Shown in pieces: positions 1-64,000 of a DNA stretch of 64,000 nt (position 1 is its first letter; the number at the start of each line of letters is the position of its first letter). The position numbers and the translations under genes were made by a program. The notes under the pieces are model-generated. The model saw only the letters and a list, made by a program, of their open reading frames with translations, was not told where the DNA came from and did not search any database. The stretch is taken from NCBI RefSeq assembly GCF_900459175.1, contig NZ_UHFA01000002.1:1116001-1180000 (forward strand). Reading direction: 5' to 3'. The DNA comes from Streptococcus downei MFe28. GTDB taxonomy: Bacteria > Bacillota > Bacilli > Lactobacillales > Streptococcaceae.

Positions 1-2259
1 ATTAAGACGAAGACGGTTCTGAAATTTTTAGCTGGTTATGTGGTTTATTTAGTTGTTTCTTATTTTGTTATTGTCACAAGGAACTTGAATAACAATAAGT
101 TTAAGTTTTGGAGCCTAGAAAAAAATGACTTTTTCCAATTCAATGCGGTAGTACCCATTAGTATAGTTATTGTTTTGAGTATAATCCTAAAATTTGTCAT
201 GAATAAATTTCGCCCTGAGAAACTGAATTTTATCTATACTATTTTTGAGGATTATAAGTCAGACAGAAGTTACTTAAGTTTATTTTTTGCCATTTTAATT
301 TCGAATCACTCCCAAGTCTTAGAAGCCCTCTATTCTAGTATGGGAAATTTAATTAAATTGAAAAAAATCGGTGAGTTTGAGACCAGTTTTTTCATCACTT
401 CAGCTATTGTCTTAGTCATTCTATTAGCAGTCGGTTTTTGGATAACCCAGGGATGGGAGGACATTAGAAAAAATCGTGCAAGCGTTTCTTTGGCTTTAAC
501 AACTAGTATTTTCTCTGCAGTGGTTCTTAACTATACTCTTCAATTTGGTGTTAAAGACAGTGGCCAGTTACTTGGTTACTACATAATGCCAGGTGCTACG
601 CTTTTTCAAATTGTCATGTTGAGCGTTTTACTCTTCATCCCTTACTTGATTTTCAATCGCTATCTTCCAAGTGTTCTGGTAGATATTGTTTTAGGAACAA
701 CCATTTCCATCGTTAATATTTTAAAAAACAACATGCGAAATGAACCTCTTTTGGTAACGGATTTCTCTTGGTTAAGCCATGTTGACTTTTTACTTACTCT
801 AATAAATCTAAAATTAATAATTATTATCACTATAATTTTTGTTATACCAATTATGCTTTACATCTTACTTAGGCATAAGTTGGTAATCGGTCAGATTTAT
901 GATAAAATTTCAGTTAGAATAGTTTCGGCCTTATTAGTTTTGCTATTTATGATTGGTGTTTTCTCAACGTTTAGTGCTGCAAAAGATAATAAGGTTATCT
1001 CTAATATTCCAGTAATTTCTAAATTAAACAATTCATATAATACTGAGTGGATGGGCTTTGATGTAAATGCCCGGTATAAGTCTGTTATCTATGTTTGGAC
1101 TCGGCAGTTAACTACGACTGTAATGAAGAAACCATCTAATTATAGTAAGTCAACAATGGATAAATTAGTTAAAAAATACGAATCTCGTGCTAAAGAAATT
1201 AATAAAACTAGAGACCAAAATATTTCTGATCAAACCGTGATTTATATTTTAAATGAAAGTTTTTCTGATCCAACTAGAGTTCCAAATGTAAGTCTAAGTC
1301 AAGATATTATACCAAAAGTGAAGGGAATAAAGAATTCAACGACTAGTGGCTTAATGAAATCCGATGGCTATGGCGGTGGAACAGCTAACATGGAATTTCA
1401 AACTTTAACTGGTTTACCATATTATAATTACTCTTCCTCGGTTTCTACCCTTTATACAGAAGTGGTTCCAAAAATGCAATATTTCCCATCAATCAGTAAT
1501 GCTTTTGCTAGCAAAAATCGTTATGTTATGCATCCTTCTGGAGCATTTAATTACAATCGTAAAGGTATTTATTCAGAGTTGGATTTTAAGCATTTAATTT
1601 TTGATACTGATGGAAACGAAAAATTCAAGAATTCTAAAAAGGTTGGTGTCAGTGTCAGTGATAAGACCGTCTTTGATAATGTTCTTGATAAAATCGAGAA
1701 TAAAGATAATCAATTCTTTTCTGTTATTACCATGCAGAATCATGTACCTTGGTCTGTCGGTAAACCAGAAGATATAACAGGAAGAGGTAAAGGATTTAAT
1801 AGTCAGGCAAATGGTTCATTAACTGAATATGCAAGACTCCTTCATTATTCTGATGATAGTGTAGATGACTTCTTAAAATCTTTATCTAAGCTAGATAAAA
1901 AGGTTACGGTTGTATTTTATGGAGACCATCTTCCTGGGCTCTATCCTACTAGCACCTTTAAGTCTGATCCTGATAGTCAGTATCAGACGGATTATTTCAT
2001 TTGGTCAAATAAAGATAATAAGAAAATGAACTATCCATTGGTTAATTCAAGTGATTTTACAGCTGAGTTGTTGGAACAGACTGATTCGAAAGTGACTCCT
2101 TATTATGCACTATTGACTGATGTCTTACATAATGCATCAGTAGATAAAAAAGGATTAACGAAAGAACAGCAAAAGATTGCTAATGATTTAAAGCTTGTTC
2201 AGTACGATATTTCGGTTGGTAAAGATTATATTAATAATAAAGCATTTTTTGAGTACTAA
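1..2259 (+). CDS. GacH/SccH-like phosphoglycerol transferase (LTA synthase family), 5' partial
   Basis: The frame is open from base 1, so the true start lies upstream of the window. The visible 753 codons have several N-terminal membrane helices (to about residue 330) and then an extracellular sulfatase-like domain of the LtaS family. Seen in it: the GGGTANMEF segment, whose Thr matches the catalytic nucleophile, MQNHVPWS, and YGDHLPG, which carries metal ligands. Known for the streptococcal relatives GacH/SccH: they add glycerol phosphate to side chains of the rhamnose wall polysaccharide, outside the membrane. The following membrane-protein and glycosyltransferase genes fit that cluster. 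True LTA synthase is the alternative, but the side-chain context argues against it. The DNA is AT-rich compared with the core genes further right. Confidence 0.82.
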   Translation: MKTKTVLKFLAGYVVYLVVSYFVIVTRNLNNNKFKFWSLEKNDFFQFNAVVPISIVIVLSIILKFVMNKFRPEKLNFIYTIFEDYKSDRSYLSLFFAILISNHSQVLEALYSSMGNLIKLKKIGEFETSFFITSAIVLVILLAVGFWITQGWEDIRKNRASVSLALTTSIFSAVVLNYTLQFGVKDSGQLLGYYIMPGATLFQIVMLSVLLFIPYLIFNRYLPSVLVDIVLGTTISIVNILKNNMRNEPLLVTDFSWLSHVDFLLTLINLKLIIIITIIFVIPIMLYILLRHKLVIGQIYDKISVRIVSALLVLLFMIGVFSTFSAAKDNKVISNIPVISKLNNSYNTEWMGFDVNARYKSVIYVWTRQLTTTVMKKPSNYSKSTMDKLVKKYESRAKEINKTRDQNISDQTVIYILNESFSDPTRVPNVSLSQDIIPKVKGIKNSTTSGLMKSDGYGGGTANMEFQTLTGLPYYNYSSSVSTLYTEVVPKMQYFPSISNAFASKNRYVMHPSGAFNYNRKGIYSELDFKHLIFDTDGNEKFKNSKKVGVSVSDKTVFDNVLDKIENKDNQFFSVITMQNHVPWSVGKPEDITGRGKGFNSQANGSLTEYARLLHYSDDSVDDFLKSLSKLDKKVTVVFYGDHLPGLYPTSTFKSDPDSQYQTDYFIWSNKDNKKMNYPLVNSSDFTAELLEQTDSKVTPYYALLTDVLHNASVDKKGLTKEQQKIANDLKLVQYDISVGKDYINNKAFFEY

Positions 2260-2274
2260 ATTAAGGAGTGCCTC

Positions 2275-3768
2275 ATGAAGTTATTGTTCCGAATTGGTAA
2301 TACATTCTTTTTCTTGATGGGATTTTTAACATTATATTTTTCAGTAAATTTTTTGTTTCAATTTCTAAATATTGATTTTACAAACTTAACAACTATTACA
2401 GCACTTTTGTTAGTGGTTGCTCTTGTGCTTTCTATAATACTATTTTTTATTAAAGATAGGACGGTAGTCTATTTTAAAAAAAATGTTAGCTTTATTTTTA
2501 GTCATAAGAAGCAAGTTTTTGCTGCTTTACTAGTTTTCCAATTGCTAATATTTTTTTCGAGTATTGCATTAGCTTCAGCAGACACAACAATCGTTTATCA
2601 AATTACGACTAATAAAAATTTTGCAAGTTCAACTGATTATATTTCATTAAATCCCAATAATTTTCTACTTCTAATCTGGTTTAAATTGAATTATTTTATT
2701 TTTAAAAATCAATTCGTGTTTTTCTTGGGATTGTGGAATATCTTCTTTATTGACTTTTCAATTATTTTAGTTTATCGGACAAATCAGCAGATATTTTCAA
2801 ATAGGATAGCGAATATTACTTGGTTGATTTCAATACTTTGGTTAGGAATATCACCTCAATATATTTACACATATTCTGATTCAATTACTCTATTTGTGCT
2901 AAGTCTGCTACTATTTTATTTAATCAAATATTTAAATTCAAAAAGCCTTCCATTAGGTATTTTGCTAGGATTTTTACTTGCAATCGCTTACGGTCTCAGA
3001 CCGACCGTAATCATCTATGTTATTGCTGGTGGGATAGTTATCGTGAACAGACTTGTAAAAAAGAAAGAGAATTTCAAAAAAGTATTAAAAATGGTTTTAC
3101 CCGTGTTTGTTACTTTTATTTTGTTCAATGCTTGCTCTAAGGTTTACTTAAATAATCAAACTTTTGTTGCATATGATAATGGAAAATCAAGGACTCTCCT
3201 GTACTATGTCGACTTGGGGTTGACATATACTGGTAATGAGCATGCACAGCTTCCCGAAGCTGTTTTGACTTCAAAGGGGAAGGATAGAAATAAAGAGGCC
3301 TTAAAGGATATAAAAAGGCGGATAAAGGATTATACATTTGCCTCGTTCACCGGCCACATTTTTTATAAATTTTATTGGATAACCGGGGAAGGGAATTTTG
3401 GATGGTTCCAAGAAAGAGTACTCAGTGAAAGTCAGCGATTAAGTATTCCATTTCTAAAACGAATTCAGAATAATAAGCTTATGTCCTTTATTAGAAGTTA
3501 CGTTTACGTTGGACAAAACTATCAACTGTATGGCCTCTTTATTCAGTTAGTATGGATAATCGTTGCTTTTGGACTGATGTATTATTCATTCAATTTTTCA
3601 TTAGAAAGCTATGGTTTATTTTATCAAATTACGATTTTTGGAGGTCTGTTATTTTTGATGATATTTGAAGGAGGCCGAAGTAGATACCTACTCCAATTTT
3701 TCCCCGCAATTGTAACCATATCATCATTGGGCTTGTCCAAGTTTCTAAATAGAGTCTCTGAGCGGTAA
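2275..3768 (+). CDS. Polytopic membrane protein, probable GT-C type glycosyltransferase of the wall polysaccharide cluster
   Basis: 497 residues with about twelve hydrophobic helices spread along the whole length. An AAGGAG ribosome-binding site lies 7 bases before the ATG, 15 bases after the previous stop. The first large loop, near residues 100-125, carries Asp (SADTTIV), the usual place of the catalytic acid in GT-C enzymes that use lipid-linked sugars. No cytoplasmic nucleotide-sugar domain is seen. It sits between the GacH-like gene and a GtrB-like glycosyltransferase, as membrane proteins do in rhamnose-polysaccharide side-chain operons (the SccM region of S. mutans). The link to sugar transfer rests on topology and neighbours, not on a confident family match. 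Confidence 0.6.
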   Translation: MKLLFRIGNTFFFLMGFLTLYFSVNFLFQFLNIDFTNLTTITALLLVVALVLSIILFFIKDRTVVYFKKNVSFIFSHKKQVFAALLVFQLLIFFSSIALASADTTIVYQITTNKNFASSTDYISLNPNNFLLLIWFKLNYFIFKNQFVFFLGLWNIFFIDFSIILVYRTNQQIFSNRIANITWLISILWLGISPQYIYTYSDSITLFVLSLLLFYLIKYLNSKSLPLGILLGFLLAIAYGLRPTVIIYVIAGGIVIVNRLVKKKENFKKVLKMVLPVFVTFILFNACSKVYLNNQTFVAYDNGKSRTLLYYVDLGLTYTGNEHAQLPEAVLTSKGKDRNKEALKDIKRRIKDYTFASFTGHIFYKFYWITGEGNFGWFQERVLSESQRLSIPFLKRIQNNKLMSFIRSYVYVGQNYQLYGLFIQLVWIIVAFGLMYYSFNFSLESYGLFYQITIFGGLLFLMIFEGGRSRYLLQFFPAIVTISSLGLSKFLNRVSER

Positions 3769-3791
3769 GTATTTAAAGTAATAGGACTAGC

Positions 3792-4740
3792 ATGGTAAAG
3801 AAATTATCAGTAGTTGTACCCTGTTACAACGAGGAAGAAACAATTTTACCCTTTTTAGAAGAAAGCCAAAAGGTTGAAAGGGAATTGGCCACGGAGCTAG
3901 AGTTTGAGTACATTTTTGTTAATGATGGTTCTAAGGATAAAACATTAGAGGTATTAAGAGAAGTAGCTCAAAGCTACTCCAATGTTCACTACCTTTCTTT
4001 TTCTCGAAATTTTGGAAAAGAAGCAGGTCTGCTAGCTGGTCTCGAAGAAGCGAAAGGCGATTTTATCACCGTTATGGATGCTGATTTACAGGATCCACCT
4101 GAGCTTTTGATTGAGATGTACAATAAAATCAAGGAAGGTCATGATGTCGTTGGAACTAGACGGGCTGATAGAAAAGGTGAGCCAGTCGTTCGCTCCTTCT
4201 TTGCCAAGGCTTTTTACCGCATTATTAATCGAATTTCTGAGACTCAGATGGTAGATGGTGCTAGAGACTTTCGTCTCATGACCCGACAAGTCGTTGACAG
4301 TATTCTTGAGTTACAAGAGGTTAACCGCTTTTCAAAGGGGCTATTTTCTTGGGTTGGTTTTGATGTTACTTATATTAGTTACGAAAATCGTGAGCGGGTT
4401 GCAGGAGAGACTTCTTGGAATTTCTGGAGTCTTTTGAAGTACTCCATGGATGGTTTACTCCATGGATGGTTTTATTAATTTCTCTGAAGCTCCATTAAAT
4501 TTGGCAACTTGGACAGGTATCGGATCTTTTATCATTTCTATTTTAGCGATAATTTTTATTGTGATTAAAAAGTTAGTTTGGGGTGACCCTGTATCAGGTT
4601 GGGCAAGTACGGTCACAATCATTCTTTTGATTGGTGGTATCCAATTAATGACGGTTGGAATTCTAGGAAAGTATATTGCTAAGATTTTTGTGGAGACCAA
4701 AAGACGTCCTGTATACATTGTTAAGGAACGTAGCAATTAA
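3792..4740 (+). pseudogene. GtrB/SccN-like family 2 glycosyltransferase, frameshifted by a 16-bp tandem duplication
   Basis: The first 218 or so codons encode a GT2 domain of the polyprenyl-phosphate glucosyltransferase type: VVPCYNEEE, NDGSKDKT, MDADLQDPP (the metal-binding DXD-like motif), then KGLFSWVGF. Enzymes of this kind load a sugar onto undecaprenyl phosphate, and two C-terminal membrane helices anchor them. Here the reading frame runs into TAA at 4476-4478. The missing helices follow in another frame up to 4740 (YSMDGFINFSEAPL through KTRRPVYIVKERSN-like end). Removing one copy of the 16-bp unit at 4441-4472 joins the frames into a 310-residue protein of normal family length. As sequenced it is probably inactive or split, but it could revert by loss of one repeat copy. 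Confidence 0.85.
4441..4472 (+). repeat. Perfect 16-bp tandem duplication inside a glycosyltransferase gene
   Basis: Two identical copies of ACTCCATGGATGGTTT (4441-4456 and 4457-4472) lie head to tail in the coding region. Sixteen is not a multiple of three, so the second copy shifts the frame. One copy gives the uninterrupted family sequence KYSMDGFINF. Confidence 0.95.
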
Positions 4741-4879
4741 AAAGTTGTGCTTTATATTGATAAGACTGATAAATTTAATAGATGAGAATTTTGAAAGTTT
4801 AAGATATTTTAGATTAATTCACAATAAAAAATATTTATCAGTACATACAGTATTTTTATATAAATAGGTAAGTTAATTA

Positions 4880-6262
4880 ATGAAGGTTTCTAAAGAGGTT
4901 ATTTTTAAAAATATTTGGTATCTGATTATTACCATCATTTTTTTCTCCTTGTTCTTAAAATTGAATCGTCTGACTCTTTTTACCTCAGATGATTTCACAT
5001 ATCATTATGTCTATAAAGGATATATGCCGGGTAGATATCCAGAACGGGTCCATGGCTTTTTCTCGCTTATTCAGTCACAGATTAATCACTGGCGTCTATG
5101 GAATGGGCGTTTTGTCGCACATACAATTGTTCAGTTTTTCTTACAATTTGATAAGGGTTATTATGATATCTTTAACAGTGCTGCTATAGTCCTTCTTAAT
5201 ACAATAGTTCTTTCTTTAAGTTTAATTAACTCAAATAAAGAAATAAAACCCTTCACTTATCTCTTAGGCTTTATCTTCATTTGGTTCTTTTTACCCGATA
5301 TCGGCAACTCGGTTTTATGGGTATCAGGTTCAGGTAATTACCTGTGGACTAGTCTAATCTACTTATCATATTTTTACTTAGCTATTAAATTAGCAAGTAA
5401 GCCAACTTTAGTTAACTGGAAATTTCAACTCCCTATAGTTTTTTTAGGCTTTTTAGCAGGCGCATGTAATGAGAATTCGTCACCGACTATTTTACTCTTG
5501 ATTTTTATATTTCAGCTTGGACATTACCTGTTTCAAAAAGACTGGAATTGGATTGTCTTTTCTAGTTTAATATTTGGTGGGCTGGGTTTCATCTTAATGA
5601 TGTCTTCACCAGGTTCTCAAAAAAGGGGTTCTATTAAGCATACTGCTAGCTTTCTCCATAATAACTATGAGCAAATTGCTAACCTTTTAAAATATAACTA
5701 TCACTGGCTTTATTATACTCTAGCCTTATTGATTATCTTAATTATCATCATGAGGATTAGAATTGATAAGGAGCATTTCCTTTTCTTTGTTATATTAGCT
5801 TTAGGACATGTAATTTCTGCTTATGTATTAGTCTTATCCCCTGAAATTCATAAGCGGACTCTATTTAGCTCTGTTCTTTTTTTAGGAATTCTTTTATTTG
5901 CACTTTTTAATATTTTATCTGAAAAGCTATTTAAGCCCATTCTTTATGCTTTGACATTGATAACAAGTATCACTTTTCTCTTTAGTTACTCAGATGTTCA
6001 CAAAAATATTAAGAGTACTTATAATGAGTTGATGATACAGAATGAAATTTTAGAAAAAGCTCCTTCTGAAAGTGATGTTTCTATACCAATTTTAACGCCA
6101 CCAAATAATGAATATAATGCATACAATTCTTCCCAATACGTGACTCCATTTCCGAAACAATGGTTTAACCGTTGGATGTCTGTCTATTATGGAAAAAATT
6201 CAATCACTGGTGTTGATATGGATGAGTACAATAAAGAAAGGGCTAATGACTCCACTAAATAA
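4880..6262 (+). CDS. DUF6056-like polytopic membrane protein, probable polysaccharide side-chain transferase
   Basis: 460 residues with about ten or eleven membrane helices. After the first helix comes an extracytoplasmic loop with TSDDFTYHY and GFFSLIQSQINHW, and later VLWVSGSGNYLW. Asp-Asp in the first loop and a WxxGxxNYLW segment recur in DUF6056/GtrC-like proteins that move sugars from lipid carriers. No nucleotide-sugar domain is present. It is the last gene of the visible polysaccharide cluster, separated from the broken glycosyltransferase by 139 AT-rich bases with no clear promoter. The ribosome-binding site (AGGTAAG) is weak. Function is inferred from topology and place. Confidence 0.6.
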   Translation: MKVSKEVIFKNIWYLIITIIFFSLFLKLNRLTLFTSDDFTYHYVYKGYMPGRYPERVHGFFSLIQSQINHWRLWNGRFVAHTIVQFFLQFDKGYYDIFNSAAIVLLNTIVLSLSLINSNKEIKPFTYLLGFIFIWFFLPDIGNSVLWVSGSGNYLWTSLIYLSYFYLAIKLASKPTLVNWKFQLPIVFLGFLAGACNENSSPTILLLIFIFQLGHYLFQKDWNWIVFSSLIFGGLGFILMMSSPGSQKRGSIKHTASFLHNNYEQIANLLKYNYHWLYYTLALLIILIIIMRIRIDKEHFLFFVILALGHVISAYVLVLSPEIHKRTLFSSVLFLGILLFALFNILSEKLFKPILYALTLITSITFLFSYSDVHKNIKSTYNELMIQNEILEKAPSESDVSIPILTPPNNEYNAYNSSQYVTPFPKQWFNRWMSVYYGKNSITGVDMDEYNKERANDSTK

Positions 6263-6341
6263 ATTTCTGATTAGATTCAATAGGGAATTTTGTTCTAATA
6301 CGGTTAATTTTATGGGAAATCTACTAATATCAAGAAAATCG

Positions 6342-7731
6342 GGCTCATTGTCAACTGTAGTGGGTGACATATAACTAAACGCGAGAGAGGACCAAATTGG
6401 TCTTCTCTTTTTGAATGTTCAAGGTGATGAGAATTTTCGTTTTGAAGTTGTCAAAGTTCCTAAATCCAAATGCCAGACGCTTGATGTCTTTAATGAGCTT
6501 GTTAGTAGCTTCTAGTTTGGCGTTTGAGAAAGGCATTTCTAAAGCATTGGTAATGTATGTCTTGTAGCGTAGGAAGGTTCGGAAGACTTTGACAAAAGCG
6601 GGGTTAACCAGTTTTATGTTATCTTCGATAAGTGAGAAAAAGTGTTTACTGTTCTTTTCTTGGAAATGGAAAAGTAAGAGCTGATAAAGGTCGTAGTAGT
6701 ATCTGAGCTTATCTGAGAATTCAAGTGTTTTTTTAACGACTTCTTTAGGCGTTCTAGTTTCACGTAGCGTGCGTGAATAAAAGAGGTTATCAGAGAGTTT
6801 GCGGCTAAAAGTCGCCAGTGATTCTTCATGAGTCGATAAGGTAGTTCCTGCTTATCGAACTGTTTCACGATGGCAATTCTGGTTGTCATCATAGCACGAC
6901 TGAGGTGCTGGATGATGTGAAAACGATCAAGGATTATCTGAGCTTTTTGGAATAGCTGCTTGATAATGGGAATGTAAGCACCCGACATGTCTACCGTAAC
7001 GACTTTGACGGCATTTCTAGCCTCACTAGAGTACTTATAGAAATAGTTTTTGATGGTGGTCTGACGGTTATTATCAAGGACAGTTATAATTTTTCTGGTG
7101 TGATAATCTTGAGCGATGAAGGCAAGTTTTCCTTTATTTCTTGAAAATTCATCCCAGGAAAGGACTTCAGGGAGTTTTGAAAAGTCCTCTTTGAAGGTAA
7201 ATTGAGCTAGTTTTCTTTGGACAGAAGAGACTGAGACGTGGACCATTTCAGAGATGTCTGAGTTGGTCATCTTTTTTGTATGAGCCTTTGTGATACGTTT
7301 CCAAATAGGCTCAGAGATTTCTCACAAGAGGTGTCTCAGAGACCACGACACGCCTGCAGTCTTTGCACTGGGAACAACGTTTCTTTAGTTTAAGAACTGT
7401 TGGCATAAAGTTATTATCAGGCACTGGGATTTTAGAGCGTTTTTGGAAGTCGTACTTAATCATCTTTCCTTGGCAATGAAGGCAGGAAGGTGCTTTGTAA
7501 TCAAGCTTAGCATAGATAACGTAATGCGACTCACAGTCAAAAGCTGTCTCAATAATGATGTTTTTATCTCCAAATCCGATGAGATCTGTGGTATTATTAA
7601 TTTGTTCCATAATCGACTTTCTAATGGTGTGGTTAGCGCTTTTCATTATAAGTCTTATGGGACTTTTTTTGTACTCAAAAAGCCCTATAAGTCCTGCGGT
7701 GGGAATTACCCACTACAGAAATTATAGAGCC
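6342..7731 (-). mobile_element. ISL3-family insertion sequence with target duplication
   Basis: Both ends share an imperfect 24-bp terminal inverted repeat: GGCTC at the outer edge and CTGTAGTGGGT at the inner edge. The element is about 1390 bp. Immediately outside are 8-bp direct repeats GAAAATCG (6334-6341 and 7732-7739), the target-duplication size expected of ISL3 elements. The transposase inside is broken, yet the ends and the duplication are intact. Confidence 0.92.
6375..7646 (-). pseudogene. ISL3-family transposase, multiply frameshifted
   Basis: The protein is spread over three frames. The N-terminal piece (7646-7311) has the zinc-finger pattern CLHCQGK and CSQCKDC. The middle piece (about 7320-6614) has the helix-turn-helix MTNSDISEMVHVSVSSVQ, the catalytic region SWDEFS, the second acid in VDMSGAY, and ILDRFHIIQHL. 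The C-terminal piece, in a third frame, ends ITLNIQKEKTNLVLSRV at the stop 6377-6375. A full ISL3 transposase is about 420 residues, so nearly all the sequence is present but at least two frameshifts, near 7315 and 6640, prevent a complete product. The copy could move only with a transposase supplied in trans. Confidence 0.9.
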
Positions 7732-7840
7732 GAAAATCGCTTTTGATTTTCTTTTTTATTATGGCTTCCAGCCAGTTTTTCACTTTGTGAGAAACAAATA
7801 AACCACCAGCTAAGCTGGCGGCTAATAAGGCTTTGAGCTT

Positions 7841-7900
7841 CCATTTATTTTTCCTGTATAATCTCATTATTCAGGTTAGATAAGGAGGAAAAATAAATGG
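7841..7900 (+). promoter_or_regulatory. IS200 leader hairpin sequestering the tnpA ribosome-binding site
   Basis: A perfect 15-bp inverted repeat pairs CCATTTATTTTTCCT (7841-7855) with AGGAAAAATAAATGG (7886-7900), which contains the end of the Shine-Dalgarno sequence and the tnpA ATG. A TATAAT box (7857-7862) lies in the loop, so a transcript begun there lacks the left arm, while read-through transcripts from outside would fold and hide the start. Sequestration of the start in the leader is known for IS200. Confidence 0.75.
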
Positions 7901-8370
7901 CAAAAACTAGTTTCAGTTTATCACATACGAAATGGATGTGCAAATATCATATTGTATTCACACCTAAATATCATCGTAAAGAAATATATTATAAAGTAAG
8001 GTCAGATTTAATAGATATCATGTGACATCTTTGTAAGTATAAAGGTGTGGAAATTATAGAAGGGCACATGATGCCAGAACATGTCCATATGTTAATTCTG
8101 ATTCCTCCAAAACTATCGATTTCTGATTTTATGGGATATTTAAAGAACAAAAGTTCGTTGATGATATTTGATAAGCATGCGAACTTGAAATACAAGTATG
8201 GAAATCGTAAGTTTTGGGCGAGGGGATACTACGTCAGTACTGTTGGATTGAACGAGAAAACAGTAGCGAAATATATTCGAGAGCAAGAGAAGGATGACAT
8301 AGCCCTAGATAAATTGAGTGTTAAGGAATATGAAGATCCATTCTCAGATGGAGGATTTCGTTCACGATAG
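7897..8370 (+). pseudogene. tnpA: IS200-type Y1 transposase TnpA with an in-frame stop
   Basis: The start is the ATG at 7897 behind GGAGG. The frame encodes the usual MAKTSFSLSHTKW opening and the HUH motif (EHVHM), then the GYYVSTVGLNEKTVAKYI helix with the candidate catalytic Tyr, and ends EDPFSDGGFRSR. Codon 43 (8023-8025) is TGA where relatives have an Arg codon, so a single C-to-T change of CGA explains it. The rest is intact. An internal ATG at 8047 could start a shorter product that keeps the HUH and Tyr motifs but lacks the N-terminal strand of the fold, so it is probably not functional. Confidence 0.9.
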
Positions 8371-8610
8371 AAGCCCGTTGATACGGGCGTTAGTCAAGTA
8401 ATTAAGCATGATCTGAACAAAGTTCAGCAAGCGTCTTTAGACGCGGCTGGCAGTTAACGCCTTATAGGCGGTGTACAAACCACCCGTTTGACGGGTGGTT
8501 TTGATTTTAACCAAATTTTTGAGTAATGTTCAAAATTTTTATTATTAATACGAATATATAGGTGTAAGGAAGTTTCGCTTTCTTTCAGATTATTTTTTTG
8601 GAGGTTTCTT

Positions 8611-10479
8611 ATGACACGAAACAAAAGGAAGATGCGCAAGCATGAACTCAAGAAACAAGCCTTTCTAGCTGGTCTCACGACTATGGCTGTGGGAGCTGTT
8701 GCTCTGTCATCGGGCTATGTTCAGGCTGATGAGCAGGTATCGTCAAGCAACCCATCATCTGATGTCAGCTTGGTTACAGGGCAGGAAGCAAATCAGACTA
8801 TTTCAGATATTCAATCAAACCCTGAAAACCAGGAACAAGCTCGGGATACTACAGACAATCAAGTTCAAGCAGAGAACAAAGAACAGGCTCAAGCAACAGG
8901 TAACCAAGTGGGTCAAAGTTCGACAGATGAAAGTCAAACAGGCCTTGAATCTCATGAAATCTCGGGAACAGGCGTTCAAGCTGAATCCGAAACTGATCCG
9001 ACTCAGGTTACTCCGATTGAAACGGAAGTAAATAAGGAGGCGGGTCAAGAAAATTCGACCGTTAAGCGAGCTTCGGTAGTTGCTGTTGTAGAAAGAAAAA
9101 CGGCTAATACAGTATCAGCTGCGAGAGGCGATGACTATCCAGCTTACCTTAAAAATGCAGCTCCCGATAGTGTGATTGATCCGTGGAGACTTTACAATCG
9201 TGAATGCACCTCGTTTACTGCTTGGCGTTTGCAATCGGTCAATGGTTTCACTATTCCTGGAGCTTATGGTAATGGTGGCCAATGGGGCTATCGGGCACGA
9301 CGGGAAGGTTATCGTGTTGACAACAATCCTGCCATTGGTTCTGTTGGATGGCTAGATGATGGTTCCTATGGACATGTTGCTTGGATTTCAAATGTCATGG
9401 GTGATAACGTTGAAATTGAGGAATATAATTATGGCTATACCCATAATTATCACAGACGGGTAGCTCATAAGAGTGCTTTCACAGGTTATATTCATTTTAA
9501 GGATTTGGCGGTAGTCTCAAAACCAAGTGATGGAAGATACGATGTAGAAAGTTTAGCACCCGCAACTGATAGGACTTTATCAGACGGGGATTACGTTATT
9601 GCATCTACCTTGGACACAAATTTTGGACTTGATATCAATGATTCAAATTTCCAAAACGGGTCTAATGTGCAACTGTCAAACAATATTTCAGACTCTAGAG
9701 CTATCTTTAATATTCACTATTTAGGCGACGGCTACTACAAGATTATTCATAAGAAGAGTGGAAAAGCTGTTGATGCAGGTGATGGTGGTAGCAAAAATGG
9801 TGCTAATATTCAACTTTATGATGATAACGGTAGTGACTATCAAAAATGGATTATCAAGCCAAGTTGGAACTCTAATTCTTTTGAAATAATTTCTAAGAAA
9901 AGTGGGTTGAATGTAGATATTACCGAAAGAAATATTTCTAACGGAACAAATATTGAGCTTTATGAGAAAACTACTAGTGGAGCTCAGCAATTTAGATTTA
10001 TTTCTTTGGATAACGATGCCAAACGTACGATTGCTGATGGTGATTATCATATTGTTTCGGCCTTAGATGACAATATGGTTTTAGATGTTCCCTATAATAC
10101 TTCTGAGGATAATACCCAAGTTCAGATTTTTACAAAGAAAACCGATCAAAATGATAATCAGGTATTTAAAGTCAAGTACCTTAACAATGGTTATTATTCA
10201 ATTACGACTAAGACAACAAATAAGATGATTGATGATACTGGTAATGGAGCCTTTAATGGTAATAAAGTTTCCATTATTACTCCTAATGGTTCTGAGAGCC
10301 AACAATGGATTATTAGAGCCAGTGCCATCAATGGTTTCTTTGAAATCGTCTCTAAACGTAAGAATCAGGTACTAGATGTTACAGGTGCCAAGGCGAGTCC
10401 AGAAACAAAAGTACAGCTCTATGCTCGCAATAACACCAAATCCCAAGCCTGGAAATTCGTCCCTGTTAAGAAAGACTGA
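8611..10479 (+). CDS. Secreted CHAP-domain peptidoglycan hydrolase with two ricin-type lectin domains
   Basis: 622 residues, GGAGG 8 bases before the ATG. Residues 1-40 form a signal peptide (basic start, hydrophobic core, cut near VQA-DEQ). Residues 41-170 are a Gln/Glu/Ser/Thr-rich linker. A CHAP domain follows (about 180-295) with the expected Cys199 in NRECTSF and His255 in YGHVAWI; such domains are amidases or endopeptidases of the peptide stem. The rest (about 310-622) contains two beta-trefoil ricin-type repeats with repeated D-x-N-G-(S/A/T)-x-(V/I)-Q-L and QQWII/QKWII (QxW) motifs, likely binding wall glycans. There is no LPXTG anchor, so attachment would depend on the lectin part. 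CHAP fused to ricin lectin repeats is an uncommon pairing in streptococci. Confidence 0.87.
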   Translation: MTRNKRKMRKHELKKQAFLAGLTTMAVGAVALSSGYVQADEQVSSSNPSSDVSLVTGQEANQTISDIQSNPENQEQARDTTDNQVQAENKEQAQATGNQVGQSSTDESQTGLESHEISGTGVQAESETDPTQVTPIETEVNKEAGQENSTVKRASVVAVVERKTANTVSAARGDDYPAYLKNAAPDSVIDPWRLYNRECTSFTAWRLQSVNGFTIPGAYGNGGQWGYRARREGYRVDNNPAIGSVGWLDDGSYGHVAWISNVMGDNVEIEEYNYGYTHNYHRRVAHKSAFTGYIHFKDLAVVSKPSDGRYDVESLAPATDRTLSDGDYVIASTLDTNFGLDINDSNFQNGSNVQLSNNISDSRAIFNIHYLGDGYYKIIHKKSGKAVDAGDGGSKNGANIQLYDDNGSDYQKWIIKPSWNSNSFEIISKKSGLNVDITERNISNGTNIELYEKTTSGAQQFRFISLDNDAKRTIADGDYHIVSALDDNMVLDVPYNTSEDNTQVQIFTKKTDQNDNQVFKVKYLNNGYYSITTKTTNKMIDDTGNGAFNGNKVSIITPNGSESQQWIIRASAINGFFEIVSKRKNQVLDVTGAKASPETKVQLYARNNTKSQAWKFVPVKKD

Positions 10480-10498
10480 TTCGGATAGTTTGCAGAAG

Positions 10499-10534
10499 GT
10501 CACTAACTAGTTGCCACTAGTTAGTGACTTTTTT
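10499..10534 (+). terminator. Intrinsic terminator after the CHAP gene
   Basis: A perfect 12-bp stem (GTCACTAACTAG pairing with CTAGTTAGTGAC) with a 6-base loop is followed by TTTTTT. It lies 20 bases past the stop codon. Confidence 0.93.
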
Positions 10535-10658
10535 CTAGGACTTATGAGGTATGTTTCTTGGATACTGGCGCTTTTTGCAATCCCTTGAAGGAATGGTCAT
10601 TAGGTGTTCGCTCTTTACTGAGGCTCTATCTCAACTTCTTTTTTCCTAGCTTTTGCGC

Positions 10659-10664
10659 TATAAT
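10659..10664 (+). promoter_or_regulatory. -10 box of the glycerate kinase promoter
   Basis: TATAAT stands 33 bases before the ATG at 10698, after a pyrimidine-rich stretch. No convincing -35 hexamer is seen. Confidence 0.6.
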
Positions 10665-10697
10665 AGGGGCAAGGAAAATGTGATTGAAGGTGATGTC

Positions 10698-11846
10698 ATG
10701 CGGATTTTATTGGCACCGGATTCCTTTAAGGAGAGCCTGTCGGCCCAAGGAGTAGCAGAGGCCTTGGCGCGTGGTTTTGAAAAGAGCCAACTGGACTGTC
10801 AGTTGGTCTCCCTGCCCCTTGGTGATGGAGGAGAAGGGACAGTTGCTGCTCTAGTGGCTAGTCTGGGAATGACCTACCAGGATCTAGAGGTTACCGGCCC
10901 CTTTGGCCAGCCTTGTCAATTGACCTATGCGGTCAAGGATGACCTGGCTTTGGTTGAAATGGCAGAGCTGGTCGGTCTGGCAAAGATTCCCCTTGACCAG
11001 AGAAATCCCCTAAGGGTTTCTACCTTTGGACTTGGTCAGCTTTTGGTCCACCTGGCTGAGGCCGGTTATAAACGGGTCATGGTTGGGGTTGGAGGTTCTG
11101 CCTCCAATGATGGTGGCCTTGGCATGGCAGCAGGTCTCGGCTATGAATTTTTTGATATCTCTGGTCACAAGCTCCAGCCCCTTGGTAGTAATCTGGAGAA
11201 GGTGGCAAGGATTTCAGATGCTGCGGTGCCTAATCAGATTAAGGAACTCGAGCTTACCCTTATTACCGATGTGACTAATCCCCTATGTGGCCCTCAGGGG
11301 GCGACCTATGTTTTTGCTGGGCAGAAGGGTCTGCCAGAGGCTGACTTCGCCAGGGTTAACCAAGCCATGCAGGCCTTTTATCAGTTGGCTAATCCAGCCA
11401 TCTTTGATTTAGCTGGCGCCGGTGCTGGGGGAGGTATGGCAGCAGGGCTAGTGACCTTTGCGGGCGGTCAGCTGGTTTCAGGAATTGATGCCATTTTGGA
11501 CCTCTTGGATTTTGACCAGAAGGTCAAGCAGGTGGATTTGGTCCTTGTCGGAGAAGGGCGCATGGATGGCCAGTCTTTGGCTGGCAAGGCCCCGATTGGT
11601 GTGGCTAGGCGGACACCTGCAGGAATCCCTGTCATTGCCATCTGTGGCAGTCTCAAAGATGATTCGCCCGATTTTCCTGTCGAAAATATTGTGGCGGCCT
11701 TTCCGATTATTCCTCAGCTGGATAGTTTGGAAAATACCCTGGCATCTGCTTCCCAGAATCTGGAACGCACAGCCTGCAATGTCGGCAACCTTCTGGCTCT
11801 TTCACATGGAAATAAAAGTCGTCCAATCGCTAGCAGAATTATTTAA
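10698..11846 (+). CDS. Glycerate 2-kinase (GK-I family)
   Basis: 382 residues from the ATG at 10698 (MRILLAPDSFKESLSA), which has a GAAGGTG ribosome-binding site and matches the family start; an in-frame start 45 bases upstream would add a tail without homology and lie over the promoter. The opening APDSFKESL, LPLGDGGEGT, the glycine-rich VGVGGSASNDGG and the GAGAGGGMA segment are typical of the GarK/GlxK fold. The enzyme phosphorylates D-glycerate with ATP in the cytoplasm, feeding 2-phosphoglycerate into glycolysis. It is a single-gene unit with its own promoter and terminator. The extreme C-terminus (SHGNKSRPIASRII) looks less conserved than the rest. Confidence 0.88.
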   Translation: MRILLAPDSFKESLSAQGVAEALARGFEKSQLDCQLVSLPLGDGGEGTVAALVASLGMTYQDLEVTGPFGQPCQLTYAVKDDLALVEMAELVGLAKIPLDQRNPLRVSTFGLGQLLVHLAEAGYKRVMVGVGGSASNDGGLGMAAGLGYEFFDISGHKLQPLGSNLEKVARISDAAVPNQIKELELTLITDVTNPLCGPQGATYVFAGQKGLPEADFARVNQAMQAFYQLANPAIFDLAGAGAGGGMAAGLVTFAGGQLVSGIDAILDLLDFDQKVKQVDLVLVGEGRMDGQSLAGKAPIGVARRTPAGIPVIAICGSLKDDSPDFPVENIVAAFPIIPQLDSLENTLASASQNLERTACNVGNLLALSHGNKSRPIASRII

Positions 11847-11974
11847 CCCCTGTTTTTGAAAGGATTACCTTTAAGCGTGACTTGAAGGGCAGACCTATCA
11901 AGTTCCTTGTAAATCTGCTCCAATTATCCTTTCAAAGTCACCCCTTTGTCAGGAGGGTCCCGTTTCACTTATTT

Positions 11975-12012
11975 AAAAACTTCGCCAGCTTTTGCCAGCG
12001 AAGTTTTTATAT
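11975..12012 (+). terminator. Intrinsic terminator after glycerate kinase
   Basis: AAAAACTTCGC pairs with GCGAAGTTTTT around a 12-base loop and ends in a T tract. The A-rich left arm gives a T tract on the other strand too, so it may also stop minus-strand transcripts. It lies about 130 bases after the gene; the intervening bases hold another imperfect inverted repeat (TTTGAAAGGAT near 11855 and ATCCTTTCAAA near 11925). Confidence 0.8.
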
Positions 12013-12037
12013 GTTCATTTTCTATCCTGATTGGTTA

Positions 12038-12262
12038 ATACTCAATAAAAATCAAAAGTAGCCAAGGCAAGGAGCAAAGCTATCAGCCACTTTAGTGGCT
12101 TGATAGCTAACGGCAATCTCCATGGCGATTGCCTAGCTCCCTTACTAACCTCACAAAGTTGGGGAAATCGACCAACTTTGCTCTGCATCGCACGAACTGC
12201 AGACAGTACTCGGGTACGGCAAAGTGAGTTAACGATGGATAGTTTTGATTTTTGAAGAGTAT
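12038..12262. repeat. Intergenic modular hairpin repeat, copy A
   Basis: Bounded by ATACTCAATAAAAATCAAAA on the left and the inverse TTTTGATTTTTGAAGAGTAT on the right (imperfect terminal inverted repeats). Inside are stem-loops, notably AGCTATCA-GCCACT/AGTGGC-TTGATAGCT and CAAAGTTGG/CCAACTTTG, and the block TACGGCAAAGTGAGTTAACGATGG near the right end. Same family as the copies at 15960, 24308, 39219 and 51524. Confidence 0.9.
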
Positions 12263-12295
12263 AAGCAGACCTAGCTAATTGATTATCAGCCTTGG

Positions 12296-12616
12296 CTAGT
12301 CTGTCCAGACATCCTTGGCCAAATTGAAGGCTGCCCAAGCTTTGGGCCAACCAGCATAGAAGGCGATGTGCGTGATGCTAGCGGCGATTTCTTCCTTGGT
12401 TACCCCATTGTTCTTGGCATTTTGCAGATGGTAGATAAGGGATGAATCGGTGATGCCAGAAGCAATCAGGGTTGTCACGGTTAGGAGACAACGGGTTTTG
12501 AGGTCAATGGCCTCAATATTCCAATTTTCACCAAAAAGAATATCATCATTGAAATGGGCAAAGTCGGGAGCGAAATCTCCCAAGCGGTCACGCCCAGCAG
12601 TTTGTTTAATGGTCAT
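12296..12616 (-). CDS. Carboxymuconolactone decarboxylase / AhpD-like family protein
   Basis: 106 residues, ATG at 12616 behind GAGGAGG. The sequence (DLKTRCLLTVTTLIASGI, then NNGVTKEEIAASITHIAFYAGWPKAWAAFNLAKDVW) is the compact helical CMD fold. The CxxC redox pair of true AhpD is missing: only one Cys is present, in the helix before the usual pair, so a peroxidase role is not supported. It follows the cupin gene by 11 bases on the same strand, a pairing common in small stress or aromatic-metabolism operons. The actual substrate is unknown. Confidence 0.82.
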   Translation of the reverse strand: MTIKQTAGRDRLGDFAPDFAHFNDDILFGENWNIEAIDLKTRCLLTVTTLIASGITDSSLIYHLQNAKNNGVTKEEIAASITHIAFYAGWPKAWAAFNLAKDVWTD

Positions 12617-12627
12617 AAGTGCCTCCT

Positions 12628-13077
12628 CTATTTTTCGAATTGACTGAGAGCCTGATAGTCCTTATCTGGAACTTCTTCCAGCCAGACATTTTCCGTATCT
12701 TGACCAGGGACAGCGATGGCAATGTGGCTGAACCAAGAATCGGCCTTGGCTCCATGCCAGTGCTTGACATTGGCTGGAATGATAACTAGGGAACCTTCTT
12801 TGAGCTCGACAGGATCTTTGCCATCTTCTTGATACCAACCTTCACCAGCGGTACAGATGAGGACTTGGCCACCTCCTTGAGTCGCCTTGTGGACATGCCA
12901 GTTGTTGCGGCAGCCAGGTTCAAAGGTAACATTGTGGAAGGCCAGACCTCCGTCCTCAGTTGCCCCAAGATTTTTGAGGTAGGATTGACCGATGAAGAAC
13001 TGGGCAAAGGCCTCGTTACTATCTCCTAGGCCAAAGGCATTGGCCTTGTCAAAAGCTTCTTTACTTGCGTATTTCAT
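12628..13077 (-). CDS. Cupin-domain protein
   Basis: 149 residues from the ATG at 13077 (MKYASKEAFDKANAFGLGDSN), chosen because GGAGG lies 8 bases upstream; the longer in-frame start at 13128 overlaps the promoter. A single cupin barrel is visible: GCRNNWHVHKATQGGGQVL gives the first metal-binding His pair and VKHWHGAKADSWFSH the second. The sequence resembles the small cupins paired with CMD proteins. Cytoplasmic; reaction unknown. First gene of a two-gene minus-strand operon with the AhpD-like gene. Confidence 0.86.
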   Translation of the reverse strand: MKYASKEAFDKANAFGLGDSNEAFAQFFIGQSYLKNLGATEDGGLAFHNVTFEPGCRNNWHVHKATQGGGQVLICTAGEGWYQEDGKDPVELKEGSLVIIPANVKHWHGAKADSWFSHIAIAVPGQDTENVWLEEVPDKDYQALSQFEK

Positions 13078-13099
13078 AGTATACCTCCTAATTGCCTTT

Positions 13100-13128
13100 A
13101 TTTTAGTCCTAATCCTTGAGAATTGCAA
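13100..13128 (-). promoter_or_regulatory. Promoter of the cupin-AhpD operon
   Basis: Read on the minus strand: TTGCAA (13128-13123), a 17-base spacer, then TAAAAT (13105-13100), placing the start of transcription about 15-20 bases before the ATG at 13077. The stretch from here to 13351 holds no gene or clear structure that I can see. Confidence 0.7.
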
Positions 13129-13351
13129 CTCTTGGATGGATAGGAACTAAGATGCAGAGAAAATTAATATGGACGAAGTGGCAAGTACCGACAGTAAAGT
13201 ATCAGGCGATCCGAAGTCAATAAATTAGGGAGTTTTGATTGATGTCTAAAAAGCCACAGAAAGTCGGAACTTTTTGTGACTTGGAAATTTTATAGGGGCT
13301 CTTTTAAAATAATAGATTTTTGGAGGCGAGGTATGGGCCTCTTAGATAATT

Positions 13352-14005
13352 TTAATCTAAAAGAATTTTCTTTAATGCCTTGAAATCCTTGGCGATGGCT
13401 AGGGCGCCAGCTTCTTCCAATTCCTTGCGACTGCTAAAGCCGAGCAACAGACCAATAGCGGGAAGGCCGTTGGCTTTGGCACCTTCTACATCATGCTTGC
13501 GGTCGCCAACCATGACACAGGTCTTAGGGTCGCTGATGTCTGCACTTTTCAGAGCGTGGGCGATAACTTGGGACTTTTGTGCCCGACTGTCGTCTAGGCT
13601 AGCCCCAGCAATGACGGTAAAGTAGGTGCTGAGTCCAAAGTAATCTAGAATCTTTTTGACGAAGATTTCAGGCTTGGAAGAGGCAACCAGAAGGGTCTTT
13701 CCAACGGTCTTAAGGTCGCTGAGGAGGTCGCTAACACCTGGCAGGACTTGATTTTCCTTCCAGCCTTTATCGGCGAAATAGTGACGATAGTAGCCAATAG
13801 CTTCCTGACTCTGCGATTGCGAGAGCCCACAGAATTCTTGGAAGGATTGGCTCAGAGGTGGGCCGATGAATTTCTTAAGGAGGCTCTTGGCTGGCAGGGG
13901 GAGTCCCATTTGCTGGAAAGCATAGGTCAGGCTGTTAATGATACCAACTTGGGAATCTGTCAAGGTTCCATCTAGGTCAAAAATAATGGTTTGGTAGTTT
14001 GTCAT
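13352..14005 (-). CDS. HAD-superfamily phosphatase (Gph/PpaX-like)
   Basis: 217 residues. The four HAD motifs are seen: FDLDGTLTDS (residues 9-18, nucleophile Asp), VASSKP (second motif), the Lys of AQKSQVI and VMVGDRKHDVEGAKANG (acidic motif IV). The helical cap between motifs I and II fits the phosphoglycolate phosphatase/pyrophosphatase subfamily, which clears small phosphate esters in the cytoplasm; the exact substrate cannot be read from sequence. It lies downstream of rqcH on the same strand across a 186-base gap without an obvious promoter, so co-transcription is possible. Confidence 0.87.
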   Translation of the reverse strand: MTNYQTIIFDLDGTLTDSQVGIINSLTYAFQQMGLPLPAKSLLKKFIGPPLSQSFQEFCGLSQSQSQEAIGYYRHYFADKGWKENQVLPGVSDLLSDLKTVGKTLLVASSKPEIFVKKILDYFGLSTYFTVIAGASLDDSRAQKSQVIAHALKSADISDPKTCVMVGDRKHDVEGAKANGLPAIGLLLGFSSRKELEEAGALAIAKDFKALKKILLD

Positions 14006-14191
14006 TGTTTTTTAAAGTTTTGAAGATTAGGAGACCACCCGAAAGTGGCGGTTGCTTTTAGACTGAGCCAACTTGTCTGGAAGACTGAAGAAAGGCCAAC
14101 TGACTTTGGCATAGTTTTGGTTTTCTGGTTAGGAAGTTAGATGATTTCAGTTTGCCCTTTGGAAACTTTTCCTTGGTTGAGATGCCTTAGT

Positions 14192-15844
14192 TTACTTAAT
14201 TTTCATGCCTTGGATTTTTTCCTCGTCAGGGGTTACGCGTAGGGTCTTCTGACCGGTGTAGGTAACGAAGCCAGGCTTGGCCCCGCTGGGTTTGTGGAGC
14301 TTCTTATTATCAATCATATCGACCTGAACCAAATTGGAGAGCCTAGCCTTGGAATAGTAGGCGGCCAGTTCGGCGGCATCGGTCTTGACTTGGTCGGAAG
14401 GTTCTAGGTTGTCCTTGATGATGACATGACTGCCAGGAATGTCCTTGGCGTGAAACCAGAGTTCCCCCTTTTTGGCCATCTTGAAGGTCAGCTCCTCATT
14501 TTGCAGATTGTTGCGGCCAACCATGATGATGGTCTTGCCATCGCTAGCCAGATACTGCTCGGGTTTCTTACGTTTCTGGCGTTTATCCTGCTTGCGCCGC
14601 CGAATAAAGCCAGTCTCCACCAACTCTTCACGGATTTCTGCAATTTCATCCAGAGAGGCTTGAGAGAGGGCGGTTTCCACCGACTCTAGGTAGGAAATGG
14701 TTTGCTTGGTCTCTTCAATCAAGCCCTTGAGGTGTTTGACAGCCTCCTTGAGTTTTTGGTATTTTTTGAAATACTTCTGAGCATTTTGACTGGGGCTGAG
14801 GCTGACATCCAGGGCGATGGTCAGTTTTTCTCCTGTGTAGTAATTGTCCAGCTGAACCTGGTCCTTATTGTTGGGAACCAGATTGAGGTAGGTGGTTAGG
14901 AGTTCGCCCTTCTGGCGGAAGCTTTCAGCCTTTTCAGTTGCAGCCAGTTCTTTTTCTTGCTTGACTAGCTTCTTTTTATTTTTTTCCAGGTCGTTTTGGA
15001 CACGGTGGATGAGGTCGCTGGCCTGTTGGGCGACACGGTCTCGCTCGGCCTTGTCCTGATAGTAGAAGTCCATAAGCTCAGACAGGCTGGCAAAGTCCTT
15101 CTGGCTGTCACTAAAGGCGACAGGAGCGAAACTTTTCTCTGTTAGGCTGGGCTGGCAGGATTGATTAAAGAAGGCTCGGAAGTTTTTGAGCCTATCTGCT
15201 TGTAGATGGCTAGCTAACTCTTGAGCGGTATCCCGTCCCAAACCTTGAAAGAGTTTTTGCAGGCTTTTGGGACTGAGGTCTTGCGTTTGCAGGATTTCAA
15301 AGAGACGACCTTCCTGAGCTTCAAAGGGATTGAGGGCGTCGGTCTTGGGTGGGGCGACATAGGTCGAGCCAGGCAAGATGGTCCGATAGCTATTTTGCGA
15401 AAAGCCGACATGCTTGATGGACTCAATAATCTTGCCCTCAGACTTGTCCAGAAGAATAATATTGCTATGCTTACCCATGATTTCGACCATGAGGGCCACC
15501 TTGATTTGGTCACCAATTTCATTTTTATTGGAAATGGTCAGCTCTAAAATGCGGTCATTTTCCACTTGCTTGAGTCCTTCAATCACAGCCCCCTGCAGGT
15601 ATTTGCGCATAATCATGGTATAGGTGTTGGGATTCTGCGGATTTTGAAAATCGGCCTTGGTTACCTGAACTCGGCCAAAAACAGGGTGGGCTGAGAGGAG
15701 GAGCTTATAATTCTGACGATTGTTGCGGATGGTCAGAACCAGCTCCCTTTCAAAGGGCTGATTGACCTTCTGAATGCGCCCGTAAAGAATTTCTTCGCGC
15801 AGTTCTTGGGTTAAATAATGTAAGAAAAAGCCATCGAATGACAT
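14192..15844 (-). CDS. rqcH: RqcH (NFACT family; PavA/FbpA-type protein)
   Basis: 550 residues. The N-terminal NFACT-N domain starts MSFDGFFLHYLTQEL. Asp97-Arg98 (EQ/VENDRILEL) match the pair needed for alanine tailing in B. subtilis RqcH. A long coiled-coil region (about 265-400, many KxxKxLxKQEKEL heptads) follows, then the NFACT-R domain (YLASDGKTIIMVGRNNLQNEEL, GELWFHAKDIPGSHVII). Known role: it binds stalled 50S subunits with peptidyl-tRNA and adds Ala tails in ribosome rescue. Streptococcal members were first described as surface fibronectin-binding proteins (PavA), although no signal peptide is present here either. Confidence 0.93.
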   Translation of the reverse strand: MSFDGFFLHYLTQELREEILYGRIQKVNQPFERELVLTIRNNRQNYKLLLSAHPVFGRVQVTKADFQNPQNPNTYTMIMRKYLQGAVIEGLKQVENDRILELTISNKNEIGDQIKVALMVEIMGKHSNIILLDKSEGKIIESIKHVGFSQNSYRTILPGSTYVAPPKTDALNPFEAQEGRLFEILQTQDLSPKSLQKLFQGLGRDTAQELASHLQADRLKNFRAFFNQSCQPSLTEKSFAPVAFSDSQKDFASLSELMDFYYQDKAERDRVAQQASDLIHRVQNDLEKNKKKLVKQEKELAATEKAESFRQKGELLTTYLNLVPNNKDQVQLDNYYTGEKLTIALDVSLSPSQNAQKYFKKYQKLKEAVKHLKGLIEETKQTISYLESVETALSQASLDEIAEIREELVETGFIRRRKQDKRQKRKKPEQYLASDGKTIIMVGRNNLQNEELTFKMAKKGELWFHAKDIPGSHVIIKDNLEPSDQVKTDAAELAAYYSKARLSNLVQVDMIDNKKLHKPSGAKPGFVTYTGQKTLRVTPDEEKIQGMKIK

Positions 15845-15884
15845 GTCTTGGTTTCCTCATCTTTTCTTGAAATGTGCTTCCCTT

Positions 15885-15890
15885 ATTATA
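15885..15890 (-). promoter_or_regulatory. Extended -10 box of the rqcH promoter
   Basis: On the minus strand TGCTATAAT (box 15890-15885) lies about 41 bases before the rqcH ATG at 15844. The TGn prefix marks an extended -10; no good -35 is seen. Confidence 0.7.
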
Positions 15891-15959
15891 GCATAGAAGG
15901 CCCACAGAACCACCATTAGGGCACGTCCTAGCATGAGGCCAGTCTTCATTTTTGAAATT

Positions 15960-16237
15960 ATACTCTTCGAAAACCAAAATTTACCGTCGTTAACTCACTT
16001 TGCTGTACTTACTGAGGAAAGCAAAGCTTTCCTATTTCCAACCTCAAAAGGTCTCCCAGACCTTTTGAGCTGCCTGCAGTTCGTGCGACACCTCACAAAG
16101 TTGGTCAATTTCACCAACTTTGTGAGGTTAGTAAGGGAGTTAGGCAATTGCTATGGAGAATGTCGTTTGACATCAGTCACTTTAGTGACTTGATGTCATT
16201 GCTCCTTGCCTCGGCTAATTTCGATTTTCATTGAGAT
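15960..16237. repeat. Intergenic modular hairpin repeat, copy B (inverted orientation)
   Basis: Begins ATACTCTTCGAAAACCAAAA and ends near TTTCGATTTTCATTGAGATT. Relative to copy A it is in the opposite orientation. It shares the AGTTGG/CCAACT stem and an AAAGGTCT-CCC-AGACCTTTT stem with copy D. Its TGACATCA-GTCACT hairpin corresponds to AGCTATCA-GCCACT in A and D, with base pairs changed on both sides. Confidence 0.88.
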
Positions 16238-16285
16238 TACTAACAGAAATGACAGTTGTTAGTTTAAAAACTTCCATTTCTTTGT

Positions 16286-16291
16286 TATAAT
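16286..16291 (+). promoter_or_regulatory. Extended -10 box of the sbcDC promoter
   Basis: TGTTATAAT (box 16286-16291) lies 27 bases before the sbcD ATG; GGAG follows at about 16308. It is placed directly beyond repeat copy B. Confidence 0.75.
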
Positions 16292-16318
16292 GACTTTAGT
16301 AGAAATTGGAGTAGTGCA

Positions 16319-17500
16319 ATGAAACTTTTACATACTGCTGACTGGCACATCGGTCGTCAGCTTAATTCTAATGGCATCAGCCTCTTGGATGACCAGACTT
16401 ATGTTTTGGAGCAAATCATCGACTTGGCCAAGAAGGAAGCCGTCGATGGGGTCATTATCGCTGGTGACCTCTATGATCGAGGGTTACCGCCTGTTGAGGC
16501 TGTCAGCCTCTTCAACCAGACCCTCAACCGTCTGCTCTTTGAGGCGGGAATTCCTGTCTACGCTATTACGGGAAACCACGATTCGGCCAAGCGCTTGGAG
16601 TTTGGTCAGGAATTTTTCAGGCGCCAGGGCTTTCATTTAGTTTCAAGGCTGGCAGATAGTTTTCAACCTATCGAGCTGGAGGGGTTGCAGATTTTTCTTC
16701 TTCCTTTTATTGACCCCATTGATGCTAGGGTTTACTATCAGGATAGCGATCTTTCGACCATGGATGGGGTGATGCGACGGATTATCGCCGATATGAAAGA
16801 GCAGTTTAATCCCGCTAAAAAACAGATTCTAGTCACCCATTTTGCAGTTAGTAAGGGGGCGGACGATAGTGATTTGCGCCAGAAGATGCTGTCGGAAACG
16901 ACTCGGATGGTTGGCGGTTTGACAACTCTGACTAGTGATCTCTTCGCGGATTTTGCTTACGTGGCCCTAGGCCATATTCACACCCGCTATGCTTCACCGA
17001 CCGAGACGGTTGCCTATAGTGGCAGTCCCTTGATTTTCAACAAGGATGAAGCCAAGCGCAAGGACGTTAAGGGGGTCTACCTGCTGGACATTTCGGATGG
17101 GGCCATCCAAAAGACCTTCCATCCCCTCAAGCCCTACAAGGACTTTTACGTTTTGGAGGCTCCCTATCAGGAGCTTTTGCAGCAGGTTTTTTATGACAAA
17201 TACCCAAGGAAAAAAGCGCGTTTTGCCTTTGATATTCTAGTGGAGGAGCGAAAGGATTTGGAGGGCATCAATGTTCGATTCCAATTGGAGGAAATCTATG
17301 GACAAGAAATCATTGATTTGCGAATTAAGGAAACCAAGGCCAAGCCGAAGATGAAACGAGCTAGCTTTAATTCTAGTCAGTCGCAACTAGCCGAGGACCA
17401 GTTGATTGCAGACTTCTTTTCAGAGATGACAGGAGGAGACCAGTTGACGGCCTATCAAAAATCTCTGGTCGAGGAACTATTAGGAAAGGGGGAAGCCTGA
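16319..17500 (+). CDS. sbcD: Nuclease SbcCD subunit D (Mre11-like)
   Basis: 393 residues with all the phosphodiesterase motifs of Mre11/SbcD: HTADWHIG (residues 5-12), AGDLYDRG, ITGNHDSAKR, VTHFAVSKG and ALGHIHTRY. These hold the two Mn ions. A capping region and the C-terminal contact region follow. With SbcC it opens hairpins and trims blocked or palindromic DNA ends. The stop codon overlaps the start of sbcC by one base (TGATG), so the two are translationally coupled. Start chosen by GGAG spacing and the conserved MKLLHTADWH opening. Confidence 0.95.
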   Translation: MKLLHTADWHIGRQLNSNGISLLDDQTYVLEQIIDLAKKEAVDGVIIAGDLYDRGLPPVEAVSLFNQTLNRLLFEAGIPVYAITGNHDSAKRLEFGQEFFRRQGFHLVSRLADSFQPIELEGLQIFLLPFIDPIDARVYYQDSDLSTMDGVMRRIIADMKEQFNPAKKQILVTHFAVSKGADDSDLRQKMLSETTRMVGGLTTLTSDLFADFAYVALGHIHTRYASPTETVAYSGSPLIFNKDEAKRKDVKGVYLLDISDGAIQKTFHPLKPYKDFYVLEAPYQELLQQVFYDKYPRKKARFAFDILVEERKDLEGINVRFQLEEIYGQEIIDLRIKETKAKPKMKRASFNSSQSQLAEDQLIADFFSEMTGGDQLTAYQKSLVEELLGKGEA

Positions 17501-20500
17501 TGAGACCCATTCGGATTGAAATGACCAATTTTGGCCCCTACCGTCAGGAGATCTTAGATTTTTCTAGGCTTGATGAGTCTAACCTTTTTCTAATTAGTGG
17601 CCGAACGGGAGCAGGTAAGTCCAGTATTTTTGATGCTATGACCTACGCCCTCTACGACAAGACTTCCAGCGACCGACCTGTTAATGAGTTGCGCTCAACC
17701 TTTGCTAGCCTCAAGGATCCTAGAACTAGGGTAGTTTTCTATTTTGAACACCACAACCAGCTCTACCGCTTGGAGCGAGAATTGGATTTGAAACCCCGAA
17801 AGGGTCTGGATCGGGGCAAGGGAATTGGGACCAGCAAGGCCAGCCTGTCCGTTGTTGATAAGGTTGACGGGATAGAGCTGGATAAATTAGCTGGCAAGCC
17901 CAAGGAGACCAACCAGGCCGTTGTTGATCTTCTGGGTCTGACTAGTGAGCAGTTTAAACAGATTATTTTGTTGCCACAATACCAGTTCAGCCAGTTTCTC
18001 AAGTCGCCGACCAGTGAGAAAATTCCAATTCTGCGACAGATTTTTGGCACCCAGGTCTTTGCTAAATTTGAGGATGATTTGGCTCAGAAATGGTCCCAAG
18101 CTAGGCAGGAGCAAAGCCAATTACAAGCGAAATTGGATGGCCACTTCACTAGTCAAATTTGGACAGAGGAAGAAAGAGAGGCCTTTACTGAGGCAACGAG
18201 TGACCAGCGACTGGCATTGGCCCAAGAAAGACACCAGTATTATCAAGATGCTTTAGCCAAAGCCAAGCAGGAAAAGACTGAGGCTGAAAAAGCGACCAGA
18301 CAAGCAGACCAAGCCTACCAGACAGCCCAAAAGCTGGATGGTCAGTTTCAGGAGCGCCAGGCCCAGGAGGCCCGTTATCAAACCGAAATTTTGGAACAGG
18401 CTGAAGCTTACCAGCAAAAGCAAGAAAAACTGGCCCAATTAGATTTTGCGAACAGCCTGGCCGATTTGGTCAAGGAAGAGCTGGCCAAGCAAGCGGCTGT
18501 AGGGGACCTAGAAAAAAGGATAGCCGACTTGCAGGATGACTTGGCTGAGCGTCAAGAAAAGCAGGCACCACTTGAAAAGCGACTGAGTCACTTGCAGGCT
18601 CAAGAAAGTCAGCAGGAAAAGGCTCAGGAAGACATTGAAAATCTGACCCTGTCCCTAAATAGTGCTCAAACCCTCGCTAAGGTCCAGGCTGATTTAAAAA
18701 CAACTAAGGCCAGCCTGGAAAAATTAGCCAGAGACCAAGCAGGCTTGTCTGAGCGGGAGCAGGAAGTCAAGCAGGCTCGGACTCAGATTGAAGCTGATCT
18801 GGTTTCTGACCGGGAATTATTAGATTTGAAAAAACTTCTCCAGAAAGTTCAAGACCTAGTTGATAGTGACCTGACAAAAGGTTTGCAAAAATTGGTGGAC
18901 CTGCAGGCAGACAGGCAAGAGCTTTCTGACCAAAGGGAGGCCAGCCTTGAGCATTTAGCAGGACTTGAAGCAGACCTAGCTGACCTCCAGGCTCGGCTGA
19001 AGGAAATCAAGCGGGACCAGCTCAAATTGATGGTGGCCAAGCTCCAAGCCGAATTAGAAGAAGGTAGTCCCTGCCCTGTCTGTGGCTCCTTGGATCATCC
19101 AGGAAGCAAGGCTGAGCTGGTTGATGAAAGTGCTCTGGTCAACCTCTCCCAGGAAGTAGAGGAATTAGAGACCAAACTTGCTAGCCAGCAGGAAGCCTTC
19201 CAAACCCAGCAAGTTGAGGTTAGCCAAATAGCTAGTCAATTAGCTGACAAGGAAAAGGCTAGCCAAGAGCAAAGAGAGCTCCTAGAAACCGATTACCAGA
19301 GCCTACAGGATGTGACCGCCACCTACTTGAGTGGCTTCATCTGGGAAAAATCTTATTCGCATCAAATCGGTCAGGGCGTAAAGGAAAAGCTGGCTCACGT
19401 CTATCAAGAGCGTTTTGACCAAAGAAGTCAGCAGGACCAAAAGCTGGAAGAACTGTCCCATGACTTGGCCAAATTAGAGCAGGACCAGCAAAATGGCCAA
19501 GAGAAGATGGCTAGTTTATCAGGTCAATTTAAAACACTGGAACAGAGTCAAGGCCAGATTCTTGAGGCCAATCCAATCCTCGAGGAGCCAGCCTATTATG
19601 AGAGGGAGATAGCCCAATGCAAGGCTTCCTATCAGGCCTTCCGTCAGGAGTTTGAAAGTTGTCAGAAGCAAGTGGCAGCTGGCAAGGAAGTCTTGTCTAG
19701 TCTTCAAGGTCGCTTAGCCAGTCAGACTGAAAGCTTGCAGGCCAATCAGTCAGACTTGGAAATTTTGAGCGGGAAACTTAAAGCCAGTCTGGCTGCCCCT
19801 GAAGCTCTGACCCATGAGCGCTCTGAACTTGATGACTGGTTGGCTGACTTAGCGACTGGTCAAGCAGTAGCGCTACAAACCTGGCTAACCAAGTATCAGC
19901 AAAATAAGGAGTTTCTGGACTCCAGTTTAGCTGAGCTTAACCAAGTCTTGCTTGGGCAAGAAGAGCCAGACCTGATGGCTCTGACCCAGCAAAAGGAAGA
20001 AGCAGACTTGGCCCTGACCCAGGCCTCCAATCAAGAGGCCCTGGCACAGCGTCAGCTCCATCAGGTTAGCCAGCTGGTAGCTAAAATTGAGGAGCTTCTG
20101 ACTGAGGCTGGTCACCATTTGGAAGAATTTAGCCAGCTGACCCAGCTCAAAAACATTATTAGCGGAACGGAGACCGGCCGTCAGCGTCTCAAGCTGGAGA
20201 CCTATGTCATTCAGGCCTACCTGGAAGAGATTCTGACCTATGCCAATGACCACTATATCGGTCTTCTCAGCAACCAGCAGTTTGAATTTTTAATTGGCAA
20301 AGAAGGGGCTGGTAACAGCCAGTCGGGTCTGGAAATTAACATTTACGACAGGGCCAACAATAAAGAATTGCCCGCCTCCTCCCTATCAGGCGGTGAGACC
20401 TTTATTGCCTCCCTAGCTATTGCCCTCTCCTTATCGGAAGTTGTGCAAAATACTAGTAATGGGGCCCTAGTGGAAACCCTCCTTATTGATGAAGGTTTCG

Positions 20501-20703
20501 GTTCCTTGGACGAGGAGACCCTGGACAAGGCCATCACTGTTCTGGAGCAGATTGGTCAAAATCGCCTGGTCGGTGTCATCAGCCACGTCAAGGAAATGAA
20601 AGAGACCATTCAGCAGCAGGTCCTGATTGAAAAGAGGAGCGATGGTTCCAGCCGGATAGAGATGAAGGTGGATGAGATAGAGGTGGAGTCGGATGCTAGC
20701 TAG
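17500..20703 (+). CDS. sbcC: Nuclease SbcCD subunit C (Rad50-like ATPase)
   Basis: 1067 residues. Walker A is GRTGAGKSS (about residues 34-42). The two head halves are separated by a very long Gln/Glu/Leu-rich coiled coil whose middle carries the zinc-hook CPVC (Cys525 and Cys528). The C-terminal half has the signature LSGGETFIASLA and Walker B LLIDEGFGSLDEE. Two molecules join through the hook, and the heads gate the SbcD nuclease. Length and order match the family; nothing is missing. Confidence 0.95.
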   Translation: MRPIRIEMTNFGPYRQEILDFSRLDESNLFLISGRTGAGKSSIFDAMTYALYDKTSSDRPVNELRSTFASLKDPRTRVVFYFEHHNQLYRLERELDLKPRKGLDRGKGIGTSKASLSVVDKVDGIELDKLAGKPKETNQAVVDLLGLTSEQFKQIILLPQYQFSQFLKSPTSEKIPILRQIFGTQVFAKFEDDLAQKWSQARQEQSQLQAKLDGHFTSQIWTEEEREAFTEATSDQRLALAQERHQYYQDALAKAKQEKTEAEKATRQADQAYQTAQKLDGQFQERQAQEARYQTEILEQAEAYQQKQEKLAQLDFANSLADLVKEELAKQAAVGDLEKRIADLQDDLAERQEKQAPLEKRLSHLQAQESQQEKAQEDIENLTLSLNSAQTLAKVQADLKTTKASLEKLARDQAGLSEREQEVKQARTQIEADLVSDRELLDLKKLLQKVQDLVDSDLTKGLQKLVDLQADRQELSDQREASLEHLAGLEADLADLQARLKEIKRDQLKLMVAKLQAELEEGSPCPVCGSLDHPGSKAELVDESALVNLSQEVEELETKLASQQEAFQTQQVEVSQIASQLADKEKASQEQRELLETDYQSLQDVTATYLSGFIWEKSYSHQIGQGVKEKLAHVYQERFDQRSQQDQKLEELSHDLAKLEQDQQNGQEKMASLSGQFKTLEQSQGQILEANPILEEPAYYEREIAQCKASYQAFRQEFESCQKQVAAGKEVLSSLQGRLASQTESLQANQSDLEILSGKLKASLAAPEALTHERSELDDWLADLATGQAVALQTWLTKYQQNKEFLDSSLAELNQVLLGQEEPDLMALTQQKEEADLALTQASNQEALAQRQLHQVSQLVAKIEELLTEAGHHLEEFSQLTQLKNIISGTETGRQRLKLETYVIQAYLEEILTYANDHYIGLLSNQQFEFLIGKEGAGNSQSGLEINIYDRANNKELPASSLSGGETFIASLAIALSLSEVVQNTSNGALVETLLIDEGFGSLDEETLDKAITVLEQIGQNRLVGVISHVKEMKETIQQQVLIEKRSDGSSRIEMKVDEIEVESDAS

Positions 20704-20776
20704 ACCTGACCCTTGGCTTACTTTGGAGCCTAGCTAAAAGATTTTGCCACTTTGTCAAATTTTCTGAAAATTTATC

Positions 20777-20804
20777 TTGACAGCCCTTGCAAAACGGGTA
20801 TAAT
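20777..20804 (+). promoter_or_regulatory. Promoter of the T-box/trpXYZ transcript
   Basis: TTGACA (20777-20782), a 16-base spacer, and TATAAT (20799-20804): a near-consensus vegetative promoter. Transcription should start about 20811, just upstream of the T-box stem I. Confidence 0.85.
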
Positions 20805-20810
20805 ATTACT

Positions 20811-21089
20811 AAACAGAAAAGTAAGTGGCTCGGACTTTCAGGGAGCTTGTGGTTATTGGAAACAAGCAGTCGGGGCTTTCTGAAATTGGGCTGTTTGAAG
20901 GACTTGCCACTTGAGTTGACCAGTCAAGAATTGAGGATAAGCAATAGTCCTCGGGTTTAGCACACCGTATCCTGCTAATCGTTGTTAGACGATCTAGAGA
21001 TGAAAAGACGGTTGTCTTAGTCTTTTCAAATGAGGTGGCACCGCGTGGACTACGCCCTCACATTCCTTTGGGAATGTGGGGGCTTTTTT
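20811..21089 (+). promoter_or_regulatory. T-box leader, probably tryptophan-specific
   Basis: Stem I is closed by AAGTGGC (about 20823) with GCCACTT (about 20905). The conserved AGGTGGCACCGCGT T-box lies at 21033-21046. The terminator GCCCTCACATTCC/GGAATGTGGGGGC plus TTTTTT occupies 21054-21089. A TGG at 20887-20889 on the 3' side of stem I is a candidate specifier codon for tRNA-Trp, which fits the downstream TrpXYZ-like transporter. Uncharged tRNA would stabilise the antiterminator and switch the transporter on. The specifier placement is by eye. Confidence 0.9.
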
Positions 21090-21336
21090 CTGCTAACCTC
21101 AGAGCCTTGGCTGGGTTTAATCAGTGTTTTCACTTGCTGATTATCAATAGAATAGGTTGGCAAGTCTTGACAGAAGGAGAGAGACGAAAGCTAGGACGAG
21201 TTTTCCCCTATTTCTGAAAGGGGGCTCAAGAGCTTCTTACTCTTGGTGGTCCAGCCAATTTCTGGGCTTGCGGTCAGGTCACTTGTCTTCACCAGCTTAC
21301 TTTTTGTTTTCTACTTTAATCTCGAGGAGGTTTCCT

Positions 21337-22341
21337 ATGAAAAACAAGCGTTTGTGGGCAGTTTTGTCCCTCTTAATTATCTTCACCCTGGCCTGTGTGG
21401 GTCATGACCAATGGCATTTGGGACAAAAAAGCCAAGGCAATCGCACGGTCAAGGTCGGGGTGCTCCAATATGTGACCCACGAAGCCTTGGATGAAATCTA
21501 TGCTGGCATCAAGGATGAATTGGCTAAGGAAGGCTATTCTGGTGACCGAGTGAAGATTCAATTTCTCAATGCCGAAGGCGACCAATCCAAGATTGCGACC
21601 ATGAGTAAGCAATTGGCTGATGGCCACAATGATGTTCTGATTGGAATTGCAACGCCAGCAGCTCAGGGTCTGGCCAATGCCAGCAAGGATACCCCAGTAG
21701 TTATGGGTGCTATCAGTGACCCAATTGGTGCCAAGCTGGTCACCAATCTCAAGCATCCGACTGGTAATGTTACAGGTACCTCCAATCAGGTGCCCATCGC
21801 TGATGCTGTGAAATTAATTCAGACCGTCACACCGCAGACCAAGACCGTTGGCATTCTCTACGCCAGCAGTGAGGATAATTCGGTTTCCCAGGTCAAGAAT
21901 TTCAGTAAGGCGGCTCAAAAAGCAGGCCTCAAGGTTAAGACTTATGCCGTCCCATCGACCAATGAGATTACCACGACCATGAATGTCATCAGTAAGGAAG
22001 TGGATGCCCTCTGGATTCCTCAGGACAATACCATCGCTTCGGCCTTTACGACCGTCGTTTCCATTGCTAATAGTAATAAGTTACCTATTTATCCAAGTGT
22101 CGATACCATGCTCAAGGAAGGTGGCCTGGCTTCGGTTTATCAAAGTCAGCATCAATTAGGTGTGGAGACCGGTAAGATTGCCGTGCAAATTCTTAAGGGC
22201 AAAAAGGTAGCCGACATTCCGGTCAAGGTTGTCGATACTGGCAGTCCAGCTGTCAACCTCAAGGTGGCTCAACAATTAGGCGTGACGATTCCAGATTCGG
22301 TCCTCAAGGATGCTAAGAAATCTGGATTGGTGATTAAATAA
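21337..22341 (+). CDS. trpX: TrpX-like ABC transporter substrate-binding protein
   Basis: 334 residues from the ATG at 21337, behind GAGGAGG; upstream in-frame starts lie inside the leader and lack homology. An N-terminal hydrophobic segment (residues 8-22) ends in TLAC, a poor lipobox, so the protein is either a lipoprotein or membrane-anchored. The mature part has the ABC_sub_bind fold: VKVGVLQYVTHEALDEIY, GIATPAAQGLAN, MGAISDPIGAKLV, SVDTMLKEGGLASV. Family members bind tryptophan or related aromatics in streptococci. It is the first gene after the T-box leader, though 247 bases separate the terminator from the ATG. Confidence 0.85.
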   Translation: MKNKRLWAVLSLLIIFTLACVGHDQWHLGQKSQGNRTVKVGVLQYVTHEALDEIYAGIKDELAKEGYSGDRVKIQFLNAEGDQSKIATMSKQLADGHNDVLIGIATPAAQGLANASKDTPVVMGAISDPIGAKLVTNLKHPTGNVTGTSNQVPIADAVKLIQTVTPQTKTVGILYASSEDNSVSQVKNFSKAAQKAGLKVKTYAVPSTNEITTTMNVISKEVDALWIPQDNTIASAFTTVVSIANSNKLPIYPSVDTMLKEGGLASVYQSQHQLGVETGKIAVQILKGKKVADIPVKVVDTGSPAVNLKVAQQLGVTIPDSVLKDAKKSGLVIK

Positions 22342-22435
22342 AGATGCAAAGGGTGTTAAAAAAGCCGTATGAAAATAGGGAAGGGACAGAAAATCAGGAT
22401 TTTCTAGGATATTCATCTTTTTCACTAGGCTTTTA

Positions 22436-22620
22436 GCCCGTGCTCAATTAACAAGATACCACGGACAAAGTCACTCTATGATTTTTTTCTTAGAGTGACT
22501 ACGAAAACTTCTATTGAAGTTTTCTATGTTCCTGACTAACTCCGCTAAAGCAATGTCATCGATTGCTTTAGCTTCGTGTCGCCACCGAACTTAGGTGTTC
22601 TCTAGGTTACTAGTATCGAC
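22436..22620. repeat. Composite stem-loop repeat module between trpX and trpY
   Basis: The 317-base trpX-trpY gap holds three consecutive stem-loops: AGTCACTCT/AGAGTGACT (about 22474-22501), GAAAACTTC/GAAGTTTTC (22503-22524) and AAAGCAAT/ATTGCTTT (22546-22568). The first two, with the word CACGGACAAAG in front and CCTGACTAA behind, recur in inverse orientation inside copy D near 39520-39598. The terminal ATACTC ends of the family are not present here, so this is a module without its frame. Confidence 0.75.
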
Positions 22621-22658
22621 CGACCAATATAAACGTCGCAATGACAAGGAGAAAATAT

Positions 22659-23522
22659 ATGGTTTCAACAATTTCACAAGGCCTCTTGTGGGCTGTTCTG
22701 GGGATTGGGATTTACCTGACCTTTAGGATTCTTGATTTCCCCGATATGACAACAGAAGGGAGCTTCCCTTTGGGGGGAGCGGTAGCGGTTACCCTGATAA
22801 CTCAGGGAATTAATCCCTTCCTAGCTACTTTAGCAGCGGTGGGAGCTGGCTGTCTGGCTGGGTTCGCAACGGGTCTCCTCTATACTAGGGGCAAGATTCC
22901 GACGATTTTGGCGGGGATTCTGGTCATGACCTCCTGTAACTCAATTATGCTTATGGTTATGGGGCGCTCAAATCTGGGGCTCCTCAATCGTAAGCTTCTC
23001 CAGGATTTCCTACCCTTTAGCAAGGAGCTAAATCTTCTCATTTTAGGGACGATGGTAGTTATTTTGGTCATTCTCTTGATTATCTTCTTTCTCAATACCC
23101 GTCTGGGTCAGGCCTATATTGCCACAGGGGACAATCGGGAAATGGCTCGGAGCTTCGGCATTAACACGGATAATATGGAGTTGATGGGGCTGGTCGTTTC
23201 CAATGGCATTATCGCCCTATCTGGTGCCCTGGTCAGCCAGCAGGATGGCTACGCCGATGTCTCCAAGGGAATTGGGGTCATTGTCATCGGCCTGGCCAGC
23301 ATCATCATCGGTGAGGTCATGTTTGCCAATTTGACCATGTTGGAGCGTTTTATCGCTATCATGATTGGCTCGGTCCTCTATCAAATTCTGATTTGGGCAG
23401 TGGTGGCTCTTGGTTTCAACACCAACTACCTCAAGCTCTTTAGTGCGCTGATTTTGGCCATCTTCCTAATTGTGCCAAGGTTCAAGGAAAAATTCTTCAA
23501 GGGGGTTAGGTTATCACGATGA
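22659..23522 (+). CDS. trpY: TrpY-like ABC transporter permease
   Basis: 287 residues from the ATG at 22659, which has AAGGAG 9 bases upstream; a start at 22641 would cover that ribosome-binding site. About eight membrane helices. GIYLTFRILDFPDMTTEGSFPLGGAV is typical of the LivH-like permease family that partners ABC_sub_bind proteins, and the EAA-like loop is around IATGDNREMARSFGINTDNM. It forms the membrane channel for the TrpX ligand. The stop overlaps the start of trpZ by four bases (ATGA). Confidence 0.87.
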   Translation: MVSTISQGLLWAVLGIGIYLTFRILDFPDMTTEGSFPLGGAVAVTLITQGINPFLATLAAVGAGCLAGFATGLLYTRGKIPTILAGILVMTSCNSIMLMVMGRSNLGLLNRKLLQDFLPFSKELNLLILGTMVVILVILLIIFFLNTRLGQAYIATGDNREMARSFGINTDNMELMGLVVSNGIIALSGALVSQQDGYADVSKGIGVIVIGLASIIIGEVMFANLTMLERFIAIMIGSVLYQILIWAVVALGFNTNYLKLFSALILAIFLIVPRFKEKFFKGVRLSR

Positions 23523-24277
23523 CAAAAATTGTAGAATTAAAAGATGCCACCGTCACCGTCAGCAATGGTTACGATGCTGACAAGACCATATTGGATGCGG
23601 TCAATCTGGACATTTACGAGCACGATTTCATCACCATCCTTGGCGGTAATGGGGCTGGGAAATCCACCCTCTTTAATGTGATTGCGGGAACCCTCATGCT
23701 GACCTCAGGTTTCATCCATATCTTAGGCGAGGATGTGACCCACCTTCCTGCTCAAAAACGGGCCAAATATCTGGCTCGGGTTTTTCAAGACCCTAAAATG
23801 GGTACGGCTCCGCGGATGACTGTGGCTGAGAATCTTCTCATTGCCAAGTACCGTGGCGAAAGTCGGGGTCTGGTTCCGCGCAAGATTCATGACTTCCGAG
23901 ATGATTTCCAGAAGCTGATTGCTCAGATTGGTAATGGTTTGGATAAGCATCTAGATACCCCAACAGGCTTTCTCTCAGGTGGGCAACGCCAGGCCCTCAG
24001 CCTCCTGATGGCTACTGTCAAACGGCCTGATTTGCTCCTCTTGGACGAGCACACTGCAGCCCTGGACCCCAAGACCAGCCAGTCCTTGATGGCGCTGACC
24101 GACAAAATCATGGAGCGGGACCGCTTGACTGGGCTCATGATTACCCACCATATGGAGGATGCGCTCAAGTATGGCAATCGTCTGATTGTCATGAAGGACG
24201 GCCAAATCATCCAAGATTTGGACCAAGAGGCTAAGAGCCAAATGGCCCTCAGCGACTACTATGCCTTTTTTGAATAG
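23519..24277 (+). CDS. trpZ: TrpZ-like ABC transporter ATPase
   Basis: 252 residues. Walker A GGNGAGKSTLF (residues 41-51), Q-loop RVFQDPKMG, signature LSGGQRQALSL, Walker B LLLLDEHTAALDP and the switch His in MITHHMEDAL are all present. It powers uptake of the TrpX-bound ligand at the inner face of the membrane. Last gene of the T-box-controlled operon; the next 30 bases lead into repeat copy C, and no strong terminator is seen. Confidence 0.92.
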   Translation: MTKIVELKDATVTVSNGYDADKTILDAVNLDIYEHDFITILGGNGAGKSTLFNVIAGTLMLTSGFIHILGEDVTHLPAQKRAKYLARVFQDPKMGTAPRMTVAENLLIAKYRGESRGLVPRKIHDFRDDFQKLIAQIGNGLDKHLDTPTGFLSGGQRQALSLLMATVKRPDLLLLDEHTAALDPKTSQSLMALTDKIMERDRLTGLMITHHMEDALKYGNRLIVMKDGQIIQDLDQEAKSQMALSDYYAFFE

Positions 24278-24307
24278 ATAGAAGCCAGCTCGGAGAACGG
24301 GCTGGTT

Positions 24308-24410
24308 ATACTCTTCAAAAATCAAAACTATCCATCGTTAACTCACCTTGCCGTACCCAAGTACTGCCTGCAGTTCGTTGCCTTGGCTATTTTTGATTTT
24401 TATTGAGTAT
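24308..24410. repeat. Intergenic modular hairpin repeat, copy C (minimal form)
   Basis: A 103-bp copy: ATACTCTTCAAAAATCAAAA at the left and TTTTTGATTTTTATTGAGTAT at the right, enclosing only CTATCCATCGTTAACTCACC, TTGCCGTACCC and CTGCCTGCAGTTCGTTGCC. It shows the family frame without the added hairpin modules. Nearly identical to copy E. It follows trpZ within 31 bases. Confidence 0.9.
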
Positions 24411-24547
24411 TAGGGAGTGTTAATTGGAAGGCCGGCTCTGGGACAAGGCGAACTTGACTCATAACTTTGATTTGTCTTGCGAACTTGAATATAGAATTGT
24501 AGAGGCAGAGCCTGTGCTCAAGCCTCTTTTTATGTTACTCACTATGT

Positions 24548-24553
24548 TATAAT
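24548..24553 (+). promoter_or_regulatory. Extended -10 box of the rexBA promoter
   Basis: TGTTATAAT (box 24548-24553) lies 32 bases before the rexB ATG. Upstream, GAGGC-AGAGCCTGTGCTCAA-GCCTC (about 24501-24526) with TTTTTA could serve as a terminator for the preceding transcript. Confidence 0.75.
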
Positions 24554-24585
24554 AATAACTAGTAAATCCTTTTTTGGAGGAAGGT

Positions 24586-27500
24586 ATGCGACTACTTTAT
24601 ACCGATATTCGAAATCATTTGACAGACCAACTGGCCGGGCTGGCGCAAGACTATGCTCGGGCTGGCCACCGTGTTTTTTATATTGCTCCAAATTCCCTCT
24701 CTTTTGAAAAGGAGCGCCGTGTTTTGGAGACCCTAAAGGATAAGGCCTCCTTCAATATTACCATCACCCGCTTTGCCCAGATGGCCCGCTATTTTGTCCT
24801 CAATGATGTGTCTGATAAAAAGCCTGTGACCGAGACAGGTCTGGCCATGATTTTCTTTCGGGTCCTGTCTCAGTTTAAAGAGGGGGACTTGAAAATTTAC
24901 GGCAGTCTTGCCAAAGACCCGAATTTTATTCAGCAATTGGTGGACCTCTACCAGGAAATGCAAAGGTCAAATCTGACCATTAGTGACTTGGCGGATTTGG
25001 AGTCGGAGGTCAAGTATCAGGATCTCTTGACCATTTTTTCTGCCTTTTATCAGCTTCTTCAAGAGGACAATTTTGAATCGCAAACCAAGATTGCCCAATT
25101 TTTAGAGCATGTCAATAGTGGACAATTGGACCAGGATTTGCAAAATCTTGTGGTTATTGTCGATGGCTTTAGCCGCTTTTCTGCTGAAGAAGAAGCCTTG
25201 GTGACCGCTCTGCATGACAGAGAGGTGGAAATTGTCATCGGCACCTATGCCAGTCAAAAGGCCTTTAAATCCAGTTTTCTAGCCGGCAATCTCTATCAGG
25301 CCAATGTCGAATTTCTCCTAGATTTGGGGCAAAAATTTGCCGTTAGAGCTCAGGTCCTGGGGGAAAGGCAAGAGGACAGCCTAAGTCGTTTGTCGGCCCT
25401 TCTGGAGGCTAAGCGAGATTTCTCAAGCGACCTCCCTGAAATTTCCCAAGAGGACAAGCAGGCCCTGACTATCTGGGAGGTTGTTAACCAGAAGGAAGAG
25501 GTTGAAGCAGTCGCCCGCTCCATTCGCAATCTGCTCAATCAAGGGGTCCGCTATAAGGACATTCTCCTTTTGTTGGGAGATGTAGAGGCCTATCAATTGC
25601 AGATTGCCAAGACCTTCTCCAAGTACGAGATTCCCTACTATCTGGGGAAGGAAGAGGCCATGAGTCATCACCCCCTGGTTAATTTTGTTGAGAGTTTAAT
25701 GCGGATTAAGCGCTATAATTTTCGAGCCAAAGACTTGCTGAATTTGCTCAAATCAGGTCTCTTCAAGGATTTGATGAATTTGGACATTGATAAATTCGAA
25801 CAATATGTCAGGTTCGCCGACATCAAGGGACAGGCCAAATTTAGCAAGGACTTCACGGTCAATCGGGAGGCAGGTCTTGATGACGAGGGTCAGGTCATTG
25901 AAAAGTATGACCTGGTAAGGCTCAATCAAATTCGGCGAGCTGTGATGACACCCTTGCTAGAGCTTTTTTCCAGCCGCTCCCTGTTGGGAAGCAGCCTTTT
26001 GACCAAGAAGTTTCTGCCCTTCTTAGAGGCTATTGACCTACCAGCTAATATGGCCCAACTGGCCAAGGGCCAAAATCAAGCGGGACTGGAAAGAGAAGAA
26101 GAGGTTTGGCAGTCCTTTTGTGATCTCTTAGAGCAGATGGATGACATCTTTGGAGGGACCAAACTATCCCTGGATGACTTTTTAGCCCTTCTGGGGCAAG
26201 GCATGATGGCTGCCAATTTCAAGCTGGTACCAGCGACCTTGGATGTGGTTAATATCAAGGACTATAAGCTGATTGAGCCCCACTCTAGCCCCTATGTCTT
26301 TGCCTTAGGGATGACTGCTAGTAACTTTCCTCGTCTCAGTCAGACGACTGGTTTGTTGACTGATGAGGAACGCCAGCAGATTAATGAAACCCTAGCTAGC
26401 CAAGACCGTCAAGGCCATTTTGAAATTAGTGGCCAGGAGGAAGTCAAGAAGTTCCATGCCGTTATGATTTCCTTGGTCAATTCGGCTAGCCAGTCCTTGG
26501 TCCTATCGGCTCCACAAATCTCTGCCGATAGTCAGGACCAGCTATCGCCCTACTTGCAAGACCTGGTGGACTTGGGCTTTGAACCAATTCTTAAGAAGCC
26601 AGCCGGATTTGCCTCCCAACCAACGGATTTAGGGACCTACAAGGCTCTCCTGTCAAGGATTATTGAGGCCAACCAGCTCAGTCAGAATCAAGACCTGGAT
26701 AAGGAACAGACGACTTTCTGGTCGGTCATGGTTAGGCGCTTGCGCCAGAAGCTAAAAGAAGTTGACCTAGCTATCCCAACTATCAGCCAGGACTTGACGG
26801 TTGAGCCTCTTTCTCAGGAGACCTTGGATTTGCTTTATCCTGCCGACCAGCCCTTAAAATTGTCCGCTTCCAGTCTAACGACCTTCTATAACAACCAATA
26901 TGGCTATTTCTTACAGAAGGTTTTGAATTTGCAGGAGGAGGATTCCATCCATCCTGATTTCCGCCAACACGGGATTTATCTGCACCGAGTCTTTGAAAGA
27001 CTGATGAGTAAACTGGATGACAGTTCCAATTTTGACCAACTCTTGAGTCGAACACTAAGCCAGGTCAACCAAGAAGAGGCCTTCCAACAGGTATATTCCT
27101 ATGACCAAGAGGCCCAATTTTCTCGGGAAATTCTTGAAGGTATTGCCCAGGCCATGACTCATATCTTGCGCGATAATCACTTGGTCCAGGTCCTGGACAA
27201 GGCTCAGGCCAGGCATTATTTGGGCCAGAGGAATTGGCAGAAAACACCTGCCCAGCAGAAGGCTCTGGAATTGGGTTTTAATCTCCAGCTTCCTCTAGGG
27301 CAGGAGCGAAAATTGGAAATCCGCGGCCAGATTGACCGTCTGGACCAACTCAGTAGCTCAGAAAGTCCTAATCTAGGTGTGGTTGACTACAAGTCTGGGG
27401 ACAAGAAATTTAGCCTAGAAGAATTCTACAACGGCCTTAGTCCGCAACTTTTAACCTATATCTTGGCCATCAGGGAATCCATGCCCCAGGATTATCAGGC

Positions 27501-27930
27501 CCAGGTATTTGGAGCAGGTTACCTGCATTTGCAAAATCCTGAACTTAAATTTAGTGAAGTCGCTAGTTTGGGTCAGAGTCTGGACAAGTTTGATAAGGCC
27601 TTTCGCTATCAGGGGCTTTATGCCAAAGAGGTGGCTAGTCAGCTCAAGCCCTACTTCAATACGCATGCCAGCAAGGTCTTTAGTCGGGAGGAAATGGATC
27701 TGCTTTTGGACTATACCAAGGTCCTCTATCAGGAGGCAGCCAGGACCATCCTGTCAGGTCGTTTTGCCATCAATCCCTACACCAAGGATCGTCGCTCGGT
27801 TGAGGGACAGCAATTTAAGACCATTACCGGCTTTGAGGCCGATCGTCATATGCGCTATGCTAGAGCGTTGGTCAAGGATAGTCGTGACCAACTTTTAGAA
27901 AGAATGAAAGAGCAAGGAGGTGAGGCCTGA
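24586..27930 (+). CDS. rexB: ATP-dependent nuclease subunit B (RexB/AddB)
   Basis: 1114 residues from the ATG at 24586 behind GGAGGAAGG. The AddB-type N-terminal region is recognisable (MRLLYTDIRNHLTDQL, FYIAPNSLSFEKERRVLETL), but the Walker A motif of B. subtilis AddB is absent, as usual for the streptococcal/lactococcal RexB branch. The C-terminal RecB-family nuclease core is seen in LGVVDYKSGDKKFSLEEFYNG. The protein is nearly devoid of Cys, so the AddB iron-sulphur cluster is unlikely. With RexA it resects double-strand breaks up to Chi for RecA loading. Its stop overlaps rexA by one base. Confidence 0.94.
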   Translation: MRLLYTDIRNHLTDQLAGLAQDYARAGHRVFYIAPNSLSFEKERRVLETLKDKASFNITITRFAQMARYFVLNDVSDKKPVTETGLAMIFFRVLSQFKEGDLKIYGSLAKDPNFIQQLVDLYQEMQRSNLTISDLADLESEVKYQDLLTIFSAFYQLLQEDNFESQTKIAQFLEHVNSGQLDQDLQNLVVIVDGFSRFSAEEEALVTALHDREVEIVIGTYASQKAFKSSFLAGNLYQANVEFLLDLGQKFAVRAQVLGERQEDSLSRLSALLEAKRDFSSDLPEISQEDKQALTIWEVVNQKEEVEAVARSIRNLLNQGVRYKDILLLLGDVEAYQLQIAKTFSKYEIPYYLGKEEAMSHHPLVNFVESLMRIKRYNFRAKDLLNLLKSGLFKDLMNLDIDKFEQYVRFADIKGQAKFSKDFTVNREAGLDDEGQVIEKYDLVRLNQIRRAVMTPLLELFSSRSLLGSSLLTKKFLPFLEAIDLPANMAQLAKGQNQAGLEREEEVWQSFCDLLEQMDDIFGGTKLSLDDFLALLGQGMMAANFKLVPATLDVVNIKDYKLIEPHSSPYVFALGMTASNFPRLSQTTGLLTDEERQQINETLASQDRQGHFEISGQEEVKKFHAVMISLVNSASQSLVLSAPQISADSQDQLSPYLQDLVDLGFEPILKKPAGFASQPTDLGTYKALLSRIIEANQLSQNQDLDKEQTTFWSVMVRRLRQKLKEVDLAIPTISQDLTVEPLSQETLDLLYPADQPLKLSASSLTTFYNNQYGYFLQKVLNLQEEDSIHPDFRQHGIYLHRVFERLMSKLDDSSNFDQLLSRTLSQVNQEEAFQQVYSYDQEAQFSREILEGIAQAMTHILRDNHLVQVLDKAQARHYLGQRNWQKTPAQQKALELGFNLQLPLGQERKLEIRGQIDRLDQLSSSESPNLGVVDYKSGDKKFSLEEFYNGLSPQLLTYILAIRESMPQDYQAQVFGAGYLHLQNPELKFSEVASLGQSLDKFDKAFRYQGLYAKEVASQLKPYFNTHASKVFSREEMDLLLDYTKVLYQEAARTILSGRFAINPYTKDRRSVEGQQFKTITGFEADRHMRYARALVKDSRDQLLERMKEQGGEA

Positions 27931-30900
27931 TGGGCTTTCCAGCATTTTTAAGTTTTGCGGAAATTGAGAAACTAAAAGAGCAAGAGCCCGAGTTGGCCAA
28001 GGAGCAGGAGCGTCTGCCTCGAACCCCTGAACAAATTCAGGCCATCTACAGCAATGGGACGAATATTCTGGTTTCTGCTTCAGCCGGGTCTGGGAAGACC
28101 TTCGTCATGGTTGAGCGCATCCTCGATCGTCTCAAACGGGGAGACAGCATCAATCAGCTCTTCATTTCGACCTTTACGGTCAAGGCGGCAGGAGAGCTCA
28201 AGGAAAGACTGGAAAAGAAGCTGACGCAAGAAATTGCGGCCACTTCCGACCTGACCTTGAAACAACATTTATCAGAGCAGCTGGCCAATCTAGCCACGGC
28301 CGATATTGGAACCATGGATGCCTTTAGTCAGAAGTTAGTCAACACCTATGGCTATAGCCTGGGAATTTCACCCAATTTTCGTATCCTGCAGGACCAAAGC
28401 GAGCAGGCCAGTTTGAAAAAAGAAGTCTATGATGACCTCTTTGCCTCCTACATGGCAGGTACTGAGGGTCAGACCTTTAGGAGGCTGGTCCGCAATTTTA
28501 TCGGTAGGGGCAAGGACTCCAAAGGCTTTCGTAGCCTAGTGGACAGTATCTACCAATTTAGCCAGTCTACCGCTAATCCAAAGAACTGGTTAGAAGACGT
28601 TCTACTTAAGTCTTATCAGGAAGACGTCCCCAGTCAGGCTAATCGTTTTCTAGCTTCCTATATCAAGGGCCAGGGCCTGATGGTCAAGCTTGACCAGGCT
28701 GAGAAATTTTTCAAAAATCAGCTAGAGATTGCCCAAGGAGAATTCCAGAAGAAGACAAAGGCGACAGACAATATGGCGACTTTGCTTGAGATTCTGGCGA
28801 GAATGGACCTTAAGGGTGACCTAGAGCGATCCCGCCAGGATTTAGCAGCCTTAAAAACCATTAGCGAGGGTCGTAAGCTGACCCTGTCTGCTGCTGGCAA
28901 GGATGAAAATTGGAAGACCTTTGCCAAGGCCTATAATGAGGAGCGCAAGCGATTCCTAGAACCGTTTTTGAAGCTAGAGCAGCTTCTCAATCCCCTAGAC
29001 TTGTTGACAGAATTTCAGCCAGACCTGCTTGAGCTACTGGAACTTCTGCGTGATTTTGTCCTTGATTATGGGCAACAGTATCTGGAAAAAAAGAAGGCCG
29101 AGGCTGCCTTTGAATTCTCCGATATTGCCCATCTGGCCATCGAAATCCTGGAAGCCAGTCCTGAAATTTGCCAGCTCTACCAGGCTAGATACCAGGAAAT
29201 CATGGTCGATGAATACCAAGACAACAACCATATGCAAGAGCGCCTGCTGGATCTCCTATCGAATGGCCACAATCGCTTTATGGTAGGGGATGTTAAGCAA
29301 TCCATCTATCGCTTTCGCCAGGCTGACCCCAATATTTTTCAGGCCAAGTTTGCAGCCTATGACCAAATAGACAACTTCCAAGCTGACAAGAGCCAGGGGC
29401 TCCTAGTCTTGCTCAAGGAAAATTTCCGCAGCCATCTGGAAGTTTTGGAGACCAGCAATGCCGTCTTTAGTCGCCTCATGGACCAAGATATTGGTGAATT
29501 AGTCTATGACCAGAGTCACTTCCTCAAGGCAGGCAATGCCCAGAAATCAAGCCCTATCCCTGAAAATCAAACCCAGGTCCTCATCTATGATGAGACTCAG
29601 GCTGAACCAGATGAAGAGACAGACATTCAAGATCCAGGCGACATCAGGCTGGTTGCCCAAGAAATTATCCGTCTCCATCGCGAGGAGGGCGTGGCCTTTG
29701 ACCAGATTGCCCTCTTGGTCTCTGCCAGAACCAGAAACGACCAAATTCTCTCGACTCTCAAGACCTACGGCATTCCTGTTGTTTCAGAAGACACAGGAGG
29801 CCACTATCTCCAGGCCCTGGAAGTCATGGTTATGCTGGAGACCCTGAGAACCATCAATAATCCTTTGCAAGACCAGTCTCTAGTTGCCCTACTCAAGTCG
29901 CCCATGTTTAACTTTGGAGAGGACCTCTTGACGAGAATTGCTCTCCAGGCTAAGTTTGGCAATTTTTATGACAAGCTCCTCTTAGCCTTGGACGGAACTG
30001 GGGACAACCCCCAAGTGATTAATAGCCAGTCTCGTGAAAAAATCGAGGCCTTTGATCAGGTCCTAAGATCCTGGCGTAAGTTTGCCAAAAGCAGCAGTCT
30101 CCACGATTTGATTTGGAAGATTTACGAGGATAAGTTTTACTATGATTATGTTGGTGCCCTCAGCGATGGCCAACAAAGGCAGGCTAACCTCTTTGCCCTG
30201 ACCTTGCGGGCTGACCAGTTTGAGCAGTCGGGCTTTAAGGGCCTACCGCGCTTCATCAATATGATTGATCGGACGCTGGCCAATGACAAGGATTTGGCTG
30301 ACGTTGAGGTGGCGCTCCCCAAGGATGCCGTCCAACTCTTGACCATCCACCAGAGTAAGGGGCTGGAGTTTCCTTATGTCTTTGTCCTGAATCTGCACAA
30401 ATCTTTCAATAAGCAAGATGAGCAAAAGAAGGCTGTTCTCAATCGGGAGTGTGGTCTGGGCATTCGTTACGTGGCCAATCTGGCTGAGCGCTTTCCTCAA
30501 GAGCAGTATCAGCAGGTCAAGCTTTCTTTTGATACCTTCCCTTTTATTCTCAATCAGCAGGCCCTCCATCGAGCTGATTTATCTGAACAGATGCGCAAAC
30601 TCTATGTGGCTATGACAAGGGCCGAGACCAGACTTTATCTGGTTGGTCAGGGCAGTCAGGAAAAATTAAAGGGCAAGTATGAAGATTATCGCGACCAAGA
30701 ACGCCTAGCCCTGGCTGGACGGGAGCAGTGGACTAATTTCCAAGATTGGTTCCTGGCCCTGAAAGAAAGTTTCCCAGAAGATGACTTATCCTTTGAGCTA
30801 AGATTTGTCGGTCCAGAAGATTTGCAAGATCTAAGCCCTCTTGAGGCTAGTTTGCCCATGGATGTGGACGATCAGGCTCATAATCGCCAATCGGATAACA

Positions 30901-31595
30901 TCAAGCAGGCCCTAGATGCCTTGGAAGCTGTTGAAGAGCTCAATCATCGATACCAGGCGGCTATCAATCTGCCAACCGTTCGAACACCCAGCCAAATTAA
31001 GAAATTCTACCAGCCTGTCATGGAGGATCAGGGCCTGGATATTATGGAAAAACGGATTCTGGAGCCTAAATTTGACCTGCCAAGCTTTGGAAAAGAGTCG
31101 CGGGTGACAGGAGCAGCAATCGGTTCTGCCACCCATGAGCTCATGCAGCGACTGCCTATCAGACCTGACATCAGCTTGGCTGACCTGCGGGAAGCCTTGA
31201 AGCTGGTGCAGGCAGAGCCTGCCGTCAAAAAGCGACTCAAGCTGGACAAGCTCCTGAAATTCTTCCGCCATCATCCTTTGGGACAGGAAATCATGAGTCA
31301 GGGTGACAAGTTGGTCAGAGAAGCTCCCTTCGCCATGCTCTTTGAAGACCGGGACTCACATGAAGATATGGTCATTCGTGGGATTGTGGATGGTTATATC
31401 CGCTATGCCGACCACATTGTCCTCTTTGACTACAAGACCGACCGTTATCAAGATCCAGCCCAGCTGGTGCGACGTTACAAGGACCAAATGGATCTCTACG
31501 CCCGAGCCCTCCATAAATCCTTTGATGAGCTTAGGGTCGACAAGTACTTAATTTTACTGGGCGGAGACGAGGTTCTGGTCGAGCGGTTGGATTGA
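27930..31595 (+). CDS. rexA: ATP-dependent helicase/nuclease subunit A (RexA/AddA)
   Basis: 1221 residues. UvrD-type helicase motifs appear in order: Walker A SASAGSGKTF (about residues 50-59), motif Ia FTVKAAGEL, motif II IMVDEYQDNN, motif III GDVKQSIYRFRQADP, motif V IHQSKGLEFPYVFV and motif VI LYVAMTRAETRLYL. The C-terminal nuclease domain has HELMQRLP and LFDYKTDRY. It is the motor and one nuclease of the RexAB end-processing enzyme. Start TGATG overlaps the rexB stop; a GGAGGTGAGG ribosome-binding site lies just upstream. Confidence 0.95.
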   Translation: MGFPAFLSFAEIEKLKEQEPELAKEQERLPRTPEQIQAIYSNGTNILVSASAGSGKTFVMVERILDRLKRGDSINQLFISTFTVKAAGELKERLEKKLTQEIAATSDLTLKQHLSEQLANLATADIGTMDAFSQKLVNTYGYSLGISPNFRILQDQSEQASLKKEVYDDLFASYMAGTEGQTFRRLVRNFIGRGKDSKGFRSLVDSIYQFSQSTANPKNWLEDVLLKSYQEDVPSQANRFLASYIKGQGLMVKLDQAEKFFKNQLEIAQGEFQKKTKATDNMATLLEILARMDLKGDLERSRQDLAALKTISEGRKLTLSAAGKDENWKTFAKAYNEERKRFLEPFLKLEQLLNPLDLLTEFQPDLLELLELLRDFVLDYGQQYLEKKKAEAAFEFSDIAHLAIEILEASPEICQLYQARYQEIMVDEYQDNNHMQERLLDLLSNGHNRFMVGDVKQSIYRFRQADPNIFQAKFAAYDQIDNFQADKSQGLLVLLKENFRSHLEVLETSNAVFSRLMDQDIGELVYDQSHFLKAGNAQKSSPIPENQTQVLIYDETQAEPDEETDIQDPGDIRLVAQEIIRLHREEGVAFDQIALLVSARTRNDQILSTLKTYGIPVVSEDTGGHYLQALEVMVMLETLRTINNPLQDQSLVALLKSPMFNFGEDLLTRIALQAKFGNFYDKLLLALDGTGDNPQVINSQSREKIEAFDQVLRSWRKFAKSSSLHDLIWKIYEDKFYYDYVGALSDGQQRQANLFALTLRADQFEQSGFKGLPRFINMIDRTLANDKDLADVEVALPKDAVQLLTIHQSKGLEFPYVFVLNLHKSFNKQDEQKKAVLNRECGLGIRYVANLAERFPQEQYQQVKLSFDTFPFILNQQALHRADLSEQMRKLYVAMTRAETRLYLVGQGSQEKLKGKYEDYRDQERLALAGREQWTNFQDWFLALKESFPEDDLSFELRFVGPEDLQDLSPLEASLPMDVDDQAHNRQSDNIKQALDALEAVEELNHRYQAAINLPTVRTPSQIKKFYQPVMEDQGLDIMEKRILEPKFDLPSFGKESRVTGAAIGSATHELMQRLPIRPDISLADLREALKLVQAEPAVKKRLKLDKLLKFFRHHPLGQEIMSQGDKLVREAPFAMLFEDRDSHEDMVIRGIVDGYIRYADHIVLFDYKTDRYQDPAQLVRRYKDQMDLYARALHKSFDELRVDKYLILLGGDEVLVERLD

Positions 31596-31675
31596 AACCG
31601 GCACTAATTTGCTCTAGCATCCAGAGTCCCTAAGTATCTCCTTGGCAGACCAAGGCGAAATTATTAGAATTATGG

Positions 31676-31681
31676 TATGAT
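31676..31681 (+). promoter_or_regulatory. Candidate promoter in the rexA-gtfA gap
   Basis: TGGTATGAT (extended -10, box 31676-31681) lies in the 295-base gap before gtfA; no good -35 at proper distance. Downstream an inverted repeat (GGAAAAGC near 31707 and GCTTTTCC near 31752) could form a long leader hairpin. I see no gene in the gap. Confidence 0.5.
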
Positions 31682-31890
31682 GAAGGGTGCAGAGAAAAGC
31701 AAAGGAAAAGCTGAATAGAGGCCCTCTTAAGGCCAAGTTTTGCCCATCTTTTGCTTTTCCATCTAGCCTAGCTAGTCAGAAAAAAGCCTGCTTGTGACAA
31801 AAGCTGAGGTTCAGGTCAAGTCCTGAGCCGATCGATCCTGGAGAAACTCTAGGCTCGATGAATTGTCCCAAGCCCATTAGAAAGGTCACC

Positions 31891-33507
31891 ATGACAATTT
31901 ATAATATCAATTTAGGAATTGGCTGGGCCTCCAGCGGGGTTGAGTATGCCCAGGCCTACCGCTCCAAAGTCTTTAAAAATCTTGGACTGGATGCCAAGTT
32001 TGTCTTTACCGATTTTTTCAGCCAGGATAATATCGTTGACATGACCCGCAATGTCGGTTTTAGTGATGACCAGATTATCTGGCTCTATAGTTACTTTACC
32101 GACCAAGAGCCAGCACCGACCACCCTGACCGAAAGCGACCTCAAGGCTCAGTTTACCAGAGAAATTACCAAGGTTGACCGTGAAGACAAGCTGGTTCGTT
32201 TCTATTTTGGCAATCGCGATTTTGCCACGGCCTATTATTGTCGCCACAGCAAGGAAATCATCCATCGAATTGAATTCGTTTCCAATGGGAATCTGGTTCG
32301 CAAGGATTTCTACAATAATGGCAAGACCTTGTCCTTTACAGAATTTTACGCCCCCAAGGATAATGCGGCCAAGCTCTACAAGCGGACCTTTTACAATCTC
32401 AACGGTAGTGTGGCCTATGATGAGATTACCGATGGGGACCAGCCTTTCTATCGCTTTCCCAATCGGATTCTCTACTCCAAGGAAGAATTGGTCGCCTACT
32501 TTATGGAAAAATTGGCCCTGAGCGCTGATGACTTGGTCCTTCTTGACCGCTCAACCGGTATCGGACAAGCAGTCTTTCGTCAGGTTAAGCCAGCCAAGCT
32601 GGGCGTGGTGGTTCATGCCGAGCACTATAGTGAAAATGGCACCAATGCCAACTCGGTCCTTTGGAATAACTACTATGACTTCCAGTTTACCAATGCTGAT
32701 AGTGTCGATGTCTTTATCGTGGCTACTGACCGCCAAAAAGAAATCCTCAGTCAACAGTTCCTGATTTATAAGCATCAGGAGCCTAGGATTGTTACTATTC
32801 CGGTCGGTTCTCTTGATGAAATCAAGGAGCCTAAGAGTCCACGGATTCCTTTCTCGGTCATGACAGCCTCTCGTTTGGCTACCGAAAAACATGTTGACTG
32901 GCTGATTGAAGCTGTCGTTGAAGCCCATGAAGTGGTACCAGATATTAACTTTGACATTTATGGTTCTGGTAGTGAAGAAGCCAAGTTGCGGCAAATCATT
33001 GAAGAAAAGGGGGCCAAGGACTATATCCAGCTTCTGGGTCACCAGGATTTGAGCCACACCTATATGCACCACGAGGTCTATCTCTCGGGCTCCAAGAGTG
33101 AAGGTTTTGGCCTGACCCTGATGGAGGCTATTGGTTCCGGTCTTCCTCTGATTGGCTTTGATGCCCGCTACGGTAATCAGAACTTTATTAAGGACGAAGA
33201 AAATGGCTACCTGATTCCCATTTCAGAATTGGATACCGACCAGGAAATTGTCGAAAGCCTCAGTACCAAGATTGTCCAAATTTTCACCTTGGCCAATCTG
33301 GACAGCATGCACCGAGTATCTTACGACCTAGCCAAGAACTATCTAACCGACAAGGTCGAAGCCAAGTGGCAGCAACTGATTGCAGACCTGATTCAGCCAC
33401 AGCCTTCGGCCCTAGACAAGAGTCAGACTGCTGAGGCCAGTCAGTCCCAGGATAAGGACCAAAAGGATGAGACCGACCCGACCAAAGAGAAGGAGCTTGA
33501 GCAATGA
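31891..33507 (+). CDS. gtfA: GtfA-like O-GlcNAc transferase for serine-rich surface proteins
   Basis: 538 residues. The start chosen is the ATG at 31891 (MTIYNINLGIGWASSGVEY), which matches the family start exactly; the ATG 33 bases earlier adds an unrelated tail. The GT4/GT-B catalytic half is clear: ASRLATEKHVDWLI, DIYGSGSEEAKL, and SKSEGFGLTLMEAIGSGLPLIGFD (E-x7-E type). GtfA with GtfB adds the first GlcNAc to Ser/Thr of serine-rich repeat adhesins in the cytoplasm. Residues after about 505 form a charged tail (Gln, Ser, Lys, Asp, Glu) not usual for GtfA. GtfB overlaps by four bases. Confidence 0.93.
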   Translation: MTIYNINLGIGWASSGVEYAQAYRSKVFKNLGLDAKFVFTDFFSQDNIVDMTRNVGFSDDQIIWLYSYFTDQEPAPTTLTESDLKAQFTREITKVDREDKLVRFYFGNRDFATAYYCRHSKEIIHRIEFVSNGNLVRKDFYNNGKTLSFTEFYAPKDNAAKLYKRTFYNLNGSVAYDEITDGDQPFYRFPNRILYSKEELVAYFMEKLALSADDLVLLDRSTGIGQAVFRQVKPAKLGVVVHAEHYSENGTNANSVLWNNYYDFQFTNADSVDVFIVATDRQKEILSQQFLIYKHQEPRIVTIPVGSLDEIKEPKSPRIPFSVMTASRLATEKHVDWLIEAVVEAHEVVPDINFDIYGSGSEEAKLRQIIEEKGAKDYIQLLGHQDLSHTYMHHEVYLSGSKSEGFGLTLMEAIGSGLPLIGFDARYGNQNFIKDEENGYLIPISELDTDQEIVESLSTKIVQIFTLANLDSMHRVSYDLAKNYLTDKVEAKWQQLIADLIQPQPSALDKSQTAEASQSQDKDQKDETDPTKEKELEQ

Positions 33508-35672
33508 TTAACCTTTTTGAAAATTATAATCAAGACAGCTGGGACCTCCATTATTCCCTCATCCTGTCGGGCTATCAAAATACTACCATTGCCATCAACG
33601 ACAATGGTTTCCTGCCTGATGATGTGACCTCTCCCTTCCTCTTTTTCACCGGCTTTGTCAATGCCACAGGCAAGCCTCTGCATTTCAATGAGATTCCTGT
33701 GCCTAAGTTTTGGGAAATCAAGGCCACCAATTCCAGCGGTCAAATTTTTGACCTCAATAAAAAACGGGCCAACATCCATTTCTCTAAGCCAACTCACAAT
33801 CGCTTTGTCCAATCGGTTGACTGGCTGGACGAGGCGGGCAAGATTCGCTCGACCGACCACTACAATAAGTACGGTTACCGTTTTGCCCAAACCATCTACA
33901 ATCGTGATAGTCAAGCCGTTCAGAAGTCCTATTACGACAAGTCTGGCAAGGAAGTTCTGATGGAAAACTATGTGACTGGCGATTTGGTTTTGGAGCACGA
34001 AGGCAAGATTTATATCTTCAAGTCCAAGGCTGATTTTGTCACCTACTATATCCAGGCTTCAGGTTACGATTTGGACCGAATCATTTTTAACACCTTGGGT
34101 CTTCCCTTCCTAGTCAAATACCAACTCCACCAAGAAGGCGATGACGTCCTTTTCTGGCAGGAGCCCATTGGCGATAGCCTGCCTTATAATATGCAGCTCC
34201 TCCTCAAGCCAGATGCAGAGCGCAAAACCAAGATTATCGTCCAGGATGCCAATACCTACGAGAAAATCTTGAGGATGGTGACCCCAGAGCAAAGGGAAGC
34301 CTTCACCTATGTCGGCCTCCTCTATCCTTTCCAAAGGGATAATCAGGCCCGCAAGGAAGCCTTGATTTTGACCAATTCTGACCAGTTGGATTATGTAGAA
34401 AATATCATTGAAGATTTCCCGGACATGACCCTGCATATTGCGGCCATTACGGAAATGTCCAGCAGGCTCCTCAGTCTGGGGCGCTTCAGCAATGTCCACC
34501 TCTATCCTAATGTGACCAATATGACGGTCCGCCAGCTCTTTGGTCGTTCGGATATCTATCTGGACATCAACCAGGGCAATGAGATTCTTTCGGCCATTCG
34601 GACAGCCTTTGAAAGTCGCCAGTTGATTATGGGCTTTAAGGAGCGGATGCACAATCCACGCTACTCGGCACCAGAGTTCTTCTTTGACCTGGGCAATTAT
34701 GCTAGCTTTAGAGATAAGCTCCGCAATGTACTGGGCAATCGAGCAGCAATTACCCTGGATCTCCAGGCCCAATACAAGGCAGCCAACCTAGCCTTGCCAG
34801 CAGACTACCGTCGGGAGCTGGGAGAGCCTGCCCCAAGACCAGTCGCAGAAGCCAAGTCCCAAGTCCAAGAGACAGTTGTCCCAACCAATCCATCTCCTGA
34901 AAGTCAAGAAAAAGAAGATTTCCCAACTCAAGAAGATGCGCAAGTTGACCAAACTCTTGAGACCCATGGAGTAGCCCCAGAAGCTGGGCAAACCCCTGTC
35001 AATCAGGAGAAACCAGCCGGACAAACCTTATCCCCTGATAATCAGAAAGCAAGTGGTGGAACTCCCCAGTCACCTGAAAGGCAAAGCGAGGCTCTAGGAG
35101 ATCAACCGACCCCTGAGAACCAAGAAGGACCTCTTGAAGCTGGTCAGATTCCCCCAGTTGAGGAAGTGGGCACAGATGGGTTAGAGCTAGGAGAGGAAGA
35201 GCAATCGGTCCAAACTGGCCAAAATCCATCCCTTGAAGCCAAAGAGTCTTTACAAGAAACAATGGCTAGTCCAGCCCTTGAAGAAGCCCCCACATATCTT
35301 CAAACAGATGAGGCAGATGACCAAGCCAACCGAAATCTTAAGCTAGACCTTTCGCTAAATCCAGAGATGGCTGACACTCAAGCAGTCCCAAACCTTGAGG
35401 CGCAAGAGTTTGTCCTAGGGCAAGACTTGCCAGCTGACCAAGAGGAGCCATCCATCCAGGAGCAGGTCTCCACCCTCCTCAAAGATGAAGAAAACACCTA
35501 CACCTTTGATTTATCTCAGGAGGTTTCTCTAGACGATGAACAAGTGGTAGAGTATTCGGCTCCTAACCTTGAAGATGTGGAACTAGAAGACTCCGAGCAA
35601 GATGACTCAGTCGAGCAACCTTCTGTTGACCTAGAGCCCAAGACCGTGGAAAGGGAAACTCCAGCAGATTAG
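33504..35672 (+). CDS. gtfB: GtfB-like glycosylation chaperone with a long acidic C-terminal extension
   Basis: 722 residues; the ATG overlaps the gtfA stop. Residues 1 to about 440 match GtfB: DLHYSLILSGYQNTTI, RFVQSVDWLDEAGKI, TDHYNKYGYRFA, ILTNSDQLDYVEN and YLDINQGNEILSAIRTAFE. GtfB is the catalytically dead partner that recognises partly glycosylated acceptor and activates GtfA. Residues 440-722 are unusual: a Pro/Gln/Glu-rich, Lys-poor, low-complexity acidic segment with no domain I recognise; ordinary GtfB ends near 440-450. No serine-rich repeat protein, secA2, secY2 or asp gene is in the window, so the partner substrate must be elsewhere. Confidence 0.9.
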   Translation: MINLFENYNQDSWDLHYSLILSGYQNTTIAINDNGFLPDDVTSPFLFFTGFVNATGKPLHFNEIPVPKFWEIKATNSSGQIFDLNKKRANIHFSKPTHNRFVQSVDWLDEAGKIRSTDHYNKYGYRFAQTIYNRDSQAVQKSYYDKSGKEVLMENYVTGDLVLEHEGKIYIFKSKADFVTYYIQASGYDLDRIIFNTLGLPFLVKYQLHQEGDDVLFWQEPIGDSLPYNMQLLLKPDAERKTKIIVQDANTYEKILRMVTPEQREAFTYVGLLYPFQRDNQARKEALILTNSDQLDYVENIIEDFPDMTLHIAAITEMSSRLLSLGRFSNVHLYPNVTNMTVRQLFGRSDIYLDINQGNEILSAIRTAFESRQLIMGFKERMHNPRYSAPEFFFDLGNYASFRDKLRNVLGNRAAITLDLQAQYKAANLALPADYRRELGEPAPRPVAEAKSQVQETVVPTNPSPESQEKEDFPTQEDAQVDQTLETHGVAPEAGQTPVNQEKPAGQTLSPDNQKASGGTPQSPERQSEALGDQPTPENQEGPLEAGQIPPVEEVGTDGLELGEEEQSVQTGQNPSLEAKESLQETMASPALEEAPTYLQTDEADDQANRNLKLDLSLNPEMADTQAVPNLEAQEFVLGQDLPADQEEPSIQEQVSTLLKDEENTYTFDLSQEVSLDDEQVVEYSAPNLEDVELEDSEQDDSVEQPSVDLEPKTVERETPAD

Positions 35673-35685
35673 CCAGATTAAAGAT

Positions 35686-35718
35686 GAAAAAAGCAATCCA
35701 AATTGGGTTGCTTTTTTA
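35686..35718 (+). terminator. Intrinsic terminator after gtfB
   Basis: AAAAAGCAATCC pairs with GGGTTGCTTTTT (one G-T pair) around AAATT and ends in T residues. It separates the gtfAB transcript from the restriction-modification locus. Confidence 0.9.
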
Positions 35719-35765
35719 TATGATTAATGAGAAATATAGTGTCATCTAGTTTTATTTAAGTATGA

Positions 35766-35771
35766 TATAAT
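35766..35771 (+). promoter_or_regulatory. Extended -10 promoter of the leader/restriction-modification transcript
   Basis: TGATATAAT (box 35766-35771) is a consensus extended -10. Transcription would begin near 35778, giving about 97 bases before the leader ORF. This is the only good promoter between the gtfB terminator and the endonuclease gene. Confidence 0.8.
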
Positions 35772-35874
35772 AAAAAAGCTAGTTAAGAAAGATAAGTTTT
35801 TGAGCTTTGAAAGTTAATTTGACGAGAGAAAAAATTCTTTTTTTAAAAAAATATTATGTCATGAGGAGAATGCC

Positions 35875-36048
35875 ATGCTACAATCATTAGCACAGCACAG
35901 CACAGCACAGCACAGCACAGCACAGCACAGCACAGCACAGCACAGCACAGCACAGCACTTAGTCAAGGTTAATTCGTTAACCTCTTTTTATGATACAAAA
36001 AATATAGCAGAGCACACTCTATTAGTGTGTTCTGCTTTTTGTGTCTGA
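35875..36048 (+). CDS. Repeat-containing leader peptide ORF upstream of the HindIII-like genes
   Basis: 57 codons. It starts with ATG behind AGGAG at 6-base spacing, one of the best initiation sites locally, and encodes MLQSL, then (AQHST) repeats generated by the AGCAC pentanucleotide tract, then HLVKVNSLTSFYDTKN and a hydrophobic Cys-containing end (LLVCSAFCV). The stop TGA (36046-36048) abuts the endonuclease ribosome-binding site. The last third of the ORF runs through the terminator stem at 36007-36040. If the number of AGCAC units changes by one or two, the frame meets TAG at 35960 or TAA at 35970 instead. The peptide has no recognisable family. I infer that the act of translating it matters more than the product. 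Confidence 0.7.
   Translation: MLQSLAQHSTAQHSTAQHSTAQHSTAQHLVKVNSLTSFYDTKNIAEHTLLVCSAFCV
35889..35958 (+). repeat. Pentanucleotide microsatellite, fourteen AGCAC units
   Basis: Exactly 14 uninterrupted copies of AGCAC (70 bp). It lies 14 bases inside the leader ORF. Tracts of this type change length by slipped-strand mispairing, and five-base units always shift the frame. Confidence 0.98.
36007..36040 (+). terminator. Intrinsic terminator/attenuator between the leader repeat and the endonuclease gene
   Basis: GCAGAGCACACT (36007-36018) pairs with AGTGTGTTCTGC (36024-36035): 12 bp, one G-T pair, 5-base loop, followed by TTTTT (36036-36040). It lies between the promoter and the gene, so it must be bypassed for expression. 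It is inside the last part of the leader ORF when 14 repeat units are present. Confidence 0.88.
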
Positions 36049-36061
36049 AAGGAGAATAACG

Positions 36062-36994
36062 ATGAATAAAAAAGAGGATAAAAATATAGAAAAATCTACT
36101 TTTCAAAAATTACTTTGCCTAATTCACGAATTATCAACTTCTAGTTTGGATTTTAAAAAGTCAAGTGAACAATTGGAAAGTTTTATTAATCAACAGTCCA
36201 ATAAAGGTATGGTTGAGTTGGTTCGTTCCATTGGAATTTTACCAGAAGCAATAAAAACAAGTTCTTCCCAAGAAAAACTTTTCTCAAAAGCTGGGGATAT
36301 TGTTCTTTCGAGAGCTTTACAACTATTGAATTTGAATGCTAAGCCCTTAGAAGAGAGGGGAAATGCTGGTGATGTTGTCGCACAATCCGTTGAATACAAT
36401 TATGGATTAGTGGCAGATGCGAAATCATTTAGGTTGAGCCGTACGGCGAAAAATCAGAAAGATTTTAAAGTAAAAGCCCTTAGTGAGTGGAGAGGAGATA
36501 AGGACTATGCCGTCCTAGTAGCACCATTTTTTCAATATCCAACCAAAAATAGTCAGATTTTTAAACAGTCTTTGGATGAGAATGTTTTGCTCTTTAGTTG
36601 GGAACATTTATCGGTTTTACTACAATTAGATATTACAGAAACTTCCACATTTACCCTTGAACAGCTTTGGAATTTTCCATTGAAGCATAGCAAAAAGACG
36701 ACAGTTTATAGTTCCGAAAGTAATTTTATGACAGAGTTTAATAATTACTTTATTGAACTATTTAAATTGGAAAGAAGTCGACTTCATGAGTTACTACAAG
36801 AAGAGATATTGAACATTAAACTAAGATCAAATGATGAAAGTGATCACTGGAAACAGGAGATTGAAAGAGTAAAATCATTGACTAAAGATGAAGCCATAGA
36901 AGAGCTTTTGAAAGAAATTAATATCTCTGCAAAATTAAACACTATTAATAAATTTGTTGAGGGGCTAGAAAATGAAGATCGATTGTTTTTATAA
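36062..36994 (+). CDS. HindIII-like type II restriction endonuclease
   Basis: 310 residues from the ATG at 36062 behind AAAGGAG; a GTG at 36041 is in frame but would bury this site. The sequence closely matches what I remember of R.HindIII (300 residues) over its whole length, for example ELVRSIGILPEAIK, EKLFSKAGDIVL, LVADAKSFRLSRTAKN, APFFQYPT and LFSWEHL. The PD-(D/E)xK site is Asp104 (NAGDV) and Asp119-x-Lys121 (VADAK), equivalent with constant offset to Asp108, Asp123 and Lys125 of HindIII. It should therefore cut A/AGCTT as a dimer. The gene is AT-rich relative to its neighbours, suggesting transfer, and overlaps the methylase gene by 23 bases. Confidence 0.93.
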   Translation: MNKKEDKNIEKSTFQKLLCLIHELSTSSLDFKKSSEQLESFINQQSNKGMVELVRSIGILPEAIKTSSSQEKLFSKAGDIVLSRALQLLNLNAKPLEERGNAGDVVAQSVEYNYGLVADAKSFRLSRTAKNQKDFKVKALSEWRGDKDYAVLVAPFFQYPTKNSQIFKQSLDENVLLFSWEHLSVLLQLDITETSTFTLEQLWNFPLKHSKKTTVYSSESNFMTEFNNYFIELFKLERSRLHELLQEEILNIKLRSNDESDHWKQEIERVKSLTKDEAIEELLKEINISAKLNTINKFVEGLENEDRLFL

Positions 36995-37862
36995 TGAAGA
37001 TAGCATAGTAGGTTTAAGTAGGATTCCTACCAATTCAATTCATTCTATTATTTCAGACATTCCGTACGGTATCGATTATGATGAGTGGGATGTTCTTCAT
37101 TCTAATACGAATAGTGGATTGGGTGGTAGTTCTCTTTCACAAACTAAAAATAAACTTTTCAAAAGAAGAGGAAAACCATTGAATGGTTGGTCTGAAGCGG
37201 ACAAACAAAGACCACTAGAATATCAAAATTGGGTTTCTTCTTGGTCCAAAGAATGGTTCCGGGTTTTAAAGCCAGGGGGCAGTGCTTTTGTTTTTGCTGG
37301 AAGGAAATATTCACACAGAGTCATAATTGCTCTTGAAGAAGCTGGATTCACATTTAAAGATATGTTGAGTTGGGAGAGAGATAAGGCTCCGCATAGAGCA
37401 CAACGTCTGTCGAAGATTTATGAACGTAGAGGAGATTATGAAAATCAAAAAAATTGGGAGGGTTGGCGAGTTGCAAATTTAAGACCATTATTTGAGCCAA
37501 TATTATGGTTACAAAAGCCTTATAAAACAGGAGGTACAATTGCAAATAATGTCTTAGAAAATGGCGTAGGTGCATGGTATGAAGATGCCTTGAAAAAATG
37601 GAATATTAATCAAGACATGTCAAATCAGTCTAATATGATAAAGGTTGAGTTTCAACCAGATGATAGGAAATACCATACTACACAGAAGCCGATTAATTTA
37701 ATGAAGCTATTAGTGGAGCTTGTTACAGTAGAGGGGCAAGTTATTTTGGATCCATTTGCAGGTAGTGCTACAACTCTATTGGCAGCCAAAGAGCTTCATA
37801 GGAAATATATAGGATTTGAGAAAGATACAAAAATATTTGAAAGTGGATTAAGCAGATTGTAG
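36972..37862 (+). CDS. HindIII-like adenine-N6 DNA methyltransferase
   Basis: 296 residues. Motif IV is SDIPYG (residues 28-33, a DPPY variant) near the N-terminus and the SAM-binding motif I is LDPFAGSATTLLAAKE near the C-terminus, the order of the beta class of N6-adenine methyltransferases. KYHTTQKPINLMKLLVELVT precedes motif I as usual. It should methylate the same AAGCTT sites that the adjacent endonuclease cuts. It begins inside the endonuclease gene and has no promoter of its own that I can see, so both enzymes share the repeat-controlled transcript. Confidence 0.92.
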   Translation: MKIDCFYNEDSIVGLSRIPTNSIHSIISDIPYGIDYDEWDVLHSNTNSGLGGSSLSQTKNKLFKRRGKPLNGWSEADKQRPLEYQNWVSSWSKEWFRVLKPGGSAFVFAGRKYSHRVIIALEEAGFTFKDMLSWERDKAPHRAQRLSKIYERRGDYENQKNWEGWRVANLRPLFEPILWLQKPYKTGGTIANNVLENGVGAWYEDALKKWNINQDMSNQSNMIKVEFQPDDRKYHTTQKPINLMKLLVELVTVEGQVILDPFAGSATTLLAAKELHRKYIGFEKDTKIFESGLSRL

Positions 37863-37997
37863 TTTGCTGATTCTTTTCTCATATTACGATACTTCGCTAT
37901 AAAAAAATATTAGTTTTTTTAGAACTTATGCTTATTATGTTTTGAGAGAATATTTTGCGATAAATAGTATATTATTAGATTTTATATTGTATTCCTT

Positions 37998-38030
37998 AAG
38001 CTCCCCGCTTTCCATAGTCGGGGGCTTTTT
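37998..38030 (+). terminator. Intrinsic terminator after the restriction-modification genes
   Basis: AAGC(T)CCCCG pairs with CGGGGGCTT, one bulged base, followed by TTTTT. The 135 bases before it are AT-rich and without a gene. Confidence 0.85.
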
Positions 38031-38073
38031 CTTTCCATCAATCCCCTCCCTTAATTTCTCCTTCTGAAAATGC

Positions 38074-38079
38074 TATAAT
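38074..38079 (+). promoter_or_regulatory. Extended -10 box of hemW, only six bases before its ATG
   Basis: TGCTATAAT (box 38074-38079) is a perfect extended -10. The usual start of transcription seven bases downstream is the A of the hemW ATG (38086), and no Shine-Dalgarno sequence exists upstream. The transcript would be leaderless. Confidence 0.72.
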
Positions 38080-38085
38080 AGGGCC

Positions 38086-39219
38086 ATGTTTACTAAACCG
38101 ACCTCTGCCTATGTGCACATCCCTTTTTGCACGCAGATTTGCTACTATTGCGATTTTTCCAAGGTCTTCATCAAGAACCAGCCGGTGGATGATTATTTGC
38201 AGGCCTTGCTGGAGGAGTTTCGTTTTTATGATATAAAAAATTTGCGAACCCTCTATATTGGTGGCGGGACCCCGACCGCCCTGTCAGCCTCGCAGTTGGA
38301 GGTCCTTCTGTTGGGCTTACAGGAGAGTTTGGATTTGTCGGCTCTGGAAGAATTCACCATTGAAGCCAATCCCGGTGATTTGACGGCAGATAAGGTTGAA
38401 GTTTTGCAAAAATCAGCCGTCAACCGAGTCTCTCTGGGCGTGCAGACCTTTGATGATAAGGAGCTCAAGCGCATCGGCCGCAGTCACAATGAGGCTCAAA
38501 TTTACCAGTCGGTCTCAGCCCTCAAGCAGGCTGGTTTTGACAATATTTCCATCGACCTCATCTACGCCCTGCCAGGGCAAACCATGGATCAGGTCAAGAC
38601 CAATGTCAAAAAGGCTCTGGCTCTGGATATTCCCCACCTCAGTCTCTACAGTCTGATTCTGGAGAATCACACGGTCTTTATGAATAAGATGCGTCGTGGT
38701 CGGCTCCACCTGCCCAATGAAGATGTCGAGAGCGACATGTTCACCTATATTATTGACGAGCTGGAGAAACACGGCTTTGAGCACTACGAGATTTCCAATT
38801 TCACCAAGCCAGGCTACGAGAGCCGGCACAATCTGGTCTACTGGGATAATGTCGAGTATTACGGCCTAGGAGCAGGGGCTTCAGGCTATCTGGATGGTGT
38901 CCGCTACCGCAATCGTGGCCCTATTCAGCACTACCTCAAGGCCGTTGCGCAAGCCGGTCATGCTCGCTTGCATGAGGAAAAATTGACCAAGTCCGAGCAG
39001 ATGGAAGAGGAAATTTTCTTAGGCCTTCGCAAGAAATCAGGCATTTCTATCAATCGTTTTCAGGAAAAATTTCAAGAAGACTTCCAACAACGCTATGGTC
39101 AGATTGTGGCCGACTTGCTGGCTGACGGTCTCCTTCAAACTCAAGGCGACCAGATCCGCATGACCAAGCGAGGCCTGTTTTTAGGTGACACGGTGGCTGA
39201 AAAATTTTTCATTGACTAA
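38086..39219 (+). CDS. hemW: HemW-type radical SAM protein (formerly HemN-like)
   Basis: 377 residues. The radical SAM cluster motif is FCTQICYYCDF (CxxxCxxC) near residue 20, preceded by AYVHIP; GGGTPTALS and TIEANPGDL follow, and the HemN C-terminal domain has EEEIFLGLRKKSGI. Proteins with this Cys spacing and without the extra N-terminal part of HemN are haem-trafficking HemW rather than coproporphyrinogen dehydrogenase. The opening MFTKPTSAYVHIPFC fits the family start, so the ATG is right although it has no ribosome-binding site. The TAA stop is shared with the first base of repeat copy D. Confidence 0.9.
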   Translation: MFTKPTSAYVHIPFCTQICYYCDFSKVFIKNQPVDDYLQALLEEFRFYDIKNLRTLYIGGGTPTALSASQLEVLLLGLQESLDLSALEEFTIEANPGDLTADKVEVLQKSAVNRVSLGVQTFDDKELKRIGRSHNEAQIYQSVSALKQAGFDNISIDLIYALPGQTMDQVKTNVKKALALDIPHLSLYSLILENHTVFMNKMRRGRLHLPNEDVESDMFTYIIDELEKHGFEHYEISNFTKPGYESRHNLVYWDNVEYYGLGAGASGYLDGVRYRNRGPIQHYLKAVAQAGHARLHEEKLTKSEQMEEEIFLGLRKKSGISINRFQEKFQEDFQQRYGQIVADLLADGLLQTQGDQIRMTKRGLFLGDTVAEKFFID

Positions 39220-39619
39220 TACTCAATGAAAATCGAAAGACCCGAGGCAAGGAGCAAAGCTATCAGCCACTTTAGTGGCTTGATAGCTAATGGCACTCTC
39301 TATAGCGATTGCCTAGCTTCCTTACTAACCTCACAAAGTTGGTGAAATCGACCAACTTTGTGAGGCATCGCACAAACTGCAGGTAGCTCAAAAGGTCTGG
39401 GAGACCTTTTGAGATTGGACATAGGGAAATCTTCGCTTTCTTCAGTAAGTACGGCAAGGTGAGTTAACGATGCGACATGGAGTAAAAACTGTCACTATTA
39501 CAGTTTTTATGAAATTAGTCAGGGATATAGAAAACTACAATTGTAGTTTTCGTAGTCACTCTAATGAGAAATTATAGAGTGACTTTATCCGTGGGAAAAT
39601 TTTGATTTTCGAAGAGTAT
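39219..39619. repeat. Intergenic modular hairpin repeat, copy D (longest form)
   Basis: A 401-bp copy, from ATACTCAATGAAAATCGAAA to TTTTGATTTTCGAAGAGTAT. It has the left half of copy A, the AAAGGTCT-CCCAGACCTTT stem also present in B, then the composite module also found between trpX and trpY (GTCACTCT and AAAACTA stems). It begins on the last base of the hemW stop codon. No coding sequence is seen in the 454 bases between hemW and the next gene. Confidence 0.9.
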
Positions 39620-39673
39620 AAGGTGAATGGCCAGACTTTTTGAAACATCTGGCAAACATTAAAAGGAGCATTC

Positions 39674-40411
39674 ATGGGAAAAAAATTTAAGGTGACTTAT
39701 CAAGTTCCGTTTTACGAAAGCGACATCAATCATCAGATAAAACTCCCCCACCTGCTGTCTTTCGCCCTGCAAGTATCAGGCCTGCAGTCAGAAAGCCTGG
39801 GTAATACCGACGATTGGCTTTTGGAGCATTTTAATCTAGTCTGGGTTATTACAGACTATGAGCTGGATATCAAGCGACTGCCCCGCTATGCCGAAACCAT
39901 TGAGGTGGAGACTGAAGCTATCGCCTATAACAAGCTCTTTTGTTATCGGAAGTTCTATATATACGGTCAAGATGGCCAGCAGATTATTGAGATTTCCTCC
40001 ACCTTTGTTCTCATGGATTATGATAGCCGCAAGGTGGTGACGGTCAAGGATGAAATTGTTGCCCCCTATGAATCTGAGAAGATAAAAAAATTACTTCGGG
40101 GACCAAAATACAAGCCTCTGGAAGAGGCGCAAGAAGCCCGTTTTCATGTTCGTTATTTGGACTTGGATATGAACGGCCATGTCAACAACAGCAAGTATCT
40201 GGAGTGGATGTATGAAGCCATGGACCTTGATTTTCTCAAGAGCCATGTCCCTAAGAAAATCCACCTCAAATACCTCAAGGAAATCCATTACGGCAAAGAC
40301 ATCATCACTCGGATGCACCAAGATGGCCTGACTAGCCAGCACGAGATTAAGACCGACCAAGGCCTCCACGCCCAAGCCCAGATAGAGTGGCGGGAGCGTG
40401 AACAGCAATAA
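39674..40411 (+). CDS. Acyl-ACP thioesterase (FatA/FatB family)
   Basis: 245 residues with AAAAGGAG ahead of the ATG. Two hot-dog folds are seen. The first starts VTYQVPFYESDINHQIKLPHLLSFALQVSG. The second has RYLDLDMNGHVNNSKYLEWMYEA, with the catalytic Asn/His pair of this family in NGHVNNSKY. It releases free fatty acids from acyl carrier protein in the cytoplasm. Length is normal. It is followed by a HAD phosphatase and a membrane protein gene in the same order as in other streptococci, spacing 116 bases. Confidence 0.9.
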   Translation: MGKKFKVTYQVPFYESDINHQIKLPHLLSFALQVSGLQSESLGNTDDWLLEHFNLVWVITDYELDIKRLPRYAETIEVETEAIAYNKLFCYRKFYIYGQDGQQIIEISSTFVLMDYDSRKVVTVKDEIVAPYESEKIKKLLRGPKYKPLEEAQEARFHVRYLDLDMNGHVNNSKYLEWMYEAMDLDFLKSHVPKKIHLKYLKEIHYGKDIITRMHQDGLTSQHEIKTDQGLHAQAQIEWREREQQ

Positions 40412-40527
40412 GAAAGGCATTTTATGGCAGAAGTTGCTTAGCAGCCATGAAAAAAACAAGGTGACTCTCTTGATACAGGAAGGGACTAGACATGCCCCCC
40501 GAGAAAGACTTATGATTAGGAGCAAGC

Positions 40528-41292
40528 ATGACTTACAAAGGTTATTTAATTGATTTAGACGGGACCATTTACCGAGGGAAGGAACGGATTCCAGCTGGTG
40601 AGCGCTTTATCAAACGCCTGCAGGAGCAAAAAATTCCCTACACCTTGGTGACCAACAATACTATGCGGACCCCGCAGATGGTGCAGAAAATGTTGGCTAA
40701 GAATTTTAATGTGGAAACACCGCTAGAAACCATCTACACCGCGACTTTGGCAACTGTTGATTATATGAATGATATGAAGCGAGGCAAGACTGCCTACGTT
40801 ATCGGAGAAGTTGGCCTCAAGTCAGCTATTGCTGAGGCCGGTTATATGGAGGATAAGGATAACCCAGCCTATGTTGTGGTTGGTCTTGATCGTGGACTGA
40901 CCTATGAAATGTTGGTAACCGCGACTCTGGCTATCCAAAAAGGAGCTCTCTTTATCGGGACCAATCCTGACCTCAATATTCCAACCGAGCGCGGTCAAGA
41001 GCCAGGAGCTGGCGCCATTCAAAATCTCCTGGAGTCAGCGACTCGGGTTAAGCCTGTTATTATCGGTAAACCAGAGGCGGTCATTATCAATAAAGCCTTG
41101 GATAGGCTGGGCTTGAGCCGAGATCAGGCAGTTATGGTCGGGGACAATTATATGACCGATATCATGGCAGGGATCAAAAATGATGTGGATACCCTCTTGG
41201 TCTTGACAGGCTTCACCAAGCCAGAAGATGTCCCAGGTCTACCCGTTAAACCTAGCCATGTTGTCGATAGCCTAGATGATTGGGAGCTCTAA
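40528..41292 (+). CDS. NagD-like HAD-IIA phosphatase (TIGR01457 type)
   Basis: 254 residues, with AGGAGC ahead of the ATG. Motifs: [11 protein letters not shown] (residues 7-17), TLVTNNT (second), [11 protein letters not shown] with the Lys, and [18 protein letters not shown]. The alpha/beta C2 cap between motifs II and III defines subclass IIA. These enzymes hydrolyse small sugar phosphates or nucleotides in the cytoplasm; the physiological substrate is not known. The stop codon is immediately followed by the ATG of the next gene, showing an operon. Confidence 0.9.
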
Positions 41293-41940
41293 ATGAAAGA
41301 AAAAGTAAAATTGGCTGGCTTTGCCTTCTGGCTCTTAAGTCTAGCCATTTTGTTAACTATTTATTTGGCCTGGGTCCTCTATCCTTTAGAAAATCATTGG
41401 CTACACCTAGCTAAACTTAGAGGACTGACTAACCACCAGTTGCTCTATAATTTTCACCAGCTGATGAGCTATTTGACCCTGCCTTGGGTGGCTGAGCTCA
41501 AGATGGCTGACTTTCCCTCATCGGCCGAGGGACTGGCCCATTTTCGCGATGTTAAGCACCTCTTTCATCTAGATCAGTTGGTCTTTCTAATTAGCCTTCT
41601 ACCTTCTTGGTTCTATTTCAAGCGCCAGTTGCGAACCAAATCCCTTTGGCTGGCCAGTCGGTTCTTTGCAGCTTTAGCTATTCTACCAGTTTTGCTGGGA
41701 CTTGTGGCCTTTCTTATCGGATTTGACCAGTTCTTTACCCTTTTTCATCAGCTACTTTTTCCAGGCGCAACCAACTGGCTCTTTAATCCCTACACCGACC
41801 CTATCATCTGGGTCCTGCCCGAGGATTATTTTCTCCATTGCTTTATTCTCTTCTTTGTTCTCTATGAAATCATCATGCTGGGCTGTCTCTGGTTGAGCAG
41901 AAGAAGCTGGAGAGCTTATCGGAAGAAGTCATCAGCATAA
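41293..41940 (+). CDS. TIGR01906-family integral membrane protein
   Basis: 215 residues with about four membrane helices (near 9-30, 95-108, 122-146, 180-200). The extracytoplasmic loop contains NHQLLYNFHQLMSYLTLPW and HFRDVKHLF, the conserved Asn-His/His-Asp features of this streptococcal/lactobacillar family. It starts directly after the stop of the NagD-like gene. No function is established, and I can suggest none from the sequence. Confidence 0.8.
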   Translation: MKEKVKLAGFAFWLLSLAILLTIYLAWVLYPLENHWLHLAKLRGLTNHQLLYNFHQLMSYLTLPWVAELKMADFPSSAEGLAHFRDVKHLFHLDQLVFLISLLPSWFYFKRQLRTKSLWLASRFFAALAILPVLLGLVAFLIGFDQFFTLFHQLLFPGATNWLFNPYTDPIIWVLPEDYFLHCFILFFVLYEIIMLGCLWLSRRSWRAYRKKSSA

Positions 41941-42050
41941 TTTCAGGGCCTGAGTTAGGGTTGCTAGATAGACAGATAAAACTTCGAATATCAGTATCTC
42001 TTTGGAAAGTTTTTTGAAATGAGTTTCATGATATTTTCTGAAAAACTTGT

Positions 42051-42056
42051 TATAAT
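42051..42056 (+). promoter_or_regulatory. Extended -10 box of the ndk promoter
   Basis: TGTTATAAT (box 42051-42056) lies 45 bases before the ndk ATG. A GAGGAG ribosome-binding site follows at about 42089. Confidence 0.75.
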
Positions 42057-42100
42057 AGTTTTCACAACCTAAACTATTACAAGTCTTTGAGGAGTTTATC

Positions 42101-42517
42101 ATGGAAGAAACCTTTTTTATCTTAAAGCCAGATTGTTTGGAGCGGGGCCTGGTTGGTCGAGTTTTAGAGCGAGCAGAAGGGCGTGGTTTGAAAATCACTC
42201 GTATGGAGATGCGCCAGATTGACCGTCCTACCTTGGAAAAGCACTATGCGGACTTGGTAGATAAGCCCTTCTTTCCAACTATTTGTGACTTTATGACCAG
42301 TGGTCCTGTCCTGATTGGGACTTTGGCAGGAGTAGGTGCGGTGCAAGCTTGGCGAGATATGTTGGGGGCAACCGACCCTAGCCAGGCTCAAGCTGGCACC
42401 ATTCGGGGTGACTTTGCCCTTGCTGCCTTACCTGGTCAGGCTATTAAAAATATCGCCCACGGTTCTGATTCTTTAGAGTCAGCCCAGAGGGAAGTTGCCA
42501 TCTGGTTTGATCAGTGA
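42101..42517 (+). CDS. ndk: Nucleoside diphosphate kinase
   Basis: 138 residues. KPDCLERGLVGRVLERAEGRGL, the ATDPSQAQAGTIRGDFA loop and the catalytic-His motif NIAHGSDSLESAQRE are all present, with His in NxxHGSD as phosphorylated residue. It equalises nucleoside triphosphate pools. Length is slightly below that of the E. coli enzyme but complete. Ndk is missing in several streptococci, so its presence may help place the species. Confidence 0.93.
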   Translation: MEETFFILKPDCLERGLVGRVLERAEGRGLKITRMEMRQIDRPTLEKHYADLVDKPFFPTICDFMTSGPVLIGTLAGVGAVQAWRDMLGATDPSQAQAGTIRGDFALAALPGQAIKNIAHGSDSLESAQREVAIWFDQ

Positions 42518-42612
42518 TTTATCTTTGAGGCAGGATAAGTTGGGTTGCTCTCCAGAGGAGTGACTGTGTAAAAATATCTGTCCTACCTTGTTTTTATTAA
42601 AAAAAATCCTAG

Positions 42613-42650
42613 AAATCAGTCCTATGCCTAGGCTGATTTTTTGGTATAAT
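42613..42650 (+). promoter_or_regulatory. ndk terminator hairpin overlapping the lepA promoter
   Basis: AAATCAG (about 42613) pairs with CTGATTT (about 42632), with an inner CCTA/TAGG pairing and a T tract; the tract runs into TTGGTATAAT, an extended -10 (box 42645-42650), 33 bases before the lepA ATG. Confidence 0.65.
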
Positions 42651-42682
42651 AGAGTGACTAAATTCGCCAATAAGGAACAATC

Positions 42683-44509
42683 ATGAACATTCAAGAACTT
42701 AAAGAACGGCAGGAGAAGATTCGTAACTTCTCCATCATTGCCCATATTGACCATGGGAAATCAACCCTGGCCGATCGCATTTTGGAACAGACGGAGACGG
42801 TTTCTGACCGGGAAATGCAGGCTCAGCTATTGGATAGCATGGACTTGGAGCGCGAGCGTGGTATCACCATCAAGCTCAATGCCGTCCAGCTCAATTACAC
42901 CGCTAAGGATGGGGAGACCTATATTTTCCACCTGATTGACACGCCGGGGCATGTCGATTTCACCTACGAAGTCTCACGCTCTTTAGCTGCCTGTGAAGGA
43001 GCCGTCTTGGTGGTGGATGCGGCTCAGGGGATTGAAGCTCAAACCTTGGCCAATGTCTATCTGGCCTTGGATAATGATCTGGAAATCCTGCCCGTCATCA
43101 ATAAAATTGACCTGCCAGCAGCGGATCCAGAGCGGGTTCGCCAGGAAATCGAAGATGTTATCGGTCTAGATGCTAGTGAGGCGGTTTTGGCTTCTGCCAA
43201 GGCTGGTATTGGTATTGAAGAAATCCTTGAGCAGATTGTTGACAAGGTGCCTGCCCCAGCAGGGGATGTGGAAGCGCCCCTACAGGCCCTAATCTTTGAC
43301 TCGGTTTACGATGCCTACCGTGGGGTTATCCTCCAGGTGCGGATTGTCAATGGTATGGTCAAACCAGGGGATAAAATCCAGCTCATGTCTAACGGTAAGA
43401 CCTTTGATGTGACTGAGGTGGGAATTTTCACGCCTAAGGCTGTCGGCCGTGACTATTTGGCGACCGGTGATGTTGGCTATATTGCAGCTTCCATCAAGAC
43501 TGTGGCCGACACTCGGGTCGGGGATACCATTACCCTAGCTGACCGACCAGCAGACCAGGCCTTGCATGGTTACAAGCAGATGAATTCTATGGTCTTTGCT
43601 GGCCTTTATCCGGTTGAGTCCAATAAGTATAATGACCTGCGGGAAGCACTAGAGAAGCTCCAGCTCAATGATGCCAGTCTACAATTTGAACCCGAAACTT
43701 CGCAAGCCCTAGGTTTTGGCTTTCGGGCAGGTTTCTTGGGCCTCCTCCATATGGATGTTATCCAGGAACGCTTGGAGCGGGAGTTCAATATCGACCTCAT
43801 CATGACGGCGCCTTCGGTTGTCTATCATGTCAATACAACCGATGGTGAACTTTTGGAAGTTTCCAACCCTTCTGAATTTCCTGACCTAACCAAGGTCGAT
43901 TCCATTGAAGAGCCCTTTGTTAAGGCTCAGATTATGGTTCCTCAGGAATATGTCGGGGCGGTTATGGAACTCTGCCAGCGCAAGCGGGGCGATTTCGTCA
44001 CTATGGAATACATTGATGACAATCGGGTCAATGTTATCTACCAGATTCCTCTAGCAGAAATCGTCTTTGATTTCTTTGATAAGCTCAAGTCTTCGACACG
44101 TGGTTATGCTAGCTTTGACTATGAAATTTCTGAGTATCGCAGTTCCAAATTGGTTAAGATGGATATCCTCCTCAATGGCGACAAGGTTGATGCCCTCAGC
44201 TTCATTGTCCACAGTGAATTTGCCTATGAGCGAGGCAAGTTAATTGTTGAAAAGCTCAAGAAAATCATCCCCCGTCAACAGTTTGAAGTGCCTATCCAGG
44301 CTGCCATTGGGCAAAAGATTGTCGCTCGTTCCGACATCAAGGCCCTGCGTAAGAATGTCCTGGCCAAGTGTTACGGCGGTGACGTTTCTCGAAAACGTAA
44401 ACTCTTGGAAAAACAAAAGGCTGGTAAAAAACGCATGAAGGCCATTGGATCAGTCGAAGTGCCTCAAGAGGCCTTCCTATCTGTCTTGTCCATGGACGAA
44501 GATGATTAA
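42683..44509 (+). CDS. lepA: Elongation factor 4
   Basis: 608 residues. GTPase motifs: G1 AHIDHGKST (residues 20-28), switch [14 protein letters not shown]4 [10 protein letters not shown]. After domain II come the EF-G-like domains and the LepA-specific C-terminal domain ([50 protein letters not shown]). It acts on the ribosome, promoting back-translocation or assembly under stress. Complete and ordinary. Confidence 0.96.
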
Positions 44510-44609
44510 AATTGAAGAGCGAGGAGGTTCAGTCAAGCAAGCCTTGGCTAGTTAACTATTAATCAAAAGTTGGTGGCAACTGGCCTGTCTTTAATAGGTC
44601 ATGATAATT

Positions 44610-44640
44610 GGGTCGGCAAGCGTAGCCGGCCCTTTCTCAT
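44610..44640 (+). promoter_or_regulatory. GC-rich hairpin just before the ACT-domain gene
   Basis: GGGTCGGC (44610-44617) pairs with GCCGGCCC (44625-44632), followed by TTTCTC and immediately by the AAGGAGG ribosome-binding site of the next gene. It could be a weak terminator for lepA or a leader attenuator for the ACT protein; the T tract is poor. Confidence 0.5.
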
Positions 44641-44652
44641 AAGGAGGACCCA

Positions 44653-45021
44653 ATGCAAATAAAAGCACTGAAAGAAAATTTTGCCGTCTGTCAATTGGCA
44701 GACTTTTCCCAAGTTGATTTCGCTTCTCCCTTTGTTTTTCTCGCTCAGACAGACCAGGAGAAGTCCTTAGTCTGTCCAGAGGCTTTAGTTCCTGATAATG
44801 TCAGCAAGGTTGACCCTAGCTGGCGAGCCTTTCGAATTAAAGGGGTGCTGGATTTTTCCTTGATTGGCATTTTAGCAAAGATTTCCAACATTTTGGCCGA
44901 AAATCAAATTAGCATCTTTGCCTTGTCAACCTACAATACAGACTATCTATTGACTAAGGCAGACCAATTTGAACGGGCTATCCATCTTTTAGCGACCCAG
45001 GGATATGAAATTCTGGTTTAA
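44653..45021 (+). CDS. ACT-domain protein (ACT_7/CASTOR-like)
   Basis: 122 residues with a strong AAGGAGG site. The C-terminal half is the ACT fold: FRIKGVLDFSLIGILAKISNILAENQISIFALSTYNTDYLLTKADQFERAIHLL (glycine-containing loop after strand 1, as in ligand-binding ACT domains). The N-terminal half is a second, degenerate ACT-like unit. Such small proteins are thought to sense amino acids, but no ligand is known for this one. Single gene, between lepA and the GH25 gene. Confidence 0.8.
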   Translation: MQIKALKENFAVCQLADFSQVDFASPFVFLAQTDQEKSLVCPEALVPDNVSKVDPSWRAFRIKGVLDFSLIGILAKISNILAENQISIFALSTYNTDYLLTKADQFERAIHLLATQGYEILV

Positions 45022-45057
45022 GTCATTATTAACCCGAAAACTTTATGATGGATAGGA

Positions 45058-45076
45058 TTGACAAATTAAATGTCAA
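45058..45076. promoter_or_regulatory. Palindrome and candidate -35 upstream of the GH25 gene
   Basis: TTGACA, seven bases, TGTCAA: a perfect 6-bp inverted repeat. The left half is also a consensus -35; a weak TATGTA stands at 45079. It could be an operator. The region from here to the gene (135 bases) has no other clear site. Confidence 0.4.
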
Positions 45077-45210
45077 GATATGTAACTCTTAAGCAAGTCG
45101 TAGAAAAATAGGAAAATCTAAGAATTGCCCAAAATCTAAGCAAGGAGAAGATTTTATCTTTTTTCAAAGACTTGTAGGCGAATTCGATTAAGTAAAAAGG
45201 ATGAGAGAGA

Positions 45211-47850
45211 ATGCGAAAAAAAATGTACAAGGTCAAAAAGCACTGGGTCATTGCTAGTGCGGCCGCTTTAACAGTATTGGGGACCAGCGGTCTAGTAGCT
45301 GCTGATGAGCAGAGCTATCCGCAAACGGGGGCAAGTAGGGAGCTTGCCTCGGTTTCGACGGATCCATCGGTGACGGCGACTGATACGCAAGATTCGCCTA
45401 AGTCTGTAGAAAATACTAGTCAGCCTGCTTCGACAAGCACCCTTGATGACAGCAGCCAAGAAGGGCAAAACCAATTGGTTGATGAAACCAGCCAGTCCAG
45501 TCAGTCAGAACCAGCAGGTTCTGAAACCATCAGCGATTGGGAAACTGATAACCAATCAGCTTCGGAGGTCCAATCCAGTCAAAGAGATTCAGAAGCTCAG
45601 ATACAAGCACCTGCCTCAACTAATCAAGTAGACCCTTCAGATGAGGAAGACCAGCTGCAAGTAGCAGATCAAACCATCAATGAAGGTTCAAGAGTTCTTC
45701 GAGCCAGTGCTGGGGCGACAGTTGCGCGCGCTACTGCAGCTGGTCAATCCAGCTCGGAAGTCACCAGCGCCTCTGTATCTGGCAAGACCTTGATCATCCA
45801 TTACAACCGCTCCATTGCAAGCAATGAAGCCCTTTATTTTGCGGTTTGGACTGAGGAAAATGACCAAGATGATATGGTTTGGTATCAGGCCAATGCTCAA
45901 GGTGCTGCCTACATTGATTTATCTAAGCACCGTTTTTATGGAAAATATATTATTCATACTTATTCCGTCATTAATGGTCAAAATATTGGTCGCAATGCCA
46001 CCAGCATTATGGTTAACCCACCAAAGATTTCCAGCAAAATTGAAGCGACCTCAAATGGCGATTACAAGCTGACTGTTGGCAATGTTTCTAGCGATATAAC
46101 GGAAGTTTTTGTGCCAGTCTGGTCGGATAAAAACGACCAGGATGACATGATTTGGTACCATGCGGACAAGGTGAATGCCAATACCTATTCACTGACCATT
46201 AAGCCAGCTAATCACCACAATGATTTTGACCACTACAGCGTTCATATCTATGGCCAAAGTTCGATTACGAGAGGTCTGATTGGCCTGAGTGCAACACCTG
46301 GCTTTGAGCGCAAGGAAACGGCTTCTAGCAGCAAGGTTGCTCCCCAAAATAAGGTCAGGGCAAGTCTAGGTGCCAATGGCATTCAACTTCATTTAGATAC
46401 AAATGAAGCCGCTGACCTCTCTAATATTTACTTTGCAGTTTGGTCCCAGGTTGGTGATCAAGATGACATCCACTGGTATCCTGCTGATGGGTCACTTTCA
46501 GCCTTGGCGCCTTACAGCAATCACTCAGGCTACGGAACCTATCATATTCATACCTATGCCAATAAAAATAGCAAGTTTGTAGGAATCAATACCACCAGCA
46601 TAGAGGTTCCGTCACCGAGCGCTTCAGCTAAAATTAGCAAGCAAGACGATGCCACTTATAATGTCAAGATTGACAAGGTTTCAAGTTATATCACCTCGGT
46701 CCTAGTTCCTGTCTGGACACAAAAAAATGACCAAGATGATATCGTTTGGTACCCTGCAAGTAAGCAGAGCGATGGCAGTTATAGCGCCACCATCAAGTTG
46801 AAAGATCATAACTTTGAATCTGGAAAATACCTGGTCCATCTCTACGGTTATTCTAGTTTAGAAGGGGGACGTTTGGTTGGCCTAGGAGCGACTGATTTCA
46901 CCGTAACGGCTACCGTCACGCCTGCTGTGGTTTGGCCGAGCGTAGCGGATCATAATCCTGCTGCTGGTAGTCTCCGAGTTGTCCTCAACGAGACCGATAC
47001 TTCCAAAAAGGCCAAGAGTATGGATGTAGCTGTCTGGTCAGAAGAAAATCAGGCTAATATTCATTGGTATAGTGCGGATGTGCAAAATGGTAAGGCTAGC
47101 GTTCAAGTTGATGAGCAGTACCATGGCATGATTTCTGGTAGCTACACTATCCATGTCTATGTCAACTATCAAGATGGTAGCCGGACTGGCTTTAACCTAG
47201 GTCAATACGACTTAAATAAGGAAAGAGCCAATGGCTACTTCATTGATGTCAGCAGCTATAACTACAATATTTCTGTAGATAGTTACCGTGCGCTCAAATC
47301 GCGTGGGATTACAGGGGTTGTCGTAAAATTGACCGAAGGAAATTCCTACATCAATCCTTATGCAGCTAGCCAAATTGCCAATGCTAAGGCTGCTGGACTC
47401 AAGGTCTCTGCCTACCATTTTGCTCGTTATAAAAATGCTGACGAGGCCAGAAGCGAAGCCGCTTACTTTGTCAATGTTGCCAAGTCCTATGGCTTGGACT
47501 CCAGCACAGCCATGGTAGATGACATTGAGCACAGCGATGTCTTGAGCAATGTCAACAGCAATACCTCGGTCTGGACCCAGACCATGAAGAGTCTAGGCTA
47601 CAATAATCTGCTCTACTACACCATGGCCAACTGGTTGGACACCCGAGGCGGAAGTTTCTCAACCAGCCAGGTTGGTATAGAAAATATGTGGATTGCCCAT
47701 TATGTCAAGGGTTATAGTGAAATGTCTGAAGACGAAGCGGCCAACTATAATTATTATAATAATGCTGCCGCTTGGCAGTACACCAGCGTTTCGAAAGCCC
47801 TAGGCGCTAATGTCGACCAAAGTATTGACTACAGCGGTCGCCTGTCTTAA
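45211..47850 (+). CDS. Secreted GH25 muramidase with five Bsp-like repeats
   Basis: 879 residues. A signal peptide (residues 1-31, cut near VAA-DEQ) is followed by a Ser/Gln/Glu-rich linker to about residue 175. Five GBS_Bsp-like repeats follow (about 180-670), each with AVW/PVW, DQDD, a (V/I/H)WY(P/Q/H/S)A segment and IH(T/I/V)Y; the fifth has lost DQDD. The C-terminal GH25 domain (about 673-879) has FIDVSSYNYN, GVVVKLTEGNSY, the catalytic DxE-type acids in MVDDIEHSD and WQYTS. It should cut the MurNAc-GlcNAc bond in the wall, with roles in cell separation or shape as for Bsp proteins. There is no sorting signal; the repeats probably bind the wall. Confidence 0.9.
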   Translation: MRKKMYKVKKHWVIASAAALTVLGTSGLVAADEQSYPQTGASRELASVSTDPSVTATDTQDSPKSVENTSQPASTSTLDDSSQEGQNQLVDETSQSSQSEPAGSETISDWETDNQSASEVQSSQRDSEAQIQAPASTNQVDPSDEEDQLQVADQTINEGSRVLRASAGATVARATAAGQSSSEVTSASVSGKTLIIHYNRSIASNEALYFAVWTEENDQDDMVWYQANAQGAAYIDLSKHRFYGKYIIHTYSVINGQNIGRNATSIMVNPPKISSKIEATSNGDYKLTVGNVSSDITEVFVPVWSDKNDQDDMIWYHADKVNANTYSLTIKPANHHNDFDHYSVHIYGQSSITRGLIGLSATPGFERKETASSSKVAPQNKVRASLGANGIQLHLDTNEAADLSNIYFAVWSQVGDQDDIHWYPADGSLSALAPYSNHSGYGTYHIHTYANKNSKFVGINTTSIEVPSPSASAKISKQDDATYNVKIDKVSSYITSVLVPVWTQKNDQDDIVWYPASKQSDGSYSATIKLKDHNFESGKYLVHLYGYSSLEGGRLVGLGATDFTVTATVTPAVVWPSVADHNPAAGSLRVVLNETDTSKKAKSMDVAVWSEENQANIHWYSADVQNGKASVQVDEQYHGMISGSYTIHVYVNYQDGSRTGFNLGQYDLNKERANGYFIDVSSYNYNISVDSYRALKSRGITGVVVKLTEGNSYINPYAASQIANAKAAGLKVSAYHFARYKNADEARSEAAYFVNVAKSYGLDSSTAMVDDIEHSDVLSNVNSNTSVWTQTMKSLGYNNLLYYTMANWLDTRGGSFSTSQVGIENMWIAHYVKGYSEMSEDEAANYNYYNNAAAWQYTSVSKALGANVDQSIDYSGRLS

Positions 47851-47980
47851 ATAAAAGAAATAGGTTGGAAGACAATTCTGACCTTTTTGTTTAGCTATGG
47901 ATTCCGAAAAAGATGTTTTTTCAGTTTAGATAGGAAATCTCTGCTTTTTATGGTAGAATATGTTGGTATGGAGGGGCTCA

Positions 47981-48484
47981 ATGATAAAAATATTTGGCAA
48001 AGTTAGATACCATTGGCAACCGGAATTGTCTTGGTCCATCATGTACTGGTCCATTACCTTTATTCCGATTTTTATTGCCATGTCTATGTTTCGTGAGCAA
48101 GTTTCGGTTCCTTGGGTGGGCTTAACCTTTATTGCAATCTTTATGACTTTTGTTGGCCTAGGTTTCCATCGTTATTTCATCATTAGCGAGGATAACAAGC
48201 TCTGGATTATTTCCTTCAATATTTTTAGGCCACTCAAGGTCGATATTGCTAGCATCAAGCGAGTTGAAGTCACCAAGTCTACCTTGGCCTTGATTTTCAC
48301 CAACGGGAAATCACGTCTCTTTTATATGCGCAAGTGGCCCAAAAAGTATTTCTTGGATGACTTGGCCCTCAATTCGGCCTTTAAGGGAGACGTTGAACTC
48401 TTAGACCATTCAGAAAGCTTGGATTACTTTAAACTGTATCAAAACGACAAAAAAGAAAAGCCCTCACTTAGGAATCACTTCTGA
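47981..48484 (+). CDS. EbsA-family membrane protein
   Basis: 167 residues from the ATG at 47981 (MIKIFGKVRYHWQPELSWSI) behind GGAGGGG; the in-frame start at 47960 overlaps the promoter. TGGTAGAAT (box 47994 would be internal, so the relevant extended -10 is at 47954-47959) precedes it. Two membrane helices (about 22-40 and 47-65) are followed by a cytoplasmic PH-like strand region (DIASIKRVEVTKSTLALIFTNGKS). This matches proteins annotated as pore-forming EbsA in lactic acid bacteria, whose function is poorly known. Its 3' end overlaps the convergent ferredoxin gene. Confidence 0.75.
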   Translation: MIKIFGKVRYHWQPELSWSIMYWSITFIPIFIAMSMFREQVSVPWVGLTFIAIFMTFVGLGFHRYFIISEDNKLWIISFNIFRPLKVDIASIKRVEVTKSTLALIFTNGKSRLFYMRKWPKKYFLDDLALNSAFKGDVELLDHSESLDYFKLYQNDKKEKPSLRNHF

Positions 48485-48491
48485 GGGCTTT
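48457..48491 (-). terminator. Terminator spanning the convergent ebsA-like and ferredoxin stops
   Basis: AAAGCCCTCA pairs with TGAGGGCTTT. On the minus strand it is followed by a T-rich run (TTTTCTTTTTTG), a good terminator for the ferredoxin gene. The plus-strand side lacks a T run. Both stop codons (48482-48484 plus, 48470-48468 minus) fall within the hairpin. Confidence 0.8.
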
Positions 48492-48665
48492 CGTTGGACA
48501 AGATTTAACAGCTAAGCGATTAGCTGGGCTATCTGGAAGAATTTGTCTAAGCTGGTCACTGTTTGAAAATTTGACAATGCCATCATCGTGATAATCAAAG
48601 GCATCAGAATAAGTCTGGCAGAGACCGCAAGCAATACATTTTTCTGGAATAATAGAGACTTTCAT
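48468..48665 (-). CDS. Ferredoxin, single 4Fe-4S cluster
   Basis: 65 residues. KCIACGLCQTYSDAFDYHD gives three Cys (CxxCxxC) and KSCPTKAL the fourth with the usual Pro. This is the small monocluster ferredoxin of Firmicutes, a soluble low-potential electron carrier. It is transcribed towards the ebsA-like gene and away from the LysM gene, sharing the 46-base intergenic region with the latter. Confidence 0.92.
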   Translation of the reverse strand: MKVSIIPEKCIACGLCQTYSDAFDYHDDGIVKFSNSDQLRQILPDSPANRLAVKSCPTKALRSDS

Positions 48666-48711
48666 AGTATTATTTTAGTACGCTTTTATTAATTTTACAA
48701 GGGAGGACAGT

Positions 48712-49368
48712 ATGTCGAAAAAACCATGGGAAACGCCAATCGAAGAAAGAGATGAGGAAAAGATTGAAGAGGTTGAGAAGTTTGACGATTTAGAGGAGCA
48801 AGAGGAGCTTGCTCCTGATGAAACCGAAAAAGTAGCGGAACAAGAGCTTCTTCAAGACCAATTAGATGAAGATGAAGTTGATGATGACGATGACATTATC
48901 ATTGGTAGACGTCATTCAGCGACCAGTCGCTCCAAGGCTGGTCAAAGTCGTGGCTCTTTTGTCAGCACCCCGGTTCTGACTATTTTACTAAGCGTCTTCT
49001 TTGTGGTTGTGGTTACCATTCTCTTTTTCGTCTTCTACACCTCTAACGGTGGAAGTAATGAAACCAAGGCAACCTCAAGCTTCTACGGAGCCTCTAAGTC
49101 CAGCGCTAAGCAAGAGTCAAGTAGTAGCCAGGAAGCTTCTACAAGCTCTGAATCTGACTCGGAGGCCACTTCTGACTCTTCATCAACTGACGAGTCTTCT
49201 TCATCCTCTGCTGATGGCGATACGATTACCGTTCAACAAGGTGAAGGGGAAGCAGCCATTGCTGCCCGAGCTGGTATTTCTGTTGAAAAACTCAGGGAGC
49301 TTAACCCTGATCACATGACCCAAGGTTACTGGTACGCTAACCCAGGTGACGAGGTTCACATTAACTAA
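48712..49368 (+). CDS. SAG1386/EF1546-family surface-associated LysM protein
   Basis: 218 residues, GGGAGG before the ATG. The N-terminal 80 residues are very acidic and cytoplasmic ([29 protein letters not shown]). One membrane helix (about 87-109) follows, then a Ser-rich linker and a LysM-like unit at the C-terminus ([30 protein letters not shown]). It is a type II membrane protein displaying a wall-binding domain. Its place before cmk is conserved in streptococci; function unknown. The cmk ATG follows its stop by one base. Confidence 0.85.
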
Positions 49369-49369
49369 G

Positions 49370-50050
49370 ATGAAAACAATTAGAATTGCGATTGACGGAC
49401 CAGCTTCTAGCGGTAAGAGTACGGTAGCCAAGATTTTGGCAAAGAAGCTGGGCTACACCTATTTGGATACTGGGGCTATGTACCGCTGTGCCACCTATTT
49501 GGCTCTTCAAAATGGTTTAGATGCCAGTCAGGTCGATACCCTCTTGACCTTGATTGAAGAAAATCCCATCAACTTTGGCAAGGCCGCTGACGGTAGTCAA
49601 ATAGTCAGCCTGGCTGGTCAAGATGTTACCCTTGCCATTCGGCAAAATGATGTCACCAACAATGTTTCGGCTATCTCAGCTATCCCGGAGGTGCGAGAAA
49701 AGCTGGTTGATGAACAGAGACGAATTGCTGCTGATAGTGGTATTATCATGGATGGCCGGGATATTGGAACCGTTGTCCTCCCTGATGCGGAACTTAAGAT
49801 TTTCTTGGTGGCTTCTGTCGAAGAGAGAGCCGAGCGTCGCTTCAAGGAAAACCAAGAAAAAGGAATTACTAGCGACTTTGAGACCCTCAAGCAGGAAATT
49901 GCGGATCGGGATTACAAAGATAGCCATCGTAAGTTTTCTCCCCTTAAGGCAGCGGATGATGCCATCACCCTTGATACAACTGGAGTTTCGATTCAGGGTG
50001 TGGTTGACTTCATTTTAGAAAAAGCGAAGAAAATTATTGACAGAGGCTAG
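49370..50050 (+). CDS. cmk: Cytidylate kinase
   Basis: 226 residues from the ATG at 49370 ([18 protein letters not shown]), which matches the family start; a start 24 bases earlier would overlap the LysM gene. P-loop GPASSGKST (residues 9-17), [32 protein letters not shown] and the lid [10 protein letters not shown]. It phosphorylates CMP and dCMP. Its ribosome-binding site (GAGG) lies inside the preceding gene, so translation is probably coupled. The promoter for infC starts in its last codons. Confidence 0.94.
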
Positions 50051-50065
50051 TGGGCGTGTTATACT
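50037..50065 (+). promoter_or_regulatory. Promoter of the infC-rpmI-rplT operon
   Basis: TTGACA (50037-50042), 17-base spacer, TATACT (50060-50065). The -35 lies within the last codons of cmk. Transcription should start about 50072, giving a leader of about 150 bases. Confidence 0.88.
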
Positions 50066-50071
50066 ACTAAC

Positions 50072-50205
50072 AATGAGAAAAGCAGAAGTGAGAGCTTCTC
50101 GCCTTGCGACTAACGTTGTCTGGCTCTACATGTCAAGTTTCATTTTATGAAATATTACTGTAGTGCGGGCTTGCGTTGGCAAGTCCGCTTTCGTTTTTCT
50201 CTAAA
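50072..50205 (+). promoter_or_regulatory. infC operon leader with attenuator (L20-type ribosomal leader)
   Basis: A structured leader: AGAAGTGAGAGCTTCTC hairpin near 50084, then after a spacer the intrinsic terminator GCGGGCTTGC-GTTG-GCAAGTCCGC (50166-50189) with a T-rich run (TTTCGTTTTT). Leaders of this position in Firmicutes are bound by ribosomal protein L20 to repress infC-rpmI-rplT; the match here is by place and a terminator, not by checked structure. Confidence 0.7.
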
Positions 50206-50225
50206 AAAATGAAGAGGTGAAAATC

Positions 50226-50750
50226 ATCGCAAAAAAAGATTTATTCATAAATGATGAAATTCGCGTTCGGGAAGTTCGTCTTGTGGGGCTTGAGGGAGAA
50301 CAACTGGGCATTAAGCCTCTGTCTGAAGCTCAGGCAGTAGCAGATGATGCCAATGTTGACCTAGTCTTGATCCAACCGCAAGCGACCCCACCAGTTGCTA
50401 AGATTATGGACTATGGAAAGTTCAAGTTTGAGTATCAAAAGAAACAAAAGGAACAGCGCAAAAAGCAAAGCACTGTAACGGTTAAGGAGATTCGTCTCAG
50501 TCCTGTTATTGATAAGGGCGACTTTGAGACCAAACTTCGCAATGGCCGTAAGTTCTTGCAAAAGGGCAATAAGGTCAAGGTTTCTATCCGTTTTCGTGGA
50601 CGGATGATTACTCACAAGGATATTGGAGCCCAAGTCTTGGCGGACTTCGCTGAAGCGACTCAGGATATCGCTATCATCGAGCAACGTGCTAAGATGGATG
50701 GCCGTCAAATGTTTATGCAGTTGGCACCAATCCCTGACAAGAAAAAATAG
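50226..50750 (+). CDS. infC: Translation initiation factor IF-3, likely with a rare ATC start
   Basis: About 174 residues: [47 protein letters not shown] (linker), then the IF3-C domain ending [18 protein letters not shown]. It keeps 30S subunits apart from 50S and proofreads start codons. No ATG is available at the N-terminus. The GTG at 50217 is part of the Shine-Dalgarno sequence GAGGTGA (50214-50220) itself, so initiation there is unlikely. The ATC at 50226 stands 8 bases after GAGG (ATC at 50223 is second choice). Non-AUG starts in infC are known and let IF3 repress itself. Confidence 0.9.
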
Positions 50751-50786
50751 GATTGGTTACCATAAAATTTAAGAGGAGAAATTAAA

Positions 50787-50987
50787 ATGCCAAAACAAAA
50801 AACTCACCGTGCATCAGCAAAACGTTTTAAACGTACAGGTAAGGGTGGATTGAAACGCTTCCGCGCTTATACTTCCCACCGTTTCCATGGTAAGACTAAA
50901 AAGCAACGTCGTCATCTTCGTAAAGCAGCTATGGTGCATTCTGGAGACTTCAAGCGTATTAAAGCTATGTTGTCACAAATGAAATAA
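50787..50987 (+). CDS. rpmI: 50S ribosomal protein L35
   Basis: 66 residues, strongly basic: [38 protein letters not shown], ending [14 protein letters not shown] precedes the ATG. Middle gene of infC-rpmI-rplT with 36 bases to infC and 49 to rplT. Codon use is strongly biased, as in highly expressed genes. Confidence 0.97.
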
Positions 50988-51036
50988 GATAACGATTGCA
51001 AGATTAATCAAGAAGAATATTTGGAGGAAAATATAA

Positions 51037-51396
51037 ATGGCTCGTGTTAAAGGTGGCGTTGTTGCACGCAAACGTCGTAAACGTGTACTTAAATTAGCTA
51101 AAGGTTACTATGGTGCTAAGCATATCTTGTTCCGTACTGCAAAAGAACAAGTGATGAACTCATACTACTATGCTTACCGTGACCGTCGTCAACGTAAGCG
51201 TGACTTCCGCAAATTGTGGATTACTCGTATCAATGCGGCAGCTCGTATGAATGGTTTGTCTTACTCACAATTGATGCATGGTTTGAAATTGGCAGAAATT
51301 GAAGTTAACCGTAAAATGTTGGCTGACTTGGCTGTCAATGATGCGGCAGCTTTCACAGCTCTTGCAGACGCAGCCAAGGCAAAACTTGGAAAGTAA
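51037..51396 (+). CDS. rplT: 50S ribosomal protein L20
   Basis: 119 residues: [56 protein letters not shown] and [25 protein letters not shown] 9 bases upstream. L20 is an early assembly protein of the 50S subunit and the likely repressor of its own operon through the leader before infC. Last gene, followed by a strong terminator. Confidence 0.97.
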
Positions 51397-51410
51397 GAAG
51401 TAAGATAGAT

Positions 51411-51444
51411 GAGGTGGGGACAAAAAGTCCCAACCTCTTTTTTT
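51411..51444 (+). terminator. Intrinsic terminator after rplT
   Basis: GAGGTGGGGAC pairs with GTCCCAACCTC (one mismatch) around AAAAA, then seven T. It lies 14 bases after the rplT stop. Confidence 0.94.
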
Positions 51445-51523
51445 ATTGCCATTTTGAGTGCTGATTAATCTCTGAAAGAGTTGACAATCAGGTGCTGATT
51501 TTTAAATTTAGCAGAAGGCCCTT

Positions 51524-51625
51524 ATACACTTCACAAATCAAAACTATCCATCGTTAACTCACTTTGCCGTACCCAAGTACTGCCTGCAGTTCGTTGCCTT
51601 GGCTAGATTGATTTTTATTAAGTAT
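51524..51625. repeat. Intergenic modular hairpin repeat, copy E (minimal form)
   Basis: Begins ATACACTTCACAAATCAAAA and ends GATTTTTATTAAGTAT; the inside (CTATCCATCGTTAACTCAC, TTGCCGTACCC, GTACTGCCTGCAGTTCG) is almost identical to copy C. The ends are slightly decayed. Confidence 0.88.
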
Positions 51626-51685
51626 TGGGCTCCCTAAAAAAGGTTCGGTTTTATTAGTTTCAGATGACTATTTTTCTGGAGAATA

Positions 51686-51714
51686 TTGAAGCCTGGATAC
51701 TTTTCCATTATAAT
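51686..51714 (+). promoter_or_regulatory. Promoter of the polysaccharide deacetylase gene
   Basis: TTGAAG (51686-51691), 17-base spacer, TATAAT (51709-51714), 29 bases before the GTG start. Confidence 0.8.
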
Positions 51715-51742
51715 AGAGCTAAATTAGGAAAGGAAGGCTAAT

Positions 51743-53032
51743 GTGAGAAAACAATTTTACCTTCTCTGTGCAGCTATTATTTGTGCCATAGTTCTGCTTG
51801 GTATTTTAATCGTTCAATATGAGGTCATCAAAAAGGATCTTTCAAAGGTGGCAAAAAGCGAGTTGGCCTATGGTCAAAGACAGGGTGCTGTGACTCTGGT
51901 TCGAAAGGGGTCGACCTATGTCTATTATCCCAGCAGTGACGAGGGCAAACTTCATGGTGGGGTAAAAAAGGAGCTAGACAAGCTGGCCAAGGAGGCCAAG
52001 GGCGGTGATTATCGCTTTATTGGCCTTCGCTATTCGGATTCCAATCTGAATGAGGTTAAACACGCTCAGGTCTATCAGCATACCTATTATAAGGGACTTT
52101 CTTCCTTGAAAAAGGGTAAGGCTAAGGACTTGGCAAGCTTCTTTGTGACCTCTGAGCATGAGAGACTAGATCTGCCAGATTTTCTATCACGAACAACAGA
52201 TCTAAAGGCTGATTTAGAGACTCGAATTGGTCAAGATCAATCCCTCAACCATAAGGAAGTCGAGAAGGTTTTGGCCAGTCTCAAAAAGACTAAGTTATCC
52301 CATCTGGCTTTTGATTATGCTAATAACCAAGTGACTTTCAAGCTGGCCGGCAAGACCATTAATCTCCCCCTAACAGCCCTTTATAACATCCTGAACCCTA
52401 GTTATCTCAAGGGAGATGACTTAGAGGCCTATAAGAGCTATAAGCAGGGAGATGGGCGATTGGAGAAAATGTCCGGTCATGTGGTGGCTTTAACCTTTGA
52501 CGATGGTCCCAATCCTGACACGACTCCTCAGGTTTTGAAAATTCTCAAGAAGTACAAGGCCAAGGCTACCTTCTTCGTTGTTGGAAAATCAATTGCTGGT
52601 AATGAGCAGATTCTCAAGGACGAATTGGCGGCTGGCCATGAAATTGGTAACCATACCTGGGATCACCCTCAGCTCAATAAGCTAACGCCTAGTCAGGCCA
52701 GTCAAGAGATTAATCAAACCAGTCAAGCCCTTGAAGGAGCCACGGGGAAGGCACCGATTTTGCTGCGCCCTCCATACGGGGCTACTAATCCAACCGTTCG
52801 TAGTCTGACAGACCTCTATCAGGTCCTCTGGGATGTGGATACCTACGACTGGAAGAACCGCACAACCCAGTCCATCCTCAATCAGGTCAAGTCGCAAGTC
52901 CAAGATGGAAGTGTCATTCTAATGCACGATATTCATCAGACAACGGTAGATGCCCTGCCTGCTGTCCTAGATTACCTGAGCTCCCAAGGTTATGAATTTG
53001 TCACCGTCAGCAAGCTTTATGGGTATGTGTAA
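51743..53032 (+). CDS. pgdA: Peptidoglycan N-acetylglucosamine deacetylase (PgdA-like)
   Basis: 429 residues, starting with GTG behind AAGGAAGG; the nearby ATG (51740) is out of frame and stops at once. One N-terminal membrane helix (about 5-25) anchors it outside the cell. An unassigned middle region follows, then the NodB domain (about 245-429): LTFDDGPNP, HTWDHPQL (metal His pair), RPPYGAT, DVDTYDWKNR and ILMHDIH. It removes acetyl groups from wall GlcNAc, which gives lysozyme resistance in streptococci. All catalytic residues are present. Confidence 0.92.
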   Translation: MRKQFYLLCAAIICAIVLLGILIVQYEVIKKDLSKVAKSELAYGQRQGAVTLVRKGSTYVYYPSSDEGKLHGGVKKELDKLAKEAKGGDYRFIGLRYSDSNLNEVKHAQVYQHTYYKGLSSLKKGKAKDLASFFVTSEHERLDLPDFLSRTTDLKADLETRIGQDQSLNHKEVEKVLASLKKTKLSHLAFDYANNQVTFKLAGKTINLPLTALYNILNPSYLKGDDLEAYKSYKQGDGRLEKMSGHVVALTFDDGPNPDTTPQVLKILKKYKAKATFFVVGKSIAGNEQILKDELAAGHEIGNHTWDHPQLNKLTPSQASQEINQTSQALEGATGKAPILLRPPYGATNPTVRSLTDLYQVLWDVDTYDWKNRTTQSILNQVKSQVQDGSVILMHDIHQTTVDALPAVLDYLSSQGYEFVTVSKLYGYV

Positions 53033-53042
53033 AAGAAGATAG

Positions 53043-53074
53043 AACCTGGTAGCGTTACTCAGGTTTTATTTTTA
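53043..53074 (+). terminator. Weak terminator after pgdA
   Basis: AACCTG pairs with CAGGTT (6 bp) around an 11-base loop, then TTATTTTT. Confidence 0.6.
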
Positions 53075-53175
53075 TGTAAAGCTACTTGTGAAATACAGAC
53101 CTTGAGTAAAGACTTGTCCGCTCAATCAACCAAATTCCGCCTTGAGACCGACCTAAAAATCAGGATTTTGCCTGA

Positions 53176-54984
<1,809 letters not shown>

Positions 54985-54988
<4 letters not shown>

Positions 54989-55809
54989 AGATTGCCTACT
55001 TAGGCCCCAGCGGCTCTTTCACTCATAATGCGGCCCTTAAGGCTTTTCCCGAGCAAGAATTGGTGCCCTATGCTAATATTACTGATGTTATTAAGGCCTA
55101 TGAAAATGCTCAGGTTGATTTTGCCCTTATTCCGGTGGAAAATTCCATAGAGGGATCGGTTCATGAGACCCTGGACTATCTTTTTCACCAGGCAGATATC
55201 TGCGCTGTGGCGGAGATTGTCCAGCCCATTCAACAACAGTTGATGGTCTGTCAGGCAGATAGAAAAATTGAAAAAATTTTTTCTCATCCCCAAGCTCTAG
55301 CCCAAGGTAAGGCTTATATTCGTCAGCACTACCCTCAGGCTCAAATTGAGGTAACGGCGAGTACCGCTTATGCAGCTCGCCATGTGGCTGAGCATCCTGA
55401 CCAACCCTATGCCGCCATTGCTCCCAGTGTGGCAGCTCTGGAATATGGCTTGAAGATTATTGCCCAGGATATTCAAGAAATTGATGAAAACTATACCCGT
55501 TTCTGGGTTCTGGGGGAAAAAGCTCCCAAGTTGACCTTGCCAGTGCAGTCTAGCAAGATTTCCTTGGCCCTGACCCTACCCGACAATCTTCCTGGTGCCC
55601 TCTACAAGGCCATGTCGGTCTTCGCCTGGCGTGGGATTGACATGACCAAGATTGAGAGTCGCCCCCTGAAGACGGTTCTGGGTGAGTATTTCTTCATTAT
55701 TGATTTGGACAACCAGGAAAGTGAGCTGGTTGACTTTGCCCTGGAGGAACTCAAGACTTTGGGGATTAATTATAAAATTCTAGGAGAGTACAAGGTCTAT
55801 CCGATTTGA
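54985..55809 (+). CDS. pheA: Prephenate dehydratase
   Basis: 274 residues: MKIAYLGPSGSFTHNAALKAF, PVENSIEGSVHETLDYLF, ASTAYAARHVAE, then ENYTRFWVLG (catalytic Thr-Arg-Phe motif). The C-terminal ACT domain (about 190-274) has LPGALYKAMSVFAWRGIDMTKIESRPLKTVLGEYFF with the ESRP motif for phenylalanine feedback. Monofunctional type, no chorismate mutase part. Makes phenylpyruvate for phenylalanine. Confidence 0.95.
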
Positions 55810-55842
55810 CTCTAATAAATGATTGGAAAATAAGTAAAGACT

Positions 55843-57282
55843 ATGGCAAATCACAATTTGACGCATCACGAAGAGCTACGCTACAACTATTTGATGCGCA
55901 ATTACTCCTACCTGTCGCCTAAGGAGCAGGAAGAGTTCAATTATTTACAGGCCAAGGTTGAGGCCTTCAACCAAGCCCAGCGCAATAGAAGTCCCTATTA
56001 TAATCAAGATAGCTCTAGCTATCAGGAAACTGACGATGCCCCGTCCTGGTCTCAGGATTATTATCCAGATGAAGACTATAGCTATGATAATCCAGATTAT
56101 GAAGACGCTGATGAGGAAGATGGCAGGCAATATACGGCTCAAGGGTTGCCACTTTATAATGACGGACGGTCTGCCTATCAGAGCCGACGCTCGAGGAAGC
56201 GTGCTGAAAAAGAAGCTCAAGCAGTCGCTCAAAATCTTGAGCCCAAAGAGGCGAGGCCCAAGAAGCCCAAGCGTAAACGTCGTTGGGTTAAAAGAACACT
56301 TCTAGCACTCCTCGCCTTAATGCTAGTCGTAGCAGCTGGTATGGGTTATAAGTTCTATAAGGGTATTTCAGCCGTCAATGGGGCAAATAGCAAGTATAAG
56401 CCCGCCATTAAGGAAAAATTTAATGGGGAAGATACGGAAGATGGCACTAACATCTTGATTTTGGGGAGCGATAAGCGGGTCACGCAAGGCTCTACTGATG
56501 CTAGAACCGACTCCATCATGGTGGTCAATGTAGGCAACAGTGATCATAAGGTCAAAATGGTCAGCTTCATGCGAGACACTCTGATTAATATTGATGGGGT
56601 TAGTGCGGATAGTTATTCTCAGGACCAAAAGCTCAATACGGCCTTTAATCTAGGGGAACAGGATGGAAATCAGGGAGCCGAGTATATGCGGCAGGCTCTG
56701 AAAGATAATTTCGGTCTCAAGATTAAATACTATGTCATGCTGGACTTTGAAACCTTTGCGGAAGCGGTAGACACGCTTTTCCCAAGTGGGGTTGAAATTA
56801 ATGCCAAGTTTGCGACCGTTGATGGCCAAGAGGTGGATCAGGTTGATGTGCCAGATGACCTCAATGCTAAAGATGGAGTGACTCCGCAACAGACCATCAA
56901 GGTTGGAAAACAAAAGATGGATGGCCGAACGCTTCTTAATTATGCGCGTTTTCGTCACGATGATGAGGGCGACTTTGGCCGAACCAAGCGGCAACAACAG
57001 GTCATGAAGACCATCATCAGTCAGGTCAAGAATCCGACCAAGCTCTTTACTGGCTCAGAAGCCATCGGCAAGGTCTTTGCCTTGACTTCAACCAATATGC
57101 CCTACAGTTTCCTTCTGTCAAACGGAGTCTCTGTTCTATCAGATGCCTCTAAGGGGATTCAGCAAAAGACCATGCCAGAAAATGGTGACTGGGTTGACGA
57201 TTTTGATATGTATGGTGGTTCTGGTCTCTCCATCGACTTTGACCATTATCGCTCCCAACTGAAAAAGATGGGTATGCGGTGA
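55843..57282 (+). CDS. LytR-CpsA-Psr family phosphotransferase
   Basis: 479 residues. A long Tyr/Asp/Gln-rich cytoplasmic N-terminal part (1-140) precedes a very basic stretch and one membrane helix (about 150-170). The extracellular LCP domain has ILGSDKRVTQGSTDARTDSIMVVNV (Asp and Arg for the pyrophosphate), VSFMRDTLINI and LNYARFRHDDEGDFGRTKRQQQV. LCP enzymes attach wall polysaccharides or teichoic acids to peptidoglycan from undecaprenyl carriers. Placement after pheA is common in streptococci (the 'psr' gene). The long N-terminal extension beyond the usual family is notable but seen in this genus. Confidence 0.92.
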   Translation: MANHNLTHHEELRYNYLMRNYSYLSPKEQEEFNYLQAKVEAFNQAQRNRSPYYNQDSSSYQETDDAPSWSQDYYPDEDYSYDNPDYEDADEEDGRQYTAQGLPLYNDGRSAYQSRRSRKRAEKEAQAVAQNLEPKEARPKKPKRKRRWVKRTLLALLALMLVVAAGMGYKFYKGISAVNGANSKYKPAIKEKFNGEDTEDGTNILILGSDKRVTQGSTDARTDSIMVVNVGNSDHKVKMVSFMRDTLINIDGVSADSYSQDQKLNTAFNLGEQDGNQGAEYMRQALKDNFGLKIKYYVMLDFETFAEAVDTLFPSGVEINAKFATVDGQEVDQVDVPDDLNAKDGVTPQQTIKVGKQKMDGRTLLNYARFRHDDEGDFGRTKRQQQVMKTIISQVKNPTKLFTGSEAIGKVFALTSTNMPYSFLLSNGVSVLSDASKGIQQKTMPENGDWVDDFDMYGGSGLSIDFDHYRSQLKKMGMR

Positions 57283-57304
57283 TTTCTTTAACTGTGATAT
57301 AATT

Positions 57305-57331
57305 GAGAGGATTGAGTCCTCTCCTTTTTTT
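57305..57331 (+). terminator. Intrinsic terminator after the LCP gene
   Basis: GAGAGGA pairs with TCCTCTC around a 5-base loop, followed by CTTTTTTT. It lies 22 bases after the stop. Confidence 0.9.
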
Positions 57332-57354
57332 GTGGGTTGGATAAATTTTGCTAG

Positions 57355-58728
<1,374 letters not shown>

Positions 58729-59001
58729 TAGGGCTCGAAAGCCCTTGATTTCAGGCACTTTTCGGCTTCCGCCAGCTTCGAAAGTGGCCGGGTGGACGAA
58801 CGCTCTGCGGTAACTTATTCAAGCGATTTTTTGGCAAAAATGTGATAGGGTTGAGTTGCCAGATTAGATGCTGGGTAGGTTGTGGCTGCGGATTAGATGT
58901 CAAAGCCGGGAAGGCTTGATAATAGGACTTTCTGTGAGAGGGTCTTAATGAGAAATACTTTGTTTTTCTGCTGAAGCAGGAGATCGACAAGTCAGAATTG
59001 G

Positions 59002-59466
59002 ATGGTAAATATGGAAATAGTAGACGGAAAAGATTATATAGACCAGATAAAGGATCTGATTATTCAATATACAAAATGGCTGGGTAGAGATCTGTCATTT
59101 CAGAATCTTGATGAAGAATTGAAAGATCCGGCTCATAAGTATACGGCTCCGGAAGGAGAATTGCTTGCTGCAGTTGATAATGGAAAAGTTGTAGGTATGG
59201 TTGCATATCACAGGCATACCAATGAAAGATGCGAAATGAAGCGGTTGTATGTCCTGCCGGAGAAAAGAGGCACACACATGGGAGACAAGCTGGTAGAAGA
59301 AATCCTGCAACATGCAAAGAATGCGGGCTATAAAGAAATGGTGCTTGATACGATCACACCTTTACAGGCGGCGATTCATCTGTATAAAAAACATGGATTT
59401 GCTGAATGTGAGCCTTACTACCATAATCCTATGGATGACGTAGTTTATATGAGAAAAGAATTATAG
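59002..59466 (+). CDS. GNAT-family N-acetyltransferase
   Basis: 154 residues (152 if the ATG at 59008-59011 region is used; neither start has a strong ribosome-binding site). GNAT motif A is seen in CEMKRLYVLPEKRGTHMGDKLVEEIL (R-G-x-x-x-G-D acetyl-CoA loop variant), preceded by VGMVAYHRH, and followed by DTITPLQAAIHLYKKHGFAECEPYYHNP. Substrate unknown; antibiotics, amines and protein N-termini are all used by this family. First gene of the accessory island. Confidence 0.83.
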   Translation: MVNMEIVDGKDYIDQIKDLIIQYTKWLGRDLSFQNLDEELKDPAHKYTAPEGELLAAVDNGKVVGMVAYHRHTNERCEMKRLYVLPEKRGTHMGDKLVEEILQHAKNAGYKEMVLDTITPLQAAIHLYKKHGFAECEPYYHNPMDDVVYMRKEL

Positions 59467-59532
59467 AATTTCGTTTTGTAGAGAAGAAAATCCAAACCTG
59501 CTAATGAACTTGATTTTTTTGGAGGAATGAAG

Positions 59533-60387
59533 ATGAGTAAAACAGTAAGACTGATTTACCCGGACTATCAGTCGAGAGGACTTGATACTTATTATCTCGG
59601 ATCGAAATTGATGAGCTGCATCATCCCGAAAAATGCAGAGCAGGAAACTCTAACGGTTCAGATTGATCCTCCCGGAACGAAGGAATATGAAGTGACAGAT
59701 GGCATCTACGCCAGAGAGACTGTGGAGACAAATATCATACAGGGCGGGAAGCTGCTCGAAGATGCAGCTCCGGACAGAGTCATCACCATCGGTGGCAATT
59801 GTCTTGTATCACAGGCACCGTTCGACTATCTACATGGCAAATATGATAATGTCGGTATTATTTGGATTGATGCGCATCCGGATGTTTCAACACCGGCAGA
59901 CGGCTACCCATACGCACATGCGATGGTGCTCGGTAATCTGCTGGGCGGCGGGGATGAAAAACTGTCCGGACTGATGAAGAGTCCGAAGTTCAAACCATAG
60001 GAAGTGCTCTATATTGGTCTGCAGGGACTGCATGATTATCAGGAAAAATTTCTGAAGAACAGCGGAGTACGCTTCAAAGTGCAGGATACGGATTTCCTTT
60101 CAGATGAGGGAATCATTGCCTTTATGAGCGGCTTTGAGCATATTCTTGTGCATCTGGATATTGATGTGCTGAATGCAGCGCTTTTCAGTGATACATACTT
60201 TGCCAATCCGGAGCTGGTCGGAGACGGTGCCGAAGGCGGCAGGATGACGATGGAAAAACTGGCTGATGTACTGAAACTGATCGAGGATCATGCCGACATC
60301 GTTGGATTCACGATTGCGGAATATCTGCCGTTCTCTGCGCAGAGGCTACACAATCTATTCTCGGAAATGCAGATTTTCAGAAAGTGA
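59533..60387 (+). pseudogene. Arginase/ureohydrolase family gene interrupted by an amber codon
   Basis: The start is the ATG at 59533, 7 bases after GGAGG. The frame encodes VRLIYPDYQSRGLDTYYLG, ITIGGNCLVSQAPFDYL, IIWIDAHPDVSTP (metal-binding DAHxD) and HAMVLGNLLGGG, then reaches TAG at 59998-60000. The same frame continues EVLYIGLQGLHDYQEKF, LVHLDIDVLNAALF (second metal motif, DxD) and MEKLADVLKLI to TGA at 60385-60387. One nonsense change thus splits a complete 284-residue protein between its two metal motifs. Family members hydrolyse guanidino compounds such as arginine. As sequenced neither half can work alone. Confidence 0.88.
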
Positions 60388-61100
60388 GCGAAGGAAAATA
60401 CAAATTAAAACCGACAACAAAAGAGAGCAAGCCACCCTATAGGAAAATCCCAAGGGTGACTTGCTCTTATTCTGTAATATCGATGCTGATGCCGGATTTG
60501 AACTCAACCGTGAAGTGGTCGGCTTGCTTTTTGTTTCTCGGCAAGCCGCTTCAAAGGTCTCCCATACCAAGGACAAAAAATGATTTAATAACTGCTGCCA
60601 AAGAAAACTATGAAAACTTAAATTTACTTATTTCAAAGATGACAGAGGAAGCCTTAAGTACGCCGTTTGATTTTTCAAGAGATGAAAATAAGAAGGAAGT
60701 CCACTGGAAAAGAGATAAGAATTTAAGAGATGTTTTAATCCATCTCTATGAATGGCATCAGCTTATTTTGAATTGGGTACCTTCCAATCAAAAGGGAGAA
60801 GCAAAACCATTTTTGCCTGAACCATATAACTGGAAAACTTATGGAGAGATGAATGTGGAGTTTTGGAAGAAACATCAAAATACTTCTCTTGAAAATGCAA
60901 CTAAAATATTTCATAAATCCCATAGCGATGTTTTACAGTTGGCTGAAACCTTTACAAACGAAGAATTTTTTTCAAAAGGTGTATATAAATGGGTTGGAGG
61001 GAGTACGCTGGGTTCCTATTTTGTGAGTGCGACTGCAAGTCATTATGATTGGGCAATGAAAAAGTTAAAGGCTCATCAGAAAAACTGTCAGTCCACATAA
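60384..61100 (+). CDS. ClbS/DfsB (DinB-like, DUF1706) family protein with a chimeric N-terminus
   Basis: The ORF opens at a GTG overlapping the arginase stop. Residues from about 63 on (PRTKNDLITAAKENYENLN, FDFSRDENKKEVHWKRDKNLRDVLIHLYEWHQLILNW, LPEPYNWKTYGEMNVEFWKKHQ, SATASHYDWAMKKLKAH) match the whole four-helix ClbS/DfsB family. Residues 1-62 match nothing and are read through a terminator hairpin and the antisense of another gene's end. The normal start codon, which should lie just before PRTKND, is missing, so the gene seems 5'-truncated by a junction near 60565 and may be unexpressed. ClbS proteins protect against colibactin; others bind bacillithiol-like thiols. Confidence 0.68.
   Translation: MSEGKYKLKPTTKESKPPYRKIPRVTCSYSVISMLMPDLNSTVKWSACFLFLGKPLQRSPIPRTKNDLITAAKENYENLNLLISKMTEEALSTPFDFSRDENKKEVHWKRDKNLRDVLIHLYEWHQLILNWVPSNQKGEAKPFLPEPYNWKTYGEMNVEFWKKHQNTSLENATKIFHKSHSDVLQLAETFTNEEFFSKGVYKWVGGSTLGSYFVSATASHYDWAMKKLKAHQKNCQST
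60424..60468 (-). terminator. Hairpin terminator of a lost minus-strand gene
   Basis: AGAGCAAGCCACCCT pairs with AGGGTGACTTGCTCT (15 bp, one G-T pair). The T run (CTCTTTTGTT) follows on the minus strand, so it ended a minus-strand transcript. Confidence 0.7.
60467..60550 (-). pseudogene. 3' remnant of an unidentified minus-strand gene
   Basis: The minus-strand frame reads GLPRNKKQADHFTVEF then KSGISIDITE and stops at 60469-60467, exactly before the hairpin terminator. Only about 27 codons remain; the rest has been replaced by the ClbS-like gene. The tail resembles ends of mobile-element proteins, but I cannot name it. Confidence 0.4.
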
Positions 61101-61322
61101 TCGGAATAGGTAAATCGCCTCTAGTGGTTACCGTTTTGCTTCCTCAAGTCTGAAAATAGGAAGGCGGGGCTATCAAGGTCATTTGACGACCCAATGAGTT
61201 CTATCCCGCTATCATGCAACTAAAGATTACAAAAAACCTATAAATATGCCGTCTTTGGTTGGTGGAAATTAGGCACACCCTCGGGTAAAATTAGTCTAGA
61301 AATTATCGAAGGAGGGTGCGAC
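61101..61322. other. Non-coding stretch between the ClbS-like and hydrolase genes
   Basis: 222 bases with no ORF of note. A GAAGGAGGG ribosome-binding site for the next gene is at its end (about 61309-61317). No clear promoter. Confidence 0.6.
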
Positions 61323-62381
61323 ATGAAAGTGGTAAAAATCATTTTAATCATTGTTCTGATAATTGTTGCCATAGGAGCTGCAGCATTCGGGATCTATTGG
61401 TATCGTAACATCCATTGGTATGACAAATATGAGGAAGCTTTGACGGAGGTTCACGCTGCAGAAAAGCAGGTGACATTACCGACTGGCAGCACCATCAATT
61501 ACGGAGAAGTCGAGAATGATAAACCGCCGCTTCTCCTGATCCACGGACAGATGAGTATCTGGGAAGACTATGCGCTTGTCATGCCTGAGCTCAGTAAAAA
61601 ATGGCATATCTACGCTGTCGATGTATATGGACACGGCGAATCATCACACGACGAAAACCTCTATTATCTCGATGTGAATGGTAATGATCTGATCTGGTTT
61701 ATCAATAATGTTATTGGCAAGCCTACAGTTGTTTCCGGACATTCTAACGGAGCCATTACAGCAGCCTATGTCGCGGCTTACGGCGGTAATAACATTTCAG
61801 GCGTAGTGCTTGAAGATCCTCCGATATTTTCGACAGAGGGAGAAGGCTGGGAAGATAGTTTTGCCTACAAGGATACGTTTAAACCTTTGCATGATTACAA
61901 CAAATCAGACAAGACAGAGTGCTGGGAAGCTTATTACCTCCGCCGCTGTTACTGGGGACAGCTCTTTATGAAAAACGCTATGCCGGGTATAGCTGATTAT
62001 GCTCAGAACTATCACGACAAGCATCCTGATGAGGCCGTAAAGATTGGCTTCCTTCCTTCTTCCATCTGGTATGTGTTTGAATATGCGAGAGAGTATGATT
62101 TTGCCTATGGAGAGCGCTTCTATGACCTGAGCTGGAATCATGGCTTAAGGCATGAGGATATCCTGTCGGATATTGAAGTTCCATGCGTCTACATTCATGC
62201 CAAGGAACAGGTGGCTAAGAACGGGACATATCTTTGTGCGGCTTCCCGTGAGCAGGCTGACCGTGCCGTTTCCTACATCGGCGATAATGGCAGGCTGGTG
62301 GAAACGGATACAAGTGATCACGTCATACATACCCTTCATCGTGATTTTTATATCCAGTCGGTTAATGCATTACAGAAATGA
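61323..62381 (+). CDS. Membrane-anchored alpha/beta hydrolase
   Basis: 352 residues. One N-terminal helix (residues 5-27) anchors it. The hydrolase domain has LLLIHGQMSIWEDY (oxyanion HG), VDVYGHGESS, the nucleophile elbow VVSGHSNGAITAAY (Ser of GHSNG) and the His of DTSDHVIH near the C-terminus; the acid is probably the Asp/Glu in PCVYIHAKEQ region. This is a peptidase/esterase type of unknown substrate. GGAGGG ahead of the ATG is strong. The XRE-AbrB gene follows 10 bases after its stop, so the two form an operon. Confidence 0.82.
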   Translation: MKVVKIILIIVLIIVAIGAAAFGIYWYRNIHWYDKYEEALTEVHAAEKQVTLPTGSTINYGEVENDKPPLLLIHGQMSIWEDYALVMPELSKKWHIYAVDVYGHGESSHDENLYYLDVNGNDLIWFINNVIGKPTVVSGHSNGAITAAYVAAYGGNNISGVVLEDPPIFSTEGEGWEDSFAYKDTFKPLHDYNKSDKTECWEAYYLRRCYWGQLFMKNAMPGIADYAQNYHDKHPDEAVKIGFLPSSIWYVFEYAREYDFAYGERFYDLSWNHGLRHEDILSDIEVPCVYIHAKEQVAKNGTYLCAASREQADRAVSYIGDNGRLVETDTSDHVIHTLHRDFYIQSVNALQK

Positions 62382-62391
62382 GGAATTTGAT

Positions 62392-62829
62392 GTGCTGAAA
62401 GAGAATCTGATCATGCTACGGAAGCTGAAAGGCTTTTCGCAGGAGAAAATAGCAGAGAAGATAGCTATTTCCCGTCAGGCATACGGGAAATGGGAGAGTG
62501 GCGAAACAATACCCAATATAGAAAAGTGTGCCTTGCTGGCCGAGGTTTACGGAGTCACCATTGACAGTTTGATCCGCGAGTACCGTGTAGAGGATACGCC
62601 TATGGCACCAGCTCCGGAAGGCAAGCATATCTTCGGAACTGCAGCAATAAGTGAGCGTGGCCAGATCGTGATTCCGAAAGAGGTGCGGGACTTGTTCGGC
62701 CTGACCGGCGGGTGCAAATTGGTCATCCTTGGAGATGAAAAGGAAGGACTAGCATTGGTCAGGGCTGATAAATTTGAGAAGGAGATAAAAGACATCCTTG
62801 CAAACGCTGGGATGACTACCGACAGGTGA
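62392..62829 (+). CDS. XRE-AbrB fusion transcription regulator
   Basis: 145 residues from a GTG start at 62392 with GAGGA 7 bases upstream; a longer frame upstream overlaps the hydrolase gene and has no homology. Residues 3-58 form an XRE helix-turn-helix (LRKLKGFSQEKIAEKIAISRQAYGKWESGETIPNIEKC). Residues 80-130 form a SpoVT/AbrB swapped-hairpin domain (GTAAISERGQIVIPKEVRDLFGL). Both parts bind DNA. It probably regulates its own operon with the hydrolase. Such XRE-AbrB fusions are typical of Clostridia, in line with the island's foreign nature. Confidence 0.87.
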   Translation: MLKENLIMLRKLKGFSQEKIAEKIAISRQAYGKWESGETIPNIEKCALLAEVYGVTIDSLIREYRVEDTPMAPAPEGKHIFGTAAISERGQIVIPKEVRDLFGLTGGCKLVILGDEKEGLALVRADKFEKEIKDILANAGMTTDR

Positions 62830-62854
62830 AGGTGTAAAAAATGAGGGCGAGCCA

Positions 62855-63038
62855 TCCCCATGAAACTCAACGACGACTCTTGTTTTACGACTGGCTTTAT
62901 GCAGGTAAAGCTCAATCTCGCCATTCTTAACAGGATAGCAATCGTTTGGTTGTCCTGTTTTTGCTTATTAACGATGGCCAGATTAGCTTGACGCATCATC
63001 GGTAATTTCTCTTTAAATTTTGTTAAAAAATCAGTCAT
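62855..63038 (-). pseudogene. 5' remnant of a resident alpha/beta hydrolase (esterase) gene cut by the island
   Basis: From the ATG at 63038 the minus strand reads MTDFLTKFKEKLPMMRQANLAIVNKQKQ; after a frameshift near 62945 it continues YPVKNGEIELYLHKASRK and VVVEFHG, the usual lead into the oxyanion HGGG motif of acetyl-esterase-type hydrolases. The sequence stops matching directly after HG, near 62855, where the island begins. The rest of the gene is absent from the window. Confidence 0.6.
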
Positions 63039-63050
63039 AGTGTTAACCAC

Positions 63051-63486
63051 CGCACTATTACCTGAAATATTCGTGATAGTTAAAAATATAAATTATCCCT
63101 TGTGCTAGTTGATATCCAGATAACTTAAGTTACAGGAGAGAATGATTTGTCCAAGCATAACTTATAGGCCAGCCATTCCTCTTTTGGGCAATTGTTTCCC
63201 CTGACATTGTAAGTGATGAGATTTAGCGGTATATTGTAAGTGGCTCATTTGGGTGACTTCCTGTTCGTTTTGTCACTGGCAGTAAGTCCACATGGGTTTT
63301 TTCGTAACTTTTTAACTAGCACCACGGATATAGAATTATATCCATAGCACTGGTTAAAGCTGGTCCACTCTAGACTGTAGACTAAGCTGGCAGCAGCTGG
63401 TTTTACCGTTTGCTATGATGTGGGAATGATTATTGAGACGATGCCCCTTAATAGTAAGCTAGAAAATGATTAAAGGAGCTTTACAG
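63051..63486. other. Non-coding stretch before the right-edge pseudogene
   Basis: 436 bases without a supported gene. A TAAAGGAG ribosome-binding site for the next gene is at 63471-63478. Part may be the decayed upstream region of the truncated esterase; no clear promoter or terminator is seen. Confidence 0.55.
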
Positions 63487-64000
63487 ATGTTAACTAAGTA
63501 TCGGCAGCGATTAGAGAGGATTTTGGAAAGACTGATCTGGGAACAAATCGCAAGTCTTCTGATTCGCAATAAGAGGCTGCGCGCTTTTCTCTTTATAAGT
63601 CTAGGCTTTGCCTTTAATATCCTCTTTATCCTCTATAATCTCTTGGTCGGTCAATTCAGCTCCAGCTTAGGATTTTATGATCTGGCCCTTTACTATGGTA
63701 TTCTTGCTGCCATGCGTGTACTGGTGTACTGCTTTTGAGTTATGGCTTCAAATTAGAATAAGAAGCACTTGTTCAAGTTGTCCAAAGAATTGCCTACCTC
63801 CTCATCTTTTTGGTCATGCTTCTAATGGCATCTCATATGACCGGAATGGCCAACAAGGCTGTTCAGACGATAAGGGGGTATATGATTATTCCCAGCGCCT
63901 TGTATACTTTTAGCAAGCTGGGCATTGCCATTTACAATGTTGTTGTCTCCCATAAGCGGCAAAGTCTCTTTTGGCAGACGCTTCGTCTGGTCAGTTTTTC
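63487..64000 (+). pseudogene. Decayed polytopic membrane-protein gene, continuing past the window
   Basis: Starts at the ATG 63487 behind AAAGGAG. The first frame gives MLTKYRQRLERILERLIWEQIASLLIRN and a hydrophobic helix (FISLGFAFNILFILYNLLVG), then stops at 63736-63738. Another frame continues VQVVQRIAYLLIFLVMLLMASHM and GYMIIPSALYTFSKLGIAIYNVVVSHKR up to the window end. The two together look like one streptococcal membrane protein broken by a frameshift and small changes near 63735-63775. No function can be assigned. Confidence 0.7.

Follow-up and report, generated by a model that had tools for sequence, protein, structure and literature searches.

A short leader ORF with 14 perfect AGCAC units separates a predicted promoter from a HindIII-family restriction-modification (R-M) operon in the 64,000-nt stretch of the Streptococcus downei MFe28 genome analysed here (the window), and we consider it probable, at about 80%, that this leader is a phase-variable, ribosome-controlled attenuator of the operon. 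Slipped-strand changes in the length of the tract would alter the frame in which the leader is read. At 14 units, or at a number differing from 14 by 3, 6 and so on, leader ribosomes would translate through both of the hairpins that follow the tract (H1 and H2), keep the terminator-like H2 from forming and stop beside the ribosome-binding site of the endonuclease gene (R), which would then be expressed, probably together with the methyltransferase gene (M). With one unit gained or lost, translation would end 43 or 33 nt before the terminator and H2 would be free to end transcription (the OFF state). Slippage, terminator activity, the effect of the ribosome and the joint switching of R and M are what we infer from this arrangement. 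Similar modules were found before R-M genes at 16 further Streptococcus loci, and leader attenuation of the type described for the pil1 pilus locus of S. gallolyticus appears, in our judgement, to be a recurrent switch for restriction systems.

All features of the window locus lie on the forward strand. R (36062..36994, 310 aa) matches PF09518 at 211 bits, is called REase_II by PADLOC and aligns with HindIII from the PDB at an E-value of 9.4e-124 (416 bits); M (36972..37862, 296 aa), a DNA methyltransferase gene with a PF01555 match and the PADLOC call MTase_II, starts 23 bp before the end of R. A PF09518 endonuclease followed by a DNA methyltransferase places the pair among the HindIII-family type II systems, and agrees with the first-pass annotation of a HindIII-like pair in which M overlaps R. 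The order and the overlap of the two genes are shared with the HindIII system of Haemophilus influenzae, whose endonuclease is 65% identical to R in the best segment, and from this likeness to HindIII the window system would be expected to cleave and methylate AAGCTT. Depletion of AAGCTT as a sign of long activity was not seen in the genome, which contains 849 such sites vs 387 TTCGAA. Among the 284 Streptococcus genomes there were two HindIII-family loci, that of the window and one in Streptococcus sp. SPS1 (L012:4880-6303); the latter is decayed, with R interrupted, M shortened and no repeat leader upstream. Neither of the two nearest relatives of R compared as DNA, namely SPS1 and one H. 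influenzae HindIII record (L011), has a repeat leader upstream of R, unlike the window. Searches with R retrieved eight viral contigs at 32–36% identity, 18 plasmids under 60% and no phage, and its protein cluster holds two sequences on five contigs. The operon is flanked upstream by a GtfA-type glycosyltransferase gene and gtfB (an accessory Sec glycosylation pair) and downstream by hemW, whose product shares 90% and 89% identity with HemW proteins named S. tangpeifui and S. criceti, in keeping with kinship to these species. GtfB (window 33504-35672) continues for about 286 aa beyond its TIGR02919 match, and this C-terminal extension is acidic by eye.

The leader ORF (35875..36048, 57 codons in the present repeat phase) begins at an ATG placed 6 nt after a ribosome-binding site, AGGAG (35864..35868), and contains the predicted phase-variation tract (35889..35958; 14.0 units at 100% match in a repeat scan), the sole such array in the 2.23-Mb genome according to a genome scan. 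In the present frame the leader ends at TGA (36046..36048), directly before the ribosome-binding site of R, AAGGAG (36049..36054), in the second frame at TAG (35960..35962) and in the third at TAA (35970..35972); the last two stops lie 43 and 33 nt before the H2 stem, the first 9 nt after it. Re-reading of the letters thus returned the same leader start and ribosome-binding site, the same count of exactly 14 units, the same three stops and the same signals for R (AAGGAG and ATG 36062) as had been proposed in the first-pass annotation. The extended -10 element proposed there, TGATATAAT, is likewise present, at 35763..35771, its status as a promoter being a prediction; so is that of the nearest hit of a promoter scan, GTGTCA-16-TATGAT at 35739-35766. 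An element TGNTATAAT was found 40-49 nt upstream of the leader start at eight other loci of the survey described below, and so at nine of the 15 with a visible start when the window is included. Altogether, 19 promoter-scan hits fell in 35000-39000 vs 8.4 expected. Further promoter-like hits lie at 35807-35835 and 35856-35884; since the latter overlaps the leader start, its transcripts would skip that start. Matches of this kind also lie inside R, and the best of the region, with 10 of 12, spans the R/M overlap (36966-36995), so that M could be partly independent of the switching of R, even though the layout suggests that R and M would switch together. A joint loss of R and M would risk unmethylated sites, which makes leaky expression of M in the OFF state a real possibility. 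A known Rfam cis-regulatory leader was rejected for this region, as a scan of 35600-36300 gave three matches up to E 1 and none at gathering score.

The layout has a close precedent. In pil1 of S. gallolyticus, the number of GCAGA repeats in a leader ORF decides whether ribosomes arrive at a premature terminator (PMC3894217, Danne et al. 2014). As reported there, expression is low in isolates whose leader ends 28 nt or more upstream of the hairpin, and high in those where it ends just short of the hairpin or runs through it; the effect is abolished by chloramphenicol or by a changed leader start, and deletion of one terminator arm locked the genes on (PMC3894217). The window leader, known from its sequence, shares with pil1/pil3 a pentanucleotide repeat in a translated leader, a terminator downstream and ribosome access that would depend on the frame. 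Its ORF joins a ribosome-binding site to a tandem repeat of non-triplet unit, as expected of a pil1-type leader, and at least one of its frames stops 28 nt or more before the candidate terminator while another passes it. As the layout and all three frames follow the pil1 rule, we counted them in favour of the attenuator, it being noted that the frame pattern of the window locus on its own has a null probability of 0.16 (shuffles) and is weak evidence. The two systems also differ: pil1 acts on pili and uses GCAGA, whereas the window leader stands before a restriction system, uses AGCAC and has a second hairpin after the tract. Furthermore, in the description of strain UCN34, one pil1 frame gives low and two give high expression (stop 4 bp before or within the hairpin), whereas of the window frames a single one passes the hairpin and the other two end well short of it.

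A different precedent is offered by modS of S. suis, in which a GAGCA pentanucleotide repeat inside the ORF switches a type III DNA methyltransferase (PMC8125046, PMC6265453). By this analogy, and given loci of similar kind read by eye in the survey, the AGCAC tract could be an N-terminal extension of R that switches the frame of the enzyme itself, but this is very improbable: TAG 35960 and further stops upstream of the ATG close the R frame, and the open frame of the leader differs from that of R and ends at 36048, before R. Because the R frame is closed upstream, the repeat is not inside the enzyme gene; in contrast to ModS, it lies in a separate leader ORF whose frame differs from that of R. 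A fusion in the R frame was rejected on the same sequence grounds, unless ribosomes shift frame. It should be noted that GAGCA repeats just upstream of a mod gene, unjoined to it unless a 119-bp stretch is present, have also been reported (PMC6265453).

Folding and a terminator scan place an intrinsic-terminator-like hairpin, H2, at 36006..36040, between the leader repeat and R, as the pil1 model predicts; it has 13 pairs, a loop of five and a T run, with the stem at 36006-36036 (-20.2 kcal/mol) and T5 at 36036-36040, the first T of which forms the outer pair. The hairpin with five T of the first-pass annotation is thus retained, with one outer pair more than the 12 counted there. The other hairpin, H1 (35966..35989), absent from that description, follows the tract directly and consists of a 7-bp stem (35966-35983; -5.4 kcal/mol) with a TTCG loop, then C and T5. 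H1 may act as a pause or weak terminator; as a guess, a pause here might let polymerase and ribosome advance together. As to an RNA antiterminator formed between the AGCAC tract and a terminator arm, the full-leader fold leaves H2 intact, with 27 of the 70 tract bases paired, mostly inside the tract.

In order to see how far the layout extends, we scanned 284 Streptococcus species genomes for four GCACA or GCAGA units. Twenty-nine genomes matched, and one locus was fetched from each; at least 16 of these look by eye like in-gene repeats of type III mod, of the ModS kind, and the remainder include leader ORFs, likewise by eye. Reading of the flanks gave eight leader modules before R-M genes, window included. 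The other seven precede an IIG-like N6 methylase gene (G001), type III Mod and Res genes (G044), Mod and Res genes (G075), an N6 methylase gene with an HSDR_N domain (G183), an HsdM gene (G196a), a second HsdM gene, for which HsdS and HsdR were scanned too (G259), and an IIG-like gene (G196b). The gene start is less certain at G044 (scanned Mod reading from L128:501), whose leader is divided between two contigs and whose tail is followed by a first ORF of only 24 codons.

A covariance model was then built from the repeat-free tails of four modules and run on the same 284 genomes. At an E-value of 1e-3 or lower it matched 13 genomes, of which one (G002) was judged a chance match, and it yielded nine further distinct loci, with an N6_N4_Mtase domain in the downstream gene at all nine; the starts of these genes resemble that of the G075 Mod, the next gene in each case lying outside the domain scan. 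Since the tail model contains no repeat, nothing in the search presupposed a different unit, and yet the units had changed: six loci (G033, G108, G164, G265, G161 and G011) carry the 7-nt AGCAACA or close variants, one (G196c) has the 7-nt ATCAGTC with only two full units, and two (G266 and G256) have the 4-nt AGCA. The total is 17 loci in 15 of the 284 Streptococcus genomes, before HindIII, type I, IIG-like and type III R-M genes, and their units are 4, 5 or 7 nt long, that is, only lengths that shift the frame and never a multiple of 3. Dropped before these counts were G160 (a fossil leader), G044:C91 (a broken tail) and a second contig copy in G011, and dropped as chance were G274, G002, G038, G231, G269, G283, G044:C54, G406 and the viral contigs L221-L223; G326 (BREX) and G438 stand outside the 17.

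Each of the 17 loci has one or more frames that reach the R-M start (ending at -16, at -2 with a TAATG overlap, or at +5) and one or more that end no further than 12 nt from the tract. By a looser criterion (one frame ending at -20..+10 of the R-M start and another stopping no more than 15 nt from the tract), the count is again 17 of 17 vs 4.39 expected from dinucleotide shuffles of the tails, and an H1-type hairpin (6-7 pairs, then a T-rich stretch) directly after the tract is present at 17 of 17 vs 0.83 expected from shuffles; neither figure is a formal probability, since the cut-offs were set after the loci had been seen and the loci, being partly homologous, are not 17 independent tests. 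Among the 15 loci with a visible leader start, five (the window, G075, G183, G259 and G011) are now in the read-through frame and ten are not. H2 occurs in two styles. In 13 tails the ribosome-binding site lies inside H2, and in the window, G044 and G196b a terminator-like H2 leaves it outside. An alignment of 13 sister tails retains H2, 3 of the 19 predicted pairs showing compensatory changes; their consensus fold contains H2 and leaves out H1, an omission due in part to two rows in which H1 is misaligned. Given the two styles, some loci may have a transcriptional output stage and others a translational one.

This bears on an alternative that we regard as possible, though on balance doubtful, for the window: the switch might act mainly on translation of R, with the leader ribosome opening a stem that hides the R ribosome-binding site and then re-initiating; the hairpin would be just one portion of this stem. 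In favour of this, base pairing all but closes the R-M ribosome-binding site (P unpaired below 0.05) at 13 of the 17 loci, namely 12 of the 13 tails with an H2-embedded site and G183, and at 11 of the 17 its accessibility falls below that of all but 3% of 60 shuffles. In the commoner tail class (13 loci), a frame terminates either on TAATG or 5 nt inside the gene, and in the minimum-energy fold of the window leader CTCTTTTT is paired with the AAGGAG region. Against this, hiding of the site did not exceed chance at the window itself, where P unpaired is 0.20 vs 0.29 in shuffles (35% of 60 shuffles being as low) and H2 has a terminator signature, and elsewhere G266 is paired no more than its shuffles while G044, G196b and G256 are partly open. 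For the window, therefore, an output stage of the transcriptional style fits best.

The same comparison weighs on two other readings. Perfect repeats can persist without function, and the tract might be a neutral microsatellite or change only the length or stability of the 5'-UTR; the recurrence of differing 4-, 5- and 7-nt units at the same leader position, with frames that discriminate, makes this improbable. The leader peptide, which has a good start site and ribosome-binding site, might itself be a functional small protein, a suggestion to which we give very little weight, as neither the repeat unit nor the peptide sequence beyond it is constant from locus to locus. A protein search with the peptide matched the window alone, in a database that may omit short ORFs.

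Length variation was seen between G265 and G161, which have identical 83-nt tails and 31 vs 7 units. The same leader module, now with a CAAT unit, was found on three Enterococcus faecium plasmids typed as conjugative: NZ_LR135171.1 and NZ_LR135783.1 (L224 and L225; isolates E4227 and E4239) have nine units each and NZ_LR135436.1 (L226; isolate E8691) has three. In E4227 and E4239 the modules precede annotated genes for a site-specific DNA-methyltransferase and a DEAD/DEAH helicase; in E8691 the methyltransferase ORF is short (285 vs 561 codons) and ends near a downstream IS1216. All three leaders are in the read-through frame, and the tracts of nine and three units, differing by 24 nt, are in the same phase. 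In the wider order, four GCACA units matched 7 of 395 genomes, four of them outside Streptococcus, and none of those four matches was this R-M module; a tail model, R2, run on 178 genomes gave no convincing module outside Streptococcus.

From these loci we lean, with some reserve, towards the broader proposal that streptococci and enterococcal plasmids own a transferable, target-independent cassette, composed of a start-plus-repeat leader and two hairpins, which is placed before unrelated type I, II, IIG and III systems, in which the unit may be freely replaced as long as it is not a triplet, and by which whole defence operons, restriction included, would flip with the frame of the leader. The core idea of the first-pass annotation, a translated leader that acts through its repeat length on an attenuator before an R-M operon, gains support from pil1, where experiments have proved that the same layout works as such a switch (PMC3894217), and from the 17 Streptococcus loci and three Enterococcus plasmids with their differing non-triplet units. 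Its remark that this would be an unusual way to phase-vary a restriction system needs dividing: the mechanism has a precedent in pil1, which had not been named, and the novelty therefore lies in the use on restriction systems and in the recurrence.

Where it was present among the matches listed for leader-peptide phase variation, the pil1 paper came first. Among those listed for phase-variable R-M systems (titles and abstract starts, two repeat surveys of REBASE not being among them), none described a leader-switched system, and the word "leader" is absent from the parts used here of PMC8125046, PMC6265453 and PMC7394358 and of the reviews PMC12707154 and PMC11868660. Published counts of phase-variable systems refer to repeats in the enzyme genes (2% of hsdM, 7.9% of hsdS and 17.4% of mod, as quoted in PMC7394358), and most S. 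mitis strains are reported to carry one to four type III systems (PMC6722419). Such counts could overlook a switch borne by a leader, which lies outside the enzyme genes, and the proportion of switchable R-M systems in streptococci and enterococci may therefore be underestimated. If the proposal is correct, a short RNA element would provide bet-hedging of phage defence and DNA uptake, and the series of 4-, 5- and 7-nt repeats would constitute a natural experiment on frame-controlled attenuation.

Several further loci resemble the modules in part. The fossil leader in G160 (L143) has two AGCAC units and stands before a degraded stretch and a methylase-like ORF (by eye); it is perhaps a locked or dying switch. 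In G044:C91 (L227), a leader with a 7-nt repeat has a tail that is interrupted within H2 and continues into another gene, as if the R-M genes had been replaced. The sequences just upstream of the leader look similar, by eye, in L121, L133 and L144, and L133 has there a 92-aa ORF resembling a winged-helix regulator (by eye). In G438, two tracts of 11 GCACA units (L175 and L176) each lie beside an N run, one of them in a leader-like ORF; the L176 tract is followed by a terminator-like hairpin, and in neither case were the downstream genes recognised as R-M. In G326:C2 (L174), from a different family of the order, BrxC (PADLOC, 1222 bits) is preceded by a leader (MKAQHSTAQHST...) that has 33 and 10 GCACA units and whose longest frame stops 53 nt before that gene; a switch of similar kind may control this BREX defence operon. 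Finally, in G043 and G081 (L127 and L132), GCAGA leaders and a long hairpin precede long ORFs that may be surface or pilus genes; these loci resemble the S. gallolyticus pil loci.
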